From Sphingomonas lacunae (GTDB taxonomy: Bacteria; Pseudomonadota; Alphaproteobacteria; Sphingomonadales; Sphingomonadaceae): a DNA stretch of 64,000 bases. Shown here piece after piece: positions 1 through 64,000 of the stretch. The DNA lies in assembly GCF_012979535.1 (NCBI RefSeq), contig NZ_CP053015.1, positions 620,001 through 684,000 on the forward strand. Reading direction: 5' to 3'. The position numbers were made by a program, and so were the translations under genes. The notes under the pieces were generated by a model, which saw only the letters and a program-made list of their open reading frames with translations, had not been told where the DNA came from and ran no database searches. The number at the start of each line of letters is the position of its first letter. Positions within the stretch are counted from its first letter, which is position 1.

Positions 1-428
1 AGGAAGTGGCAGCCATTGAGGCGGCGCGCGGCGTCAGCTTTGCCGCAGATGAAGGCGTCCGCTTCGAGCATCGCGATGCGCTGTTCCCGCTCGTCGAGGC
101 GAAGGTGGCGGGATGGGCCTATGCCGATCTGGCGGCGGCGTTTGACGCTGTCGGCGGATGTTATGGCCCGTATCAGACAATGGCCGATGCGGCAGTTGAT
201 CCCGTACTGGTCGGCGGCAATCCGATCTTTGGCCGGACGGCCAACCCGAGCGGCTTTGACTATCCCGCCGCCGGCGCCTTTGCGACCGTGCCACAGATGG
301 AGCGCGGCCAACCTCGGCCTGCCCCTTTGCTCGGCGCCGACAGCGAAGCGGTGCTGAGCGATCGGCTGGGCCTCGACAGCGGGGCTATTGCCGCGCTGAT
401 CGACAAGGGCGTGGTGGCGCAGGCATGA
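1..428 (+). CDS. CaiB/BaiF-family CoA-transferase, C-terminal fragment (possible mesaconyl-CoA C1-C4 transferase)
   Basis: The reading frame is open from base 3 and ends at TGA 426-428, so only about the last 140 residues of a class III CoA-transferase are present. The visible part has the family's C-terminal pattern: a segment ending in CYGPYQT, then NPIFGR, then a LLGADSEAVL-type stretch and a terminal helix ending DKGVVAQA. The spacing and wording remind me of the 2-methylfumaryl-CoA (mesaconyl-CoA) C1-C4 transferase of the 3-hydroxypropionate bicycle. That resemblance is from memory and was not searched. The stop overlaps the next start as ATGA (425-428), so the two genes are translationally coupled. 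The catalytic Asp lies outside the window. A generic succinyl-CoA:carboxylate transferase or an itaconate CoA-transferase is an alternative. Family confidence is high, substrate confidence low. Confidence 0.75.
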   Translation, partial: EVAAIEAARGVSFAADEGVRFEHRDALFPLVEAKVAGWAYADLAAAFDAVGGCYGPYQTMADAAVDPVLVGGNPIFGRTANPSGFDYPAAGAFATVPQMERGQPRPAPLLGADSEAVLSDRLGLDSGAIAALIDKGVVAQA

Positions 429-2086
429 GCGGCTGGGACAAGAGCGAACGCATCAGCATCGATATAGAGGTGATGGACCAGCTGGTCCCGGCGGTCGTGG
501 CGGCTGAGCGTTATGCCGCCGACGCGCGCGAAGCTGTGCGGGCCAAGGTTGCCGCCAGGAGCCTCGATGCCGAACAGCGCGCCGCCCATGGCTATGCCTG
601 GGTCGAAACCAGCGTGGCGGCGATGCGCGCGACGCTCGACTGGTTGCAGTCTGCGGAGGCTGACAATCGCGCCCATGCCCATGAATGGCTGGTGGCGATC
701 ATCGGCATCAGCGAGACACTGGCCCAACTGACCGGCGGCCTGCCAATGGGCCAGAATGAGATCGTCCGCCCGGTTGATATGGACAGCGGCGCAGCAGCGC
801 GGCGGCTGGCAGAAGAACCAGCGGTCGACTGGTTGCTGACCCAGGGTAACAGCGCCAAGCACAGGTCTTGGCTGGTCCAGTGCATGGTCGATGGCAATGG
901 CCTTGACGACCGGCTGGGCGACGAATTGATCGACACGATCCGCGACCAGTATCGCCGCTTTACCGATGAACGGATCCTGCCGGACGCGCATGGCTGGCAC
1001 CTCGCCAACGATCTGATTCCCGACGGGCTTGTCGCAGAAATGGCGCAGTTGGGCACATTCGGCATCTGCATACCCGAACAGTTTGGCGGGCTCGGTCTCG
1101 GCAAGCTGGTGATGTGTGTCGTCACCGAGGAATTGTCGCGCGGCTATATTGGCACGGGATCGCTGGGGACCCGCTCGGAAATTGCCGGCGAACTGATCCT
1201 GCATGGCGGCACCAGCGAACAGCAGGCTCAGTGGCTGCCTCGTATTGCCTCTGGAGAGATTTTGCCGACGGCAGTGTTTACCGAACCCGATGTCGGGTCT
1301 GACCTCGGCAGTCTGACCACGCGGGCGGCGCGCGGGGACGATGGCACCTGGTCGATCAGCGGCGCGAAAACGTGGATCACCCATGCCGCGCGGTCCGACC
1401 TGATGACCATGCTGGTTCGCACGCGGCCAGAGGTGAAGGGCTATGCCGGCCTGTCGATGCTGCTGGTGCCCAAGCCCCGTGGGACCGATGACGAGCCTTT
1501 CCCGGCGCAGGGGATGAACGGCAGCGAGATCGAAGTGCTCGGCTATCGCGGGATGCGCGAATATGCGCTGCAGTTCGATGGCATGGCGGCTCCCGCCGAC
1601 GCGCTGCTTGGCGGCGAGGAGGGGCAAGGTTTCAAGCAGCTGATGCGCACGTTCGAGGGCGCGCGCATCCAGACGGCGGCGCGCGCGGTCGGCGTGGCGC
1701 GGCGGGCAATTGACCTCGCGCTGGCCTATGCGCAGGACCGCAAGCAGTTTGGCCAACCGATCATCGGTTTCCCCAGAGTCGCCGACAAGCTGGCAATGAT
1801 GCAGGCCGACATGCTGATGGCGCGCGAACTGACCTATGCGGCCGCGCGAGCGAAGGACAGCGGCAAGCGTTGCGACATTGAAGCAGGCATGGCGAAACTG
1901 CTGGCGGCGCGCTGTGCCTGGGCCAATGCCGATGCCGCGCTGCAGGTACATGGCGGCAATGGCTATGCCCAGGAATATGAGATCAGCCGCATCCTGTGCG
2001 ATGCCCGCATCCTCAACATTTTCGAAGGCGCGGCGGAAATACAGGCGCAGGTGATCGCCAAGGGCAAATTGGGTGACAGGAATTGA
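425..2086 (+). CDS. mcd: (2S)-methylsuccinyl-CoA dehydrogenase-type acyl-CoA dehydrogenase
   Basis: This 553 aa flavoprotein is about 165 residues longer at the N-terminus than a normal acyl-CoA dehydrogenase. That long helical extension, containing AAHGYAWVE (53-61) and GGLPMGQNEIVRP (104-116), is the hallmark of Mcd, which oxidises (2S)-methylsuccinyl-CoA to mesaconyl-C1-CoA. The dehydrogenase core follows: TEPDVGSD (286-293) in the FAD/substrate region, FEGARIQ with Glu411, and NIFEGAAEIQ with Glu534 at the usual catalytic-base position. VHGGNGYAQEYEI (508-520) is the normal C-terminal FAD motif. It is coupled by ATGA to the upstream CoA-transferase and followed 3 bp later by another acyl-CoA dehydrogenase. 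Electrons would go to ETF, encoded at 16219-17905. Mcd is known from the ethylmalonyl-CoA pathway, but no crotonyl-CoA carboxylase or ethylmalonyl-CoA mutase is visible here, so a catabolic role is equally possible. Confidence 0.8.
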   Translation: MSGWDKSERISIDIEVMDQLVPAVVAAERYAADAREAVRAKVAARSLDAEQRAAHGYAWVETSVAAMRATLDWLQSAEADNRAHAHEWLVAIIGISETLAQLTGGLPMGQNEIVRPVDMDSGAAARRLAEEPAVDWLLTQGNSAKHRSWLVQCMVDGNGLDDRLGDELIDTIRDQYRRFTDERILPDAHGWHLANDLIPDGLVAEMAQLGTFGICIPEQFGGLGLGKLVMCVVTEELSRGYIGTGSLGTRSEIAGELILHGGTSEQQAQWLPRIASGEILPTAVFTEPDVGSDLGSLTTRAARGDDGTWSISGAKTWITHAARSDLMTMLVRTRPEVKGYAGLSMLLVPKPRGTDDEPFPAQGMNGSEIEVLGYRGMREYALQFDGMAAPADALLGGEEGQGFKQLMRTFEGARIQTAARAVGVARRAIDLALAYAQDRKQFGQPIIGFPRVADKLAMMQADMLMARELTYAAARAKDSGKRCDIEAGMAKLLAARCAWANADAALQVHGGNGYAQEYEISRILCDARILNIFEGAAEIQAQVIAKGKLGDRN

Positions 2087-2089
2087 TGC

Positions 2090-3244
2090 GTGACCGAATA
2101 TAGTGAAATCCGAGAGGCCGTTGCCAAGCTGTGCCAGCAATTTCCTGGTGACTATTGGCGGGCGAAGGACCGCGAGCGGGCTTATCCTGGCGAATTTGTC
2201 GATGCGCTGACGCAGGCAGGGTTCCTCTCCGTATTGATCCCCGAGGAATATGGCGGGTCAGGCCTGCCGATTTCCGCCGCCGCTGCCATCCTTGAGGAGA
2301 TACAGGCGCAAGGGTGCAACGGCGGGGCATGCCATGCACAAATGTATGTGATGGGCACGGTGCTGCGCCATGGCAGCGAGGCGCAGAAGGCGAAATATCT
2401 GCCCAAGGTCGCGTCAGGCGAGTTGCGGCTGCAGGCCTTTGGCGTGACCGAGCCAACCAGCGGCACCGACACACTGAGCCTCAAGACCACGGCCAAACTC
2501 GATCCGGCGACCGGCGACTATATCGTCAACGGGCAGAAGATCTGGACCAGCCGCGCCGAGCACAGCGACCTGATGATCCTGCTGGCCCGCACCACCCCGC
2601 GCGAACAGGCGGCCAAGCGAACCGATGGCCTGAGCGTGTTCATCGTCGACATGAAGGCGGCGCTGGGCAACGGCCTGACCATCCGCCCCATCGAGACGAT
2701 GATGAATCACGCCACCACCGAAGTTTTCTTCGACAACATGCGGGTGCCGGCGGAAAATCTGATCGGCGAGGAGGGGCAGGGTTTCAAATATATACTGTCG
2801 GGCATGAATGCCGAGCGCCTGCTGATCGCTGCCGAGTGCATCGGCGATGCCAAATGGTTCATCGACAAGGCGAGCGCCTATGCCAAGGAACGGGTGCTCT
2901 TCGGCCGCCCCATCGGCCAGAACCAGGGCGTGCAATTCCCCATCGCCCGCGCCTATGCCCAGATGCGCGCCGCGGAGCTGATGGTGCTCGATGGCCTGCG
3001 CCGTTATGAGGCGGGCGAGAATGTCGGCGAACAGGCCAACATGTCCAAGATGCTGGCAGCCGAGGCAAGCTGGGCAGCGGGCGAAGCCTGTATCCAGACG
3101 CACGGCGGGTTCGGCTTTGCCGCCGAATATGACATTGAACGCAAGTTCCGCGAGACGCGACTCTATCAGGTGGCACCGATCAGCACGAACATGATCCTGT
3201 CGTTCGTGGCGGAGCATGTGCTGGGCCTGCCGCGGAGTTACTGA
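2090..3244 (+). CDS. acyl-CoA dehydrogenase (384 aa)
   Basis: A standard-length acyl-CoA dehydrogenase that starts at GTG 2090, 3 bp after the preceding stop. Motifs are GVTEPTSGTD (118-127), IWTSRAEHSDLMILLAR (151-167), GEEGQGFKYI (226-235) and THGGFGFAAEYDIERKF (337-353). At the usual C-terminal catalytic position the protein has LYQVAPIS, so Gln360 replaces Glu. Instead, NAERLL carries Glu242 at the position used as base by isovaleryl-CoA dehydrogenase. This suggests a branched or short acyl-CoA substrate. The operon order (CoA-transferase, dehydrogenases, MaoC-like hydratase) recalls Pseudomonas itaconate clusters, which also contain an acyl-CoA dehydrogenase. A plausible inference is that this enzyme takes the other methylsuccinyl-CoA enantiomer or a related C5 ester, but the sequence alone does not show it. 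Confidence 0.88.
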   Translation: MTEYSEIREAVAKLCQQFPGDYWRAKDRERAYPGEFVDALTQAGFLSVLIPEEYGGSGLPISAAAAILEEIQAQGCNGGACHAQMYVMGTVLRHGSEAQKAKYLPKVASGELRLQAFGVTEPTSGTDTLSLKTTAKLDPATGDYIVNGQKIWTSRAEHSDLMILLARTTPREQAAKRTDGLSVFIVDMKAALGNGLTIRPIETMMNHATTEVFFDNMRVPAENLIGEEGQGFKYILSGMNAERLLIAAECIGDAKWFIDKASAYAKERVLFGRPIGQNQGVQFPIARAYAQMRAAELMVLDGLRRYEAGENVGEQANMSKMLAAEASWAAGEACIQTHGGFGFAAEYDIERKFRETRLYQVAPISTNMILSFVAEHVLGLPRSY

Positions 3245-3245
3245 T

Positions 3246-4088
3246 GTGAGCGAGTGGCAGGACTTCATCGGCAAGGGCATGGTGCAGCGCGATGTGCTGA
3301 CGCCCGGTCTGGCACAGCGCCACGCAGCAACGCTCGACCTGCCGCTGGCCCGCGATGCGGCGCTGCCCGGTATCCACTGGTGCCTGTGCCTGCCCGAGGC
3401 GGCGACGGCGCAGCTGGGACCCGATGGCCACCCGCGCCGGGATAGTGCCGGCAGTTTCCTGCCGCCGATCCCCCTGCCCCGGCGCATGTGGGCGTCGAGC
3501 AGCGTCGAATTCCTGGCGCCGATCGCGGTGGGAGCCGAGGTCGAGCGGACATCGACCATCGCCGACATCACCGCCAAGAGTGGTGGCAGTGGGCAGCTTG
3601 TCTTTGTCACCGTCGAACATGTGACGCGGGTTGGCGACGCCGTGGCGGTGCGCGAAAAGCAGAGCATCGTCTATCGCGAGGCAACCAGTGCAGCGCCAGC
3701 ATTCCTTGCGCCCCGTACTGGCGATGCCGCGGTTGACGCCGGGGAATGGCCCGCTCAGCGCAAGCTGGTCCCCAGCGAGCCGCTACTGCTGCGTTTTTCT
3801 GCCCTCACCTTCAATGCGCACCGCATCCATTATGACCTGCCCTACGCGCGCGACGAGGAAGGCTATGCGGGCCTTGTGGTACATGGACCGCTGACCGCGA
3901 CGCTGTTGCTCAATCATGCGACGGCGGTGCTGGGAGCCCCCGTGCGCCAGTTCAGCTTTCGGGGGGCATCACCGGCCTTCTGCGGCGAACCGCTGACGCT
4001 GGCGGCACGGAGCGAGGGTGACCGGCTGGCGCTGGCGGCGATCAATGGCGAAGGGCAGACGGTGATGACCGGCGAGGCCGCTATTTGA
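3246..4088 (+). CDS. two-domain MaoC/HTD2-like hydratase (mesaconyl-C4-CoA or itaconyl-CoA hydratase type)
   Basis: I place the start at GTG 3246 because GGAG at 3234-3237 lies 8 bases upstream. An in-frame ATG at 3216 would overlap the previous gene by 29 bases. The 280 aa product has an N-terminal FAS1-like hotdog half with QLGPDGHPR (56-64), FLPPIPLPRRMWA (71-83) and LVFVTVEH (118-125). Its C-terminal hotdog half has FNAHRIHYD (189-197) and GLVVHGPLTA (209-218), the motif region of R-specific hydratases. This architecture and length match mesaconyl-C4-CoA hydratase (Meh) and itaconyl-CoA hydratase (Ich), which form citramalyl-CoA. A citramalyl-CoA lyase would complete the route to pyruvate and acetyl-CoA but is not in the window. 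The gene closes the operon and overlaps the end of the convergent gene by 8 bp. Confidence 0.72.
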   Translation: MSEWQDFIGKGMVQRDVLTPGLAQRHAATLDLPLARDAALPGIHWCLCLPEAATAQLGPDGHPRRDSAGSFLPPIPLPRRMWASSSVEFLAPIAVGAEVERTSTIADITAKSGGSGQLVFVTVEHVTRVGDAVAVREKQSIVYREATSAAPAFLAPRTGDAAVDAGEWPAQRKLVPSEPLLLRFSALTFNAHRIHYDLPYARDEEGYAGLVVHGPLTATLLLNHATAVLGAPVRQFSFRGASPAFCGEPLTLAARSEGDRLALAAINGEGQTVMTGEAAI

Positions 4089-6351
4089 CGGGACCCTCCC
4101 GGCCCGGAGGGAGTTGGGCGATCATGTCTATGCGCTGCACCTCGGTCATGCGGCCATCGACCAGACGCCCTTCGACCAGCTCGGTTTCCATCAGCGCAAA
4201 AATGCGCCCGCCGGTGAAGATCGGCCGGCTGTTGCCGTACCAGTCGACACAACTGACCTCGCACTCATAATCAGGCGCGCGCTCCTCCCGCCCGACTGTG
4301 GTCGAGACGAGCAGGCCGGCATCGGTGATGCTGCGCGTTGTGCCGCCCGTCACCGAGGCGAAACTGACGTCCGAGGTTTCGCTGCGCCAGAAATAGCGGC
4401 CGGAGGGCATCGCGATGGTCGGCACGCCGACGAGGCCATTGCCGTCAAGGCCGACCGAGCTGTTGAAGGCGTGGCTGCGCCCTTCGCTTTCGTAGCGGCC
4501 AAGCAATGTGGTGCTGGTGGCGATGTGGGGAACATTGCCAAGCTGGATCAGCGACATCGTCAGCCCCTGATGGTCGCGATAGCCGTTGACGATCATGCCA
4601 TCGAGGCCAACGCGATCAATGCGGATGACATTGTGGCCGACCGGCACAACCACCGCCTGTGACGGGCGATCAACCGGCAGGACAACGACAGAACCGGCGC
4701 GCTCGGCAGCCCGCAAGGCGGCCTTTTCGGGTGTGTCATCGGCGGGCGGCTCTTCGGGAATGGCCTGGTAGCCCCAGTCACCCGAGCCATAGACCAGCCA
4801 GTCATCGGCAAAACGGTTGCGTACCTGCCCCGGTCGAAGCGATGGCACGGCAATATGGCGGGCGGCGCGGAGTTCGGTGTAGGTTTCGGTGAATTCCCGC
4901 AGGGCGATGTTGGTGAAGGCGACGGGAATATCCTGTTCTTCAATGTCGCATGTTGCATCATTGACCGACCAGAGCCCACGGAAATAGCCGTCGGTCATAT
5001 CCATCGAGAATTGATCGAACGGGCGGCCACGCACCCCCACGACGCCCAGTGTCGAGGCGGTGATGGGCACGCGATAGACGGCCGCAGGTGGCAGGTTGCG
5101 GAGATCGGGACGGCCAGCCGCACAGGGCTTCCGCTCACTGTACCAATCGCGATCGAACTCCGCCCAGCCGGCACCCACCCACAGGAACACCTCGCGCGGG
5201 GTGACGAACATTTCCGCCTGTCGCGGCCCGGTGAAGGCGGTGACACGGCAGCCGGGCACGCGGTCGGCGCGATACTCTCCGAGGTCACAGATGGTGACGC
5301 TATGGACATAGGGATCGACGGTGGGGACCACGGGGCGGTGGATTTCATCGGCGCTGAGCATGGCGCGACCGGCAAGGCGTTCGTCGCGATCCTCATCGGC
5401 GCCCCCGTCGATCAGCTCCTTGCGCTCAGCCTCGGTCATCCAACGACGGATACGCGGGCGGCCCGAGCGGTCGGTGACATCGTCGGCCTCATAGGGGGTG
5501 TAGATGATCAGCCGGTCACCGACGATGCGCGTCGCATAATTGTCGCTGCTGTAATAATCCTCGCTGCTGATCAGGAAGGCGCCATCGCGGGACAGGCGAC
5601 CCGTTGCCGTATCGAGCCGGAAGACGGCGATTTCGGTCGCTTCATCCTGATAGCTGTAGCTGGTGATGAGGATGCGATCCCCCTCAACCAGCATCTCGTC
5701 ATACCAGCCATCGTCATCGGCATTGCGGTAGACATTGATGCGGTCGGCAAGGCGCAGTTGAGGGCCGGAAATGTCGACGGCGAAAATGCGTCCATCCTGC
5801 AGGACGAGGAGATAATTGCCGATCTGTTTGACGATGTCGCCTTCGTCGACATTGGCGCTCTGGTTATTGGTGATGCTGGTGACGGGCGTGGCGACATTTT
5901 GCACTGGGGCGGAGATGCGGGTGCCGGTAACAATGATTTGACCCTGCTCCTGCCCCTCTTCAGAGGGACAGCCTGGATCATCCGGGCCGCATTCGGGTGG
6001 CGTGTCCTGCAGGGCGAAGATGCCTGGGCGGACACCCGGCGGCGGCGTGATGGCACCAAAGCGCCGTTCCCAACGACGCCGCGCCGCCTCGGTGCGGGCG
6101 ACATAGCGGCGGAAATCGCTGTCACTTTCGAAGGTTTCGAGACCGGGGCTAAGCAGGCGGCGGAAAGCGGCATCCTGCCATGGCGCGGTAGGGCGATTGT
6201 CGGTCCGCTCGTTGCGGGCATCACCGGACGAGCCCGCCGGAGCGGCTGGCTGTGGCGGTGGCTCCGTCTGCGCCATGGCCGTCGTGGCGAGCAGTGTCGC
6301 AGCGAAGCCGGCGAAGGCTATTCTTGCCAGCAGGGTCAGTCGGTGAGCCAT
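4081..6351 (-). CDS. secreted beta-propeller domain protein
   Basis: The start is ATG 6351, with a GGGGAGGA ribosome-binding sequence just upstream. The 756 aa protein opens with a clear Sec signal peptide (MAHRLTLLARIAFAGF... to AMA-Q, about residue 27), then a Pro-rich linker. A cysteine-containing acidic segment and a stretch with IIVTGTRI, reminiscent of TonB-receptor plug starts, follow. The rest is beta-rich with repeated blade-like segments such as YLLVLQDGRIFAVDIS, DRILITSYSYQDEATEIAVF and GDRLIIYTPYEADD. This matches the secreted proteins with a C-terminal beta-propeller domain distantly related to WD40 repeats. The location should be periplasm or cell surface. No catalytic motif is recognised. 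It is convergent with the hydratase gene and alone on its strand. The molecular role is unknown. Confidence 0.75.
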   Translation of the reverse strand: MAHRLTLLARIAFAGFAATLLATTAMAQTEPPPQPAAPAGSSGDARNERTDNRPTAPWQDAAFRRLLSPGLETFESDSDFRRYVARTEAARRRWERRFGAITPPPGVRPGIFALQDTPPECGPDDPGCPSEEGQEQGQIIVTGTRISAPVQNVATPVTSITNNQSANVDEGDIVKQIGNYLLVLQDGRIFAVDISGPQLRLADRINVYRNADDDGWYDEMLVEGDRILITSYSYQDEATEIAVFRLDTATGRLSRDGAFLISSEDYYSSDNYATRIVGDRLIIYTPYEADDVTDRSGRPRIRRWMTEAERKELIDGGADEDRDERLAGRAMLSADEIHRPVVPTVDPYVHSVTICDLGEYRADRVPGCRVTAFTGPRQAEMFVTPREVFLWVGAGWAEFDRDWYSERKPCAAGRPDLRNLPPAAVYRVPITASTLGVVGVRGRPFDQFSMDMTDGYFRGLWSVNDATCDIEEQDIPVAFTNIALREFTETYTELRAARHIAVPSLRPGQVRNRFADDWLVYGSGDWGYQAIPEEPPADDTPEKAALRAAERAGSVVVLPVDRPSQAVVVPVGHNVIRIDRVGLDGMIVNGYRDHQGLTMSLIQLGNVPHIATSTTLLGRYESEGRSHAFNSSVGLDGNGLVGVPTIAMPSGRYFWRSETSDVSFASVTGGTTRSITDAGLLVSTTVGREERAPDYECEVSCVDWYGNSRPIFTGGRIFALMETELVEGRLVDGRMTEVQRIDMIAQLPPGREGPVK

Positions 6352-6491
6352 GGTCCATTCCTCCCCCAACAGTCTGATCGACCGAACCCGGACAGGCTAT
6401 ACCCGATGGCGGTTGCGACCAAATACTGATTGGCAAGGCACTGGCATTGCTGCCGAATTTGCGGGCAGTTGCCAAGGACTGTGCAAAGACT

Positions 6492-7412
6492 ATGACCCGG
6501 AGCATGAGTGCCCCCCGATCGATCACATTGCTGGCCTTCCTCGTCGCCTGCCTGGGCGTCGCGCTGTTTTCGGCGATGGACGCGGTGATGAAGGGGCTGG
6601 TGCTGAGCATCGGCGTCTACAATGCCCTGCTGTGGCGCAACCTGGCGGGCGTGCTGATGAGTGGCGCGGTCTATGCGGTGAGCCGCCGGGGTTGGCCTTC
6701 GCGCGCGGCAATGCGCCTGCACATCTGGCGCGGCGTGGTCGTGGCGGCGATGGCGCTGCTGTTCTTTTGGTCGTTGGCGCATTTGCCGCTGGCAGAAGCG
6801 ATTGCGCTTTCGTTCATCGCGCCACTGATTGCGCTCTATCTGGCGGCGGTTCTGTTGGGCGAGACGATCGGCAAGGCGGCGATCTTTGCCTCGATCATGG
6901 GCATTGCCGGCGTGGCGGTGATCATGGCGGGCAAATTTGGCGGCGGCGATTATTCGGCCGACGCGATGAATGGCGCGCTGGCGGTGTTCGGCTCAGCTGT
7001 GCTGTTCGCCTATAACCTGATCCTGGCACGACAGCAGGCACAGCTTGCCGAGCCTTCGGAAATTGCCTTTTTCCAGGTGCTGACGGTGGCGCTGGTGCTC
7101 TTGCTGGGCGCACCCTGGTTCGCGATCTTGCCTGACGGTGCCGAGTGGGTGCCGCTGATCGGCGCGGCGGCGCTCGCCATCGTCTCGCTGCTGCTGCTGA
7201 GCTGGGCCTATGCCCGGGCCGAGGCGCAGGTGCTCATACCGGTCGAATACACCGCCTTCATCTGGGCCGCGATCCTCGGCTGGATCGTGTTTGACGAGGC
7301 ACTGACTTGGACGACCGTGGCGGGTACTGTGATGATCGTCGCCGGTTGCCTGACCGTCGCGCGGTCACAAAAGAACCCTCAGCCGATGCAGGTCGAGGAA
7401 AGCGTGGCCTGA
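6492..7412 (+). CDS. EamA/DMT-superfamily transporter
   Basis: A roughly 306 aa integral membrane protein with ten predicted hydrophobic helices in two EamA halves, the usual size and layout of drug/metabolite transporters. The first half begins ITLLAFLVACLGVALFS and includes PLAEAIALSFIAPLIALYLA, the typical EamA core. The second half contains the matching AEAQVLIPVEYTAFIWAAIL segment. I chose ATG 6492; an ATG at 6504 and an upstream start at 6447 are possible, and no strong ribosome-binding site separates them. It is divergent from the beta-propeller gene (about 140 bp between starts) and convergent with phaZ. The substrate, perhaps an amino acid or other small metabolite exported from the cytoplasm, cannot be inferred. 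Confidence 0.85.
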   Translation: MTRSMSAPRSITLLAFLVACLGVALFSAMDAVMKGLVLSIGVYNALLWRNLAGVLMSGAVYAVSRRGWPSRAAMRLHIWRGVVVAAMALLFFWSLAHLPLAEAIALSFIAPLIALYLAAVLLGETIGKAAIFASIMGIAGVAVIMAGKFGGGDYSADAMNGALAVFGSAVLFAYNLILARQQAQLAEPSEIAFFQVLTVALVLLLGAPWFAILPDGAEWVPLIGAAALAIVSLLLLSWAYARAEAQVLIPVEYTAFIWAAILGWIVFDEALTWTTVAGTVMIVAGCLTVARSQKNPQPMQVEESVA

Positions 7413-7436
7413 ACGGCACACTAGAGACGGTCTGGG

Positions 7437-7453
7437 CCCCGGCTTTCGCCGGG
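7437..7453. terminator. GC-rich stem-loop between convergent genes
   Basis: CCCGGC (7438-7443), loop TTTC, GCCGGG (7448-7453). It lies between the ends of the DMT gene and phaZ. The stem sequence resembles short palindromic repeats common in sphingomonad intergenic regions, but only this copy was noticed here. No T-run follows, so termination is uncertain. Confidence 0.35.
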
Positions 7454-7465
7454 AACAGTCGCTGA

Positions 7466-8686
7466 TCAATCCCCGTGGGTACGGATCCAGTCTTCGACAA
7501 TCGGGGCGATCTGTTCACGCCATTTGCTGCCGTTGAATATCCCGTAATGGCCCGCGCCCTCGATGAGGTGATAGGCCTTTTGATCTTCGGTAAGGCCGGT
7601 GCTGATCTTGAGCGCGGCCTTGGTCTGGCCGATGCCGGAAATGTCATCCCGCTCGCCCTCGATGCACAAAATGGCCGTCTTGTTGATAGCACCTGGGTCG
7701 ATGCGCAGTCCGCGATGGGTGAACTCCCCCTTGGGCAGCGCATGACGCTGGAAGACGACGTCAACAGTCTGGAGGTAGAATTCGGCGGTCATGTCACAGA
7801 CGGCCCGATATTCGTCGTAGAATGTCTTGATGACATCGGAACTGTCGTCATCTCCCTCAACCAGATGATTGAACATGGTCCAATGGCTGACCATGTGGTT
7901 ACCCAAATTCATCGACATGAAGCCGGTGAGCTGGAGGAAGCCGGGATAGACCTTGCGTCCCGCGCCCGGATAATAGTTGGGCACGCGGGCAATGACATTG
8001 TGGACGAACCAGTCATGCGGACGCTGGACCGCCATGCTATTGACCTGGGTCGGCGCCTCGCGCGTGTCGATTGGGCCACCCATCATGGTGAGAGTGACCG
8101 GGGTGGCGGGATGGTTTTGGGCATTCATCAGCGCCACCGCGGCATAGGTCGGCACCGAAGGCTGACATACGGCGAGGGCGTGGGTCCCCGGGCCAATCGC
8201 ATCAAGAAATTCGATCACATAGTCGACGTAATCATCGAGATCGAAGCGACCTGCCGAGCGTGGAACCATTTTTGCATCGGCCCAATCGGTGATGTAGACG
8301 TCGTGACTGGGCAGCATGCGTTCGACCGTGCCGCGCAACAAGGTGGCGTAATGGCCCGACATCGGCGCAACGATCAGAAGTTTCGGGTCGCCTGAGCGGC
8401 CTTCGCGGACAAAACGAAGCAGATTGCCGAACGGCTTTTCGACAACCAACTGTTCACGCACGGGAACGGCCTTGCCCTCAATGACCGTGTGGTCGAGGCC
8501 GAATGCGGGTTTGCCGCGCGGTTCAACAGCATGGGCAAACACCTCGAGCGCCGAAGCAAGCACAGGGCCTCCCCCGAAATAGGCGAAGGGCAGCGCCTTG
8601 CTGCCGAGAATGCGGGCGCTGGCATCGGCCCAGCGGCCTGCTCCGGCGAGCAGCGCCTTTTGCATGTCAAAAGCGTGATAGAGCAT
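7466..8686 (-). CDS. phaZ: intracellular polyhydroxyalkanoate depolymerase
   Basis: The 406 aa product starts MLYHAFDMQKALL, the usual beginning of intracellular PhaZ enzymes, so ATG 8686 is chosen over upstream in-frame codons that reach 8839. An AGGAAAG sequence lies upstream. It hydrolyses stored poly-3-hydroxyalkanoate granules in the cytoplasm to hydroxyacyl monomers. The alpha/beta-hydrolase features include LLIVAPMSGHYATL (103-116), HDVYITDWADA (128-138) and AVCQPSVPTYA with the likely nucleophile Cys174. Also present are GERDDISG and the late GAGHYGIFNG carrying the catalytic His. Length and motifs match the PHB-depolymerase C-terminal family. It is divergent from an ABC exporter, and a TGC/GCA-rich segment in the intergenic region may be a PhaR-type operator. 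Confidence 0.92.
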   Translation of the reverse strand: MLYHAFDMQKALLAGAGRWADASARILGSKALPFAYFGGGPVLASALEVFAHAVEPRGKPAFGLDHTVIEGKAVPVREQLVVEKPFGNLLRFVREGRSGDPKLLIVAPMSGHYATLLRGTVERMLPSHDVYITDWADAKMVPRSAGRFDLDDYVDYVIEFLDAIGPGTHALAVCQPSVPTYAAVALMNAQNHPATPVTLTMMGGPIDTREAPTQVNSMAVQRPHDWFVHNVIARVPNYYPGAGRKVYPGFLQLTGFMSMNLGNHMVSHWTMFNHLVEGDDDSSDVIKTFYDEYRAVCDMTAEFYLQTVDVVFQRHALPKGEFTHRGLRIDPGAINKTAILCIEGERDDISGIGQTKAALKISTGLTEDQKAYHLIEGAGHYGIFNGSKWREQIAPIVEDWIRTHGD

Positions 8687-8753
8687 GGGCAATGCGAACT
8701 TTCCTGCGAGGACGGCCCTGTGTCGGTGCCTATCCGTTTCATCGATGCTGACA

Positions 8754-8785
8754 TGCTGCACCGCAACATGCAAGCGGCAAGTGCA
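8754..8785. promoter_or_regulatory. TGC/GCA-rich candidate PhaR-type operator
   Basis: This 32 bp stretch contains TGCTGCA, CCGCA, ATGCA, CGGCA and GTGCA in close succession, 68 bp upstream of phaZ. Alphaproteobacterial PhaR repressors bind TGC-rich DNA upstream of PHA genes. The assignment rests on that resemblance only. Confidence 0.3.
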
Positions 8786-8859
8786 CCCTTGGTATGGACG
8801 TCCCTGTTCGGGTCTGGTCCACGATTGAGTGCTCTGCATGCAACTGCTAGGGCCCGATC

Positions 8860-10680
8860 ATGAGCGAAACAGCCCCCGACGCCTCGCAAAGCAGCGCTGG
8901 CACCAGCTTGCCGCAAGCCACCGCGCCTGCCGCCAAAAAATTGGGCAGCCTGCGCATGGTTTGGACCTATGCCAGCGCCTATCCGGTCCAGATCGCCCTG
9001 GCTCTGCTGGGCCTCACCATGTCTTCCGCGGCAACCCTTGCCATCCCTGCGGGTTTCAAGCTGGTGATCGACCGGGCCTTTGTGACCGGCAACACAGAGA
9101 ACATCGACCGTTACTTCGGCTATCTGTTGCTGATCGTGGTCGTGCTGGCAGCAGCGACGACGTTGCGATTTTATTTCGTTTCATGGCTGGGTGAGCGGAC
9201 AGTGGCCGACATCCGCCGCGCGGTGAACCGCAACCTGCTGCGCCAGTCACCCAGTTTTTTCGAGGAAAACCGGCCTTCCGAAATCGCCAGTCGTATGACG
9301 TCGGACACGTCGATCATCGAAATGGTGGTGGGCACGACCCTGTCAGTGGCGTTGCGCAACATGGTCACCGGGATCGGCGGCATCATCTATCTGTTCACCC
9401 TGTCGCCCAAGATGGCAGCGATGATCATCATCGGCATACCGCTGGCAATCATGCCAATCATGCTGGTCGGTCGCAAATTGCAGACCATTTCCCGTGCCAG
9501 TCAGGACAAGGTGGCAGGCGTAGGCAGCATGACCACTGAAGTGCTGGGGGCAATGAAGATCGTTCAGGGGTTCGGCCAGGAAGCGCGCGAAGGCGAACGT
9601 TTTGCCACGGCGGTGGAAACCACCTTTGCTACTGCCAAACGGCGCATCTCGATCCGTGCCGGCATGACAACAGCCGTCATCTCCATCCTGTTTGGCGGTA
9701 TCATCTGCCTGTTGTGGTATGGCGCCTGGCAGGTCGTGCAAGGAACAATGACCGGGGGCACGCTGGCAGCCTTTGTCCTCACCGGAGGGCTGGTGGCCGG
9801 GGCGTTTGGCGCCCTGACCGAAGTTTACGGCGATCTGGTGCGCGGCGCGGGCGCGGCAAGTCGCCTGTCCGAGTTGCTCCATGCCGAACCCGAGATAAAG
9901 GCTCCGCCGACCCCTGCGGCACTGCCAAACCCATCACGCGGTGAAATGGCTTTCGAGCATGTCGAATTCCGTTATCCATCGCGCCCGGATATGCCCGCGC
10001 TGCATGATTTTTCATTGGCCATCCGACCCAATGAGACAGTAGCGATTGTCGGCCCATCCGGTGCCGGCAAGACTACCCTGTTCCAGTTGGCCCAGCGATT
10101 CTATGATCCGCAGTCTGGCCGGGTTACCCTGGACGGTGTTGATATCCGAGAGACCGATCCGGCAGAGGTCCGCGCAAGAATCGCAATGGTGCCGCAAGAA
10201 ACCGTGGTCTTCGCGGCGACGGCACGGGACAATCTGCGCTATGGTAACTGGTCGGCCAGCGATGCCGAAATATGGGAAGCTGCTGAAGCGGCGAATGCAG
10301 CGGAGTTCTTGCGCAAGCTACCTGTAGGGCTCGACACATTTCTGGGGGAGGCGGGCACACGCCTGTCCGGTGGTCAACGGCAACGGGTAGCCATTGCACG
10401 TGCCCTGCTCCGCAAATCACCGTTATTGCTGCTCGATGAAGCGACCTCCGCTCTTGACGCCGAGAGCGAAAAGCTGGTGCAGGACGCGCTTGACCGGTTG
10501 ATGCACGACCGGACGACAGTTGTCATCGCCCACAGGCTCGCCACGGTGCGCGCCGCAGACCGGATCATCGTCATGGATGATGGACGAATCGTCGAACAGG
10601 GCACGCACGATAGTCTTGTCGCCCAAGGAGGCCTTTACGCCCGGCTGGCGAGCCTCCAGTTCAATGCGATCCCCGCCTAG
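8860..10680 (+). CDS. MsbA-like ABC exporter, fused permease and ATPase
   Basis: A 606 aa half-transporter that should work as a homodimer in the inner membrane. The cytosolic N-terminus (1-35) is followed by six transmembrane helices (about 40-320) and one nucleotide-binding domain. Motifs in order are Walker A GPSGAGKT (near 398), Q-loop VPQETVVF, signature LSGGQRQR (near 502), Walker B LLLLDEATSALD (near 522) and the switch His in VIAHRLATV (near 557). This layout is the lipid A/multidrug (ABCB-like bacterial) subfamily. Helices such as FYFVSWLGERTVADIRRAVN are typical of it. The gene stands alone on its strand, divergent from phaZ, so nothing local indicates the cargo. True MsbA, a lipid exporter or a drug exporter are all possible. 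Confidence 0.9.
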   Translation: MSETAPDASQSSAGTSLPQATAPAAKKLGSLRMVWTYASAYPVQIALALLGLTMSSAATLAIPAGFKLVIDRAFVTGNTENIDRYFGYLLLIVVVLAAATTLRFYFVSWLGERTVADIRRAVNRNLLRQSPSFFEENRPSEIASRMTSDTSIIEMVVGTTLSVALRNMVTGIGGIIYLFTLSPKMAAMIIIGIPLAIMPIMLVGRKLQTISRASQDKVAGVGSMTTEVLGAMKIVQGFGQEAREGERFATAVETTFATAKRRISIRAGMTTAVISILFGGIICLLWYGAWQVVQGTMTGGTLAAFVLTGGLVAGAFGALTEVYGDLVRGAGAASRLSELLHAEPEIKAPPTPAALPNPSRGEMAFEHVEFRYPSRPDMPALHDFSLAIRPNETVAIVGPSGAGKTTLFQLAQRFYDPQSGRVTLDGVDIRETDPAEVRARIAMVPQETVVFAATARDNLRYGNWSASDAEIWEAAEAANAAEFLRKLPVGLDTFLGEAGTRLSGGQRQRVAIARALLRKSPLLLLDEATSALDAESEKLVQDALDRLMHDRTTVVIAHRLATVRAADRIIVMDDGRIVEQGTHDSLVAQGGLYARLASLQFNAIPA

Positions 10681-11855
10681 AAATCCGTCGCAAGTGTGAC
10701 GGCAACTCCGCTACCTGGCGCCGCCTGACCCGCCAGTCTTTGCCGCCAGTCGATTGACAATCGTGGCGCCGCTTGGCCCAAGCGGACGTCTAGGCCGGGG
10801 CCGCCATCCAGCCGCGATACGCCTGGTTGCGCCGCACCCCAGACACCTGCACCCGCAGACAGGCGAATATTCGCCAGGGCCGCCAGTGGCCGGGTAATGC
10901 GAACCGAACCTTCGCCAAAGGCATCCCGTCGCCTGACACCAACAACGCCGGCCGCGCCATAACCATCCAATCGCCAACCATCCGGCAACGGCAGGTCCGA
11001 AACGCCGCCAGAAGCCATGGCCGCAAAGGCCGAGCGAGATTCGCCTCCCATTATCCCATGGCGCCGTTCGACAGCCAACCGGACAGGAATGGCCGGTGCC
11101 GGCTGCCAACTGAGGCCGACCGCCCCCTCAGCCCCATCCATTGACTGACCTGTCGTCGTTAGCCGAACATATATGTCGCCGCCCTGCCCCCGGTCGATCG
11201 TCCGTGCCAATCGGGCACCACCCTGAGAACCACCAAGCATCGCGACTGAACCGAGGGACGGAAGACGACTGCCATAAGATCCGTGACGCAGGGCCAGCCA
11301 AGCGCCCCCCGACCAGCGGTTGACCACACTAGCGGATCGATCACGCAATCTCGGCAAAAGGCCATTGCCCATCATGGCAAGGCGGCCGTCGGCCGCGACG
11401 GCGGGTGCGCCCGATGCCAACGCAGTCCGACTGTGAAACGCCAGCATGAGAGACCTCAACTGGGACCGGCGAGGGGCAGGCGTCGGTTGGTAAGTGGCCG
11501 GGCCAAGGATCGGTTGCCGCTCAGCAGGCATTGGCGGGAGCGCGAGCGGGGAGGAAGGCATCGAGACTCGGTGGCGAGGATCATGACGGATCGGGCGCAC
11601 GGCGAGGCGGACAGTGGTGACCGGTGCAAGCAGACCAGGCGCCGCGAGAGGATCTGTCGACACGAGCTGATGTGCCGGTTGGTCATGAATCTTGGCGAAT
11701 GCATCGGGATAGTGCACAAAGGGCGCAGCCCCTCCCGGCAAGGGCGCGACCGGACGTTGAAACAGTGATCCGGCAAAGGCGATGGTCAATCGTGATCCTG
11801 TCCACAGCAGCAACACCACGGACAACAAAATCAACGGAGGCGAACGGCGGATCAT
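10677..11855 (-). CDS. small outer-membrane beta-barrel protein (NfrA C-terminal-like)
   Basis: The 392 aa product begins with a hydrophobic signal-anchor-like segment (LILLSVVLLLWTGSRLTIAFA, split here as residues 8-28). A low-complexity Pro/Ala linker to about residue 170 follows. The last 200 residues have alternating beta-strand character, for example IYVRLTTTGQSM, GAVGLSWQPAP, PVRLAVERR and GSGVAVTLATDF, and the chain ends in Phe as outer-membrane barrels do. It is coupled by ATGA to the upstream NfrB-like glycosyltransferase. In E. coli, NfrA is a much larger outer-membrane protein with a periplasmic TPR region and a C-terminal barrel. Here only the barrel-like end appears to be present. 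The predicted job is passage of the glycan made by its partner across the outer membrane. Confidence 0.6.
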   Translation of the reverse strand: MIRRSPPLILLSVVLLLWTGSRLTIAFAGSLFQRPVAPLPGGAAPFVHYPDAFAKIHDQPAHQLVSTDPLAAPGLLAPVTTVRLAVRPIRHDPRHRVSMPSSPLALPPMPAERQPILGPATYQPTPAPRRSQLRSLMLAFHSRTALASGAPAVAADGRLAMMGNGLLPRLRDRSASVVNRWSGGAWLALRHGSYGSRLPSLGSVAMLGGSQGGARLARTIDRGQGGDIYVRLTTTGQSMDGAEGAVGLSWQPAPAIPVRLAVERRHGIMGGESRSAFAAMASGGVSDLPLPDGWRLDGYGAAGVVGVRRRDAFGEGSVRITRPLAALANIRLSAGAGVWGAAQPGVSRLDGGPGLDVRLGQAAPRLSIDWRQRLAGQAAPGSGVAVTLATDF

Positions 11856-13246
11856 CTGCGATCAGTCGCCAAGGAAACTGTGGCGGGCCAATCCGGAAAA
11901 TGATGGGTTGTCTTGTCCCAGACAAGCGGTTGTCCACCTAGCCCGCGCCAATGACCCAACAGCGCTCGCCATGCTGTCATGACCAGGATGACATTGCTTA
12001 CAGGCTGGCGAAAAACAGCCATGCACCCCTGTTGCCAGCCGTAAACGCGCCCAGTGAACCAGCCGCGCATTGCCAGTCGCCACACAAGCAGCACAAGGTT
12101 GAAACTGGCAAGCAACCAGGCAAGCGGACCGCCGATAAGCACCTGGGTTCCGCCCATCGCGCCCAGCGCAAAGGCCGCCAACCCGGCAAACATGGCGGTA
12201 TAGGCAGCCAAAGTGGCCACCGCTGCCAGCAAGGCCCGACGGTCACGCCACAGCATCCAACACGAAACAATTGACCGGGCCAAACTGGCCCCGGGCGGCT
12301 TCACCCAGCCGATTCGGCGCCAGCCTTCGAGCGCGTTGCCCCTCAGCCAGCGGGTTTTCTGTCGAACCGCGGCTTCTATCCGTTCGGGGAAATAGGCGCG
12401 CGAGGCGATAAGGCGCCCATCCGCCGCGACGGCGCGTACAAAGTCTGCACGGCCACCAATGGCTGTAAGGCGCATGCCAAGCTCATAATCCTCGGTCAGG
12501 CTATCTGCCGGGAAGGGGCCGTCCCTCCCGGCAAGTTGATCCAGCACATCGACACGAAAGGCGCAGCCTACCCCCGCTGTCGGCAAAGGCGCCCCCAACG
12601 CGGAGCGAATGGCCAGTTCCTTTCCATGCGCTTCAGCGAATTCGTCACAATAGTGGCGGCGTATCCAGTGATTCCCTCGACCCATCAGCGGTATGACCGG
12701 CAGTTGGACAAAGTCGGCAGTGCGGAGCGATTGATCGAGCAGCGGCAAGGCTGCGGGATCGACCATATCCTCTGCATCGTGGATCAGAATGGCGCCCTTG
12801 CGAGCGCGTCCTTGTGCAACATCCTGGCGAAACCGACGCCATAGGGTGTTGAGGCAATCGCCTTTTGTCGTCGGGCCAGGCCGTTCATTGACAACCATGC
12901 GAACACGCCGGTCACGGGCAACGCGTTGGGTGACCGCCTGCATCGTTGCGAAATCATTGGCATAGACCCCGACATAGACGATCAGGCGCGGACTGGGCCA
13001 GGCCAACAGACAATGATCGAGCATCGCCCCGATGACCCGGGATTCAGCCCAGGCTGGAATGAACAGGGCAAAGTCTCTTTGCAGGGGGGAGGCAGGATCG
13101 GGCGCGGCACGCACCGGGTCAGCCAAACCGGCAATATACAGCGTATCAACCGCAACATCGTCGATGCCGAACAAGGCAAAAACAACGGCCGCGAACAGGC
13201 CCAGTTCAAATGCGATCGCTGCGAGGAACAGCGTCAACGCCTCCAT
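11852..13246 (-). CDS. NfrB-like membrane glycosyltransferase (GT2)
   Basis: The start is ATG 13246, with GAGAGG 8 bases upstream; the product has 464 aa. An N-terminal helix (5-25) is followed by a GT2 catalytic domain with IPAWAESRVIG (63-73), TTKGDCLN (126-133), HDAED (156-160, the DxD-type metal site), TEDYELG (251-257, the base) and RQKTRW (295-300, the QxxRW acceptor motif of processive synthases). Several transmembrane helices follow (about 325-420). This fits the NfrB family, whose inner-membrane synthases make and export a polysaccharide and serve, with NfrA, in phage N4 adsorption. E. coli NfrB carries an extra C-terminal cyclic-di-GMP-binding MshEN region; this protein ends soon after the membrane part and appears to lack it. 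The downstream barrel gene overlaps by 4 bp. Confidence 0.8.
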   Translation of the reverse strand: MEALTLFLAAIAFELGLFAAVVFALFGIDDVAVDTLYIAGLADPVRAAPDPASPLQRDFALFIPAWAESRVIGAMLDHCLLAWPSPRLIVYVGVYANDFATMQAVTQRVARDRRVRMVVNERPGPTTKGDCLNTLWRRFRQDVAQGRARKGAILIHDAEDMVDPAALPLLDQSLRTADFVQLPVIPLMGRGNHWIRRHYCDEFAEAHGKELAIRSALGAPLPTAGVGCAFRVDVLDQLAGRDGPFPADSLTEDYELGMRLTAIGGRADFVRAVAADGRLIASRAYFPERIEAAVRQKTRWLRGNALEGWRRIGWVKPPGASLARSIVSCWMLWRDRRALLAAVATLAAYTAMFAGLAAFALGAMGGTQVLIGGPLAWLLASFNLVLLVWRLAMRGWFTGRVYGWQQGCMAVFRQPVSNVILVMTAWRALLGHWRGLGGQPLVWDKTTHHFPDWPATVSLATDRR

Positions 13247-13308
13247 CACGGGTGCCTCTCGACAAGGACCGGTTTGCAACCGATCCGGCCAGAATTTTCC
13301 CGAGATAT

Positions 13309-13352
13309 GTCGCTTTCATACAATTTCGCATCCGAAATGGCAAGAAAGCGAC
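13309..13352. promoter_or_regulatory. nested inverted repeat upstream of nhaA
   Basis: Outer arms GTCGCTTTC (13309-13317) and GAAAGCGAC (13344-13352) match perfectly. Inside, ATTTCG (13323-13328) and CGAAAT (13333-13338) match around the loop CATC, and the spacers are symmetric at 5 bases each. It sits between the divergent glycosyltransferase and nhaA genes, about 63 bp from both starts. It could be a composite operator or a structured leader. Confidence 0.55.
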
Positions 13353-13415
13353 GAACGACCGTTGCGATGCACTTGGCGGGTTTGCCAAATCATGCTGCCT
13401 GTATAGAAAAGAGTC

Positions 13416-14702
13416 ATGACCCAGACCAAAGCCAATACCGCACATTCCCGGTCCGCATTGCGGGCGTTTTTAGAAAGCGAAGCCGCCGGCGGGATCATCT
13501 TGATCGGTGCGGCGATAATGGCGATGATCATCGCCAATTCGCCGTTCAGCCAAGGTTATCATGATTTGCTGCACAGTCCGGTGAGCCCCGCCCTCACCGA
13601 GAAACTGGGGCCGATGACCGCCCATCTGTGGATCAATGATGGGCTGATGGCGATTTTCTTTCTGTTCGTCGGGCTGGAGATCAAGCGCGAACTGGTTGAC
13701 GGGCGACTGTCCAACTGGGCACAACGGCGATTGCCGGTTGTTGCAGCCGCCGGCGGCATGATCATACCTGCCCTGGTTTATCTCGCCTTTGTTTTTGGCG
13801 ACGCCCAATTGACCAGCGGCTGGGCCATCCCGGCAGCCACTGACATTGCCTTTGCCATCGGCGTTCTTGCCCTGCTCGGCAGTCGTGCCCCGACCTCGTT
13901 GAAGCTGTTCCTGGTCACGGTTGCGATCGTTGACGATATGGGCGCCGTTGCGATCATCGCGCTTTTCTATACCAAGGGCCTGAACCTCGCGGCACTGGCG
14001 GCGGCGGCACTGGTGCTGGCGGTCATGTTCGGGCTTAATCGGGCAGGGGTGCGGCAGTTGTGGCCCTATCTGATCGCAGCCGTCCTGCTATGGTATGCGG
14101 TCCTGCTTTCCGGGGTCCATGCAACCATCGCAGGGGTACTGGCAGCGTTTACGATACCGATCATCGTGACGCCGGGAGCACCGGATTCCGCAGACAGTCC
14201 GCTGCACCGGCTGGAGCACGCGCTTGCCGGACCGGTCGCATTTTTCATCGTACCGCTGTTCGGATTTGCCAACGCCGGCGTCAACCTATCGGGTATCAGC
14301 CTGTCGGACATGCTGGCGCCGATGCCGCTGGGGATCGCCATGGGCCTGTTCCTTGGCAAACAGTTAGGCATTTCGGCGGCGGTTTGGGTCGCGGTAAAGA
14401 GCGGCTTTGCCGCCAAGCCGCGCGGTGCAACCTGGTTGCAAATATACGGTGTCGCCCTGCTCTGTGGCATCGGCTTTACCATGAGCCTGTTCATTGGCGG
14501 TCTGGCCTTTTCCGACCCGCACCTGGTTGATGAGGCCAAGTTGGGCACCTTGTCCGGTTCGGTGCTGGCTGCTGTCTGTGGTTATCTGGTTCTGAAATTC
14601 GCTCCTCTGCATCCCGATCATCAGCGCGAGGAGCAAGAGGTGTCAGAGGAAATCGCGCGAGACGGCGACGTCTCCGACTGGTCAGACGAGGCCGGGCGAT
14701 GA
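13416..14702 (+). CDS. nhaA: Na+/H+ antiporter NhaA
   Basis: A 428 aa inner-membrane antiporter that expels Na+ (or Li+) in exchange for protons and protects the cell at high salt or alkaline pH. Family signatures are present in order: SEAAGGIILIGAA (21-33), LWINDGLMAIFFLFVGLEIKRE (71-92, split), SGWAIPAATDIAFAIG, and the ion-binding pair in VAIVDDMGA (Asp173-Asp174, equivalent to E. coli Asp163-Asp164). The C-terminal IGFTMSLFIGGLAF is also typical. The length is that of the family with a hydrophilic tail of about 25 residues. A weak TATAGA element at 13402-13407 lies just before the start. The stop overlaps the DUF885 gene as ATGA, so the two are likely co-transcribed. Confidence 0.95.
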   Translation: MTQTKANTAHSRSALRAFLESEAAGGIILIGAAIMAMIIANSPFSQGYHDLLHSPVSPALTEKLGPMTAHLWINDGLMAIFFLFVGLEIKRELVDGRLSNWAQRRLPVVAAAGGMIIPALVYLAFVFGDAQLTSGWAIPAATDIAFAIGVLALLGSRAPTSLKLFLVTVAIVDDMGAVAIIALFYTKGLNLAALAAAALVLAVMFGLNRAGVRQLWPYLIAAVLLWYAVLLSGVHATIAGVLAAFTIPIIVTPGAPDSADSPLHRLEHALAGPVAFFIVPLFGFANAGVNLSGISLSDMLAPMPLGIAMGLFLGKQLGISAAVWVAVKSGFAAKPRGATWLQIYGVALLCGIGFTMSLFIGGLAFSDPHLVDEAKLGTLSGSVLAAVCGYLVLKFAPLHPDHQREEQEVSEEIARDGDVSDWSDEAGR

Positions 14703-16093
14703 TCCGCCGGCTTGTCTCGACAGCTGCCGCGGCATTGTTGCTGGGCGGTTGCACTCAGTCAGCCGCGCCTGTTGTTACACCAGCATCATTTGACACGCCT
14801 TCGCAGTGGCCGACCACAGAACAAGCGATTGCCAGCCTGACCAACGCCTATCTGCGCCTGACACTGGAAGCCGGGACGCATGAGGCGGAGTATGTGGATG
14901 CCTATTATGGGCCGCCGGAGCTTCGCGAAAGGGCAGTTGCTCGGCCCCGCAGCCGAGCCGCCCTGGAGGGTGAGGCACGGGCGATGGTTTTGGTGATCGA
15001 CAATCTCTTGCAGCAACCAGACCTTGCAGCCCGTTCCCCGGAGCCAGACTATAGTGATCGCCGGCGATTGCTGGCACTGCGCGGGATGCTGGTGGCCGCC
15101 GAAACCCGGCTGAAGATGATTGGCGGCGAACGCTTCCGCTTTGCGGATGAGGCGCGGGGTCAATTTGGCGTCGAGGTAACCACCCGGCCGCTGTCCGACT
15201 TTGACGCGATATTGGCACGGCTGGACACGTTAATCCCCGGCGACGGACCGCTTGCGGCGCGCGTTGATGCATTCAACGAACGCTATGTCATCCCGGCTGA
15301 CCGGCTGCGTCCGGTATTTGATGCGGCGATTGCAGAATGCCGACGCCGGACGATGGCGCATATGACGCTGCCCGAGGGGGAGAGCTTCACCATGGCCTTT
15401 GTCACCGACAAGCCATGGTCGGGCTATAACTATTATCTCGGCAATTATCAGAGCCGCATCGAGATCAACACCGACCTGCCGATCCGCATCAGCCGCGCTG
15501 TCGATCTGGGCTGTCACGAAGGCTATCCCGGCCACCATGTGCTCAACCTCATGGTCGAAAGCCGGATGGCGCGGGGCGGGGCGACGGCCAATGGCCGACC
15601 CGGTGCGCCTTGGATCGAGTATACGGTCAATCCGCTCTACAGCCCGACCAGCGTGCTGTCGGAAGGCAGCGCCAACTATGGCATCGACCTCGCCTTTCCG
15701 GGGCCGGAGCGATTGGCGTTTGAGCGCGATGTCCTCTACCCGCTGGCTGGCCTCGACCCGTCAACCGCCGAGGCTTTCTGGCGGGTGCAGCAGGCGACCG
15801 AGGCTCTGGGCGGGGCGCGGCTGACTATTGCCCGCATGTATCTGGATGGCGAGATAGACCGCGCACGGGCGGTCGAACTGACCCAGCGCTACCTGTTGCT
15901 GTCCCCGGCGCGGGCCGAACAATCTGTCGGTTTTACAGATCATTACCGCAGCTATGTGCTCAACTACGGCTGGGGCAAGGATCTGGTCCGGCAGTATATT
16001 GAGCGCGGCCAGCCCGACGATGCGACCCGTTGGCGGCGGATGGAGCATATTCTCTCCGAACCGACACTACCGACTGACTTGATGGCTCCCTGA
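14699..16093 (+). CDS. DUF885-family lipoprotein, probable zinc peptidase-like protein
   Basis: The 464 aa product begins with a short lipoprotein signal peptide ending LLLGGC (lipobox; Cys at about residue 19), so it should be membrane-anchored in the periplasm. The DUF885 domain fills the rest. It carries the conserved cluster HEGYPGHH (273-280), which looks like a metal-binding HExxxHH variant, and a later SEGSANYGIDLAF segment typical of the family. Members are often described as putative peptidases, but the substrate is generally unknown. It overlaps nhaA by 4 bp. A strong bidirectional terminator follows at 16154-16192. Confidence 0.8.
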   Translation: MIRRLVSTAAAALLLGGCTQSAAPVVTPASFDTPSQWPTTEQAIASLTNAYLRLTLEAGTHEAEYVDAYYGPPELRERAVARPRSRAALEGEARAMVLVIDNLLQQPDLAARSPEPDYSDRRRLLALRGMLVAAETRLKMIGGERFRFADEARGQFGVEVTTRPLSDFDAILARLDTLIPGDGPLAARVDAFNERYVIPADRLRPVFDAAIAECRRRTMAHMTLPEGESFTMAFVTDKPWSGYNYYLGNYQSRIEINTDLPIRISRAVDLGCHEGYPGHHVLNLMVESRMARGGATANGRPGAPWIEYTVNPLYSPTSVLSEGSANYGIDLAFPGPERLAFERDVLYPLAGLDPSTAEAFWRVQQATEALGGARLTIARMYLDGEIDRARAVELTQRYLLLSPARAEQSVGFTDHYRSYVLNYGWGKDLVRQYIERGQPDDATRWRRMEHILSEPTLPTDLMAP

Positions 16094-16153
16094 GGCCATG
16101 TGACACGGTCGGAGCCGAATGCAGACCCATCATTCGGCCACTATCCCGCAACG

Positions 16154-16192
16154 AAAAGGCCGGACGTTCCATGGGGAACGCCCGGCCTTTTT
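16154..16192. terminator. bidirectional rho-independent terminator
   Basis: AAAAGGCCGG (16154-16163) pairs with CCGGCCTTTT across a near-perfect stem extended by CGTTCC/GGAACG, with an ATGG tetraloop. An A-run on one side and a T-run on the other allow termination of both the DUF885 gene (+) and etfA (-). Confidence 0.85.
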
Positions 16193-16218
16193 GCGAGCCT
16201 GCCTGACGGCGCGAAGCG

Positions 16219-17151
16219 TCAGAGCTTGCCGGTCAGTTCGGGGACAAGGTTGAAGAGATCACCGACCAGACCAAGGTCTGCCACCTGGAAGATGGGGGCG
16301 TCTTCATCCTTGTTGATCGCAATGATCGTCTTGGAATCCTTCATGCCGGCAAGGTGCTGGATCGCGCCCGAGATGCCGACGGCGATATAGACTTCCGGCG
16401 CGACGATCTTGCCGGTCTGGCCGACCTGATAGTCGTTGGGGACATAGCCGGCATCGACCGCGGCGCGGCTGGCGCCGACGCCTGCGCCGAGCTTGTCGGC
16501 CAGCGGCACGATGACTTCCTCGAACTTTTCAGCCGAGCCCAGCGCACGACCGCCCGAGACGATGATCTTGGCCGAGGTGAGTTCCGGACGTTCGGACTTG
16601 GCGATCTCCTCGCCAACGAACTGGGTCACGCCGGTGTCGCCGGTGGAGGCGACGGCTTCCACCGTGCCGCTGCCACCTTCGCGCGCCGCCTTGTCAAAGG
16701 CCGTACCGCGCACGGTGACAACCAGCTTGGCGTCAGAGCTTTCGACAGTGGCGATGGCGTTGCCTGCGTAAATCGGGCGGGTGAAGGTCTTCGGGCCTTC
16801 AACCGAGAGGATTTCGCTGACCTGCATGACATCGAGCAGAGCGGCGACACGTGGCGCAATGTTCTTGCCAGATGTGGTGGCAGGCGCGACGAACGCATCA
16901 TGGCTGTCCATCAGACCCGCAACCAACGGCGCAACATTTTCCGCCAAGCCGTTGGCGTAGGCAGCATCATCGGCAACATGCACCTTGCCGACGCCAGCGA
17001 TCTTGGCCGCGGCATCAGCGACAGCACCCACACCCTGGCCAGCAACCAGCAGGTGGACTTCGCCCAACTTTGAGGCGGCAGTGATGGCGGAAAGGGTGGC
17101 GTCCTTGACGGCGGCGCCGTCATGTTCGACCCAAACGAGAGTCTTGGTCAT
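16219..17151 (-). CDS. etfA: electron transfer flavoprotein, alpha subunit
   Basis: The 310 aa subunit pairs with EtfB to carry electrons from acyl-CoA dehydrogenases to ETF:quinone oxidoreductase. The start is ATG 17151, two bases from the end of etfB. The N-terminal domain begins [12 protein letters not shown]. The C-terminal FAD-binding domain shows the family consensus in [28 protein letters not shown] and [19 protein letters not shown], followed by [16 protein letters not shown] and a terminal [10 protein letters not shown]. All FAD contacts recognisable by eye are intact. It ends before the strong terminator at 16154-16192. The three acyl-CoA dehydrogenases in this window would be its electron donors. 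Confidence 0.96.
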
Positions 17152-17152
17152 G

Positions 17153-17905
17153 TCAGGCAACTCCCATCGCTTTGAGCTTTTCAACCAGCGTATCAACATC
17201 GGGCACCTTGATGCCGGCGCTGCGCTGAGCGGGCTCGGTAACCTTCAGGGTCTTGAGCCGCGGCGCCACATCCACGCCGAAATCAGCAGGCGATTTGGTC
17301 GCCAGCGGCTTTGACTTGGCCTTCATGATATTGGGCAGCGACGGATAGCGCGGCTCGTTGAGACGCAGATCGGTGGTGATGATGGCGGGCAGGCTGACGT
17401 TGACAGTCTGGAGACCGCCGTCGATTTCGCGCTTCACGGTCGCCTTGCCACCATCGACCGAAACCTCGTTGGCAAAGGTCGCCTGACCCCAGCCGGTGAG
17501 GGCACCGAGCATCTGGCCAGTCTGGTTGCTGTCATCGTCGATCGCCTGCTTGCCAAGGATGACAAGCTGCGGCGCTTCTTCGTCGGCAATCGCCTTCAAA
17601 AGCTTGGCAACCGCCAGCGGCTCAACTTCTACGCCATCGTCAACCTGGACGAGAATGGCGCGGTCAGCACCCATGGCGAGTGCAGTGCGGAGCGTTTCCT
17701 GCGCCTTGGCCGGGCCGATGCTGGCGACGACGATCTCTGTCGCAACGCCCTTTTCCTTGAGACGGATCGCTTCTTCGACAGCGATTTCATCAAAGGGGTT
17801 CATCGACATTTTGACATTGGCGAGATCAACGCCCGTGCCGTCCGACTTGACGCGGGGTTTGACGTTGTAATCGAGCACCCGCTTGACGGGGACGAGGATC
17901 TTCAT
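17153..17905 (-). CDS. etfB: electron transfer flavoprotein, beta subunit
   Basis: The 250 aa AMP-binding subunit of ETF. ATG 17905 is chosen because AGGGAG lies about 8 bases upstream and the protein then begins [16 protein letters not shown], the usual EtfB start. Other family features are [19 protein letters not shown] (split), [26 protein letters not shown] (split) and the recognition-loop region [18 protein letters not shown], containing the conserved Leu and Lys. It is immediately followed by etfA. The leader contains two overlapping LiuR-like boxes at 17943-17964, 38 bp before the start. That suggests control by a regulator of branched-chain amino acid or fatty-acid catabolism. Confidence 0.96.
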
Positions 17906-17942
17906 GGGTACACTCCCTGATGATTCAATGGACCGCAACTAG

Positions 17943-17964
17943 TTGACGTTCACGTTAACGTCAA
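17943..17964. promoter_or_regulatory. double LiuR-like operator before etfB
   Basis: The 22 bp palindrome has arms TTGACGTT (17943-17950) and AACGTCAA (17957-17964). It contains two overlapping 16-mers of the form TTnACGTnnACGTnAA, at 17943-17958 and 17949-17964. That is the form I recall for MerR-family LiuR boxes, which often precede etf and branched-chain catabolic genes. Confidence 0.55.
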
Positions 17965-18005
17965 GTGCCACCCCTCCCCTGACAGTCAGGAGAAGGGCGG
18001 AAACA

Positions 18006-19205
18006 TCAAGCAACCTTGCGGACTTCAGCCACGATCTTCTTCGCCGCGTCGCCAAGATCATTGGCCGGCACGATGGCGAGACCGCTCTCGGACAGGATCT
18101 TCTTGCCCTGCTCGACATTGGTTCCTTCGAGGCGGACGACCAGTGGCACCGACAGGTTCACTTCCTTGGCTGCGGCGACAATGCCGTCGGCAATGATGTC
18201 GCACTTCATGATCCCGCCAAAGATGTTGACGAGAATGCCCTTGACCGCCGGATCCTTGAGGATGATCTTGAACGCGGCCGTCACCTTTTCCTTCGAGGCG
18301 CCGCCACCGACGTCGAGGAAGTTGGCGGGGAATTCGCCGTTGAGCTTGATGATGTCCATCGTCGCCATGGCAAGACCGGCGCCATTGACCATGCAGCCGA
18401 TGTTGCCATCAAGCTTGATGTAGGCGAGGTCATATTCGCTTGCCTCAACCTCCGCAGGGTCTTCTTCGGTCACATCGCGCAGCTCGGCGATATCCTTGTG
18501 GCGGAACATGGCGTTGCCGTCGAACGCCACCTTGGCGTCGAGGACGAGGATCTTGCCGTCCTTGGTCTGCACCAGCGGGTTGATTTCGCACATTTCCATG
18601 TCGGTCGCGATGAAGGCTTCATAGAGCTTCTTCACCGTGTCCTCGGCCTGGGCAGCGAGGTCACCCTCGAGCTTGAGCGCGGCCGATGCCTTCTTCGCAT
18701 CAGCGTCGGTCAGGCCGGTGGCCGGATCGATGGTCAGCGTGGTGATCTTTTCCGGCGTGTCATGAGCGACAGTTTCAATGTCCATCCCGCCTTCGGTCGA
18801 AACGATCATCGCGACGCGGCTCGACTTGCGGTCAACCAGCAGCGACAGGTAAAATTCTTTTTCGATGTCGGCACCGTCGGTGATGTACAAGCGGTTGACC
18901 TGCTTGCCAGCTTCGCCAGTCTGGATCGTGACCAAAGTGTTGCCGAGCATGTCAGTGGCGTGGGCGCGCACTTCATCGAGACTGAAGGCCAGACGGACGC
19001 CGCCCTTGGCATCGGCAGGCAGTTCCTTGAACTTGCCCTTGCCGCGGCCACCGGCGTGGATCTGCGATTTCACGACATAGAGCGGCCCAGGCAGGCGCTT
19101 GGCGGCTTCCACCGCTTCCTCGACCGACAGGGCGGCATAGCCCGCAGGGATGGCGACGCCAAATTTCGCCAGCAGTTCCTTGGCCTGATATTCATGAATG
19201 TTCAT
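18006..19205 (-). CDS. sucC: succinate-CoA ligase (ADP-forming), beta subunit
   Basis: The 399 aa ATP-grasp subunit of succinyl-CoA synthetase, a TCA-cycle enzyme in the cytoplasm. The start [17 protein letters not shown] is diagnostic, with GGGAAGG 6 bases upstream of ATG 19205. [12 protein letters not shown] (48-59) belongs to the ATP-grasp fold, EINPL provides Mg-nucleotide ligands, and [10 protein letters not shown] is the family signature near the C-terminus. Unlike many bacteria, no sucD follows; etfB lies 100 bp downstream on the same strand. The alpha subunit must be encoded elsewhere. Confidence 0.97.
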
Positions 19206-19317
19206 CGTGCGCCTTCCCGGTCGAATGCAAAAGACATGAGTCGGCTGGCCCTAAAGCACATGCGGGGCCCATTGCAAAGACAGCGAATGTTTCAGTCGGC
19301 CAATGGACCCTGATGGT

Positions 19318-19662
19318 TCAGCCGCGCCGGTCGATCGCACAGATAGCGGCCGAGGAGGACATGACCGCCCAGATTTCCGGGTCACCCAGCGCATGGGCAC
19401 GGTGGAGGAACTGGTCAACGGTCATCTGGCGCGGGTCTTCATCACGCAAATCCCCCAATCGTCCGATCCGGCGCAATTGGAGAAGCGATAGCCGATCAAC
19501 CATGCGGGCGGCCATGCAACTGGCCATCGGGCGCGACAGACCTGCATTGAGGAGGCCATCGCGAACGCGCGTTTCCGGCGTCGCGCAGGCGGAAAGAGTG
19601 ACCAGAAGGCCTGTAGTGCCCGCCAGTCCTATCCAGCGGGCGCAAGCGCGTTGCATCATCAT
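19318..19662 (-). CDS. small hypothetical lipoprotein
   Basis: A product of about 114 aa with a lipoprotein signal peptide (WIGLAGTTGLLVTLSAC, lipobox LSAC) and then a mature part of about 90 residues rich in Arg and Met. Three adjacent ATG codons (19662, 19659, 19656) are possible starts, and one farther upstream exists at 19680. The mature part contains LNAGLSRPMASCMAARMVDRL and LRRIGRLGDLRDED, which look alpha-helical. I do not recognise a named family. It is divergent from the sigma-54 activator gene with about 60 bp between them, a pairing that may be functional. It is predicted to be anchored to a membrane facing the periplasm. Confidence 0.65.
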   Translation of the reverse strand: MMMQRACARWIGLAGTTGLLVTLSACATPETRVRDGLLNAGLSRPMASCMAARMVDRLSLLQLRRIGRLGDLRDEDPRQMTVDQFLHRAHALGDPEIWAVMSSSAAICAIDRRG

Positions 19663-19723
19663 CAATCCCGATATCCGCATCAGATCACACCATTATGAAG
19701 CGAGCGGCAAGCAACCGGCAACC

Positions 19724-20908
19724 ATGATTCCCGAAAGTCAGGACATGACGACTGCTCCCGCCCCTGCCCTGTCACAGCCTGCCTATATGGCCGATGAACC
19801 GGACGATGCCGTGCGCCAGATGCTGGCTGGCAACAGCCCTGCCATCCGGCATGTCCGGGCGATGATCCGCATGGTGGCTCCATCGGATGCCAGTGTGCTC
19901 ATCAGCGGCCCCACCGGCAGTGGCAAGGAAGTGGTGGCAAGGGCTATCCATGCAGGGAGCAACCGCGCCCATCGGCCCTTTATTGCAGTCAATTGTGGCG
20001 CCATTCCTTCCGAACTGATCGAGAGCGAGTTGTTTGGCCATGAGCGCGGCGCCTTCACCGGTGCGCATGACCGCCGGATTGGCCGGTTCGAGCAGGCGGC
20101 AGGCGGAACCTTATTGCTGGATGAAATTGGTGACATGCCGGTGGCTGCCCAAGTCAGGCTGTTACGCGTGCTCGAACACAAATGCTTCAGCCGCATCGGG
20201 GGGAGACAAGAGGTTCCATTCACCGGCCGGATCATTGCCGCAAGCCATTGCGACCTGCCCCGGCGCATCGAGGAAGGCAGTTTCCGCAGCGACCTGTGGT
20301 ACCGGTTGGCGGTAGCAATCATCACCTTGCCATCACTTGATCAGCGGCGGGAAGACATTCCCGACCTGGTCGAGCAACTTTCCCGAGGCATTGATCGGCC
20401 CGCCCGGCTGAGTGATACCGCCCTGTCCATGCTGGCCCGACACGATTGGCCCGGCAATGTCCGCGAACTGCGCAGCGTTCTGGTCCGCGCCGCGCTGTTC
20501 CATCCACCGGGACTCGGCCCGGTGGATGTTCGCCACCTGCCTTCGTTGATCAGCCCGGCGGGCAGTGCGCCCGCTGCCGGGCCCCTGCTCAAGCCAGTCG
20601 AAGATGACGGCCTGTCAGGACTCATCGCCGCGCTGGAACGCAGGCAAATGTGCGATGCGCTCCGCCGCGCCAATGGCATTGTCGCTAACGCTGCCCGGAT
20701 GACCGGCATCAACCGGACAACATTTATCGAAAAGATGCGGAGGCACGGACTGACCCGCGCAGAAGCAATCGAACCTGCCACCCACAATCGCCGTGACGAA
20801 GACAAGGAGAATACGCCCAACCAGATCAGCCCGAAAAGTCCTGAAATACTTCCTCTTTTGGCTGAACGCCGAGCGCGCGAAGCCCGTGTTCCGCCCGATC
20901 CCCATTGA
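19724..20908 (+). CDS. sigma-54-dependent Fis-family transcriptional activator without receiver domain
   Basis: A 394 aa (from ATG 19724; ATG 19745 also possible) enhancer-binding protein that would remodel RNA polymerase-sigma54 using ATP. Only about 35 residues precede the AAA+ domain, so no response-regulator receiver, GAF or PAS module is present, as in PspF-type activators. Motifs are Walker A GPTGSGKE (62-69), ELFGHERGAFTGA with the sigma54-contact loop GAFTGA (109-114), GTLLLDEIGDMP (Walker B) and DLWYRLAV. A C-terminal Fis-type helix-turn-helix follows (ALRRANGIVANAARMTGINR, then TTFIEKMRRHGL). A basic tail of about 50 residues extends beyond the HTH. It is divergent from a small lipoprotein gene. 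Its targets are unknown, and no clear -24/-12 promoter was found nearby. Confidence 0.88.
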   Translation: MIPESQDMTTAPAPALSQPAYMADEPDDAVRQMLAGNSPAIRHVRAMIRMVAPSDASVLISGPTGSGKEVVARAIHAGSNRAHRPFIAVNCGAIPSELIESELFGHERGAFTGAHDRRIGRFEQAAGGTLLLDEIGDMPVAAQVRLLRVLEHKCFSRIGGRQEVPFTGRIIAASHCDLPRRIEEGSFRSDLWYRLAVAIITLPSLDQRREDIPDLVEQLSRGIDRPARLSDTALSMLARHDWPGNVRELRSVLVRAALFHPPGLGPVDVRHLPSLISPAGSAPAAGPLLKPVEDDGLSGLIAALERRQMCDALRRANGIVANAARMTGINRTTFIEKMRRHGLTRAEAIEPATHNRRDEDKENTPNQISPKSPEILPLLAERRAREARVPPDPH

Positions 20909-20987
20909 TGGCTGACACGGACGATGTTGGCACCGAGGGCGACCAATCTGGTCCCTGGTCGTCTGAAGCCGGCATCGTCAACAGGGC

Positions 20988-21030
20988 ACACCCCCGGTCC
21001 ATCATCCCCTTTTGATGTCACCGGGGGTGT
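20988..21030. terminator. large inverted repeat between convergent genes
   Basis: Perfect 11 bp arms, ACACCCCCGGT (20988-20998) and ACCGGGGGTGT (21020-21030), enclose a 21-base loop that itself contains ATCA/TGAT. It lies between the ends of the sigma-54 activator gene and the VIT-domain gene. No T-run follows; a bidirectional terminator is the likely role. Confidence 0.5.
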
Positions 21031-21067
21031 TGCCATTCAACGCAAACCGGCAATCGACAGGGGAACC

Positions 21068-24000
21068 CTATCGGCGCCTCGCCGGCGACCGGCCTGGCAC
21101 GGTAATGGTACCCACCAGTTGCCGCGATCCGCTGTCCTCGGTCCGCATTTCGAGATCCATCTGTTCTTCAGTCTGGTTGGGCCTACCAAAGTTGCGAACA
21201 ATGCGGACGCTGAGGCCCGATGGCCCATTGGGGTTTGACCGGTCCGCCGCATAGGTATTGGCACGAATGGTATAGGTGCCAGGCGCGGCCTGGCGCAGCA
21301 GGAACTCCTCTGGCCCATAGCCATTGGTAACATCGGCGGTCAGCCGCCCGCCAGTGGCCGACAGCGCATGGTAATAGCCGACCTCCTCTCCGTTGGGCTG
21401 TGTCACCCAGAGATCAAGGTCAGTACGCGGCGTGTTCCATTCCATCACGATTCGGATATCGGTATCGAGCAGGGCCACAAGCCGCTGCGGGAGCGCATGC
21501 TCAGTGCCACCAAGCGCGCGATAACGGGCGACCGCTGCATTGGCGTCCATGAGCGCAGTCTGCACAAAACCGTGCGGTTGTTCGCGCCGAACGGTCAACA
21601 CGGCATCGGCCAGCAGGGCGATGGCGCGGTGCAGATCGGCCTTGGCAGCATCGGTGCGACCGGCGGCCCGATGCGCTTCGGCGCGCTGCATCAGCAACAC
21701 CGCCATGGTGCGCAGCGGCTGGGGACGCTCATTTTCCCGGTCGACCAGCTGTTCAAGCAGGGCCAGCGCGCGGTCCAAGTCGCCATAACGTTGAAGGCGT
21801 GCCGCAACAATCGAGAGCGTCTGATTGTCCCGCGTGGGCAGATCAAGCGCGGCTTCGGCCGCACGGCGCGCTTCGACCGCGCGCCCCTTGCGCCAATGCC
21901 ATTCGGCCAGATCGAACCAGAAGATCGGCAGCACACCATTGGCGATCCGCTGCCTGTCCACTTCCGCCGCCCAGTCGGTACCGGCCGCATCGAAGGCAGC
22001 GATCCACGGCCGGCCGGGGTTCCAATCGGCGGTTTCAATCGCGGCGTCCTCACGAATGCCGGTGTTGGCGCCGGGGGTGGCCGAACCAGCCGCGCTGTCG
22101 GCGTCAGCAGACACTCCGGCCGCATCAACGGTCGTAATCGCCACAGGCGTATCTTGCGCCCGTCCCTCAACCCGGTGGCCCGTCACAACGATGTTTTCTG
22201 GGGTCGCCTCGTCGGGCATCGCCATGACTGGCGGTGGCGGAGCCATCGGCGGCGGCGGTGGCGGCGGCGGCGGTGGTGGAGGAGGCGGTGATGGCGGCGG
22301 GGGCGGTGCCGGGACCGATGACGGCACCGGCCCTGCATTCCGCCGTGGACGGCCACCGGCAGGTCGGCTGTCCTGTTCCTCTTCGGCCGTTCCTTCGGAG
22401 TTGCCCGTCAGCGGTTCGAACTTGGTCGCCCACCAGTCACGCACCTGCTGCCATTCGTTGGCAACCACTGTAATCCGATTCTGTTGCGCGGTTTCGCGGG
22501 CCTGATCCGCACTGGCGCGCAAGGCAAGGTACCGGTCGCGCAACGTTTTGGGGTAACTGTCAGGCGGCGGAATATTAGCCTCGACATAATCCGCCGGTGC
22601 CTCCAGCACGATGAAGGAGGCTAGCGGACTGGCCACCGAATAGCGCCGCGACAGGGCAACGAGGTCTGCTGTGCGCATGTCATTGCTTTGCGCGGCTATC
22701 CGGCGCGACGCCCAGAGTGCACCTGGGCCCGAGAAGGCTGGTGCACTGACGGAGGGCTGACTGTAACTGCGCACCACAGCTGTGCCACGCATCAGCCGCA
22801 CATCTCCCGACCGGGGCATGGGACCAACCAGCCGGAATCGGCCTTCGCCAGCAGCGATCCGGACAGCCTCTATGGTCCGGCCTTCGCTATCCACCAGCCG
22901 GCCAATATCGCTGCCGCGCCGAGCCATAGCCGCCAGCGCCTGTTCCCGACTGCTGCTGCCCAGTTCGATGAGTGATCCCCCCGAACGGTCCGCCACTGAC
23001 GCCAGCCAGCCCCGATCAACTTCGCGACCCGAAGCCAGAGCGATGGTGCGGCAAGGCAAGGCGAAATCAGCGCGGCCATCAATCGTCGCGCGGCCATCAC
23101 TAACCAGAATGCAAAGGGCGCCCGGTTCAATAGTCAGGCCGCTCAACACCGAAAAGCTGGTCCCTCCACCATAGTGGATGCTGTCGAGCGCGGTGCCAAG
23201 TGCCCCCGCATCGCCGGGGCGCAATGTTTCTGCTCCACCGCTATCAAACAGGGTCAGGCCGGCGATGCGTGCGCCGGTTGCTTCGATGTGGGCCAGAAGC
23301 AGGGCCTTTTCACCGGACAGGTCATCGTCGACGCGACTGACCGAACGGTCCCAGATGATATGAACGGGTGGGGTGCCGCCCTGCCCCGGTCCGTCTGCAG
23401 GCAGATGATCCTCAAGGTCAAAGAACCGGTCACCGTTGGCGTGCGCCGAAACCAGTATCAACTCGCGCCGCGCTGGCAGGGGCAAGCGGAATTCGCCGCC
23501 GAGTCGAACATTCCAGGCCTCGACACTGAGCTGCCCGTCCTGCCACTGCCCTGAAACGCCTGACGGCAGCGAAGCCGCCGGTGGCGTGCCATCATCACTG
23601 GTGATGCGCATGGTGAGCCGCCCGACCGGTCCCGATGGCCGCATCGGCAGCACATACCCTGCCTGCGGATCAATCGGCGACGTCATGGTCAGTCGGATGG
23701 TCCGGCTGCCCCGCGCTGGAATCGGAAAAATGCGTGTTGAAAAGCGATCCGACCAACTGACTTCGGCCAGACCGGGGTCAATCTGCTGCACAACGCGGCG
23801 GGCATAGGCTTCGCGCGCCTGATCGCGTCCGGCAAGAACCCCGTCGACAAGATCCGGACCGACGTCGAGGGCGTAACCGGTGACAACCGAACCGGCGGGC
23901 ATATCGAACAGGAAATCGCCCTCCAGCACGTCATGGCCGGCATTGCGAAACGTCGCGGTAATCCGCGTCTCCGCGATGCTGCCGCGCAACCTGACCTGAA

Positions 24001-24205
24001 GGTCGAGCACCTCGATCGCAAGATTCTGGCTGGCAGACGCGTCCGATCGCACCCCGCGGACATGGGCAGACAAGCGCAGAGTGGCTTGAGGATCTGCCTG
24101 TTGTTGCGGTGGCGGCGCGGGTCGGCGCTGAGCAAGTGCCGGCGAAGCGAGGAGGGGAACAAGCGCCGCCAATCCAGTCGTGAGCCATAGGTGACGATTG
24201 CGCAT
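21068..24205 (-). CDS. large secreted VIT/vWA/DUF2135 protein with polyproline linker
   Basis: The start is ATG 24205, with GGGGAG 8 bases upstream; the product has 1045 aa. A Sec signal peptide ends ALA-Q near residue 26. A VIT domain (about 35-170) includes TRITATFRNAGHDVLEGDF and a Gln-rich DQAREAYARRVV stretch. A vWA-like domain follows (about 240-410) with WDRSVSR resembling a DxSxS metal-adhesion site. Next come a disordered polyproline run (about 630-660) and a segment with ENIVVTGHRV. A helical TPR-like region (about 740-870) and a C-terminal DUF2135 domain (MEWNTPRTDLDLWVTQPNGE ...) complete it. VIT-vWA-DUF2135 proteins are known as large exported proteins of unclear role. It lies downstream of the phosphatase gene on the same strand, after a gap of about 150 bp. 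Confidence 0.8.
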   Translation of the reverse strand: MRNRHLWLTTGLAALVPLLASPALAQRRPAPPPQQQADPQATLRLSAHVRGVRSDASASQNLAIEVLDLQVRLRGSIAETRITATFRNAGHDVLEGDFLFDMPAGSVVTGYALDVGPDLVDGVLAGRDQAREAYARRVVQQIDPGLAEVSWSDRFSTRIFPIPARGSRTIRLTMTSPIDPQAGYVLPMRPSGPVGRLTMRITSDDGTPPAASLPSGVSGQWQDGQLSVEAWNVRLGGEFRLPLPARRELILVSAHANGDRFFDLEDHLPADGPGQGGTPPVHIIWDRSVSRVDDDLSGEKALLLAHIEATGARIAGLTLFDSGGAETLRPGDAGALGTALDSIHYGGGTSFSVLSGLTIEPGALCILVSDGRATIDGRADFALPCRTIALASGREVDRGWLASVADRSGGSLIELGSSSREQALAAMARRGSDIGRLVDSEGRTIEAVRIAAGEGRFRLVGPMPRSGDVRLMRGTAVVRSYSQPSVSAPAFSGPGALWASRRIAAQSNDMRTADLVALSRRYSVASPLASFIVLEAPADYVEANIPPPDSYPKTLRDRYLALRASADQARETAQQNRITVVANEWQQVRDWWATKFEPLTGNSEGTAEEEQDSRPAGGRPRRNAGPVPSSVPAPPPPPSPPPPPPPPPPPPPPMAPPPPVMAMPDEATPENIVVTGHRVEGRAQDTPVAITTVDAAGVSADADSAAGSATPGANTGIREDAAIETADWNPGRPWIAAFDAAGTDWAAEVDRQRIANGVLPIFWFDLAEWHWRKGRAVEARRAAEAALDLPTRDNQTLSIVAARLQRYGDLDRALALLEQLVDRENERPQPLRTMAVLLMQRAEAHRAAGRTDAAKADLHRAIALLADAVLTVRREQPHGFVQTALMDANAAVARYRALGGTEHALPQRLVALLDTDIRIVMEWNTPRTDLDLWVTQPNGEEVGYYHALSATGGRLTADVTNGYGPEEFLLRQAAPGTYTIRANTYAADRSNPNGPSGLSVRIVRNFGRPNQTEEQMDLEMRTEDSGSRQLVGTITVPGRSPARRR
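22226..22314. repeat. GGC/GGT-rich microsatellite coding for polyproline
   Basis: A run of GGC, GGT, GGA and GGG triplets on the + strand, encoding about 25 prolines interrupted by Ser, Met and Ala in the opposite-strand VIT/DUF2135 protein. Such tracts are prone to length variation and polymerase slippage. Confidence 0.8.
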
Positions 24206-24355
24206 CCTTAATCTCCCCAGCCAGCTTCGCCCAGCCGCCTCATCCCGACAGTGCCAGAATTTCACTTTGCGCCTGTAGGAAAGATGAACGGCGAGCAGGC
24301 CGGAAAGTCGACCCCGCTGCCTCGGCACCATTCAACATGTTCGGGCAATGACCTA

Positions 24356-26098
24356 TCAAGGCGCGGGACAATTGCTGCCTGCACCGGCGATAAGATCGAG
24401 ACACCGACCGTCAATCTGGTCAGCAGGCAAACTGACCCCGACAAGACTGGCCATCGTCGGCAAGATATCGACCGTCATGACCGGATTAGGCTGCTCAAAC
24501 GGGCGCAAGCCTGCTCGCCAGAAGAGCATTGGCACCCGCCGATCATAATCCCAGACCGAGCCATGCGTTGCCACATAGCCAAGGCCGGATTCAGGAATCG
24601 GGGTGACGCGTGCCTTGAGCACAACAACAAAATCGCCGGACCTTTCCGGGTCGTAGGATGCACGAAGCCTTTCTTCGACACTCCAAAGTTCAGGCGAACG
24701 GCGCGGCATGGGCATCCCGGCAAGCGTCCTTCCGTCAACAACTCGGTCTATCTGTGGATGGGCGCTGATGATTCGGATAGCCGCGTCGATAACCCGCTGA
24801 CGCTGGGCCTGCGGCACGGACCTGCTGACATAGAAATCGCCAAAGGGCGCATCGGCGGCGAACAGGGGGCCGGCCATTGTCAGGCCCAGTTCCCGCTTCA
24901 CCCGTTCACTGATCGCATCTGGCGCAAGATCCATCGACACACGAACCGCTTCAGGGGCCGCGTTGGTCTGATTGCGTTCAGGCAGGTCATGGCCGCCATG
25001 ATCGGCGGTCAACACCACGGCATAGTCGATGCCCGTCGCATCCATGCGCGTGAAGAAATCACCAAGTTCCCGGTCAAGTGCCAGCATTTGCAGGCACATC
25101 TCGCTACCCTCGGTGCCGAAACTGTGCCCGACATAATCGGTCGCTGACAGGCCGACAATGAGCAGATCGGTTTGCGGACCTTCGCCTAGACGCCGCTGTT
25201 CGCGCAGCCGCGCCGCCGCCGCCAGCACAGCACCATCGGATTCAGGTGATGCCAAGAATCCACGGAAATTTCCCGCGACACGTTCAAACCGTCCAGTGCC
25301 AACCGTGCCGGTGGCTATAGGCACCGCCAGACTGCGGGAACCACAGGCGGCTGGCAGGTCGAGTGGTGCGCGGGCAGTCCCTATGGCGTTGACAATGGCC
25401 TGGCTGATTGCACTCACGGTCTCGGACGGCTGGGTGCCACGATAGCTGGCGAGGCCTTGCGGAGAGAGCCACCAGGTTTCATCCGCCTCACGCCCGCCCA
25501 TCATGATGGCTGCCCGGTCCTTGCCGGCCACTGACACTACCTGAGTGCGCGGATCGGCGCGAGTCATCCAGTCACCGAGGGTCGGTACACGCAAATAGTG
25601 CAGCGAAGGCGCATAGCGGCCCGACGACGAGGATGTTCCGGCGACGGTCGGATCTTCGGAGCAATAGACACGCTTGTCATCGCGAGTCAGCGAAAGGTCA
25701 AACCAGTTGTTTGCTATGACACCTGTCCGTCCGGGGTGGCTGCCGGTAAGGATGGTTGAATGGCCCGGGCAGGTTTCAGTAGCAGCATGCGCCTGATAGC
25801 CCTGCGGAAAGACGATGCCATTGGCAAGGCGGGCAAGGCCGGCCGTGAACAGCGGTCGATACTGTGTGAACAGATCGGCGCTGAACTGATCAACCGAAAT
25901 GGCAATGATCAATTTCGGGGGTGCCTGGCGCTCTGCGGTGCCGGGAGCGGTTACAGCGGCTGCCACGGGGACAGGGCCGGAGACTGGCGCCTGTTGCGCC
26001 AGAGCCGGCATGGCCAAAGCGGTCGAAGCAAAGAGGGCTGAGGCTGTAAGGAATGCGCGCACGATTGTCCTTCCGAATAAGAGGCTGCACCTGTTCAT
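24356..26098 (-). CDS. alkaline phosphatase, PafA/PhoK type
   Basis: The 580 aa product is secreted, with a signal peptide ending ALA-QQ near residue 35; ATG 26098 is chosen. It belongs to the alkaline phosphatase/phosphodiesterase superfamily. SVDQFSAD (Asp70) supplies a metal ligand. ETCPGHST carries the likely nucleophile Thr109, VIANNWFD (127-134) the conserved Asn, and GKDRAAIM Lys193 and Arg195. The Lys-x-Arg pair is typical of phosphomonoesterases of the PafA/PhoK kind rather than diesterases. SATDYVGHS and LTADHGG provide the second metal site. PhoK was described from Sphingomonas, which fits the host. It releases phosphate from organic esters in the periplasm or outside the cell. It is divergent from the DsbD-like gene with about 50 bp between starts. 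Confidence 0.85.
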   Translation of the reverse strand: MNRCSLLFGRTIVRAFLTASALFASTALAMPALAQQAPVSGPVPVAAAVTAPGTAERQAPPKLIIAISVDQFSADLFTQYRPLFTAGLARLANGIVFPQGYQAHAATETCPGHSTILTGSHPGRTGVIANNWFDLSLTRDDKRVYCSEDPTVAGTSSSSGRYAPSLHYLRVPTLGDWMTRADPRTQVVSVAGKDRAAIMMGGREADETWWLSPQGLASYRGTQPSETVSAISQAIVNAIGTARAPLDLPAACGSRSLAVPIATGTVGTGRFERVAGNFRGFLASPESDGAVLAAAARLREQRRLGEGPQTDLLIVGLSATDYVGHSFGTEGSEMCLQMLALDRELGDFFTRMDATGIDYAVVLTADHGGHDLPERNQTNAAPEAVRVSMDLAPDAISERVKRELGLTMAGPLFAADAPFGDFYVSRSVPQAQRQRVIDAAIRIISAHPQIDRVVDGRTLAGMPMPRRSPELWSVEERLRASYDPERSGDFVVVLKARVTPIPESGLGYVATHGSVWDYDRRVPMLFWRAGLRPFEQPNPVMTVDILPTMASLVGVSLPADQIDGRCLDLIAGAGSNCPAP

Positions 26099-26148
26099 GC
26101 GCCATTGAAGCGCTATATCGCAAGCCAGCTTGTGAGACAGGAGCGTCT

Positions 26149-28347
26149 GTGCAGTTTTTTGGTGACAAGTCGATGATGCCATGGCGCTCTCTGGCCCAAC
26201 TGATGCTCGCGCTGCTGCTCATGCCGACAGTAGCAGCGGCGCAGCCGTTGGCCCAGGGAATGGCCGGAGCCTCTGCGCCGCACATCCGCGCTGAATTCAT
26301 TGCCGAAAGCGATCGTCCTGCACCCGGGCGGACAATTGATGTCGCCATCAGCATGATACCAGAACCAACCTGGCACGGCTATTGGCTGAACGGAGGTGAT
26401 GCCGGCTTTGGTATGCAGGTCACATGGTCTCTGCCGCCAGGCGTTGCCATCGGGAAACTCGCCTATCCGACGCCCGAGACGCTGGTCATCGCCGGGCTGA
26501 TGAACCATGTTTACGAGCGACCCTATGCGCTGATCGCGCCTTTGACGGTCGACCCCAATGTTGCCCCTGGCACGCGCCTGCCGATCCGCGGGGAGGCGAA
26601 TTGGCTGGCCTGTACCGATCAGGTGTGCGTTCCCGAACGGGGCGCATTCACCCTGACACTGATAGCGGGTGATGGAGCGGTCTCGGCTGAACGTCAGGCC
26701 CAGTTCGACCTTTGGCGCGCTACCATACCCCAGCCCCTGAACGGGCCTGCGCGCTATGAGGTGGTCGATGGAAAGCTCCGGCTTTCGGTCCCGCTGCCCG
26801 GCAGCCTGCAGATCAGTGCCCCGCACCTGTTCATCGAGGAACCGCGCATCAACAAGCCCGGCGCGGCACAGGCGTTCAGCCGCAATGGCGACCATGTCAT
26901 CATCGTCACCGAGGCTGGTCCTGACCTTGCGCCCGGCAGCGATTTCCACGGGCTGATCCGCATCGCTGACGGGCGCGGCCTGGCGTTCGTCGCCAAGGCA
27001 GGTGAGGTCGGCCCGGCAGGCGAACCGCTGGGTTCAGTCCCGGCAGCAGGCACGGGTCTGTGGCCACAATCGGCAGGAGATCGCGGGGCTTCCATTGATG
27101 CGGCGGCGACCGGCTTTTCGTTGACGCTGTTCGTCACCGCGCTGATCGGCTCGATTGTCGGCGGTCTCATCCTCAACATCATGCCCTGCGTCTTTCCGAT
27201 CCTCAGCCTCAAGGCGCTGGCGCTCGCGCGCGCCGGCGGCGAGGAACGGCACGTCCGCCGAGAGGGATTTGCCTATACCGCAGGCGCGGTGCTGACCTGC
27301 ATCATCCTTGGGACTATCCTGCTGCTACTGCGCGCCGGCGGAGAAGCGGCGGGCTGGGCATTCCAGTTGCAACGGCCCGAATCGGTCGTCCTGCTGACCG
27401 TGCTGATGGCCGCGATCACTGCCAATCTCGCCGGTCTGTTCAGCTTTGGCAGCTTGTCCTTCAACCTTGGTCGTGCCAGCCGGACCGATCATGTAGCCGA
27501 GGAAAATCCGACCAAGAATGCCTTTCTCACCGGAGCATTGGCTGCTTTTGTAGCCACGCCATGCAGCGGCCCCCTGCTCGGCGCAGCGCTTGGTGCCACG
27601 CTGGTCCTGCCAGGCTGGGCCTCGCTGCTGATCTTTGGCGGACTTGGCCTGGGTCTCGCCTTGCCTTTCCTCCTCTTGGCGCTGGTTCCCGGCTTGCGCA
27701 CCCGCTTGCCCAAGCCGGGCCCATGGATGGAGACAATGCGCCGTTGGCTGGCGGTACCAATGGCATTGACCGCGCTGGCATTGGTCTGGCTGCTTGGACG
27801 CCAGGTTGGCCAAACCGGCTGGCTAGTCGGCGGGCTGGCCATCGGACTGACGCTGGCATCTGGCTGGTGGGCCGGGCGGATGCAGGCCAAAGGCACCATG
27901 GCCAGCCCCGCCTTTCTCGCCATGGCGGCCAGCATCGTGCCGCTCAGCCTGTTGCTGCCCTTGCCACCAACCACCGCTTCGGATGAGACCGCAACCGGAG
28001 TAATCGGTGGACAGTCGTGGAGTGAATCGCGACTTCAGCAGGCATTGGCCAGCAACAAACCGGTCTTCGTCTATTTCACTGCCGACTGGTGCGTCAGCTG
28101 CAAAGTCAATGAGGCCAGTTCGATCGAACGGGAAGAAACGACCGAAGCCTTCCGTGCAGCGGGCGTAACGGTGCTGAAAGCGGATTGGACCAATGCCGAC
28201 CAGAGCATCACGCGCGAGTTGGCAAAACATGGCCGCAACAGTGTGCCACTTTACCTGTGGTACAGGCCTGGCCAGCCAAGCCCGGAAATCCTGCCGCAAA
28301 TCCTTACGCCCGCAATGCTGGTCGATCGGGCAAGGGCTGTGAATTGA
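26149..28347 (+). CDS. DsbD/ScsB-like protein-disulfide reductase
   Basis: I favour GTG 26149 (AGGAG 5 bases upstream) over ATG 26173; both give a signal peptide ending near VAAAQ. The 732 aa protein carries reducing power from cytoplasmic thioredoxin across the inner membrane. It has a long periplasmic N-terminal region (about 35-320) with NWLACTDQVCVPE. A central transmembrane DsbD domain (about 325-590) holds the cysteines in MPCVFPILSLK and ATPCSGPLLG. A C-terminal thioredoxin domain has the redox pair ADWCVSCK (Cys648, Cys651). The long N-terminal domain is closer to ScsB-type proteins than to classic DsbD. tlyA overlaps its stop by one base, so they share an operon. The client could be cytochrome c maturation or copper tolerance; neither is shown by the immediate neighbours. 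Confidence 0.88.
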   Translation: MQFFGDKSMMPWRSLAQLMLALLLMPTVAAAQPLAQGMAGASAPHIRAEFIAESDRPAPGRTIDVAISMIPEPTWHGYWLNGGDAGFGMQVTWSLPPGVAIGKLAYPTPETLVIAGLMNHVYERPYALIAPLTVDPNVAPGTRLPIRGEANWLACTDQVCVPERGAFTLTLIAGDGAVSAERQAQFDLWRATIPQPLNGPARYEVVDGKLRLSVPLPGSLQISAPHLFIEEPRINKPGAAQAFSRNGDHVIIVTEAGPDLAPGSDFHGLIRIADGRGLAFVAKAGEVGPAGEPLGSVPAAGTGLWPQSAGDRGASIDAAATGFSLTLFVTALIGSIVGGLILNIMPCVFPILSLKALALARAGGEERHVRREGFAYTAGAVLTCIILGTILLLLRAGGEAAGWAFQLQRPESVVLLTVLMAAITANLAGLFSFGSLSFNLGRASRTDHVAEENPTKNAFLTGALAAFVATPCSGPLLGAALGATLVLPGWASLLIFGGLGLGLALPFLLLALVPGLRTRLPKPGPWMETMRRWLAVPMALTALALVWLLGRQVGQTGWLVGGLAIGLTLASGWWAGRMQAKGTMASPAFLAMAASIVPLSLLLPLPPTTASDETATGVIGGQSWSESRLQQALASNKPVFVYFTADWCVSCKVNEASSIEREETTEAFRAAGVTVLKADWTNADQSITRELAKHGRNSVPLYLWYRPGQPSPEILPQILTPAMLVDRARAVN

Positions 28348-29126
28348 TGCCCAAAATTCGTGCCGATCAGCTGATTGTCGAACGCGGTATCGCGGAGAGT
28401 CGGGCGCGGGCACAGGCGCTGATCATGGCAGGGCTGGCTTTTGTCGGTGACCGCAAAATCGACAAGGCGGGCCAGATGCTCGCTGATGATGCCGAGATCA
28501 TCATGAAGGGTCGTGACCATCCCTGGGTCTCACGCGGCGGCATCAAGTTGGACCATGCGCTTGCCGAGCTGGGGTGGGACGTTACCGGTACAGTGGCGAT
28601 GGATGTCGGCAGCTCAACTGGCGGCTTTACCGATGTATTGCTGACGCGTGGCGCCGCGCGGGTTTATGCCATCGACAGTGGCAGCAATCAGCTGGCGTGG
28701 AAGTTGCGGCAAGACGGCCGGGTCATCGTACATGAACAAACCAGCGCCCGGATCCTGACCGGCCAGCATGTGCCCGAACCAATCGACCTGATCGTTTGCG
28801 ACGCCAGCTTCATCGCCTTGTCCAAAGTGCTGCCGGTGCCGTTGTCTTTTGCACGGCCAGGTGCCCGTCTGGTCGCGCTGGTCAAGCCGCAGTTTGAGGC
28901 GGAGCGCGGCGAGGTGGGCAAGAAAGGTGTCGTGCGCGACCCTGTTGTGCATCGACGGATCTGTGATGCGGCGCGTGACTGGATCATTTCGATGGGGTGG
29001 CACGTTGAGGCGATGCTGACCAGTCCGATCACCGGACCGGAAGGCAATGTGGAGTTTCTTCTTGCCGCAACACGGACAGGCGGTGATGAAGCGCCGATAG
29101 GGATCATTACGGAGTCGCGTGAATGA
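28347..29126 (+). CDS. tlyA: TlyA-family rRNA cytidine-2'-O-methyltransferase / hemolysin A-like
   Basis: The 259 aa product starts at ATG 28347, which shares its A with the upstream TGA. An N-terminal S4 RNA-binding domain (about 1-60, with RADQLIVERGIAESRARAQA) precedes an FtsJ/RrmJ-type SAM-dependent methyltransferase domain. The SAM motif is VAMDVGSSTGGFTDVLL (about 76-92), and VKPQFEAERGEVGKKGVV lies further on. The family methylates 16S and 23S rRNA riboses in actinobacteria and is annotated hemolysin A in many proteobacteria. Genes on both sides overlap it (dsbD-like by 1 bp, tspO by 4 bp). Confidence 0.92.
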   Translation: MPKIRADQLIVERGIAESRARAQALIMAGLAFVGDRKIDKAGQMLADDAEIIMKGRDHPWVSRGGIKLDHALAELGWDVTGTVAMDVGSSTGGFTDVLLTRGAARVYAIDSGSNQLAWKLRQDGRVIVHEQTSARILTGQHVPEPIDLIVCDASFIALSKVLPVPLSFARPGARLVALVKPQFEAERGEVGKKGVVRDPVVHRRICDAARDWIISMGWHVEAMLTSPITGPEGNVEFLLAATRTGGDEAPIGIITESRE

Positions 29127-29692
29127 ACGAGATAGCCTCGGCAGGCCAATTGCGCATGTCTTTGTTTCGCTGGATTTTGGTTTGCGTGCCATTGCTGGTC
29201 GTACTTGGAAGCCTGTCAGGCATCATTTCCAACAGTGGCTACAGCAATGCCTGGTTCACATCACTCGACCGCCCGGACATCGTTCCACCGGGCTGGGTGT
29301 TTGGTGCCGTTTGGACCACATTGTACATCATGATGGGCCTAGCGCTGGCAATGATCATCAACGCCCGGGGCGCGGCAGGCCGTGGGCGGGCATTGGCCCT
29401 GTTTGCGGCCCAGTTTCTTCTCAATCTCGCCTGGTCGCCACTGTTTTTCGGTGCCCATCAGGTGAGCCTCGCCTTTTGGCTGATCCTGGCCATCCTGGGC
29501 CTTACCATCGCCACTAGCTTTGCTTTTGCCGCTATTCGCAAGACAGCGGCGTGGCTGCTGGTGCCCTATATGGTGTGGCTCAGCTTCGCCTCGATCCTCA
29601 ATTACAAGATTGATCAGCTCAATCCGGATGCGGAGAACAAGGTTCCGCCAGCAGCAAGTGCGACGATCAGTATCGAGCAAAGCGGCCGCTAA
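29123..29692 (+). CDS. tspO: TspO/MBR family membrane protein
   Basis: The 189 aa protein has five hydrophobic helices and the TspO signature: SLDRPDIVPPGWVFGAVWTT (residues 50-69) near the first loop, NLAWSPLFFG, and PYMVWLSFASILNYKI at the fifth helix. TspO proteins bind tetrapyrroles and influence stress responses and pigment-related regulation in alphaproteobacteria. The start overlaps tlyA as ATGA. Codons for MNEIASAGQLRMSLF precede the first helix, and an internal ATG at 29156 could also be used. A stem-loop at 29698-29718 follows the stop. Confidence 0.92.
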   Translation: MNEIASAGQLRMSLFRWILVCVPLLVVLGSLSGIISNSGYSNAWFTSLDRPDIVPPGWVFGAVWTTLYIMMGLALAMIINARGAAGRGRALALFAAQFLLNLAWSPLFFGAHQVSLAFWLILAILGLTIATSFAFAAIRKTAAWLLVPYMVWLSFASILNYKIDQLNPDAENKVPPAASATISIEQSGR

Positions 29693-29697
29693 AGAGA

Positions 29698-29718
29698 GGG
29701 CTTGATCGAGAAGCCCTT
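29698..29718 (+). terminator. stem-loop after tspO
   Basis: AGGGCTT (29698-29704), 7-base loop, AAGCCCT (29712-29718), placed 6 bases after the tspO stop. Only two T residues follow, so it is a weak intrinsic terminator candidate. Confidence 0.45.
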
Positions 29719-29824
29719 GTGCCACCGGCCACGAGCGCCAATATCCGCTCCGGGCAGGACAATCGTTGGGTCTGGTGCCGGATCAAGGTCACCGGCATGC
29801 AGGCCGTCCGACGGAGTATGAAGT

Positions 29825-30115
29825 ATGCAATCGCAGAACAAATTTTTCGACGATTTGTCGAAGGCGCTCAATGGGGCGGCGGGCACGCTGGCTGGGATGG
29901 CCAAGGAAGCCGGTGAGGCCGCGCGCGAGCGGGCAAGGGAATTCGTCGGGGAAATGGACTTTGTCAGCCGCGAGGAATTCGAAACACTGAAGGATATGCT
30001 GACCGAATCGCGCAATGAAGTGGCGTCACTCAAAGCTCGCATAGAGGCTCTTGAGGGCGGCTCGACCAAATCCACAACAAGCAAGGCACGGAAAAAGCCA
30101 GCCACAAAGGACTGA
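29825..30115 (+). CDS. ubiK: UbiK/BMFP-family accessory factor
   Basis: The 96 aa protein has the BMFP organisation: an amphipathic N-terminal helix with MQSQNKFFDDLSKALNGAAG, then a coiled coil beginning DFVSREEFETLKDML and continuing through ASLKARIEALE. A basic Ser/Thr/Lys-rich tail completes it. Family members form trimeric coiled coils at membranes and, in E. coli, UbiK assists aerobic ubiquinone biosynthesis. It stands alone between tspO and the ybjN-like gene. ATG 29825 is the only sensible start. Confidence 0.88.
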   Translation: MQSQNKFFDDLSKALNGAAGTLAGMAKEAGEAARERAREFVGEMDFVSREEFETLKDMLTESRNEVASLKARIEALEGGSTKSTTSKARKKPATKD

Positions 30116-30201
30116 TCGGCCAAGCCATTGCTGAACAGGCGGGCGGAACGGCAAGGGTATCCACGCTTGCGCTTTTGTCCGCCTGTCGCCATGGCTGATG
30201 C

Positions 30202-30705
30202 ATGAGTTCTGATCATTTCGGAGACGAGGACGACGGCAGCGAGCCGATCGACACACTCGCCCGCTATTGCGAAGCCCATGGCTGGCCTCATGAACCTGTT
30301 GGCGAAGATGAAATCGTTACCCAGGTGCAGGGAAGCTGGACCAATTACGAATTGCGCGGCGTTTGGCGCGCAGAGGACCGGGTTTTGCAGTTGTTGCTGT
30401 TTCCCGAGATAAAGATTGTCGAAGATCGTCGGGGAGCGATGTTCGAGGCGCTGTCCCTGATCAATGAGCAATTGTGGATGGGGCATTTCGAGCATTGGTC
30501 AGCAAGCGGCATGATCCTTTATCGGCACGCCACATTGTTGAGCCAAGACGGTGGATTGCCTCTGGAAATGGCTGATACTCTGGTGCAGAGCGCCATTGAC
30601 GAATGCGAACGGTTTTATCCGGTATTCCAGTTTGTTATGTGGGGCGGAAAGAGCCCGTCAGAGGCTATTGCAGCGGCTTTGATAGAGACGCGCGGCGAAG
30701 CCTGA
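30202..30705 (+). CDS. YbjN domain-containing protein
   Basis: The 167 aa acidic cytoplasmic protein matches the YbjN fold: an N-terminal PIDTLARYCEAHGWPHEP segment, a central strand pair LQLLLFPEIKIVEDRRG, and late INEQLWMGHFEHWSASGMIL and FQFVMWGGKSP segments. YbjN proteins act as regulators or chaperone-like factors affecting motility and stress, but the molecular mechanism is unclear. In alphaproteobacteria it typically sits just before proC, as here (gap of 20 bp), so the two are likely one transcript. Confidence 0.85.
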   Translation: MSSDHFGDEDDGSEPIDTLARYCEAHGWPHEPVGEDEIVTQVQGSWTNYELRGVWRAEDRVLQLLLFPEIKIVEDRRGAMFEALSLINEQLWMGHFEHWSASGMILYRHATLLSQDGGLPLEMADTLVQSAIDECERFYPVFQFVMWGGKSPSEAIAAALIETRGEA

Positions 30706-30725
30706 GAGATTTTGACAGGAAAAGA

Positions 30726-31556
30726 ATGATGACAGGCAAGGCTCTCGCCCGGTTGGATGGCGACATGCTGATCTATGGCTGTGGGACGATGGCTGGTGCC
30801 ATGCTTTCGCGCTGGCTGGAGTGTGGTCTCAAACCTGATTTGGTGACAGCGATCCGCAAGAGCGGAGCTCCAGCAGCAGGCAATGTGACAACACTGTCCG
30901 ACAGCAAAGGTCTGACCGCGCCTTCTCTCCTGATTCTCGGCGTCAAGCCACAGGGCTTTCCCGACGTCGCAGCAGATGTTTCACGCCTTGCCGGACCACA
31001 CACGCTGGTCATTTCGATCATGGCAGGCGTCTCTTTAGAGGATTTGCGCCTGGCCCTGCCCGATGCAGGCCAGATCGTCCGGGCTATGCCAAATATGCCC
31101 GTGGCCAATGGTCGTGGTATCGTGGCGCTGATCAGCGAGCGTGATCAGGCCACGTTGAGCAAACAACTCAACAAGCTGATGGCCCCGCTCGGCCTGGTTG
31201 AGTGGATATCCACCGAGGCCAGCTTCAATCTCGTAACGGCACTGACCGGCTGTGGACCAGCATTTATCTACCGGATTGTTGGTGCGATGGCGGGCGCCGC
31301 TGTCCGTCTCGGCCTAGATCCCGATGCGGCAGACCGGATGGCGCGGGCGATGGTCGCCGGCGCGGCACTGACAATGCTGGACTCCGACGAAACACCAGCG
31401 GCCATGGCTGCTGCGGTGGCTAGTCCGGGAGGCATGACACAGGCGGGCCTGGATGTGCTGGACAGCGATGGCAGACTGGCTGCGCTGATGGCAGACACCC
31501 TCCGGGCCGCGCGAGAAAGAGGCAGGGAACTGGCCGCAAGTGCTCGGATGGACTGA
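30726..31556 (+). CDS. proC: pyrroline-5-carboxylate reductase
   Basis: The 276 aa enzyme catalyses the last step of proline synthesis, NAD(P)H-dependent reduction of pyrroline-5-carboxylate. ATG 30726 is chosen because AGGA lies about 5 bases before it. The Rossmann start is LIYGCGTMAGAML (about 16-28), followed by ILGVKPQ and the AMPNMPVANGRG core. The C-terminal domain carries VTALTGCGPAFIYRIVGAM, then ASPGGMTQAGLDVLD, which is the ProC signature region. Length and motifs are all normal. Confidence 0.96.
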   Translation: MMTGKALARLDGDMLIYGCGTMAGAMLSRWLECGLKPDLVTAIRKSGAPAAGNVTTLSDSKGLTAPSLLILGVKPQGFPDVAADVSRLAGPHTLVISIMAGVSLEDLRLALPDAGQIVRAMPNMPVANGRGIVALISERDQATLSKQLNKLMAPLGLVEWISTEASFNLVTALTGCGPAFIYRIVGAMAGAAVRLGLDPDAADRMARAMVAGAALTMLDSDETPAAMAAAVASPGGMTQAGLDVLDSDGRLAALMADTLRAARERGRELAASARMD

Positions 31557-31568
31557 CTTGGATAGTCA

Positions 31569-31581
31569 GGGGCTGAGCCCC
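31569..31581. terminator. short GC stem-loop between convergent proC and marR
   Basis: GGGGC (31569-31573), loop TGA, GCCCC (31577-31581), in the 35 bp between the two stops. It is short and without a T-run, so termination is only suggested. Confidence 0.3.
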
Positions 31582-31591
31582 ACGTCGATCA

Positions 31592-32116
31592 TCATTTCTT
31601 ACCGAGGCGCGTCATTTGCATACGGGCCTGGACCGGCACAAGGCCTTCCAGCACATGCCAGAATCCGGTCACGGCATCTTGGCCGGCGCCTGAGTAGGCA
31701 CGACCCATCGCTTCACCGAGCGCCTGGTCTATACGTCCCGACAGGGCCTGCCCAGACGCCGTTGGACGCACTTCCCGGCGACGCTTGTCAACAGCCCCGG
31801 CGGTGACATCGACCAGTCCGCGCGCCACCAGATCACGCGCAACCCGGCTGAGGGCCTGCTTGCTGGTTCCGGTCAGATCAATGAGATCGCTCATTGTCAG
31901 GCCCGGCCAACGCACCACATGCCCCAACATCCGGCTATGGGCCCGACCGATACCCGCAGCGCGCAGCTCCGGGTCAATGGCGCGCAACAAGTGGGATTGG
32001 CCAAGCAGCAGAAGCGCCACACCTCGCTGAACCTCCGCGTGGCGCAGATAGAGAGGAGAGGCGGCTACCTTCAGGCGACTGATCGCATAATCGTCCTGAG
32101 GACCGGATTTAGTCAT
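31592..32116 (-). CDS. MarR-family transcriptional regulator
   Basis: A protein of about 174 aa (ATG 32116; ATG 32125 is also possible) with a winged helix typical of MarR. AIDPELRAAGIGRAHSRMLG leads into LTMSDLIDLTGTSKQALSRV (the HTH), and VARGLVDVTAGAVDKRRREV is the wing. A C-terminal dimerisation helix follows. MarR proteins are cytoplasmic repressors relieved by small ligands. It is divergent from ilvE, with 170 bp between starts. The repeats CAACCATG at 32136-32143 and 32151-32158 lie in that spacer and might be binding sites. The ligand is unknown. Confidence 0.88.
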   Translation of the reverse strand: MTKSGPQDDYAISRLKVAASPLYLRHAEVQRGVALLLLGQSHLLRAIDPELRAAGIGRAHSRMLGHVVRWPGLTMSDLIDLTGTSKQALSRVARDLVARGLVDVTAGAVDKRRREVRPTASGQALSGRIDQALGEAMGRAYSGAGQDAVTGFWHVLEGLVPVQARMQMTRLGKK

Positions 32117-32286
32117 TGGTGCCATAGCTGTTGCACAACCATGAAGCGGCCAACCATGCAACCCTTGACGACTCAGCATGGCTGGCACCTCACGCTGTTG
32201 CGGAGGGGATTATGTTCAGCGTTGGTTGACCGCCTGCCAGCGGACCGGTAACCGGCTGCCACTTCCCGCGATGAGAGGTTCGCACG

Positions 32287-33387
32287 ATGTCCGCTTTGTC
32301 CCCCAGCGCCCCGTTCACGTTCGAACCGAATGCGAACCCGGTGCCCGAGGCCGAACGGATGGCGCGTCTCAAAGACCCTGGTTTTGGCAAAACCTTTACC
32401 GACCATATGGTCATTGTCCGCTATAGCGAGGGCAAGGGCTGGCACGATGCCAAAGTAACAGCTCGCGGGCCGATCAGCCTCGACCCTGCCGCTGCGGTTC
32501 TCCATTATGCTCAGGAAATTTTTGAGGGGTTGAAGGCCTATCGCCTCTCGGACGGTGCGATGGCACTGTTCCGCCCACAAGCCAACGCCCGCAGATTCAA
32601 TGCATCAGCCAACCGCATGGCCATGCCCGAGCTGCCCGAAGACATGTTCATCGAAAGCTGTCGCGCCTTGGTCAAGGCCGACGCGGACTGGTTCCCGGAT
32701 ATTGACGGCGGGTCGATCTATCTGCGGCCTTTCATGATCGCCAACGAAACATTCCTCGGCGTGAAGCCGAGCGGCGACTATCTCTACATCGTGATAGCAG
32801 CCGCGACCGGCAATTATTTCAAGAGCGGTGCGCCTGCCGTCAAGTTGCTGGTAGCCGAAGATGATACGCGCGCTGCGCCCGGAGGCACTGGCGCCGCCAA
32901 ATGTGGCGGCAACTATGCCGCCAGTCTGCGTGCCCAATCACAGGCAATCGCCCGCGGATTTGACCAGGTAGTGTTCCTCGACGCGGCAGAGCGCCGTTAC
33001 GTCGAGGAACTCGGGGGCATGAATCTGTTCTTTGTGTTTGACGACGGCAGTTTGCAGACGCCACCACTGGATGGCACCATTTTGCCCGGCATAACGCGCG
33101 ACAGCCTGTTGACCCTCGCTCGCGAAGAAGGGTTGGCAGTTAGGGAGGAACGCTATGCCATCGATCAATGGCGCGCAGACGCGCAAAGCGGTCGACTTGT
33201 AGAAACCTTCGCCTGTGGCACCGCCGCCGTGGTGACTCCGGTCGCCAGCGTGACTGGCAAGGACTTCAGCTTCACCATCGGTTCGGGCGGGCCCGGACAA
33301 GCGACACAACGCCTGAAACAGCGGCTCGTCGATATCCAACGCGGCACGGCCGCAGATATTCACGGATGGGTGATGCGCCTCGATTGA
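32287..33387 (+). CDS. ilvE: branched-chain amino acid aminotransferase
   Basis: The 366 aa PLP enzyme interconverts Leu, Ile and Val with their 2-oxo acids, using 2-oxoglutarate. It is of the longer fold-type IV form (about 360 aa). The PLP lysine is Lys205 in GAAKCGGNYAASL. Other features are LHYAQEIFEGLKAYR (about 76-90), IYLRPFMIA, VEELGGMNLFFV (the PLP-phosphate glycine loop) and CGTAAVVTPV near the C-terminus. GAGAGG precedes the ATG. The divergent MarR gene shares its control region, but a regulatory link is not shown. It feeds the same branched-chain CoA metabolism that ETF and the acyl-CoA dehydrogenases serve. Confidence 0.96.
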   Translation: MSALSPSAPFTFEPNANPVPEAERMARLKDPGFGKTFTDHMVIVRYSEGKGWHDAKVTARGPISLDPAAAVLHYAQEIFEGLKAYRLSDGAMALFRPQANARRFNASANRMAMPELPEDMFIESCRALVKADADWFPDIDGGSIYLRPFMIANETFLGVKPSGDYLYIVIAAATGNYFKSGAPAVKLLVAEDDTRAAPGGTGAAKCGGNYAASLRAQSQAIARGFDQVVFLDAAERRYVEELGGMNLFFVFDDGSLQTPPLDGTILPGITRDSLLTLAREEGLAVREERYAIDQWRADAQSGRLVETFACGTAAVVTPVASVTGKDFSFTIGSGGPGQATQRLKQRLVDIQRGTAADIHGWVMRLD

Positions 33388-33465
33388 CTTTAGTGGGATC
33401 GCGGGCTGGAAAACCCCTTCCCATCCCGAAATGCGCGGCTATAAGGCCGCCTCTATCGCCCATGC

Positions 33466-33540
33466 TGGGGCGTCGCCAAGTGGTAAGGCACCGGTTTTTG
33501 GTACCGGCATTCGCAGGTTCGAATCCTGCCGCCCCAGCCA
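33466..33540 (+). tRNA. tRNA-Gln (anticodon TTG)
   Basis: A 75-base cloverleaf including an encoded CCA. Acceptor TGGGGCG pairs with CGCCCCA, the anticodon arm CCGGT/ACCGG encloses the loop TTTTGGT with anticodon TTG, and the T arm GCAGG/CCTGC encloses TTCGAAT. The only RNA gene on the + strand here; it follows ilvE by 78 bp. Confidence 0.97.
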
Positions 33541-33769
33541 TCGCTGTCTGCTGACAGCGTCACAGGGCCGCCAATGGCCGCATTTCCATTCATGAGCGTT
33601 GATCCGGAGCGCTTGCCAAGGCTCGTCAGATGCAACGCCAAGATCATCGCTGAACGGTGCAAACGATTACTCGCGAGATCCTTGTCTATGCTTAAAAATC
33701 TTAACTAAGTCGTTTTAATCCAATGGTTTTTATCTGTCATTCTGTTGCCTGACATGATAAAAAGAGGCG
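33541..33769. other. non-coding stretch after tRNA-Gln
   Basis: About 230 bp without a convincing gene. Its right part (33675-33760) is unusually AT-rich for the window (for example TTAAAAATCTTAAC) and could hold a promoter for the small ORF at 33770. No integrase or attachment-site duplication of the tRNA end was seen. Confidence 0.5.
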
Positions 33770-33934
33770 ATGCGGTTCCTATCCAATCTGTGGCGATGGC
33801 TGTCCCGGCGCGAGACGCGCGATGACCGGGTGCGCCGGATATTGCAGGATACGCGTTCGCGCACAGAACAGGAGCAGCAGGACCTGAACCAGAAGTCAGC
33901 GAGGCGCGGGCCGATCAGGCGCATCTTCAAATAG
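33770..33934 (+). CDS. possible small basic protein (54 aa)
   Basis: ATG 33770 opens a 54-codon frame ending TAG. The product starts MRFLSNLWRWLSRR and is strongly basic with an amphipathic, Arg/Gln-rich sequence and a final IRRIFK. AAAGAGG lies very close upstream (2 bases), so initiation is doubtful, but an AT-rich promoter-like region precedes it. I recognise no family. It could be a small membrane-associated protein or a chance frame. Confidence 0.35.
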   Translation: MRFLSNLWRWLSRRETRDDRVRRILQDTRSRTEQEQQDLNQKSARRGPIRRIFK

Positions 33935-34000
33935 AGGCCGCTGCAGCGGGTTCGCCTGCTGTATCCAGGGCCAGTCCTTGGGTGCTATCGGCCTGTCAGT

Positions 34001-35566
34001 TCAGTGACCCATGCCACCGCCGGGTGACAAGGCGCCAGTGGGCCGGGGAATGAGCCAGACAATGGCGGCGGCCAGCATGAACATGGCGGTCGTCACCATG
34101 AAGATATCTAGCATGGCAATCGTTGATGCTTGCGCCTCTGCGAGATTGCTCAGGGCGGTTCGTGCCTGTTCCGACGTCATGCCGCCAGCCTGCATCCCGG
34201 CTAGGGTCGCTTCCCCATCGCCTACCAGCGGCGCGAGACCGGTGCGCGAAGTGCTGGCAAAGTTGGCCCACAATGTCGTGGCCACCGCCGTTGCAATGGC
34301 ACCGCTGACCGTGCGCATGAACGACATGATGCCTGCCGCGGCAGCAGTGCGTTCTGGCGTAACGTTGATGATGCCAAGTGTGGTCAGCCCGACGAAAAAG
34401 AAGGGCATGCCCAATCCCTGCAGCAACATTGGCCATACAAGGTCCCACATGGTGGAACCCGTATTCCAGTCGAGTCTGACAAGGGTCATCAACCCCATCC
34501 ACACCATGCCGAGACAGATGGTCAACCGGGCATCCACACGATTAAGCAAGGCGGCGGCCACCGGCGCAACCATCACTGCCAGCACACCAAGCGCCGCAGT
34601 CGCCCAGCCGGCTTGGCTGGCGGTATAGCCAAGCACCGCCTGCAACCACAGGGGCACCAGAACGACCGACCCGAAAAAGGAGCCATAGCCAATCGATATG
34701 GCGATGATGGACACCGCCAGCGTCCTGTCCCTGAGCAACTGGAGATCCACGACAGGATCTTCGTCGAACCATTCCCAGATGATGAACGCAATGAAGGCGA
34801 TTGCAGCGACAATGGCGAGGCTGACAATCATCGGCGAGCCGAACCAGTCATGTTCGCGGCCAGTATCCAGCATCAACTGGAATGCACCAACCCACAGTAT
34901 GAGGAGAACAAGGCCCACCCGGTCGATGCGGCGCTGTTCGATGACGCTTTCAAAGGGCGACAGGTAGCGGAAGAAGACGACCAAGCAGCCGATCACCACG
35001 GGCACGTTGATAAAGAAGATCCATGGCCAGCTGAGCGTATCACTGATCGTGCCGCCGAGGATCGGCCCGACAATCGGCGCGAGGATTGTCGTCACTGCCC
35101 ACAGACCCATCGCCATCGGGATCTTGTCCGGCGGAAAGATGCGGGTCAGCATCGCCTGGGTCAGCGGCATCAGCGGCCCACCGCTGAGCCCCTGGAGAAT
35201 GCGGAACAGGATAAGCAGCTCGATCGTCCCGGCGATCCCGCACAGCAAGGAAAAAAGGCCGAAACCGGCAATCGAGATGATCAGCCAGCGCACCGTGCCA
35301 AACCGTGCCGCCAGCCAGCCGGACAAGGGCACTGTGATCGCCTCTGCCACCGCATAGCTGGTGATGACCCACGTCCCCTGTGTCGGGGAGACGGCTAGAC
35401 CGCCGGCGATGTGCGGCACTGAGACATTCGCAATGGTGATATCGAGCACCACAACGAAATTGGTCAGAGCCAGCGCAAAGGCAGCAAGTGCCAGCCGCCA
35501 ACCGGTCAGCACGGGAATCGGCGGTTCGGCATGGGCAGTTACGCGAGAGGCAGGCGTGGCGGCCAT
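34001..35566 (-). CDS. emrB: EmrB/QacA-type MFS drug efflux permease (DHA2)
   Basis: The 521 aa inner-membrane protein has 14 predicted helices, the number of the DHA2 family. Recognisable segments include VVLDITIANVSVPHIAGGL (motif D1 near helix 1), QGTWVITSYAVAEAITVPLS, and the motif A region AARFGTVRW. RILQGLSGGPLMPLTQAML carries motif B/C features, and GPILGGTISDTLSWPWIFFI is motif C. It works with EmrA and an outer-membrane channel to pump drugs out. It is the last gene of a three-gene operon, 11 bp after emrA. Confidence 0.93.
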   Translation of the reverse strand: MAATPASRVTAHAEPPIPVLTGWRLALAAFALALTNFVVVLDITIANVSVPHIAGGLAVSPTQGTWVITSYAVAEAITVPLSGWLAARFGTVRWLIISIAGFGLFSLLCGIAGTIELLILFRILQGLSGGPLMPLTQAMLTRIFPPDKIPMAMGLWAVTTILAPIVGPILGGTISDTLSWPWIFFINVPVVIGCLVVFFRYLSPFESVIEQRRIDRVGLVLLILWVGAFQLMLDTGREHDWFGSPMIVSLAIVAAIAFIAFIIWEWFDEDPVVDLQLLRDRTLAVSIIAISIGYGSFFGSVVLVPLWLQAVLGYTASQAGWATAALGVLAVMVAPVAAALLNRVDARLTICLGMVWMGLMTLVRLDWNTGSTMWDLVWPMLLQGLGMPFFFVGLTTLGIINVTPERTAAAAGIMSFMRTVSGAIATAVATTLWANFASTSRTGLAPLVGDGEATLAGMQAGGMTSEQARTALSNLAEAQASTIAMLDIFMVTTAMFMLAAAIVWLIPRPTGALSPGGGMGH

Positions 35567-35577
35567 GACAGCGTTTG

Positions 35578-36723
35578 TCAGTCGCGGGTATCGATGGATA
35601 CTTCCATCGACAGGCCGACGCGCAGCGGATGGGCCGCCAAATCCTGTGGATTGATGGCGATACGGACAGGTACCCGCTGCACCACCTTGACCCAGTTCCC
35701 GGTGGCATTCTGTGCCGGGATGATGGCAAAGGCCGCGCCGGTACCACCGCCAATGCCGACCACCTGTCCGCGATAGACAACATCTCCACCGTACAGATCA
35801 GAGACCAGTTCCACTGGCTGACCAATGCGGACGCTTCGCAACTGCACTTCCTTGAGATTGGCGTCGACATAAACATTGCCGACAGGAACGATGGTCATGA
35901 TCGGCGTGCCGGGCGCCAGACGTTGCCCGATTTGCACCCGCCGCTGGGTGACAACACCGGTCACCGGTGCGCGGATGACAGTGCGTTCAAGCGCCAGTCG
36001 CGCCGCGTCTACACGGGCGCGGGCTGCAGCGACCGTCGGGTCGGTATCCATGTCTCCCTGACCGGTGATGACACGATTGACCGCCAATTGTCCCTGTGAC
36101 GAAGCAGTTGTGGCTCTGGCCGCAGCGACAGTTGCGCGAGCACGATCCAGACTGGCGTCGGCGGCTGCCAGTCCTGAGCGGGCCTGAACCAGTTCCTCAG
36201 CCGAGACAGCACCACTGGCGGCAAGTGCCTGCCGGCGCTGAAGCGCATCAGCTGCTGCAGCGCGATACGCCATGGCGGCTGCAAGAGCAGCCTCTGCCTG
36301 TTGCACGGAGGCGTTCGATGCACCCACCTGCGCGCTCAGGGACGTGCCACTGGCAAGCGCCTGACGATATTGCTGACGGGCCTGGGCCAAGGCAGCTTCG
36401 GCAGCGGCCAGTTCGACACGAGCGTCAGCATCGTCCAAAATGACCAGCACGTCGCCGGCTTTGACCGACTGTGTATCGACCACTTTCACTTCCTTGACTG
36501 CCCCCGCAACGAGCGGCGTCACCTGCGCAAGATCGGCCGCGACATAGGCATTGCCGCTGTTAACGATGCCGCGTTGGGTTACGAACCACCAGCCTACGGT
36601 AACCGTCGCCACAGCCACCACAATGATCGCAAAGCGCCAGAGCAATTGGCGACGGCGGGCATGATTGGAGGAGGCCTTGTTTGCCACGTCGAGGGCTGCA
36701 GGAGACGGAGCTGTATCAGTCAC
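35578..36723 (-). CDS. emrA: EmrA-like membrane fusion protein (HlyD family)
   Basis: The 381 aa adaptor most likely starts at GTG 36723, overlapping the end of the outer-membrane factor gene by 8 bp. One transmembrane helix (LLWRFAIIVVAVATVTVGWW) anchors it. The periplasmic part has a biotinyl-lipoyl half VTPLVAGAVKEVKVVDTQSV, then a long Ala/Gln-rich coiled-coil hairpin, and a second lipoyl half VIRAPVTGVVTQRRVQIGQ. A beta-barrel region including PVELVSDLYGGDVVYRGQV follows. It bridges EmrB to the outer-membrane channel. The order outer-membrane factor, adaptor, pump makes a complete tripartite efflux operon. Confidence 0.92.
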   Translation of the reverse strand: MTDTAPSPAALDVANKASSNHARRRQLLWRFAIIVVAVATVTVGWWFVTQRGIVNSGNAYVAADLAQVTPLVAGAVKEVKVVDTQSVKAGDVLVILDDADARVELAAAEAALAQARQQYRQALASGTSLSAQVGASNASVQQAEAALAAAMAYRAAAADALQRRQALAASGAVSAEELVQARSGLAAADASLDRARATVAAARATTASSQGQLAVNRVITGQGDMDTDPTVAAARARVDAARLALERTVIRAPVTGVVTQRRVQIGQRLAPGTPIMTIVPVGNVYVDANLKEVQLRSVRIGQPVELVSDLYGGDVVYRGQVVGIGGGTGAAFAIIPAQNATGNWVKVVQRVPVRIAINPQDLAAHPLRVGLSMEVSIDTRD

Positions 36724-38209
36724 GGGGAGGTTCCGTTTCGGGGGAGCTGTCAGCGGCAAAGCCGCCACCAAGCGCACGGATGAGGGCAATGTCGGCAGAA
36801 ACCGACTGGCTTTCGAGAAGGGCAAGACTGCGGCTGGCGCTGATCAGTCCCTGATCGGCGACAAGCAATGGCAACTGGCCGGTTACGCCTTCGCGATAGC
36901 GCAGTTCGGCAATGCGGCGCGCTTCGCCAGCCGATGCGAGACCGGATCGGGCAGCAGCCAGCTGTTCGCCGATGGCGCGCTTGGTTACCAGCGCGTCCGC
37001 CACATCGCGCAACGCGTCGAGCAAGGCCTGGTCATAGTTGGCGACCGCTTGATCATAGCCGGCGCGGGCAGCGCGATAACGCCCCTCAGTTCCGTTCCGT
37101 GCGAAGATCGGGAGACGCAGGGCGGGACCGATGTTGCTGAAGAAAGAGGAACCGCGCAACAAATCGGACAGACCAATGGATTGCAGGCCGGCCACCGCTG
37201 TCAGGTTGATGCTGGGATAAAAATCCGCCCGGGCAACACCGATGCGATCGGCGGCCGCCTGTGCCCGCAGGCGCGCCGAGACGAGATCGGGTCGGCGGCC
37301 GACCAGATCGAGCGGCAGGTTGGCGGGGGCCGTGGCGGCGGTCTGGGCGTTCAGGCGGGGTGCCGTAATGGCGAGGCCGCGGTCCGGACCTGCGCCGAGC
37401 AGAGCGGCCAAGGCATGACGCAGCAACAGTTCATCCTGGCGCGCCGCCGCTAGCAAGGCTTCTGCCTCTGCCACGCGGCTATTGGCCATCGCGCTTGCAC
37501 CGCGGTTATCGAGGCCGGCGGATACCCGGTCGGCTGTCAGGCGGGCAGTGGCCCGGGCGGTATCAAGCGACTGGCGCGAGGCATCGACCAGCGCCATCTG
37601 TCCGGCAAGGCGGGCGTAGGTGGCCGCAATAGACGTCGACAGGGCGAGACGCGCCTGCGCGGTATCGACACGGGCGGCGTCAGCCTCCCCACGCGCGGCG
37701 CGCAGGGCGGCGCGATTACGCCCCCATAGGTCGAGGTCATAGCCGAAACTGCCGGCTATCCGCCCGGTACTGCGCAGATTGCCGGGGATGAGGCCGGGCG
37801 GAAAGCCCTGATTCTGGCTCATCGACTGGCCACCGACGCTGGCATCCAGCACCAGGCCTGGGCCAGTGGCGGCTCCCGCTTGCATCGCCTGGGCATCGGC
37901 AGCGGCGAGGCGGGCGGCAGCAAGGTCAACCGTGGGACTGTTGGCGAGACCTTCGGCGATCAGCGCGTCGAGTTGCGAATCGCCCAAATGGGTCCACCAC
38001 TCATCCGCGGGAAAAGTGCCGGGATCGGCCGCAAGGCTGACCGACGCAGCTGGTGTTGTAGCGTCGAGCGGCGCAAGCGGTGGTGCCATGTCGGGCATCG
38101 TCGCGCAGCCAGCGAGAAGGGGGGTGAGCGCAACCAGGCAGGCCAGCCTTTGGCGGGTCCTAGCCCGGTCACGCCGCACCACGGGGAGAAGCGTACTGGA
38201 TAGTATCAT
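36716..38209 (-). CDS. outer-membrane efflux lipoprotein (NodT/OprM family)
   Basis: The 497 aa TolC-type channel has a lipoprotein signal peptide ending LTPLLAGC (lipobox LAGC). Two structural repeats of coiled-coil helices and beta strands follow. Typical segments are WWTHLGDSQLDALIAEGLANS, NLPLDLVGRRPDLVSARL (the family signature) and YPSINLTAVAGLQS. Its ATG at 38207-38209 lies inside a half-site-like GTATCAT sequence related to the TetR operator at 38251. It is first in the emr operon and supplies the outer-membrane exit. Confidence 0.94.
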   Translation of the reverse strand: MILSSTLLPVVRRDRARTRQRLACLVALTPLLAGCATMPDMAPPLAPLDATTPAASVSLAADPGTFPADEWWTHLGDSQLDALIAEGLANSPTVDLAAARLAAADAQAMQAGAATGPGLVLDASVGGQSMSQNQGFPPGLIPGNLRSTGRIAGSFGYDLDLWGRNRAALRAARGEADAARVDTAQARLALSTSIAATYARLAGQMALVDASRQSLDTARATARLTADRVSAGLDNRGASAMANSRVAEAEALLAAARQDELLLRHALAALLGAGPDRGLAITAPRLNAQTAATAPANLPLDLVGRRPDLVSARLRAQAAADRIGVARADFYPSINLTAVAGLQSIGLSDLLRGSSFFSNIGPALRLPIFARNGTEGRYRAARAGYDQAVANYDQALLDALRDVADALVTKRAIGEQLAAARSGLASAGEARRIAELRYREGVTGQLPLLVADQGLISASRSLALLESQSVSADIALIRALGGGFAADSSPETEPPRD

Positions 38210-38250
38210 TGGCGCGGGGATGCTCCTCCACACCGCCCTTGTCAAGAAAA

Positions 38251-38270
38251 ATGATACCACCTAGTATCAT
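38251..38270. promoter_or_regulatory. TetR-type operator between efflux operon and regulator
   Basis: A 20 bp inverted repeat has ATGATAC (38251-38257) and GTATCAT (38264-38270) around CACCTA. It ends 4 bases before the regulator's ATG. A second GTATCAT (38203-38209), with TAGTATCAT matching the operator's right half, overlaps the efflux start codon. This arrangement fits repression of both genes. Confidence 0.7.
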
Positions 38271-38274
38271 CGCC

Positions 38275-38907
38275 ATGAACAGTGCGACCGCCCGAGCTTC
38301 CAGTTCCAGACAAAGTGACGAACGCCGCCAACGCATTGTCACGGTGGCAACGCAGATGTTTATCGACCATGGCTTCGCCCGCACGTCCATGTCGCAGGTG
38401 GCGGCGATGGTCGGTGGATCCAAAACGACCCTGTGGTCCTATTTCCCGGACAAAAACGCTCTGTTCATGGCGGTCGCCGATGATCTCATCGAACGCTATT
38501 TCGGCCCTGTGGAGCGCTATCTGGCATTGGCCAGCGACCTAAGGAGCGACCTGCTGCATGTCGCCCGGTCCCTGCTGGGCGCCGCCATGTCGCCCGAGAT
38601 TAGCGGGCTGATGCGTATCGCCACCGCTGAAGCAAGGCACTTTGAGGCCCTCGCCGACATGTTTGACACACGCGGCCTTGGCTATGGCTGGCAAGTTATC
38701 AGCAACTATCTGGAGCGAGCCAGGGCGGCGGGACAGATTGTCACCAGTTGTGATACGCAGATAGCCGCACGACAATTTGTCGGCCTGTGCCAGTCCAACT
38801 GGGTGCAAAGGGTGATGCTGACCGGCGCGCCACCGCCCCGGCCTGAGCTGCTGGAGGAAGATGCGCGATCGGCGGTTGACACCTTCCTTCTCGCCTTTGC
38901 CCGCTAA
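38275..38907 (+). CDS. TetR/AcrR-family repressor of the adjacent efflux operon
   Basis: ATG 38275 is chosen because it starts just after the operator; an upstream in-frame codon at 38209 lies inside the divergent gene's start. The 210 aa product has an N-terminal HTH (about 18-64): RRQRIVTVATQMFIDHGFAR, then TSMSQVAAMVGGSKTTLWSYF. A helical ligand domain follows, with FALMRIATAEARHF-like and NWVQRVML segments typical of AefR-like C-termini. The divergent placement and the palindrome between the genes make it the probable local repressor of the pump, released by a pump substrate. Confidence 0.9.
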   Translation: MNSATARASSSRQSDERRQRIVTVATQMFIDHGFARTSMSQVAAMVGGSKTTLWSYFPDKNALFMAVADDLIERYFGPVERYLALASDLRSDLLHVARSLLGAAMSPEISGLMRIATAEARHFEALADMFDTRGLGYGWQVISNYLERARAAGQIVTSCDTQIAARQFVGLCQSNWVQRVMLTGAPPPRPELLEEDARSAVDTFLLAFAR

Positions 38908-38957
38908 AGGCGCAAGGCCGGTTGCAAATCGCCGCCAGTGCCGCCAGAGCCGCCGTC

Positions 38958-40421
38958 GTGAGCGCGACCATCGAAATAGGCAGAGACGGCACTGGCGAGC
39001 CGGTGCTGGTCGACATGGAGGAATTGTTGGCGACCCGGTTGCTCGTGCAGGGCAATTCCGGTTCCGGCAAGTCGCACCTGCTGCGCCGCCTGTTGGAAGA
39101 AAGCGCGGCGCTGGTACAGCAGGTGGTGATCGACCCTGAGGGGGACTTTGCTTCACTCGCCGATGAGTTCGGCCATGTGGTGATCGAGGCAGGCGATTAT
39201 GACGAGCGCGAAATCGGCCGGATCGGCAGCCGCATCCGACAGCATCGCGCTTCTGTGGTGCTCAATCTCGAATCGCTTGAGCTCGAGGCGCAGATGGGCT
39301 GTGCCGCAACCTTCCTCAACGCCCTGTTCGATGCGCCACGTGACCATTGGTATCCGGCGCTGGTGGTGGTCGATGAGGCGCAGATGTTTGCCCCCGCCGC
39401 CGCTGGCGACGTGGCCGATGCGGCGCGGCGGGTCAGTCTGGCGGCGATGACCAACCTGATGTGCCGGGGGCGCAAACGCGGGCTCGCCGGGATCATCGCG
39501 ACCCAGCGATTGGCAAAGCTCGCGAAGAATGTCGCGGCGGAAGCGTCCAACTTCCTGATGGGGCGGACCTTCCTCGACATTGACATGGCGCGGGCCGCCG
39601 ACCTGCTCGGCATGGAGCGGCGGCAGGCGGAGAGCATCCGCGATCTGGCGCGGGGACATTTCCTCGGGCTGGGACCGGCAATCTCCCGGCGGCCGGTCGC
39701 GGTCAAGATCGGACCGGTGCGGACCAGCACACGCGGCGGCACACATAGTCTGCTGCCCATGCCCGAGGTCGAGGCGGCCAATGTGCGAACCATGCTGTTC
39801 GCGGAACTGGAAGCTGAAGCGCCGCCGCTCCGCGCCGAGCCACGGCCGAGGGTGGTGCCGGCGGATGAGTTGATCCGCACGATCAGCGAACCTGTCGCTG
39901 CGTTGGCCAGTGCGCCCGATGCACCGCCACAGCCCGACGCGCGGGAGAGCGAGGCGATTATCCGGGCTGTGCTGGCCGACATGCTGGCCGACGACGATGT
40001 GATGGCCCAGCCGACAGCGGCGCAATATCAGGACTTCAGCGTGCGCTGCCGGATGCGGCGGATGACGCGGGCGCCGCTCGACCTTGCCGCTTTCCGTCGC
40101 CGCTTTGCCCTGGCGCAGGCGGGGGTCGAGGACCCAGAGGATGCGCAATGGGCGCCATTGCTGGCGATAGCCGCGCGGCTGCCCGAGGACATGCTTGCGC
40201 CGTTCATGCTGATCGGCAGGGCGGCGATGGATGGCCTGCCCTGCCCCGATGATGACGCGATCGGCCGCGCCTATGGGACCAGCTCAACCGGGCGGGTGCG
40301 GCGGCTGCTCGACTATATGGAAAAGCAGGGCGTGATAGTCGTGCGCACTGATTTTGGCGGGCGGCGTTCAGTCGTTGTACCCGATTTGGGCGTCATGGCA
40401 GGGCTCAGCGGCGAAGGATGA
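38958..40421 (+). CDS. HerA/VirB4-like ATP-binding protein (DUF87 family)
   Basis: A 487 aa P-loop ATPase. I use GTG 38958 (a TTG 36 bases upstream is the alternative). An N-terminal strand TIEIGRDGTGEPVLVD is followed by Walker A GNSGSGKS (32-39), VIDPEGDF (57-64) typical of HerA-like helicases, Walker B VVVDEAQM (136-143) and MTNLMCRGRKRGLAGIIATQR. The C-terminal 180 residues end in a winged-helix-like region (RAYGTSSTGRVRRLLDYMEK). Relatives translocate DNA or act in ATP-driven complexes. The NurA nuclease partner of HerA is not adjacent, so the role is open. The next gene overlaps by 4 bp. Confidence 0.82.
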   Translation: MSATIEIGRDGTGEPVLVDMEELLATRLLVQGNSGSGKSHLLRRLLEESAALVQQVVIDPEGDFASLADEFGHVVIEAGDYDEREIGRIGSRIRQHRASVVLNLESLELEAQMGCAATFLNALFDAPRDHWYPALVVVDEAQMFAPAAAGDVADAARRVSLAAMTNLMCRGRKRGLAGIIATQRLAKLAKNVAAEASNFLMGRTFLDIDMARAADLLGMERRQAESIRDLARGHFLGLGPAISRRPVAVKIGPVRTSTRGGTHSLLPMPEVEAANVRTMLFAELEAEAPPLRAEPRPRVVPADELIRTISEPVAALASAPDAPPQPDARESEAIIRAVLADMLADDDVMAQPTAAQYQDFSVRCRMRRMTRAPLDLAAFRRRFALAQAGVEDPEDAQWAPLLAIAARLPEDMLAPFMLIGRAAMDGLPCPDDDAIGRAYGTSSTGRVRRLLDYMEKQGVIVVRTDFGGRRSVVVPDLGVMAGLSGEG

Positions 40422-40915
40422 GGATGGAAGAGACAATGGCAGACCGCAATCCCCCCCTGGCAGGGTCGAATGAAGACGTCACCAGCGGCGGCTGGCTTGG
40501 CGAAGTGACCGAGGGTGAGTGGAAAGGCTGGTTGAAGTGGATGCCCGGCGACCCGTTTGAGGACCATGTCGGCCCCTTTTACGCGCGGCGCGACGAGCAA
40601 GGCATTGTGTGCGCATTCCGTCCGCAAGCGCATAATTGCAACGGTGGCGGCATGATACATGGCGGCACGCTGATGACCTTTGCTGACTATGCGCTGTTCA
40701 TGATCCCGGCTCAGTCGGGTGAGATGGTCCATGGCGTTACGGTGACGATGAACAGCGAGTTTGTTGGCCCCGCCCGCGCCGGGGAGATGTTGACGGCGCG
40801 GGGGGACGTTGTGCGGGCAGGTAAAAGCCTGGTTTTCGTGCGCGGAACGATCAGCGGCGAAGAGGGCCCGGTGCTCGCCTTTTCAGGGACGATAAAGCGC
40901 ATCAATCGCCGCTAG
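40418..40915 (+). CDS. PaaI-family hotdog thioesterase
   Basis: The 165 aa product (ATG 40418; ATG 40424 and 40436 are possible) has a single hotdog domain. The conserved helix region is NCNGGGMIHGGTLMTFADYAL (residues 73-93, written across the HGG motif), and TVTMNSEFVGPARAGEML is the central strand. Family members hydrolyse acyl-CoA thioesters in the cytoplasm. It overlaps the HerA-like gene's stop by 4 bp, although no functional link is evident. It is convergent with the sugar-transporter gene. Confidence 0.86.
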   Translation: MRMEETMADRNPPLAGSNEDVTSGGWLGEVTEGEWKGWLKWMPGDPFEDHVGPFYARRDEQGIVCAFRPQAHNCNGGGMIHGGTLMTFADYALFMIPAQSGEMVHGVTVTMNSEFVGPARAGEMLTARGDVVRAGKSLVFVRGTISGEEGPVLAFSGTIKRINRR

Positions 40916-40917
40916 GA

Positions 40918-42216
40918 TCAGTCCTGCGCCGGACGTCGAGCGTACCAGCCAAATGCCGCAATGAGCACATAGCAGAGCGCCGGCAGGGCCATGGCAATCG
41001 CGAGGCTACCGGAGACATCGGCGATAACGCCCGTGACCAGCGGCACCACCGCTCCACCAAAAATGGCGACGTTGATGATGCCAGATCCGTCAGCAGCACG
41101 CGGCCCCAGTTTTTCACAGGCAAGACTGAAGATCGTCGGGAACATGATGGCGTTCATAAGGCCAATTGCGAGCAGACTGTAACCCGATACGAAGCCCGTC
41201 GTGGTGGTCGACACAAGCAACAGGGTGGTCGCTCCAACAGCGACACAGGCGAGCAGCTTGCCGGGGCTGACCAGGCGCAGCAACAGAGAGCCGATGAATC
41301 GGCCGACCATGGCGCCTCCCCAATAGAGTCCGATCAGCTTGCCTGCCGCCTGTTCCGGCAAGGCCAGCACGTGCGGCTGCATGAGATAATTGACGATCAG
41401 CGAGCCGATGGCGACCTCTGCCCCAACGTAGAGGAAGATACACAGCGCGCCAAAGCTGAAGCGCGGGCGTTCGCGGAGCAAGGCAAAGCCGCCGGTCAGC
41501 GAACTTTGCTCGTGCTGCTCACCCGTGAGGCGATTGCGGAACAACCAGACGGCTGTCGCAACAACGGCCAGCGCAAAGGCGATACCAAGATAGCCCGATA
41601 CAATCGCCTGGCTTTCCGCCGTCCGATAAGCGTCAAGTTCCGCACCGGACAACTGGTCAGCGGACATTGTGGCGAGACTGCCGAGGATGAGGATAGAGCC
41701 GACGATGGGAAATATGGTGGTGCCGAGCGAGTTGAAGGCCTGGGCAAAGGTCAGGCGGCTGTGCGCTGTCTGCGGCTTGCCAAGCAGCGAAATCAGCGGA
41801 TTGGCAACAACCTGAACCAGCACGACGCCGCTCGCCAGAACGAAAAGGGCAAAGAGGAAGAGCGGATAGGTTGCCATTTGCGAGGCGGGAATGAACAGGA
41901 GGCAGCCAACCAGCATGGTCAGCAAGCCCGCCACCGCACCGCGCATGTAACCGATCCGCTTGACCAGCTGCGCGCCGGGAATGCCCATGACGAGATAGGC
42001 AGTGAAGAAGCAGAACTGCACCAGCATCGCCTGGGTATAGTTGAGCGTGAACAGTTCTTTGAGCTTGGGGATGATCACATCGTTGAGCGAGGTAATCCCG
42101 CCAAAGATGAAAAAGAGGGCAAAGACGAAAAGCTGAAGGCCAAGGACATTGCCCTGCTCCCCGGCCGGAAGATTGCCCGCCCCCCTACCGCCCGCGCCCA
42201 TTGGTGCCATTGCCAT
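40918..42216 (-). CDS. sugar MFS transporter (FucP/GluP type)
   Basis: A protein of about 432 aa from ATG 42216 (ATG 42210 and 42201 also possible). It has twelve hydrophobic helices and the features of fucose/glucose-galactose:H+ symporters: LFVFALFFIFGGITSLNDVIIP (first helix, split), PKLKELFTLNYTQAMLVQF, VVANPLISLLGKPQTAHSRL and FAQAFNSLGTTIFPIVG. These N-terminal motifs are characteristic of the FHS family. A long Gly-rich cytosolic head (MAMAPMGAGGRGAGN) precedes helix 1. The exact sugar cannot be told. It stands alone, with no sugar kinase or isomerase nearby. Confidence 0.88.
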   Translation of the reverse strand: MAMAPMGAGGRGAGNLPAGEQGNVLGLQLFVFALFFIFGGITSLNDVIIPKLKELFTLNYTQAMLVQFCFFTAYLVMGIPGAQLVKRIGYMRGAVAGLLTMLVGCLLFIPASQMATYPLFLFALFVLASGVVLVQVVANPLISLLGKPQTAHSRLTFAQAFNSLGTTIFPIVGSILILGSLATMSADQLSGAELDAYRTAESQAIVSGYLGIAFALAVVATAVWLFRNRLTGEQHEQSSLTGGFALLRERPRFSFGALCIFLYVGAEVAIGSLIVNYLMQPHVLALPEQAAGKLIGLYWGGAMVGRFIGSLLLRLVSPGKLLACVAVGATTLLLVSTTTTGFVSGYSLLAIGLMNAIMFPTIFSLACEKLGPRAADGSGIINVAIFGGAVVPLVTGVIADVSGSLAIAMALPALCYVLIAAFGWYARRPAQD

Positions 42217-42337
42217 CCTGCCTGTCCCCCGGCTTGCCTGCGGCTGGGCCGCATTTGTGTGTTGGACACAAGGCATGCCGCATAGATGCGCTACTGGCAA
42301 ACCGACAACTTGCATTATACGTATGTGGATAGGGAAC

Positions 42338-42367
42338 GGCCCCGCTCCGCAACAGCGGAACGGGGCC
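42338..42367. terminator. GC-rich hairpin downstream of the porin gene
   Basis: Two 13-base arms, 42338-42350 and 42355-42367, pair with a single mismatch around AACA. They lie just beyond the end of the TorF-like gene (-), with no T-run. Confidence 0.4.
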
Positions 42368-42396
42368 AGGCGACCCGGGGCTGTGGCCCGGCGGGA

Positions 42397-43125
42397 TCAG
42401 AAGGCGATGCTGAAGGAGCCGACGAGGCGGGCGTCGCCCAGCGAGCCGAAGGCGTTTGTGCCTGTGTCGTGGTAGCGGACATCAACCTTGGCACCGGGCA
42501 TGACCTCATAGGCGACTCCCAGATTCCAGGTGTCATAGTCGGCAAGACGGTCGATCTGCTGGCGGCCAAAGGCACCCGAGAGGGTCAGTTTCTCGGCCAG
42601 CGGTGCAGAGGCGGCGAGCTCGGCATAGGTCGCGGGATTTGACGAACCGAAATAATCGGGCGTGTGATAGACGGCGAGCGTCAGGCCGACCGGGCCGGCA
42701 TTGGTCGACAACGCAGCCTTGGCCTCGATCGTGTCGATGTTCACCGGCGCATCGATATAGCCGTAACGAACAAATCCAATGTCGAGTTTGGCACCGCCGA
42801 GATCGGCCACATAGCCTCCCCAGATGTCATATTCCTGATCGATACCCAGGAAATCGACATTTTCGGTTCCGGCGCCAAGGTAGAAGCCGCCTGACGCTAT
42901 GCTGACAGTGGCGAACACCGCCGGGTCGCTGTCTGTCTGGCTGACACCGCGCCACACATAGTCGGTGGCGGCAGACAGTCCAAAGCTGACGGTCGGGCCG
43001 GAACTGACACTGGTCTGCGCTTCTGCGGCCGGAGCCTGATTGTCATAGGAACTGGCTTCCTGTGCCAGTGCGACGGCGGGCAACAGGGCGGCGGCAAGTG
43101 CGACGGTGAAGGTGATGGCTTTCAT
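42397..43125 (-). CDS. TorF-family putative porin
   Basis: The 242 aa protein begins with a signal peptide ending ALA-Q near residue 21 and ends in IAF, the terminal Phe of outer-membrane barrels. The mature part begins VSFGLSAATDYVWRGVSQTD, the hallmark of the TorF/conserved porin family found in many proteobacteria. It has alternating strands such as FYLGAGTENVDFLG and WGGYVADLGGAKLDIGF. It should form a small outer-membrane barrel. The substrate is unknown. The gene is isolated between hairpins at 42338 and 43198. Confidence 0.88.
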   Translation of the reverse strand: MKAITFTVALAAALLPAVALAQEASSYDNQAPAAEAQTSVSSGPTVSFGLSAATDYVWRGVSQTDSDPAVFATVSIASGGFYLGAGTENVDFLGIDQEYDIWGGYVADLGGAKLDIGFVRYGYIDAPVNIDTIEAKAALSTNAGPVGLTLAVYHTPDYFGSSNPATYAELAASAPLAEKLTLSGAFGRQQIDRLADYDTWNLGVAYEVMPGAKVDVRYHDTGTNAFGSLGDARLVGSFSIAF

Positions 43126-43197
43126 GGCAAAGTCCCCCTTGCTCCAGCAAGGCCCCTGCCCTGCCGGTCAATGATTTCTGGAATTGGGAAGGTTGGT

Positions 43198-43256
43198 GGA
43201 CGGCCCGGAGGCAGGACCGGGATGGGAGAGAGTTTGCCCCGCCCGCCGGGCCGTCC
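43198..43256. terminator. long-armed stem-loop after the aldehyde dehydrogenase gene
   Basis: Perfect 11 bp arms, GGACGGCCCGG (43198-43208) and CCGGGCCGTCC (43246-43256), enclose a 37-base loop. The structure is 19 bp beyond the exaC stop and upstream of the TorF-like gene. It probably ends or stabilises the exaC transcript. Confidence 0.5.
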
Positions 43257-43274
43257 GCTGTGGTCAGCGGTGCG

Positions 43275-44795
43275 TCAGAAGAAGCCGAGCTTCTGTGGAG
43301 CGTAGCTGACCAGCATGTTTTTGGTCTGCTGATAATGGTCGAGCATCATCTTGTGGGTTTCACGCCCGATGCCCGACTGCTTGTACCCGCCGAATGCGGC
43401 GTGGGCCGGATAGGCATGGTAGCAGTTGGTCCACACACGGCCCGCCTGAATGGCGCGGCCAAAGCGGTAGCAGGTATTGGCATCGCGGCTCCAAAGCCCT
43501 GCGCCAAGACCGTAGGCGCTGTCATTGGCGATGGCGAGCGCTTCCTCCGGTGTCGAGAATGTGGTGGTCGAGACGACCGGGCCGAAGATTTCCTCCTGGA
43601 AGATGCGCATCTTGTTGTGGCCGCGAAAGACGGTCGGCTTGATGTAAAAGCCACCGGCTAGATCACCACCGAGGTCAGCAGCGCTGCCACCGGTCAGCAC
43701 TTCGGCGCCTTCGTCACGACCGATCTGCAGGTAGCGCAGGATCTTTTGCTGTTGTTCCTCGCTGGCCTGCGCCCCGATCATCGTCGCGGGATCAAGCGGA
43801 TTGCCCTGGACGATGGCTTCGACACGCTTGAGCGCGCGTTCCATGAAGCGGTCATAGATGCTTTCGTGGATCAAAGCGCGCGACGGGCAGGTGCAAACCT
43901 CACCCTGATTGAGGGCAAACATGACAAAGCCTTCGATCGCCTTGTCAAAGAAATCGTCATCCTGCGCGGCAACATCGGCGAAGAAGATGTTGGGGCTCTT
44001 GCCGCCAAGTTCGAGCGTCACCGGGATGAGGTTTTCGCTGGCATATTGCATGATCAACCGACCGGTCGAGGTTTCGCCGGTAAAGGCGATCTTGGCGATG
44101 CGCTTTGAGCTGGCGAGCGGCTTGCCGCATTCGAGGCCAAAGCCGTTGACGACATTGAGCACGCCCGGCGGGAGCAGATCGGCGATCAATTCCATCAGCA
44201 CCATGATCGAGGCTGGCGTCTGCTCGGCGGGCTTCAGCACGATGCAGTTGCCGGCGGCGAGCGCGGGTGCGACTTTCCAAACCGCCATCAGGATGGGGAA
44301 GTTCCACGGGATGATCTGTCCAACAACGCCGAGCGGTTCGTGGAAGTGATAGGCCATGGTGTCATGGTCAATCTCTGCGATCGACCCTTCCTGGGCGCGG
44401 ATGCAGCCAGCGAAATAGCGGAAATGATCGATGGCGAGCGGCATGTCGGCGGCCATCGTCTCGCGGATCGGCTTGCCATTGTCCCATGTCTCAGCGGTCG
44501 CGAGCAGGGCGAGGTTTTCCTCCATCACATCGGCGATGCGGTTGAGGATGACGGCGCGTTCGGCTGCGCTGGTGCGGCCCCAGGCATCCTTGGCGGCGTG
44601 AGCGGCATCGAGCGCCAGTTCGATGTCGGCTTCGTCCGAACGGGCGACGCGGCAGATAACCTGTCCATTGATCGGCGAGATATTGTCGAAATAGCGTCCG
44701 GCCCGCGGGGCAACCCATTTGCCGCCAATGAAATTGTCATAGCTCGCGGCAAAGGGCGAAACCATGCGGGTCGCTTCGGAAACTTGCATGTCCAT
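43275..44795 (-). CDS. exaC: NAD-dependent aldehyde dehydrogenase (ExaC/AcoD type)
   Basis: The 506 aa cytoplasmic enzyme oxidises small aldehydes such as acetaldehyde to acids. The N-terminus [20 protein letters not shown] is typical. The cofactor helix region has [20 protein letters not shown], the general base is Glu262 in [10 protein letters not shown], and the nucleophile is Cys301 in GEVCTCPSR with the neighbouring Cys303 typical of this subgroup. The protein ends YAPQKLGFF, also usual. The gene is followed by a regulator-linked operator (44905-44928), and the regulator gene lies upstream. Alternatives within the family include chloroacetaldehyde or aromatic aldehyde substrates. Confidence 0.9.
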
Positions 44796-44904
44796 GGCTC
44801 AATCCTCTCTCTAGTCCCGGAGCGGGCTGTGGCGCCCGTCCTTGCAGCCTGCCTGACATGGGTGCGGCAGGGCTAACAGGGGGGTGCCGAGGAAGGATGG
44901 GGAG

Positions 44905-44928
44905 AGGTGTATCGGTGGTGAGACAGGT
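44905..44928. promoter_or_regulatory. degenerate copy of the GAF-Fis regulator operator, upstream of exaC
   Basis: The right arm TGAGACAGGT (44919-44928) is identical to that of the perfect palindrome at 46045. The left arm is degenerate but keeps TGT at 44908-44910, giving the same TGT-N12-ACA spacing. It lies 110 bp upstream of exaC. Confidence 0.6.
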
Positions 44929-44948
44929 TGGCGCTGGGCGCGTCGCAA

Positions 44949-45914
44949 TCAGTTCATACCGCCCATGCCGGCGCGTTCCATGCGGCGATACATGGTTGCC
45001 CGGCCAATGCCCAGCAGGCGTGCGGCAGCGGCGACATTGCCGCCGGACCGGGCGAGGGCTTGCCGCAGGATGGCGCGCTCACCATCATTGAAGCCATTAT
45101 TGCCATCAGTCCCCATGACGTCAGCAAGCGGACGCGGAGCGAAGTGCGAATCGGCGCCAAGCCGGAACTGGCGGCGAGCAGCGCGCGATGCACCGATCAC
45201 CAGATCATCACGATCCACTGCGAGCAAGGCGGCGCCTGCACTCGGTTGGTTGCCGCCGGCATAAACAATGCGGGCATCGGCAAAGCGGCGGCAGAAGAAG
45301 TCCCGTTCGATGCTGCGCGCTGCATCCTGCACCAAAGTGGCGATCATCGTCGCCATCGCCTCGCCATGATCGGAGCGGGCGGTCGACACATCAAGCGCGG
45401 CAACGAGCCGTCCCTCGGGGTCAAAAATTGGCGCGTCCATACAGCTCACGCCGACATTGCGGCTGGCGAAATGATCGCCACGGAAAATGGTGACCGGTCG
45501 TGCCTCGACCAGACAGGTGCCAATACCATTTGTCCCTTCGTCGGATTCGCTCCACGACGCGCCAGGGGCGAGACCGATGGCGTCGAACATCTCCTTGTCG
45601 GCATCGAGCGCACGCGTTTCGAGAACGATGCCGCTGACATCCGAGATGATGACGCAGCAACCGGCTCCGCCGACGCTGCCAAACAGCCGGTCAAGCGAGG
45701 GGGTGGCGGCGGCGAGCAGTTCGCCATTGGCCTCCCGCAGGCGCGAGACAGCGCGATCATCCATTCGGTCGTTGCGGCTGGCAGCAGCAGGATCCAGCCC
45801 GTGATGCAGCGCGGAGCGGCACCAGCTCGCCGCAACGGCCGAGGTTGCCGCCGCCTGTGGCGACTGGACGGTGCTGAGCACCAGATCATTATGGTTATGC
45901 GCCTTGCCTACCAT
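44949..45914 (-). CDS. AcoR-like GAF-Fis regulator lacking the AAA+ domain
   Basis: The start ATG 45914 has GGGAGAG upstream; the product has 321 aa. It begins with a helical region containing LDRLFGSVGGAGCCVIISDVSG, then a GAF domain (about 55-200) with the AcoR hallmark SDEGTNGIGTCLVE and GVSCMDAPIFDPEGRLVAALD. A linker follows and the chain ends in a Fis-type helix-turn-helix, ILRQALARSGGNVAAAARLLG then GIGRATMYRRMERAG. Normal AcoR/acetoin-type activators have a roughly 240 aa sigma-54 AAA+ domain between GAF and Fis; here it is absent. The protein probably acts with sigma-70 or as a repressor. The operator pair at 46045 and 44905 fits autoregulation and control of exaC. Confidence 0.85.
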   Translation of the reverse strand: MVGKAHNHNDLVLSTVQSPQAAATSAVAASWCRSALHHGLDPAAASRNDRMDDRAVSRLREANGELLAAATPSLDRLFGSVGGAGCCVIISDVSGIVLETRALDADKEMFDAIGLAPGASWSESDEGTNGIGTCLVEARPVTIFRGDHFASRNVGVSCMDAPIFDPEGRLVAALDVSTARSDHGEAMATMIATLVQDAARSIERDFFCRRFADARIVYAGGNQPSAGAALLAVDRDDLVIGASRAARRQFRLGADSHFAPRPLADVMGTDGNNGFNDGERAILRQALARSGGNVAAAARLLGIGRATMYRRMERAGMGGMN

Positions 45915-46044
45915 TGCGCCACTCTCCCGGTCCCGCTGCAGCGAGTATAGCTGTCCTTTGTGGCAACCATTACCCCCCGGCAGACGGAGCATCCTTGACC
46001 TTGCTCAACGAATTGCAAGCGCGGTGCGGCGGGCGGAGTGGTGC

Positions 46045-46068
46045 ACCTGTCTCAAAAGTGAGACAGGT
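46045..46068. promoter_or_regulatory. perfect 10+10 inverted repeat upstream of the GAF-Fis regulator
   Basis: ACCTGTCTCA (46045-46054), spacer AAAG, TGAGACAGGT (46059-46068). It lies 131 bp upstream of the regulator's ATG and a few bases after the fghA stop. The TGT-N12-ACA core is typical of AcoR/Fis-type recognition. A related copy lies before exaC. Confidence 0.72.
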
Positions 46069-46076
46069 ATGGGGCT

Positions 46077-46916
46077 TTACAATCGCTCGGCGTGCCAGCG
46101 GACGTGCTCGGCCATGAAGGTCGAGATGAAATAATAGCTATGGTCATAGCCGGGTTGCAGGCGGATGGTGGCGGGCTGGTTGGCCACTGTGCAGGCGTCC
46201 CGCAGCAGGTGGGTTTTGAGCTGGGCTTCGAGGAAACTGTCAGCCTCTCCCTGGTCGACCAGCAGATCGGGCAATCGGGCACCGTTGGCGATGAGGGCGC
46301 AGGCGTCATAGCTGGCCCATGCAGTTCGATCAGCGCCGAGGTAGCCGGTCAGCGCCTTTTCCCCCCAGGGGCAGTTGAACGGCGAGACAATCGGGGCAAA
46401 GGCGCTGACACTGCGGAACCGTTCCGGGTTGCGCAGCGCTATGGTCAGCGCGCCATGGCCGCCCATACTGTGGCCGGTGATGCCCTGACGCGCCATGTCG
46501 ACCGGGAAATGCGCAGCGATCAGCGCGGGCAGTTCCAGCTCAATATAGGATCGCATGCGGTAGTGAGTGCTGAACGGTGCCTCGGTCGCGTCGACATAGA
46601 AGCCGGCACCGAGGCCGAAATCCCACGCCCCCTCCGCATCGTCGGGGACGGTTTCGCCGCGCGGGCTGGTGTCGGGCGCAATCAAGATGATGCCGTGTTC
46701 GGCGCAGGCGGAGCGATATTCGCCCTTTTCCATGACATTGGCATGGGTGCAGGTGAGGCCCGAGAGATACCACAAAACCGGGAGCTTCGCGCCCGGCGCA
46801 TGATCAGGCACGAAGACAGCGAAAGTCATCTCTGTTCCCGTCGCGCTGCTGGCGTGGCGATAGACGCCCTGAGTGCCGCCGTGGCTGCGGTTGGTCGAGA
46901 CGGTGTCTAGGCTCAT
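46077..46916 (-). CDS. fghA: S-formylglutathione hydrolase
   Basis: The 279 aa serine hydrolase releases formate and glutathione from S-formylglutathione, the second step of glutathione-dependent formaldehyde detoxification. ATG 46916 is chosen over the upstream codon at 46937. The nucleophile is Ser150 in GITGHSMGGHGALTIALRNP, the acid lies in VDQGEADSFL, and the His in PGYDHSYYFI. LWYLSGLTCTHANVMEKG (residues 49-66) is also diagnostic. The partner glutathione-dependent formaldehyde dehydrogenase is not in the window. Its position next to the aldehyde dehydrogenase and regulator suggests a shared aldehyde theme, although the operator region separates it from them. Confidence 0.94.
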   Translation of the reverse strand: MSLDTVSTNRSHGGTQGVYRHASSATGTEMTFAVFVPDHAPGAKLPVLWYLSGLTCTHANVMEKGEYRSACAEHGIILIAPDTSPRGETVPDDAEGAWDFGLGAGFYVDATEAPFSTHYRMRSYIELELPALIAAHFPVDMARQGITGHSMGGHGALTIALRNPERFRSVSAFAPIVSPFNCPWGEKALTGYLGADRTAWASYDACALIANGARLPDLLVDQGEADSFLEAQLKTHLLRDACTVANQPATIRLQPGYDHSYYFISTFMAEHVRWHAERL

Positions 46917-47041
46917 CGGGCGGGTCCTGTCTGGCAAGGCTGGCGATGCGCGCCGCTATAGCAGCGATGCCCGACCTGTCACGATTCCCCATTGCCGCGA
47001 ACCGCCCGCCTCCGCCAGATAGGGGGCAACGGAGGGAGAGA

Positions 47042-48604
47042 ATGGGCATGAGCATGGATCCGCGAACACCGGTGATTGTCGGCGTGGGGCAGAAGACGGT
47101 GCATTGGAACCCGGCGACGGGTGATGCGGCACCGAGCCCGCAGTCGCTGCGCGCCGAGGCGGCGCAGCTGGCGCTGGCCGACAGTGGCGCGGGCGCGGCG
47201 CTGGGCGGCATCATCGACCGGGTGGTCGCGGTACGGACGATGCTCGACAGCGTGCCGGGTGCGCCGCAACCCTTTGGTCGCTGTGCCAACCCGCCGGGGA
47301 CGGTGGTGGCCGACCTAGGCCTCGCCCCACGCGATTGCATCCACAGCAATGTAGGCGGTGACCAGCCGCAGGCGCTGGTCAATGAAAGCGCGGAGGCGAT
47401 CCATGCCGGCGAAGTGCGCGCCGTGCTGCTGACCGGATCGGAAGCGACGGCGGCGATGAAGGCGGCATTGAAGGCCGGGCAGGCGCTCGATTGGAGCCAC
47501 AGCGCAGGGGACGTGCAGGATGATCGGGGGCTGGGTGCTTCGCTGCTGTCACCCTATGATGTCGCCAACGGGCTCGGCGCGCCGACGCAGACCTATCCGG
47601 CGTTCGAGCAGGCGCTTAGGGTGCGGTGGGGCAACAGCCCGGCGCAACACCGAGCGCTCATGTCGCAGCTGTGGTCAGGCTTTTCGAGCGTGGCGGCGGC
47701 GAACCCGCATGCGCAATTCCCGGTCGAGCGGGATGTAGAATTTCTGTCGACCCCATCGAGGGAAAATTATCCGGTCGCCGATCCCTATCTCAAATGGGAT
47801 GTGGCGCAGGATGCGGTCAACCAGGGCGCGGCAGTGGTGCTGACCAGCGTCGGCGAGGCGGACCGGCTGGGGATTTCGCCGGACAAGCGGGTGTTCCTGC
47901 ACGGCCATGGCCATGTGAAGGACAAGGTGCCGAGCGAGCGGCCCGACCTCTCGCGGAGCCTCGCCACCGAACTGGTGCTGAGGCAGGCACTGGCGACGAG
48001 CGGTATGGCGGATGCGTCGCGGATAGGCCTCTATGACTTGTACAGCTGTTTCCCGGTCGCGGTGCTGCTGGCGGCGGAAGCGCTGGGACTCGACTGGCAG
48101 CGGGGCAGCAACCTGCCCGGCAGGGCGGCGGCACTGACGCTGACCGGCGGCCTCCCCTTCTTTGGCGGGGCGGGCAATAATTATTCGATGCACGGCATCG
48201 CCGAGATGGTCAGCCGGTTGCGCGGCGCGCCAGGAACGTACGGACTGGTCCTTGCCAATGGCGGATTCCTGTCGAAGGAAGCTGCGGGCGTTTATTCGAC
48301 CGAGGCACCCGCGCAATGGCAGCCAGTCAGCAATGGGGCGATTCAGGCCGAGTGCGACGCGCAACAGGGGCCGCGCCTGCTGAGCGAAAGCGCCACCGCC
48401 ACCATCGAAAGCTGGAGCGTGACCTGGGCCAAGGGCGAGCCGCAGCGCGGCTATGTCTTTGCCCGGACCGACGATGGCGCGCGCATCCTCGCCCGCACAC
48501 GCAAGGATGAGGCAGGCAAGCTGCACGCGCTCGCCGACCCGGAGGCGGTCGGCAAGCGGGTGTCGATTGTCCATGAGGATGGCGTCAACCTGATCGCCTT
48601 TTGA
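47042..48604 (+). CDS. thiolase-like acetyl-CoA acetyltransferase family protein
   Basis: A 520 aa protein starting at ATG 47042, since GGAGGGAGAG lies just upstream. The N-terminal part RTPVIVGVGQKTVHWN and the central VLLTGSEATAAMKAAL are thiolase-superfamily features. Catalytic-region segments are YDLYSCFPVAVLLAAEALG, holding a candidate Cys, and LTGGLPFFGGAGNNYSMHG with a candidate His. A C-terminal extension of about 110 residues (AQWQPVSNGAIQ to the end) has OB-like strands. This long form is widespread in lipid-degrading bacteria and is usually annotated as acetyl-CoA acetyltransferase, but its substrate is unclear. A CaiB-type CoA-transferase follows at 15 bp. Confidence 0.8.
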   Translation: MGMSMDPRTPVIVGVGQKTVHWNPATGDAAPSPQSLRAEAAQLALADSGAGAALGGIIDRVVAVRTMLDSVPGAPQPFGRCANPPGTVVADLGLAPRDCIHSNVGGDQPQALVNESAEAIHAGEVRAVLLTGSEATAAMKAALKAGQALDWSHSAGDVQDDRGLGASLLSPYDVANGLGAPTQTYPAFEQALRVRWGNSPAQHRALMSQLWSGFSSVAAANPHAQFPVERDVEFLSTPSRENYPVADPYLKWDVAQDAVNQGAAVVLTSVGEADRLGISPDKRVFLHGHGHVKDKVPSERPDLSRSLATELVLRQALATSGMADASRIGLYDLYSCFPVAVLLAAEALGLDWQRGSNLPGRAAALTLTGGLPFFGGAGNNYSMHGIAEMVSRLRGAPGTYGLVLANGGFLSKEAAGVYSTEAPAQWQPVSNGAIQAECDAQQGPRLLSESATATIESWSVTWAKGEPQRGYVFARTDDGARILARTRKDEAGKLHALADPEAVGKRVSIVHEDGVNLIAF

Positions 48605-48619
48605 GCGGAGACTGATGCG

Positions 48620-49789
48620 ATGATCGAAGCGGGGGATGGCCAGCCGTTGTTGAGCGGGGTCAAGGTGATTGACCTGACCAGCGTCGTGTTCGGCCCCTAT
48701 GCGACGCAGATATTGGCGGATATGGGCGCCGACGTGATCAAGGTCGAGCCACCGGCGGGAGACCAGTTCCGTCCAGGGACACGACCGGCGGTGACACCGG
48801 GGATGGGGTCAGGTTGGATGGCTGTCAATCGGGGCAAACGCTCCGTCGCGCTGGACCTGAAGTCCGCCGATGACCTGGCGGTGATGCAGCAACTGCTCGC
48901 CGAGGCAGACGTCTTTGTCGTCAATGTCCGCGGCAAGGCGATGGAGCGGCTGGGGCTCGATTATGCGGCGGTCAGCGCAATCAACCCGGCGATCATCTAT
49001 GCCCATTGCGTCGGCTTTGGGCAGGACGGTCCCTATGCCGATTTACAGGCCTATGATGATGTCATTCAGGCGGCGAGCGGCACCACAACCCTGTTGCCGC
49101 GTGTCGATGGCGTGGCGAAGCCGCGTTACCTGCCCTCGCTGATCGCCGACAAGGTATCGGGCCTGCATGCCGCCTATGCGATACAGGCGGCGCTGATCCA
49201 CAAGCTGAGGACCGGGCGTGGCCAGCATGTCGAAATCCCGATGTTCGAGGCGTTCACAAGCTTCATGATGCTGGAGCATCTCGGCGACCAGACCTTTGTC
49301 CCGCCGATTGGCCCGGCGGGCTATCCACGCCAGCTCGACCCGGACCGGCAGCCCTTTCGGGCGAGCGACGGCTGGTTGAGCATCGTGGCCTATACCAATG
49401 GTGCGTGGGACCGTATTTTTGCGGTGCTGGGGGAACCAGAATTCCTGAACGACGAGCGCTTTGCCGATGCCAAATTGCGGTTCTTTAACAGTGCTGCCCT
49501 CTATCAGCGCATGGCTGAACTGACGCCGCGCTACACCGTCGATGATCTGTTGGCACGATTGCAGGCTGTCGACATTCCGGCGCAAAAGGTCCGCGACCTC
49601 GATGAGGTGATTGCCGACGAGCATCTCAATGCCACAGGCTTTTTCCGCCAGCGCAGCCACCCCAGCGAAGGCGACTATATCGAAATGCGATCACCGGTGC
49701 GGTTCAGCGATGCCAACTTGCCAGCGGTCGCAATGCCGCCGCAGCTCGACCAGCACGGCGCAGACCTCCGCCAATGTGGCGGGAAATAG
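48620..49789 (+). CDS. CaiB/BaiF-family CoA-transferase
   Basis: The 389 aa class III CoA-transferase moves CoA from a donor to a carboxylic acid, enabling its beta-oxidation. The protein begins with LLSGVKVIDLTSVVFGPYAT and ADMGADVIKVEPPAGD, the family start, and then VNRGKRSVALDLKS. The catalytic Asp is in the segment QAYDDVIQAASGTT. Later PMFEAFTSFMMLEHL and QLDPDRQPFRASDGWLSI are normal. It is 15 bp after the thiolase-like gene, so the two probably share a transcript. Unlike the fragment at the left edge of the window, this copy is complete. The acid it activates is not known; a steroid or short acid side chain is possible. Confidence 0.88.
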   Translation: MIEAGDGQPLLSGVKVIDLTSVVFGPYATQILADMGADVIKVEPPAGDQFRPGTRPAVTPGMGSGWMAVNRGKRSVALDLKSADDLAVMQQLLAEADVFVVNVRGKAMERLGLDYAAVSAINPAIIYAHCVGFGQDGPYADLQAYDDVIQAASGTTTLLPRVDGVAKPRYLPSLIADKVSGLHAAYAIQAALIHKLRTGRGQHVEIPMFEAFTSFMMLEHLGDQTFVPPIGPAGYPRQLDPDRQPFRASDGWLSIVAYTNGAWDRIFAVLGEPEFLNDERFADAKLRFFNSAALYQRMAELTPRYTVDDLLARLQAVDIPAQKVRDLDEVIADEHLNATGFFRQRSHPSEGDYIEMRSPVRFSDANLPAVAMPPQLDQHGADLRQCGGK

Positions 49790-49951
49790 GCCGCGAGCAC
49801 TGAACCGCTGATGAAGCAAAAGTTATATTCCGTTCAGGCGGAAATGATTGACGAAAAAGATAAAACAATTGACACACAGAGTCCCAATTACGGGAAAGGG
49901 GGGTGATGCCGGACAGCTCTGGCATGGGCCCGTTTAGTAAGGACAGTGACT

Positions 49952-50419
49952 GTGACCAGACTTTCCACCACCGCGGCGATGGCAGCCGCTGCATTTGCCT
50001 TCATCGCAGTGGCCAGCCCTGCTGCCGCTCAAAACGCCGGCCTGACGGCCAATTCGGGTGAAATCACACTTAATGCCGGCTTTACGCCCGACCCCTATCG
50101 CGTCAGTCTGGTGTCCGGTGGCAGCATCGACGGCGGTGCTTTGCCCGGCGCCTGTGTTGGCATGATCAGCGACGCCCCTGATTTCGAAGTGACCTATTCG
50201 GGCGGTTCATTGCCGTTGACCTTCCGCACACAGTCGAGCGGCGATACGACGCTCATCATCAATGGCCCGGACGGCAACTGGTATTGCGATGATGATAGCG
50301 GTGGCGGCGTCAATGCCCGCGTCACGTTCCGCAACGCCCGGGCTGGCACCTATGACATTTGGGTTGGTGCGATCGGTGGCAGTGCAGCCACGACGCTGTT
50401 GATCAGCGAGTTGCCGTAA
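49952..50419 (+). CDS. secreted PPC-like domain protein (155 aa)
   Basis: GTG 49952 has AAGGA 8 bases upstream; GTG 49946 is too close to it. A signal peptide ends AAAQ near residue 27. The mature part fits a beta-sandwich of the kind seen C-terminal in secreted peptidases: NAGFTPDPYRVSLVSGG, CVGMISDAPDFEVTYSGG, LIINGPDGNWYCDDDSGG and AGTYDIWVGAIGG. The two cysteines (in GACVG and WYCDD) may form a disulfide. It is exported and has no catalytic motif. A hairpin follows the gene. Confidence 0.75.
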   Translation: MTRLSTTAAMAAAAFAFIAVASPAAAQNAGLTANSGEITLNAGFTPDPYRVSLVSGGSIDGGALPGACVGMISDAPDFEVTYSGGSLPLTFRTQSSGDTTLIINGPDGNWYCDDDSGGGVNARVTFRNARAGTYDIWVGAIGGSAATTLLISELP

Positions 50420-50454
50420 ATCCGAGGCTAAGCTGCCTGGAGCAGACCATTTAT

Positions 50455-50485
50455 GGGCCGGGTGATCGACATGATTGCCCGGCCC
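50455..50485. terminator. GC-rich hairpin after the PPC-like gene
   Basis: GGGCCGGG (50455-50462) pairs with CCCGGCCC (50478-50485) around a 15-base loop, 36 bp after the stop. It is followed by TGTTCG, not a real T-run. Confidence 0.45.
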
Positions 50486-50549
50486 TGTTCGTCGGTCTAT
50501 AGCAGCTCTGTCACTCTTTGAAGCGTGACCGGACGGGCGGTCGAGACTC

Positions 50550-50861
50550 ATGTGGTTCACTATCAAGCGTTTCATCAACAATAACGCTGAGTATCTTGCC
50601 GAAACCCTTCTTTTTCTGATTGCGGCCTATATCGCCACATTGCTTGTCCACAGGCTGTTTGTTGGCCCCTTTGGCAATGAGACAGAACGTCGCCATGGCG
50701 AGTTGACCGCCCATTATGAACTCCGTCTCGCCCGGCTGCTCGACGACCCCGCCTATCCCCGACGTCGCTTCTGGCGCAAAGTCAGAGCAGCATTCGTCTG
50801 GCTTATCTTTCTAGCAGGAGTCGTGCCGTGGATCGTCACTCGCCAACAGCTGATCTACTGA
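50550..50861 (+). CDS. small two-helix membrane protein
   Basis: A 103 aa protein with two predicted transmembrane helices: ETLLFLIAAYIATLLVHRLF (18-37) and FVWLIFLAGVVPWIV (82-96). A charged cytosolic or periplasmic loop between them contains HGELTAHYELRLARLLDDP. No catalytic residues or known family are recognised. A GAG sequence is 5 bases before the ATG. It is convergent with the acyl-CoA dehydrogenase gene, 13 bp apart. The function is unknown. Confidence 0.6.
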   Translation: MWFTIKRFINNNAEYLAETLLFLIAAYIATLLVHRLFVGPFGNETERRHGELTAHYELRLARLLDDPAYPRRRFWRKVRAAFVWLIFLAGVVPWIVTRQQLIY

Positions 50862-50874
50862 CCAAAGGCTCTGT

Positions 50875-52074
50875 TCAGGCGGATTGTGCCGCCTTCCAAT
50901 CGCGCCGGATTTTCTTGGCGAGGCTCCATTTGTGGACTTCGGTTGGACCATCATAGATGCGGAAAGCGCGCACTTCCCGGAAAACCTGCTCGACGATCGT
51001 AGTATCGGTAACGCCGGTTCCACCCATTACCTGAACGCAGCGGTCGGCAATCCGCATCAGCGCTTCCGAAACAGCCACCTTCGTAATCGAGCTTTCAACT
51101 GTCCCGAGCGATCCGGAGTCGAGCACCGAGGCACACCATTGGATCATCAGTTCAGCCTGCTTCAGGTCGATGAGGTTCTCCGCAAGCATGAAGCCGACCC
51201 CCTCATGGTCAATCAGATGCTTGCCGAATGCCATGCGGCGGTTGGCATAATCCGCAGCAATCTCGTGCGCTCGCTGGCAGCTGCCGTGCCAGCGCATGCA
51301 GTGGGACAGACGCGCCGGTGACAGCCGCACCTGCGCATATTTGAAGCCTTCGCCTGCCTCTCCCAGCATCTGGTCCGCGGGGACCCGCAGATTCTCGATC
51401 GTAACCGTTGCATGGCCGCCAGGCATCGAACTGTCGATGGTGTTGGGAACATGGTCAATCCGGATGGCTGGATCCGGCAGGTCGACGAGGAACATGCAGG
51501 CACCACCCGCCGCCGGGCCATCGGCAGCTTTTGCCATGACAATGCCGACCCTTGCCCCTTCGGCGCCTGTAATAAAGGCCTTGCGGCCATTGATGACCCA
51601 GTGGTTGCCGTCCAGCCGGCAAGTCGTCTGCATCATTGAGGGATCGCTGCCGGCGCCTCCTTCCAGCGCTGGCTCGGTCATGAAAAAGGCGGAGCGGACT
51701 CGTCCTTCGACCATCGGTGTCAGGAAACGCTGCTTAAGCTCGGGGCTGCCGACCTTGCCAAGCAGATACATATTGCCTTCATCAGGCGCCATGGTGTTGA
51801 CCGCCAGCGGTCCAAGCGGTGACAGACCCGACTTTTGCAGGACAATAGCGGTTTCCTGCTGGGTCAAGTGGCCGCCATCGGGCAGAATATGCGGGGTGAG
51901 CACACCGGCTGCTCGCGCCTTATCGCGCATCTCCATGACCAGTTCGTCGAGCGGTGCGCCGTGATGGTCACGACGCGGATCGTTTTCGTAAGGTATCACC
52001 ACCTTCCGGACAAAAGCCTCCACTGCAGCGGCGATCTGTTCGGTACGTTCAGGTCCGGCTCCATGCAGGCTCAT
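50875..52074 (-). CDS. acyl-CoA dehydrogenase, ACAD10/11-like
   Basis: A 399 aa flavoprotein of the ACAD10/11 branch. Motifs include MTEPALEGGAGSDPSMMQT (131-149), NHWVINGRKAFITGAEGARV, LGEAGEGFKYAQVRLSPARL and the terminal region FRIYDGPTEVHKWSLAKKIR. At the usual catalytic position Glu is replaced by Asp in YDGPTEVH, which is characteristic of this branch; members act on hydroxylated or branched acyl-CoAs. A 30 bp gap separates it from the thiolase gene upstream on the same strand, so the pair likely degrades one acyl-CoA. Electrons go to EtfAB. Confidence 0.9.
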   Translation of the reverse strand: MSLHGAGPERTEQIAAAVEAFVRKVVIPYENDPRRDHHGAPLDELVMEMRDKARAAGVLTPHILPDGGHLTQQETAIVLQKSGLSPLGPLAVNTMAPDEGNMYLLGKVGSPELKQRFLTPMVEGRVRSAFFMTEPALEGGAGSDPSMMQTTCRLDGNHWVINGRKAFITGAEGARVGIVMAKAADGPAAGGACMFLVDLPDPAIRIDHVPNTIDSSMPGGHATVTIENLRVPADQMLGEAGEGFKYAQVRLSPARLSHCMRWHGSCQRAHEIAADYANRRMAFGKHLIDHEGVGFMLAENLIDLKQAELMIQWCASVLDSGSLGTVESSITKVAVSEALMRIADRCVQVMGGTGVTDTTIVEQVFREVRAFRIYDGPTEVHKWSLAKKIRRDWKAAQSA

Positions 52075-52104
52075 TGTCGGCCTCCTTCCAGTTCAATCAA
52101 CGGT

Positions 52105-53295
52105 TCAGACGCGTTCAAAAATCGCAGCGATGCCTTGGCCGCTGCCGACGCACATTGTTTCCAGGCCATAGCGACCATTGCGACGGACCAGTTCGCGGGT
52201 CAGAGTCGCCAGAATTCTGCCGCCGGTGGCACCGATCGGATGGCCGAGCGATATGCCGGAACCATTGACGTTGAGGCGGGAACGATCATCCCAGCCCCAA
52301 CCTTTGAGTACTGCAAGCACTTGGGGAGCAAAGGCTTCGTTGAGCTCAACCAGATCAATATCGTCCCAACCAAGGCCGGTGCGGGCAAACAATCGCTCAA
52401 CCGCCGGGACGGGGCCGATACCCATGCGCGATGGTTCGCAACCTGCGGCAGCCCAGCTGTGAAACCAGGCGATCGGCTCAAGGCCGAGTTCTGACAGCCT
52501 ATCCTCTGCGACAACGAAACAGGCGGCGGCGGCGTCATTCTGTTGGCTGGCATTGCCGGCAGTCACCACCCCGCCTTCCAGTGGCTTGAGCGATCCGAGC
52601 GATTCCATGCTGGCATCGGCACGATAGCCTTCGTCATGGTCGACGACTACGTTCCCCTTCTTGCCCTTGATCGTGACCGGCACCAGTTCGTCGGCGAACT
52701 TGCCCTCGGCCCAGGCAGCGGCGGCTCGCTGGTGACTCATGACAGCATAGCCATCACTCTCTTCGCGCGTGATGCCATACTCCTTGGCCAGATTTTCCGC
52801 TGTCTCAATCATCCCGCTGATTCGGCCGAATCTCCATTCGGGTTGGGACATGAGCCGGCCACGCTGGAGTCTGTCGTGGAGCGTCACTGATCCGGCACGG
52901 GCCCCCTTGCGCACGTCGGTGCTGTAATATTCAACATTGGACATGCTCTCGACCCCGCCGGCGATGACGACATCAGCCACCCCGGTCTGGACCATCATCG
53001 CGGCATCAACAATCGCCTGAAGGCCAGAGCCACAGCGCCTATCAAGCGAATAACCGGGCACGCTGACCGGCAGACCCGCCTGCATCCCTACCCAGCGCCC
53101 CATGCACGGCGCCTCGCCATTGGCATAGCTTTGAGCAAAGACCACATCATCAATCCTTTCCGGGTCCAATCCGGTGCGTTCAAGCAATGCCCTTACCACT
53201 GTAGCGCCCAGTTCAGGTGCTGCGACTCCCGACAAGGCACCGAGAAACTTCCCGACCGGGGTTCGCAAGGGCGATACGATGGCTGCACGACGCAT
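52105..53295 (-). CDS. acetyl-CoA C-acyltransferase (thiolase)
   Basis: The 396 aa thiolase (ATG 53295, beginning MRRAAIVSPLRTPVGKFLGA) carries all catalytic residues. The nucleophile is Cys88 in LDRRCGSGLQ. NEAFAPQ follows, the His is in GHPIGATGGRI, and the second Cys is in CVGSGQG near the end. It cleaves 3-ketoacyl-CoA with CoA, or condenses acetyl-CoA for PHA synthesis. The context with an acyl-CoA dehydrogenase downstream argues for degradation (FadA-like). Confidence 0.93.
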   Translation of the reverse strand: MRRAAIVSPLRTPVGKFLGALSGVAAPELGATVVRALLERTGLDPERIDDVVFAQSYANGEAPCMGRWVGMQAGLPVSVPGYSLDRRCGSGLQAIVDAAMMVQTGVADVVIAGGVESMSNVEYYSTDVRKGARAGSVTLHDRLQRGRLMSQPEWRFGRISGMIETAENLAKEYGITREESDGYAVMSHQRAAAAWAEGKFADELVPVTIKGKKGNVVVDHDEGYRADASMESLGSLKPLEGGVVTAGNASQQNDAAAACFVVAEDRLSELGLEPIAWFHSWAAAGCEPSRMGIGPVPAVERLFARTGLGWDDIDLVELNEAFAPQVLAVLKGWGWDDRSRLNVNGSGISLGHPIGATGGRILATLTRELVRRNGRYGLETMCVGSGQGIAAIFERV

Positions 53296-53433
53296 GGCGA
53301 TCAATCCTCCAAAGGCTGCACTGGGCTTTGCAGTGTCACCGCGGGCTGCTGCTGACAAGCGTGGAGCGATCCGACTGGCAATTATGCCAAGGCAGACTTG
53401 CAAATCAGGCGCAGTGCGACGATTCAGATTGGC

Positions 53434-54945
53434 ATGCCTGCGTTGCCGACATCATGGACCCGCCACTTGTTGCTGATGACTATGCCAGTGGCAGCAATCA
53501 GTCTGGTTGGTGGTTGCAGCCTCTTTGGTGAAAGCGGGCCGGTGCGCGTGGCGGCGATCGGGGCTCTCCACCGCAATCCAGAGCAAGCAGCGCCGCCTTT
53601 ATCCCTTCCGGATCGCTTGTTGATGGAAGCAACCGCGCAAGGGCTGGTGAGCTTTGCCGCCGATGGTCAGATTGAGGCAGGGCTTGCCGAGCGCTGGACC
53701 GTGATCGATGATGGCCGTTCTTACATCTTTCGCCTTCGTGAAGCCCATTGGACCAACGGGCGACCCGTCAAAGCGGCTGATGTTGCCGCAATCCTCCGTC
53801 AAAAAATGGCTTCGCCTCGCCTTCGTTCACCGTTGCGCGGTGAATTTGCCGGGGTCCGGGCGATATTGGCGCGGACGACAAAGGTCATCGAAATCCAGCT
53901 CGATCGACCTCAACCCGCCTTGCTTGACTTGTTGGCGCAGCCAGACATGGCGCTGATGCGCAGCGGACGGGGCTGGGGGCCGTGGCGAGCGGAGTGGCAA
54001 GGCGGCACGGCAACACTGACGCCGGTGCCGCTGATGGCCATGGTGGATGGACAACAAACCGCTGAGCCAGATGAGGAGGCACGCCGTGAGATCCAGCTCT
54101 GGGGCAGCAACACAGTGCGAGCGGTCACGCAATTTGAAGCGGGCGATGTCGATACTGTACTCGGCGGTCGATTCGACGGTTGGCCAATGGTCAAAGCAGC
54201 CGGCGTGCAACGCGAAAGGGCGATGATCGACCCGGTCGATGGCCTGTTTGGCCTAGCAGTGGTCACGGATCGCGGGCTGCTAGCCGACAGGCTGGCGCGG
54301 GATGCCGTCGGCATGGCCATAGACAGGCAAAGGTTGATAGAGGCGCTCGACATCCCGGGCTGGCAACCGCGCATCACGCTGCGTCCCCAACGCTCGGGCA
54401 ATTCGGCCATTGAGCCTATTTATCCTGCCTGGGTCGATTTGCCACGAGCAGAACGCCTGAACCGTGCAGGCACACTGATTGCGGATTGGCGTAGCCGGAA
54501 CGGCAATCAGCCCGCACTTCTGAGGATCGCGCTGCCCGACGGCCCCGGGGCGCGCATCATGTTCTCATGGCTCAGAACTGACCTGGCAATGGTTGGGATA
54601 GAAACACGGCGCGTACCAATGGCAGCGGATGCCGATCTGCGGCTGATCGATGATCTCGCACCTAGCAGCGACGATGGATGGTATCTGCGCCGGGTGGGCT
54701 GCGGGCGCGGCTTGAGCTGTAGTGTGGACGCCCAGCGCCTGATCGACGCGATCGGCGAAGCCGAGGACCCGGCCGGGCGAGTGCAGGCGATACAGGCCGC
54801 CGAAGAGGCCGTCATGCGGCATGCTGGCTTCATTCCGCTGGCTGGCCCGGTTCGCTGGTCACTGCTTTCGGACCGGGCGCCCGGGTTGCGGGCAAATAAT
54901 CGTGGACGCCACAGCTTGATTCGCCTCCGGCCATACCCAAATTGA
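53434..54945 (+). CDS. orphan peptide/nickel-type ABC substrate-binding lipoprotein
   Basis: A protein of about 503 aa of the SBP_bac_5 family (ATG 53434, with ATG 53476 also possible). A lipoprotein signal ends AISLVGGC, giving a membrane anchor in the periplasm. The family pattern is AERWTVIDDGRSYIFRLREA, followed by HWTNGRPVKAADVAAIL, WGSNTVRAVTQFEAGDVDT and RDAVGMAIDRQRLIEAL. These proteins capture peptides or similar solutes for an ABC importer. No permease or ATPase genes flank it, so it would have to dock to components elsewhere, or act as a receptor. The DUF4112 gene follows. Confidence 0.85.
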   Translation: MPALPTSWTRHLLLMTMPVAAISLVGGCSLFGESGPVRVAAIGALHRNPEQAAPPLSLPDRLLMEATAQGLVSFAADGQIEAGLAERWTVIDDGRSYIFRLREAHWTNGRPVKAADVAAILRQKMASPRLRSPLRGEFAGVRAILARTTKVIEIQLDRPQPALLDLLAQPDMALMRSGRGWGPWRAEWQGGTATLTPVPLMAMVDGQQTAEPDEEARREIQLWGSNTVRAVTQFEAGDVDTVLGGRFDGWPMVKAAGVQRERAMIDPVDGLFGLAVVTDRGLLADRLARDAVGMAIDRQRLIEALDIPGWQPRITLRPQRSGNSAIEPIYPAWVDLPRAERLNRAGTLIADWRSRNGNQPALLRIALPDGPGARIMFSWLRTDLAMVGIETRRVPMAADADLRLIDDLAPSSDDGWYLRRVGCGRGLSCSVDAQRLIDAIGEAEDPAGRVQAIQAAEEAVMRHAGFIPLAGPVRWSLLSDRAPGLRANNRGRHSLIRLRPYPN

Positions 54946-55021
54946 TCGGGCAAGGGTTGCACATGGTCCGTTCCTGTCCGCTTTGGTCAGCGGCACAGCC
55001 GGGCTTGATGGAGTGACTTGA

Positions 55022-55468
55022 TTGAAGACAACTGCCCAGAACCAGATGGACCGGCTCGCCGCACATCTGAACATCGACACAAAGAACCCGGCTGCCATTC
55101 GTCAGCGTGTCGAGATGCTCGAAATGCTGCTCGAGCGTAGCCTTACCATTCCTGGCACGCGCTTCCCCATCGGCCTTGACGCTGTCGCCGGACTGATTCC
55201 GGTGGTGGGCGACTTCATCACCGCCGCGCTGGGTGGCTATCTGGTATGGGAAGGGCGCAATCTGGGCATGTCCCGTTGGCAATTGCTGCGTATGGCCAGC
55301 AATGTGGGGGTGGACGCGCTCATTGGCGCCATTCCTCTGGTTGGCGACGCAGCGGACTTTGTGTTTCGGTCAAACAGCCGCAATCTCAGGATCATCAAAC
55401 GGCATCTCGACAAGCATCACCCGGCCACGCGGATCATCGACGCAACGGCCACCCATCGATCGCATTGA
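55022..55468 (+). CDS. DUF4112 membrane protein
   Basis: The 148 aa protein starts at TTG 55022, with GGAG 8 bases before; an ATG at 55046 lacks such a site. An N-terminal helix RQRVEMLEMLLERSLTIPGT precedes a hydrophobic region of GLDAVAGLIPVVGDFITAALGGYLV, then ASNVGVDALIGAIPLVGDAADFVF. The internal repeat of (A/G)xIPxVGDxxD-like segments is the DUF4112 signature. A basic tail ends the chain. The function is unknown; it is predicted to be an inner-membrane protein. Confidence 0.85.
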   Translation: MKTTAQNQMDRLAAHLNIDTKNPAAIRQRVEMLEMLLERSLTIPGTRFPIGLDAVAGLIPVVGDFITAALGGYLVWEGRNLGMSRWQLLRMASNVGVDALIGAIPLVGDAADFVFRSNSRNLRIIKRHLDKHHPATRIIDATATHRSH

Positions 55469-55519
55469 GCGAAACACCCGGAAGACATCCCAGGCCGATA
55501 GAAACCATTTGCGGAATAG

Positions 55520-55606
55520 TGGTGGACAGGGCTGGATTCGAACCAGCGTACGACAACGTCGGGCAGATTTACAGTCTGCTGCCTTTAACCACTCGGCCAC
55601 CTGTCC
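55520..55606 (-). tRNA. tRNA-Tyr (anticodon GTA)
   Basis: An 87-base tRNA including CCA on the - strand. Acceptor GGACAGG pairs with CCTGTCC, the anticodon arm GCAGA/TCTGC encloses CTGTAAA with GTA, a long variable arm is present, and the T arm CTGG/CCAG encloses TTCGAAT. The long variable arm is normal for bacterial Tyr. It lies divergent from rlmB. Confidence 0.97.
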
Positions 55607-55678
55607 CCATTGCTGCTCACCGGTCGAGCCGGGCGAGCGGGCAGCGCGGTTGAACTGCTACCCTCGGGAGGCGCGTCA

Positions 55679-56497
55679 ATGGCGAAACGGCGCTTGCCTG
55701 TCAATCAGCCACGTGGAAAAAGCACCGCCATCATGCGTAGAACAGACAAATCAGGCCGCTCCGGCCCCAAGTCCGGCAACAAATATGTCCGGCTGTGGGG
55801 CCGTCACCCGATCATTGCAGCCCTCAACAACCCGGAACGGACGTTTCGCCACATCTGGGGGACTCGCGAGGCATTGGCGACAGTGGACCTGCCGCCAAGG
55901 GTAACTGTGACATCCGCAGGGACGTCCGACCTCGCCGGGATGGTGCCTCACGGCGCACCACATCAGGGGCTGGTTGCCGAAGTCGACCCACTGCCCGACC
56001 GCTTTCTTGACGAATTCCTGACGCCAGAATCCGATGACCGGCGCCCTATCCTTGTGCTTGATCAGGTCACGGACCCGCAGAACATAGGCGCGATACTTAG
56101 GTCTGCGGCCGCCTTCGATGCAGTAGCAATCGTCACACAAGATCGGCACAGCCCTCCCGAATCAGGCACCATCGCCCGCGCTGCATCCGGCGCGCTCGAA
56201 ATCATGCCGTGGGTCAGGGTGGTCAATCTGGCTCGCGCGCTCGATGAACTGGCAAATGCCGGCTATTGGCGCATCGGATTGGCCGGCGAAGCAAGCGACA
56301 CATTGGGACAGGCGTTGGGCAAAATCCGCCCAGCGCTGGTGCTTGGGGCCGAAGGGCCCGGGATGCGGCAGAATACCGGCATGCATTGCGACCAGCTGGC
56401 GCGACTGCCAATCAGTCCGCTGATGGAGAGCCTCAACGTCTCCAACGCCGCCGCCATCGCCCTTTATGCGGCGGCGGAGGCGCGGGCCAAGAGCTGA
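55679..56497 (+). CDS. rlmB: 23S rRNA (guanosine-2'-O-)-methyltransferase RlmB
   Basis: The 272 aa SPOUT enzyme methylates G2251 of 23S rRNA. ATG 55679 is chosen since GGAGG lies 7 bases upstream; an ATG at 55733 is also possible. A basic, disordered N-terminus (about 1-40) is followed by the substrate-binding domain VRLWGRHPIIAALNNPERTF and then the knotted SAM domain: PILVLDQVTDPQNIGAILRS, ALVLGAEGPGMRQNT and PMESLNVSNAAAIALY (the final knot, here ISPLMESLNVS). All family motifs are intact. Confidence 0.94.
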   Translation: MAKRRLPVNQPRGKSTAIMRRTDKSGRSGPKSGNKYVRLWGRHPIIAALNNPERTFRHIWGTREALATVDLPPRVTVTSAGTSDLAGMVPHGAPHQGLVAEVDPLPDRFLDEFLTPESDDRRPILVLDQVTDPQNIGAILRSAAAFDAVAIVTQDRHSPPESGTIARAASGALEIMPWVRVVNLARALDELANAGYWRIGLAGEASDTLGQALGKIRPALVLGAEGPGMRQNTGMHCDQLARLPISPLMESLNVSNAAAIALYAAAEARAKS

Positions 56498-56503
56498 GAC
56501 CGA

Positions 56504-56821
56504 TCAGTCTTCCGGCGCGATGGTGATGCGCAGACCGTCGAGCGAATCGTTGAACGGCAGCTGGCACGACAGGCGCGAATTGGCTTCGCGGAACGACGAA
56601 CTGTCGAGCAGATCATTCTCGTCTTCGCTGATCGCCGGCAGCTTGTCGGCAAAGGCGGGGTCGACGATGACATGGCAGGTGGCGCAGGAACAGCAACCGC
56701 CGCACAGGGCCAGCAGCTCGTCAAAGCCCGCGTCACGGATATTTTCCATGACCGACAGGTTGGTGTCGCCTTCGATCGCTTTTTCAGTGCCATCGCGAGT
56801 GACGACGATCAACTTGGCCAT
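56504..56821 (-). CDS. [2Fe-2S] ferredoxin (adrenodoxin type)
   Basis: The 105 aa protein (ATG 56821, with GGAGGG 9 bases upstream) has the cluster ligands Cys40, Cys46, Cys49 and Cys86 in the pattern C-x5-C-x2-C...[13 protein letters not shown] and SRLSCQ. Two further Cys (43, 44) lie within the first loop, an unusual but harmless-looking addition. It resembles the vertebrate-type ferredoxins that serve P450s or Fe-S assembly. No P450 or ferredoxin reductase is adjacent. The rlmB gene converges on it at a 6 bp gap. Confidence 0.92.
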
Positions 56822-56951
56822 ATTCTGTTTCCCTCCGCCAGATTTGCGCGCAAATAACGGGATGCCCCATGACTGCTCGTCTCGCCTATGCTGTGCCAGA
56901 GCAGACGAATCAAGCGCCAGCTTGCGCAAAGGTGACGAAGGATCAATTGGG

Positions 56952-57569
56952 ATGGGCCTGACTGCGGAGCAGTTGCAAGCGTCGCTGGACGCCATTGCGG
57001 TACGAGACAGCGATATGGCGAGGGCACTGGCTGCGGCTGGATATCCGGAGCCACGCATTCGCGAGCGGGGCTATGCCACAATGCTGCGGACGATTGTCGG
57101 CCAACAGGTCAGCGCAAAGGCAGCAGCAGCCGTTTACGCACGGGTCGAAGCGCTGCTGGGGCCAGGATGCCCACCAGATGCGCTTGTGGCTGCCAACGAA
57201 CAAGAACTGCGCACCTGCGGCCTATCACGGCAGAAGCAGGGATATGCGCGCAGTCTCGCCGAACTGACCTTAAGCGGCGAACTGGAGCTCGACTCCCTTC
57301 CCGAAGATGACGAAGAGGCCATTGCCTTACTCACCCGGATCAAGGGTATCGGACGTTGGTCTGCGGAAATTTACCTGCTGTTCGCCGAAGGCCGTCTCGA
57401 CATATGGCCGGCCGGCGATCTGGCGGTGCAGATTGCCGTAGGCAAGATCAAGAAGATCGATGGCCGGCCAACCGAAAAGCTGGTCCGGGCGATAGCCGAA
57501 CCGTGGCGGCCACATCGCGGTGCCGCTGCGATTTTCGCTTGGCATGCCTATCAGAGCGAGGTGATCTGA
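56952..57569 (+). CDS. DNA-3-methyladenine glycosylase II-like (HhH-GPD) enzyme
   Basis: The 205 aa product (ATG 56952, AAGGA 9 bases before) belongs to the AlkA-like branch of HhH-GPD glycosylases, which remove alkylated bases from DNA. The fold starts at [20 protein letters not shown], the helix-hairpin-helix lies at [20 protein letters not shown], and the catalytic Asp is in [13 protein letters not shown]. The Ada-like N-terminal domain of full-size AlkA is absent. It is divergent from the ferredoxin gene with 130 bp between. Confidence 0.92.
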
Positions 57570-57574
57570 GACGC

Positions 57575-57600
57575 CCTTACCGACATGAGTGAAAGTAAGG
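57575..57600. promoter_or_regulatory. CCTTAC/GTAAGG inverted repeat upstream of an SDR gene
   Basis: Arms CCTTAC (57575-57580) and GTAAGG (57595-57600) enclose 14 bases, 62 bp before the SDR start and right after the glycosylase stop. It could be a repressor site; no regulator gene is adjacent. Confidence 0.3.
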
Positions 57601-57661
57601 CTTGATTCCAAAGGCACATTGCGTCGACATGTCGCGAACATCAGTTCAGGAAAAGATAATC

Positions 57662-58474
57662 ATGAGCGAAAGCGCCTCCCATCAGCGCAAGGCCATCTTC
57701 ATCAGCGGCGGCGGTTCCGGCATTGGCCGCGCAACGGCCCGCCTATTTGCCGGGCGCGGTTGGTTTGTCGGCATTGGAGACATTAATCAGGCAGGGATGG
57801 AGGAGACGGCCGCCCTGCTGCCGGCAGGCATGTGCTCGATCCACCGGCTTGACGTCCGCGAGCGAGAGCAATGGCAGCGCGCCCTCGGCGAATTCGCTGA
57901 AAAGAGCGGCGGGCGCATCGATGTACTGTTCAATAATGCGGGCGTGGGTCTGGGTGGCGTCTTCGATGCACTTTCTCCCGAAGACGCCGATTTTGTGATC
58001 GACGTGAATTTCCGTGGGGTCATGAACGGTATCTACGCCGGCTTGCCCTTGTTGCGAGCGACACCGGGCAGTTGTATTCTGAACACAGGGTCAGCGTCCG
58101 GATTCTATGGGACACCTGGCCTCAGTATTTATTCGGCAACCAAATTTGCTGTCCGGGCCATGACAGAGGCGCTTGAGGTTGAGTTTGCCGACGAAGGCAT
58201 CAAGGTTCGCAGTCTGATGCCCGGATTTATCGACACACCATTGCTGCAGCGCGCAGTCCCCGGCTCCAACGAAACCAGTCGCGACCGGGTTGTTCAGGCC
58301 GGACTGGAATTCACGCCGGTTGAACAAGTAGCACAGGCAGCGTGGGATGCCGTACATGGTGACACCGTGCATACGCCGGTTGGCAAGACTGCCAAACGAC
58401 TTGCCTTCGCGAGCCGGTGGATACCAGGGCGCCTTCGCAAGCAGTTGAAATCGCAGCGAACTCTGGGGGAATAG
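57662..58474 (+). CDS. short-chain dehydrogenase/reductase
   Basis: A 270 aa SDR with AGGA upstream of ATG 57662. The cofactor motif is SGGGSGIGRATARLF (residues 15-29), NNAG follows, and the catalytic Tyr-Lys pair is in YSATKFAVR, preceded by Ser in NTGSASGF. The acidic GDINQAGMEE after strand 2 suggests NAD(H) preference. The substrate is not deducible; the family covers many alcohols and 3-oxo-acyls. The gene is convergent with phhB and stands on its own transcript. Confidence 0.92.
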   Translation: MSESASHQRKAIFISGGGSGIGRATARLFAGRGWFVGIGDINQAGMEETAALLPAGMCSIHRLDVREREQWQRALGEFAEKSGGRIDVLFNNAGVGLGGVFDALSPEDADFVIDVNFRGVMNGIYAGLPLLRATPGSCILNTGSASGFYGTPGLSIYSATKFAVRAMTEALEVEFADEGIKVRSLMPGFIDTPLLQRAVPGSNETSRDRVVQAGLEFTPVEQVAQAAWDAVHGDTVHTPVGKTAKRLAFASRWIPGRLRKQLKSQRTLGE

Positions 58475-58490
58475 TCAATGACGGAAACCC

Positions 58491-58781
58491 TTATCCGACC
58501 ATTGCATCAATCTGCGCTGCCAGAGCGGCATCGCGCGCCGACAAGCCATCGGCATCATGCGTCGTCAATGTGATGGTCACGCGGTTGTAGACGTTAAACC
58601 ATTCCGGGTGATGATCGGCCTTTTCCGCCAAAATAGCCACACGGGACATGAAACCGAACGCTTCGGCAAAGTCGCCAAACACAAACTTCCGTGTAATGGC
58701 GGCACCGTCACGATCAAGTGACCAAAGCGGATGCGCGTCCAGAAGCGCCCGCTGCTCGGCTTCACCCAAACGTTCTACCAT
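58491..58781 (-). CDS. phhB: 4a-hydroxytetrahydrobiopterin dehydratase
   Basis: The 96 aa protein (ATG 58781, GGGGAGAAG 7 bases upstream) matches pterin-4a-carbinolamine dehydratase. The signature is [20 protein letters not shown], with His57, His58 and His75 as the catalytic residues and Trp61 in the active site. It regenerates the pterin cofactor of phenylalanine hydroxylase or acts in molybdopterin salvage. phhA is not adjacent. It faces ccmA divergently with 113 bp between. Confidence 0.95.
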
Positions 58782-58894
58782 CTCGCTTCTCCCCTTTTGC
58801 GCCATTGCACCTGCCCACCGGACCGGTAGAAGCAGCCTATGCCGCAATGCGCCCGATCCTGCCACTCCCGGCCTGTTTCAGCGAACCATTTGCC

Positions 58895-59512
58895 ATGACG
58901 CGCGAACTGATCCGTTTTGATGCCCTCGCCTGTCGCCGGAGCACGCGCTTGTTATGGCGGGGTGTCGGTGGCCAACTTGCTGCCGGCGAGGCGCTGCACG
59001 TCACCGGTGCCAATGGAATCGGCAAATCGAGCCTGATCCGTATATTGGCCGATCTTTTGCCGGCAGCCCATGGCACTGTCCGACGCGACGGGCGCATAGC
59101 CATGATTGACGAAGCCCACGCCCTCGACCGAGACATGACAGTTGGCCACGCTCTTGCCTTTTGGGCAAAGGTTGATGGCATGGGCCGGGACAAGGTCGCT
59201 GGTGCCCTTGCCAGCCTGCACATTGGCCATTTGGCCGACGTGCCGGTGCGGTTTCTTTCGACCGGACAGCGCAAACGCGCCGGTCTGGCCCGTCTGCTCG
59301 TCAGCAGTGCATCACTTTGGCTGCTTGATGAACCCGGCAACGGCCTCGATCGGGACGGGTTGGCTTTACTTGAACAATTGATGGCAAACCATCGGGCAAG
59401 CGGTGGCGCGGTCCTGCTTGCATCGCATCTTCCTCTGGCCGTCGATGGCGCCAAGACTCTTGATCTGTCGGCGCATCAACCTGTCGGCGAAGATATTTGG
59501 GGACCGGCATGA
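58895..59512 (+). CDS. ccmA: heme ABC exporter ATP-binding protein CcmA
   Basis: The 205 aa ATPase of the CcmABC complex, which moves heme or drives CcmE release for cytochrome c maturation. ATG 58895 gives the expected length. Motifs are Walker A TGANGIGKSS, signature FLSTGQRKRAGLARLL, Walker B LWLLDEPGNGLD, and H-loop LASHLPLA. ccmB overlaps the stop as ATGA, but no ccmC or ccmD follows in the window, so the maturation genes are split. Confidence 0.93.
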   Translation: MTRELIRFDALACRRSTRLLWRGVGGQLAAGEALHVTGANGIGKSSLIRILADLLPAAHGTVRRDGRIAMIDEAHALDRDMTVGHALAFWAKVDGMGRDKVAGALASLHIGHLADVPVRFLSTGQRKRAGLARLLVSSASLWLLDEPGNGLDRDGLALLEQLMANHRASGGAVLLASHLPLAVDGAKTLDLSAHQPVGEDIWGPA

Positions 59513-60159
59513 CGCTTTTCCTGTCACTGATCGGGCGGGATCTGGCCAGGGAATGGCGCAGCGGCAATTGGTGGCTGCCTGTTTCCTTTTTTCTCTTGGT
59601 AGCGACGCTCTATCCCTTTGCCGTCGGTCCTGACGCGACATTGCTGCGGCGGACCGGAGGCGGCATATTGTGGGTGGCAGCATTGCTCGCTGCGCTGCTA
59701 CCGGTCGAGCGCCTATTCGCGCCCGATCGTGACGCTGGCGTGCTTGACCAATTGGCTTTGCGCGGCGTCGCTGACGAAATGGTGGCGGCGGCAAAGCTGA
59801 TTGCCCACAGCATCGGGTTTGGCATTCCCCTGCTGCTGGCTACGGTTCCGGGCGCTGTTTTGCTCGATATGGATGGTGCAACATGGGGAAGGCTATCGCT
59901 GGGCCTTGCCATCGGCACACCAGCGCTCGCCGGTTTGGGTGTGATGATCGCAGCCATCACGCTTGGTCAGAGAGGATCATCGGCACTGGGCGGGTTGCTG
60001 TTGTTGCCGCTGGCCATTCCCGTGCTCATTTTCGGGGCCGGTATGCTTGACCCGCTCGGGAACAGTGCCACCCTTTTCCTTGCCGCGGCGTCACTGTTGC
60101 TGGTGGCGATGACGCCCTTTGCCGCCGGTGCCGCGCTGAGAGGTGCACGCGAAGCCTAA
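59509..60159 (+). CDS. ccmB: heme exporter protein CcmB
   Basis: The 216 aa inner-membrane subunit with six hydrophobic helices. FLSLIGRDLAREWRSGNWWL forms the typical amphipathic start, and LDQLALRGVADEMVAAAKLI is also a family hallmark, followed by LPLAIPVLIFGAGML. It pairs with CcmA. Its ATG overlaps ccmA by 4 bp; the end overlaps the convergent methyltransferase gene by 4 bp. Confidence 0.93.
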   Translation: MTLFLSLIGRDLAREWRSGNWWLPVSFFLLVATLYPFAVGPDATLLRRTGGGILWVAALLAALLPVERLFAPDRDAGVLDQLALRGVADEMVAAAKLIAHSIGFGIPLLLATVPGAVLLDMDGATWGRLSLGLAIGTPALAGLGVMIAAITLGQRGSSALGGLLLLPLAIPVLIFGAGMLDPLGNSATLFLAAASLLLVAMTPFAAGAALRGAREA

Positions 60160-61037
60160 CGCGACCATCGTGCCCATATGGCGGTCGGCAATTCAAGGCC
60201 CCGGCTTTCCTCCCGAATAGCCAGCTCACCGGCTTCTATCGTGCCGCCGAGGTGACCAAGCGACTGGCTCAGCAGTTCACGGAGCGCCAGGGCAGACATG
60301 CGGACAGCATAGACAGTCAGAAACAGGCAACGGGAATCGGCATCGAGCAGTTGAGCGCAATTGGCGATCAAACCCGGAAGGTCCTCTTCGAGACGCCATG
60401 TCTCACCATCCGGGCCCCGCCCGAACTTCGGCGGATCAAGAAGGATAGCGTCATAGCGACGGCCGCGCCGGACTTCGCGGGCCACGAATTTGCTGCAATC
60501 GTCAACGAGCCAACGAATGGGTGCGTCCGCAAGGCGGGATAGCGCCGCATTTTCCCTAGCCTGGGCAACAGACTTCTTGGAGGCATCAACATGAACGACG
60601 TTTGCACCGGTTGCAGCCATAGCCAGACTTCCCACCCCGGTGTAACCGAACAGGTTCAGAAACTGCGGCTGCTCAAGCCCGTGCACCCGTTGACGAATCC
60701 AGCCCCATACGGGTGCCATATCCGGGAAAAAGCCGAGATGGCGAAAAGGCGTACATTGTGCGTTGAAGCGGATACCTTCCCAATCAAGTTCCCAACCTTC
60801 ACGAGGCACGGGACGGGCAAAGACCCACCTGCCACCCCCGTCCTCATCGGAGGCTGGAACAAATTCGCCATCAGCATCCCAATCATCAAGCGCTGAATCC
60901 CACATTGCCTGCGGTTCGGGCCGGATGAAACGCCAAGGGCCGTAGCGTTCAAACTTGCGGCCGTGGCCACTGTCAATCAGGCCAAAGCTGCGCCACGGTT
61001 CGCCGGTCAGGGTAACGAGCGGCTTGCTCACCGGCAC
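60156..61037 (-). CDS. class I SAM-dependent methyltransferase, RlmI-like
   Basis: A 293 aa protein with GTG 61037 as the start, overlapping thrC by 10 bp (GTG 61031 also possible). The SAM-binding loop is FLNLFGYTGVGSLAMAATGA, VVHVDASKKSVAQARENAAL follows, and the catalytic motif IV is ILLDPPKFGRGPDGETW. This is the pattern of rRNA/nucleic acid 5-methylcytosine enzymes like RlmI and the RlmK half of RlmL. The N-terminal PUA domain of RlmI is not evident. The exact substrate is undetermined. Confidence 0.85.
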   Translation of the reverse strand: MPVSKPLVTLTGEPWRSFGLIDSGHGRKFERYGPWRFIRPEPQAMWDSALDDWDADGEFVPASDEDGGGRWVFARPVPREGWELDWEGIRFNAQCTPFRHLGFFPDMAPVWGWIRQRVHGLEQPQFLNLFGYTGVGSLAMAATGANVVHVDASKKSVAQARENAALSRLADAPIRWLVDDCSKFVAREVRRGRRYDAILLDPPKFGRGPDGETWRLEEDLPGLIANCAQLLDADSRCLFLTVYAVRMSALALRELLSQSLGHLGGTIEAGELAIREESRGLELPTAIWARWSR

Positions 61038-62422
61038 GAATTCGCCAGCACGAAGTCCCGGACCGCCGCATAATCACCGGGCAAGCTGGTGTACCGCTCT
61101 TCGCGTTCAAACAAGCTGCCGACGCGCGCCGGCAATGCCGGTCTGCGACCGGTGGAGCGCTCCACAGCGTCCTGAAACTTGGCGGGATGGGCAGTCGCAA
61201 GCGTGACCATCGGAATGGCTGGATCCAGATCATCGGATCGAGCAGCCGCGAGGCCGACAGCTGTGTGCGGGTCAATCAGTTCGCCAGCCGCATCCCATGC
61301 CCAGCGAATGGATTGTGCCATCATGTCCTGATCAATCCGCGCACTGGTGAACAGGTTTGCTGCTCCCTGCCGCTGCGCATTGGTCAACTGCATGGCTTTG
61401 CTGGCTTCAAAGCCTGCCATCTGGGCAGCGATAGCTGACCCGTTGCGTCCGCCAAGATCAAAGAGCAGACGTTCGAAATTGGAACTGACCTGGATGTCCA
61501 TGCTGGGTGTAGCGGTCGGCACCACTGTGCCTGCACTGTAATCTCCCGTGGACAGGGCTCGATGAAGAATATCGTTGATGTTGGTGGCGACGATCAGGCG
61601 GGCGATCGGTAGACCCATGCGCTGCGCGACATAGCCTGCAAAAACGTCGCCGAAATTGCCTGTCGGCACCGAATAGGCCACGGGACGGTGCGGTGCGCCT
61701 AGCCGGACCGCGGTATAGAAATAATAGACAACCTGCGCCGCCAGCCGGGCCCAGTTGATCGAGTTGACCGCCGACAGGGTGATTGACGAGGTGACCTGTT
61801 GATCGGCAAACATCCGCTTCACCATCGCCTGGGCATCATCAAAGCTGCCATCGATAGCGATGTTATGGACATTATCGGCAATGACAGTTGTCATTTGGCG
61901 CCGCTGGACGTCGCTGACGCGTCCTTGCGGATGAAGCATGAAGATCGAGACCTGCTGGCGCCCGGCAACCGCGTCAATGGCGGCTGAACCCGTGTCGCCA
62001 GAGGTGGCGCCAACGATGGTCAGATTGGTTTCGGTGCCCCTGAGGAAGCGTTCAAACAGCAGACCCAACAATTGCAGGGCGATATCCTTGAACGCCAGCG
62101 TCGGACCATGGAACAACTCCATGAGCCAGTGGCGACCATCCAGTTGGACCATCGGGACGACGGCTTCATGCGAGAATCGGCCATAGGCAGTCCGGGTCAG
62201 CGCCCTCAATTCCTCCATGGACAGGCTGTCGCCTACAAAGGGAGCGAGCACACGCGCAGCGGTTTCTGCATAGTCACATCCGGCGAGAGCGGCGATCTGG
62301 TCAGCTGTGAATTCGGGCCAGCTTTGCGGCAGGTACAGCCCTCCGTCGGGCGCTAGGCCCGCCATGGTGACCGAACGGAAGTCGAGCGGCGCAGCGGCGC
62401 CCCGTGTGGATTGATACAGCAT
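61028..62422 (-). CDS. thrC: threonine synthase
   Basis: The 464 aa PLP enzyme makes threonine from O-phosphohomoserine. It begins MLYQSTRGAAAPLDFRSVTM, the usual start. The PLP lysine is Lys112 in FHGPTLAFKDIALQ, followed by GATSGDTGSAAIDAV (the phosphate-binding loop) and VPTGNFGDVFAGYVAQRMG. This is the long type (about 460 aa) found in proteobacteria and yeast. The methyltransferase gene overlaps the 3' end by 10 bp, so translation is coupled. Confidence 0.97.
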   Translation of the reverse strand: MLYQSTRGAAAPLDFRSVTMAGLAPDGGLYLPQSWPEFTADQIAALAGCDYAETAARVLAPFVGDSLSMEELRALTRTAYGRFSHEAVVPMVQLDGRHWLMELFHGPTLAFKDIALQLLGLLFERFLRGTETNLTIVGATSGDTGSAAIDAVAGRQQVSIFMLHPQGRVSDVQRRQMTTVIADNVHNIAIDGSFDDAQAMVKRMFADQQVTSSITLSAVNSINWARLAAQVVYYFYTAVRLGAPHRPVAYSVPTGNFGDVFAGYVAQRMGLPIARLIVATNINDILHRALSTGDYSAGTVVPTATPSMDIQVSSNFERLLFDLGGRNGSAIAAQMAGFEASKAMQLTNAQRQGAANLFTSARIDQDMMAQSIRWAWDAAGELIDPHTAVGLAAARSDDLDPAIPMVTLATAHPAKFQDAVERSTGRRPALPARVGSLFEREERYTSLPGDYAAVRDFVLANSCR

Positions 62423-62502
62423 CGCCTGCGTCGCCTAGCCGTCCGGGGCGCCAGCGGCAAGCACAGGCTTCGTTGGGACGCCGGAAGTCTGCCTTGCCAA
62501 GT

Positions 62503-63201
62503 TCAGCCCCGGCCGTTGCGCCTCCGTTGCAGGACGGCGAGGATAAATATGGCTGCCGCCATTGCGGCAAACAGGAACCATTGGCCAGCATAGGACCGGT
62601 GATTTGACGGAACCGATGAAGGGTCTGGCGGTGCAGAGGCAACCAAACCCGGGGCCGGGGTTTCAGCCACGATCATGAGACGCAACGGTGCTGGATCACT
62701 CAACATGCGCGAAAAGGCGCTCTGCTGGTCCGGTTCAAGCGTGACCCGGCCACGCACAAAGCCACCGACCCAGGCCAGATCAGGACCGGGTCCTTCGCTG
62801 ACCCCCATGTCGACGAGAATGCCAGGGCCTTCTGCCCCTGTGGCACATGTTGCAATGTGTCGCCATCCGCTTCGCCCATCGACAGTACGGCCAGCCAATT
62901 CACGCCATTCGGTAACGCGCAGGCAGTTTGCCGATACTGTCCTGTAGAGATAGTCCTGATCGGCTGGGTTGATGCTTGGAAAGGCGGTCGGCGGCAGGCT
63001 CATATTCGTTTGGTACCTGGCGATCAGCGCATCCTTTTCAGACGCGCGACCCAATTGCCAAATGCCAAGGCCGATCATGATCGCAATGGCCAGGGCAACC
63101 ACTATGCTCGCACCAATTGGCCAATCCGCCAGCTTTGATTCACCGTTCGGCGGAACAGGAGGAGTGGAAGGTTCGCGGCTGGGCGTGGATGATTCAGTCA
63201 T
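62503..63201 (-). CDS. SURF1-family cytochrome oxidase biogenesis protein
   Basis: The 232 aa protein has two membrane helices: IGASIVVALAIAIMIGLGIWQL near the N-terminus (about 29-50) and WFLFAAMAAAIFILAVL near the C-terminus. Between them is a periplasmic domain with GIWQLGRASEKDALIARY, DMGVSEGPG and GFVRGRV. The final SYAGQWFLFA is diagnostic. SURF1 assists heme a insertion into cytochrome oxidase subunit I. It follows DUF983 and ctaE, the usual aa3-oxidase end of operon. Confidence 0.92.
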   Translation of the reverse strand: MTESSTPSREPSTPPVPPNGESKLADWPIGASIVVALAIAIMIGLGIWQLGRASEKDALIARYQTNMSLPPTAFPSINPADQDYLYRTVSANCLRVTEWRELAGRTVDGRSGWRHIATCATGAEGPGILVDMGVSEGPGPDLAWVGGFVRGRVTLEPDQQSAFSRMLSDPAPLRLMIVAETPAPGLVASAPPDPSSVPSNHRSYAGQWFLFAAMAAAIFILAVLQRRRNGRG

Positions 63202-63210
63202 GAGACCCGT

Positions 63211-63627
63211 TTAGCTTGCCTGTCCACCCGAGTCGCCCTCTTCATCAATCAACTTGCCCTCCCGGCCTTCCCTTTGGTGTTCTGCTGCAATCAGTCCCCC
63301 CTTGGCGACGCGCAGCCCCCCAAGCGTCAGGGCCAGAACAACCAGTGGCCAGACAATGAGATGAACCAACAGAGGTGGGTGAACGCTGAAATGCAGCCAG
63401 AGCGCGAGGGGCACCACGATGGCGCCTATCAGCATGATGAGTAAGGCGGCAGGACCATCACCTACGTTGAACCGCGCGAAATCGAGGTGGCAACGGTGAC
63501 AATGGTCGGCGAAACGGATCGGCCCTGCGAACAGGCCGGGCGCACCACATTCGGGGCAGAGTCCAAAAAGGGCGGCCCGCGCAATGGCGGGCCGCCCTTC
63601 TGATCCCTCGGTGGGATGGTCTGTCAT
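63211..63627 (-). CDS. DUF983 membrane protein in the cytochrome oxidase operon
   Basis: The 138 aa product (ATG 63627) has a Cys-rich N-terminal zinc-ribbon-like segment, GLCPECGAPGLFAGPIRFAD then HCHRCHLDFARFN, and two helices (LLIMLIGAIVVPLALWLHF and LLVHLIVWPLVVLALTL). A charged tail follows. This layout defines DUF983, which in alphaproteobacteria is always between ctaE and surf1. Its cysteines may bind metal, and a role in oxidase assembly is probable but not shown. Confidence 0.92.
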   Translation of the reverse strand: MTDHPTEGSEGRPAIARAALFGLCPECGAPGLFAGPIRFADHCHRCHLDFARFNVGDGPAALLIMLIGAIVVPLALWLHFSVHPPLLVHLIVWPLVVLALTLGGLRVAKGGLIAAEHQREGREGKLIDEEGDSGGQAS

Positions 63628-63635
63628 TCGCCGCC

Positions 63636-64000
63636 TCAGTGGTGGACCGGAGCGCCCCAGCCACCCCAAACATAGACGACGATGAACAGGAAGAGCCACA
63701 CAACGTCCACGAAGTGCCAGTACCAGGCGGCCGCTTCGAAACCGAAATGCTGCTTGGGCGTGAAGTGGCCCTTGTAGGCGCGAACGAGGCAAACGATCAG
63801 GAAGATCGTGCCGACGAACACGTGGAAGCCGTGGAAGCCTGTCGCCATGTAGAAGGCCGAGCTGTAGTTCAGGCCTGCGAACGGGAAGGGTGCTACGGCA
63901 TATTCATAAACCTGGATCGACGAGAAAAGCAGACCAAGACCGATGGTGACCCACAGGCCCTTGATCAGACCGGCGCGATCATCATTCAGCAAGGCGTGGT
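63636..64000 (-). CDS. ctaE: cytochrome c oxidase subunit III, C-terminal part
   Basis: The gene runs off the right edge of the window; about the last 120 residues are visible. These contain the last helices of subunit [62 protein letters not shown] and [16 protein letters not shown]. The conserved residues of the proton-uptake and lipid-binding region, including the late Trp and His of FHGFHVF and [10 protein letters not shown], are present. It is 8 bp from the DUF983 gene. Confidence 0.97.

Follow-up and report, generated by a model that had tools for sequence, protein, structure and literature searches.

A LiuR-type double operator in the predicted etfBA promoter of Sphingomonas lacunae and its probable acyl-CoA oxidation repressor

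The operator upstream of etfBA

A 22-bp sequence that resembles two overlapping LiuR boxes lies upstream of etfBA in Sphingomonas lacunae, which raises the question of which regulator reads it and whether that regulator governs leucine catabolism or another pathway. LiuR (GnyR), a repressor of the MerR family, controls the degradation of branched-chain amino acids, and the consensus of its box is of the TTnACGTnnACGTnAA type. LiuR regulons are reported in 103 or 104 proteobacterial genomes (PMC5343134), and in Pseudomonas aeruginosa LiuR represses liu (PMC8871633). The analysis covered a 64,000-nt stretch of DNA (the window), the single 2.98 Mb contig of the genome that contains it, and the genomes of relatives. 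Very probably, the 22-mer is bound by a repressor of fatty-acid breakdown, a relative of LiuR that is encoded elsewhere in the genome. The features of the locus, in window coordinates, are:

17943..17964, no strand assigned: 22-bp double operator TTGACGTTCACGTTAACGTCAA, with three ACGT half-sites at 6-bp steps (from the sequence and an identical 22-mer before a MerR gene)
17949..17964, minus strand: first 16-bp box in the gene direction, TTGACGTTAACGTGAA, overlapping the predicted -35
17943..17958, minus strand: second 16-bp box, TTAACGTGAACGTCAA, filling the remainder of the spacer
17959..17964, minus strand: predicted -35 hexamer TTGACG (from the sequence; arrangement shared with relatives)
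17936..17941, minus strand: predicted -10 hexamer TAGTTG, a weak match, after a 17-nt spacer (from the sequence)
17153..17905, minus strand: etfB, electron transfer flavoprotein (ETF) beta subunit, putative target; best NCBIfam matches of the ETF-beta type
16219..17151, minus strand: etfA, ETF alpha subunit, putative target, presumably in the operon of etfB; NCBIfam models of the ETF-alpha type

In an NCBIfam scan of seven proteins, including both ETF subunits, zero matches rose above the curated cut-offs, and the start of etfA was placed, by inference, at the methionine of MTKTLV. The operator sits between a gene ending at 18006, which by eye we take to be sucC, and the start of etfB, both on the minus strand; the ATG of etfB (17905) is 37 nt from the box. 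The initial annotation had described two overlapping LiuR-like 16-mers, 6 bp apart, within a 22-bp palindrome. The two 16-mers are indeed exact, as TTGACGTTCACGTTAACGTCAA consists of two TTnACGTnnACGTnAA boxes offset by 6 bp, each fitting TTNACGTNNACGTNAA without a mismatch. The palindrome holds for the outer arms (TTGACGT/ACGTCAA), which are perfect, but its symmetry is broken at two inner positions. Across the window, a scan allowing up to two mismatches found three matches, the third (two mismatches) at 35858; shuffled windows had a mean of 0.73 such matches and reached three in 6 of 100 shuffles, but at two mismatches. Elsewhere in the window, an ORF of 1087 aa (21068-24331, minus strand) has a long polyproline stretch mid-protein.

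A MerR-family regulator behind the same 22-mer

As the initial annotation had stated, the window contains no liuR gene: a PF13411 (MerR) search of it was empty, and the two such genes found in the genome lie at 1.60 and 2.49 Mb. The only other genomic copy of the identical 22-mer (2485709-2485730 of the contig) stands directly before a MerR gene, 1.85 Mb further along the contig than etfBA. The MerR-family LiuR relative that had been proposed as a check is therefore present, with the 22-mer as its apparent own operator. In the gene direction, the operator of etfB reads as the reverse complement of the one before the regulator gene, whose ATG lies 36 nt from the first base of its 22-mer. The regulator is a 140-aa protein with MerR_1 (PF13411, 63.2 bits) and MerR-DNA-bind (PF09278, 58.1 bits) domains. 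Like LiuR, it is thus a MerR-type protein with a TTnACGTnnACGTnAA box before its own gene, and a box with at most one mismatch occurs in 28 of 30 regulator promoters of Sphingomonadaceae. The gene that follows encodes a FadE-type acyl-CoA dehydrogenase of 600 aa; among solved structures, its best matches are 6ijc (739 bits) and 8pns (662 bits).

Operator and promoter geometry

The 6-bp register recurs well beyond this locus. Given a first box, a second one (up to two mismatches) lies at 6 bp in 16 of 28 Sphingomonadaceae regulator promoters (shuffled flanks: mean 2.6, maximum 7), in 17 of 25 etfB sites (mean 2.3, maximum 7) and in 15 of 22 regulator promoters of other families (mean 2.0, maximum 6), a figure that becomes 17 of 22 when any site counts. 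The other-family set comprises 28 regulator loci, one per alphaproteobacterial family, the best-scoring of 65 matching genomes among 115 searched. Further, overlapping 6-bp double boxes precede three of four Burkholderiales regulator genes. A Tepidimonas locus (L222) has them both on the isovaleryl-CoA dehydrogenase (IVD) side of the regulator gene and before the regulator, and an Undibacterium locus (L223) has them on the IVD side and a single box before the regulator; the double register is thus not limited to alphaproteobacteria.

The operator includes the likely -35 hexamer and occupies the 17-nt spacer. At sites beginning TTGAC, a TA follows after exactly 17 nt in 13 of 21 etfB sites, 18 of 26 Sphingomonadaceae regulator sites and 16 of 17 other-family regulator sites, counts that carry no shuffled control. 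This geometry bears on whether the regulator could turn etfBA on as classical MerR activators do, by twisting a long spacer. Its MerR_1 and MerR-DNA-bind domains, and an operator placed between -35 and -10 as described for MerR activators (PMC5045206), would suit such a mechanism. However, the same paper gives spacers of 19-20 bp for these activators, the commonest spacer here is 17 nt, and LiuR is termed a repressor in a Shewanella paper; the spacer length led us to reject activation of this kind, which we regard as unlikely. A -35 hexamer TTGACG followed by an operator-filled 17-nt spacer and a TA suits repression better than activation of the classical MerR type. LiuR is a repressor that a metabolite of its pathway releases, and the promoter geometry here is consistent with repression.

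We favour, as highly probable, an operator that forms part of the etfBA promoter and a LiuR-type MerR repressor of etfBA and acyl-CoA oxidation genes that also represses itself. The box, the regulator, their co-occurrence, the promoter geometry and the target set were established by computation. In the proposed mechanism, a dimer of the MerR protein, or two competing or stacked dimers, would bind the ACGT half-sites and lie over the -35 hexamer as well as the 17-nt spacer, which would keep RNA polymerase off etfBA. An acyl-CoA substrate, when present, would make the protein release the DNA, so that etfBA could be made together with the enzymes on either side of ETF, the acyl-CoA dehydrogenases that feed it and the ETF-ubiquinone oxidoreductase (ETF-QO) that drains it; through the same 22-mer, the regulator would repress its own gene. 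Such regulation is ordinary in kind, and the operator-promoter design is neat and widely shared.

Within this explanation, a single dimer may read the full 22-bp palindrome, with outer ACGT half-sites 12 bp apart, instead of alternative 16-bp boxes. The perfect outer arms argue for it, as do the lengths given in PMC5045206 for MerR and HMRTR sites (22 bp) and CueR-type sites (21 bp); yet the third half-site is absent at many sites, including most places in this genome (see below), and 12 of the 28 Sphingomonadaceae regulator promoters lack a second box at up to two mismatches. We consider the one-dimer reading possible but rather doubtful; sites were chosen by the 16-mer, and its invariance proves nothing on one versus two dimers.

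The geometry also predicts where the transcript should start. In 23 of 26 Sphingomonadaceae regulator genes, an in-frame ATG lies at that position, 35-38 nt from TTGAC, which predicts a leaderless regulator mRNA. In other families an in-frame ATG falls 34-40 nt from TTGAC in 2 of 17 cases, and the script found no in-frame ATG in 5 of 17, so that the leaderless arrangement would be largely confined to Sphingomonadaceae. Tentatively, and with slightly less than an even chance of being right as a whole, these features can be joined into one design: a three-half-site operator moulded onto the promoter, a leaderless regulator gene in Sphingomonadaceae and a built-in ranking of affinities within a fatty-acid regulon. 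The operator, with three ACGT half-sites in a strict 6-bp register, would be widespread for the alphaproteobacterial LiuR-type regulator; TTGACG would double as half-site and -35, with the last of the three half-sites ending at the -10. In this genome, double sites would mark only the regulator and the shared carrier etfBA, and single sites the individual dehydrogenases. The widespread double operator and the apparently leaderless regulator gene were found in none of the searchable literature, which did not include a 2009 paper by Kazakov et al., and a search on leaderless genes in sphingomonads returned no paper.

The target set in the genome

Allowing one mismatch, the whole genome has 18 matches, 7 of which are exact; they fall at 16 places, since two places are double. 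The same pattern read backwards gives 3 matches, so that about 3 of the 16 places must be chance. Double sites occur at etfB and the regulator only, and the remaining 14 places are single. Besides these two, the places with a recognisable gene are, by box position on the contig:

2497789: ETF-QO (named by eye)
812274: acyl-CoA dehydrogenase, with an MFS-like gene opposite
813939: acyl-CoA dehydrogenase
845168: acyl-CoA dehydrogenase, followed by a thiolase-like gene, with an SMP-30-like gene opposite
2457588: acyl-CoA dehydrogenase (named by eye)
1177092: phosphotransferase gene, then acyl-CoA dehydrogenase
2460925 and 2670885: nitronate-monooxygenase (NMO)-type genes
2146802, one mismatch: MoxR-like AAA ATPase (gene at 2145950-2146801; L022:1951-2802)
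335343-335358 (L019:2344), exact, 15 bp upstream: CobS-type cobaltochelatase subunit
294862-294877 (L029:2363), one mismatch, 65 bp upstream: SdhB-like iron-sulfur protein

The boxes at 809410, 1050282 and 2761469 have no clear gene. Where a gene can be recognised, at 13 places, 8 concern acyl-CoA dehydrogenases, the regulator/FadE pair, ETF or ETF-QO (8 of 16 overall). The sites before the CobS, SdhB, MoxR and two NMO-like genes were counted against an acyl-CoA regulon, as were the three places without a clear gene. The CobS box may hint at a connection between cobalamin and the use of propionyl-CoA, unless it is there by chance. The MoxR-like gene has an exact box before it in a genus mate as well (gene at L332:1182-2027).

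Recurrence and co-occurrence in Sphingomonadaceae

At a cut-off of 130 bits, the regulator is present in 73 of 99 Sphingomonadaceae genomes (counted by hand). Where the regulator is present, 15 of 29 etfB loci (28 genomes) have a box with at most one mismatch upstream; where it is absent, 0 of 30 loci (26 genomes) do. The box before etfB thus recurs in related species, which the initial annotation had named as a check; the 14 of 29 loci without a box in regulator-bearing genomes count against the favoured explanation. Similarly, exact boxes anywhere in the genome occur in 36 of 54 regulator-bearing genomes (98 matches when each double site counts as two, against 12 for the control) and in 2 of 26 genomes without the regulator (2 matches; control 3). 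For such co-occurrence counts, Fisher values overstate significance, because the relatives are not independent samples. Two further points weigh against the explanation: 18 of the 54 have no exact box, and one of the two exceptions (G012, 91% complete, no close regulator found) has its exact box (L358:2077) 50 bp before an acyl-CoA-dehydrogenase-like gene. Among the best 80 of 592 named etfB loci, one of which (L036) had no upstream sequence, 25 are boxed at up to one mismatch: 21 from Sphingomonadales, by record title, and 4 from Burkholderiales.

The individual targets recur as well. In five relatives, for which loci were fetched for 26 of 33 exact matches, there are boxed orthologues of the enzyme at 845168 (in two genomes, with 94% and 85% identity) and of those at 812274 (78%), 813939 (75%) and 2457588 (63%), as well as of MoxR (89%), the regulator (73%) and etfB (80%). 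Further boxes precede acyl-CoA-dehydrogenase-like, enoyl-CoA-hydratase-like and several unrelated-looking genes. Boxes before ETF-QO are rare (3 of 28, counting the one in this genome, each with one mismatch), making it weak as a conserved target.

A chance palindrome, or the site of an unrelated ACGT-binding factor, was also weighed. Although ACGT-based palindromes arise easily and the backward pattern has its own 3 matches in the genome, the identical 22-mer at the MerR gene, the recurrence before etfB and the scarcity of boxes, close to none, in genomes that lack the regulator speak against this origin. It was rejected as extremely unlikely on the genome and control counts, the 6-bp register above shuffles and the co-occurrence with the regulator.

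Leucine catabolism and kinship to LiuR

The initial annotation had proposed LiuR-type control of branched-chain amino acid and acyl-CoA catabolism. In its strict form, the regulator would mainly govern leucine and isovaleryl catabolism, and etfBA would be included since IVD reduces ETF. The genome has an IVD of its own (4kto, 556 bits), with carboxylase genes nearby, but this cluster contains no box at up to two mismatches across 14 kb. Likewise, 0 of 29 IVD loci in regulator-bearing relatives have a box (up to one mismatch, 220 nt upstream), where IVD is perhaps not first in its operon everywhere. The boxed enzyme at 845168 scores 369 bits against long-chain acyl-CoA dehydrogenase and 247 bits against IVD, and is thus nearer to the former.

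The regulator's ancestry points the same way. In a quick tree of 62 proteins, built without bootstrap, the four Burkholderiales proteins, two of which have IVD as a near neighbour, form a clade with three IVD-neighbouring alphaproteobacterial proteins (SH-aLRT 99). The regulator is excluded from it and falls inside a 36-row clade (90) with fadE-type, fadA-type or other neighbours. With 34 of 58 forks open and two very long outgroup branches, the tree leaves strict orthology unsettled. The regulator differs from LiuR in lying apart from the clade of IVD-neighbouring LiuR proteins, in its fadE-type neighbour and in a leucine cluster without a box.

Several observations nevertheless favour the strict form. 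The box is the same as LiuR's, and in two of the four Burkholderiales genomes an IVD gene lies within 1.5 kb (as fetched) of the best regulator homologue, with 6-bp double boxes. PMC7238569 describes ILV boxes at liu and ivd genes and a LiuR, linked to butyrate use, in the alphaproteobacterium Rhodospirillum rubrum, which favours leucine control in some alphaproteobacteria. Against the boxless IVD genes, in this genome and in relatives, and the separate clade, the strict form is quite improbable, and a leucine regulon was rejected. The acyl-CoA part of the proposal fits the recognisable targets, which are chiefly acyl-CoA dehydrogenases along with ETF and ETF-QO; the leucine part, examined at IVD loci, is not supported. 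The site is best described as an operator of the LiuR type that belongs to an acyl-CoA oxidation regulon.

Several consequences follow. A LiuR-like box in Sphingomonadaceae need not signal leucine catabolism; in part of this family, ETF, the electron acceptor common to acyl-CoA dehydrogenases, appears tied to the repressor of those dehydrogenases; and three half-sites fused to a promoter offer a simple, testable operator.

Related fatty-acid regulators

PsrA, FadR and FadP are fatty-acid repressors that control beta-oxidation genes, and their protein families and motifs differ from those of the present regulator. Kazakov et al. reportedly assigned LiuR orthologues to fatty-acid degradation in alphaproteobacteria in 2009. 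By that account, these orthologues are alike in class, pathway and motif and probably represent the same type of regulon; if the assignment holds, that type was already predicted, and the regulon here is one more member. Literature searches on MerR-type control of beta-oxidation in sphingomonads, and of fatty-acid degradation in alphaproteobacteria at large, returned no paper.

A second set of LiuR-like MerR proteins in Sphingomonadaceae (L209-L220) is 38-48% identical to the regulator but forms its own clade (99). Their neighbours, named by eye, are of the FadD type near 11 of 12, the FadA type near 11 of 12 and the FadL type near 6 of 12. Of the 26 genomes that lack the fadE-type regulator, 7 encode a protein of this set, and an exact box occurs in 0 of these 7. 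A candidate motif for this set, TTGACGTATAGGTNAA, was seen at L210:8260 and L216:2299 only.
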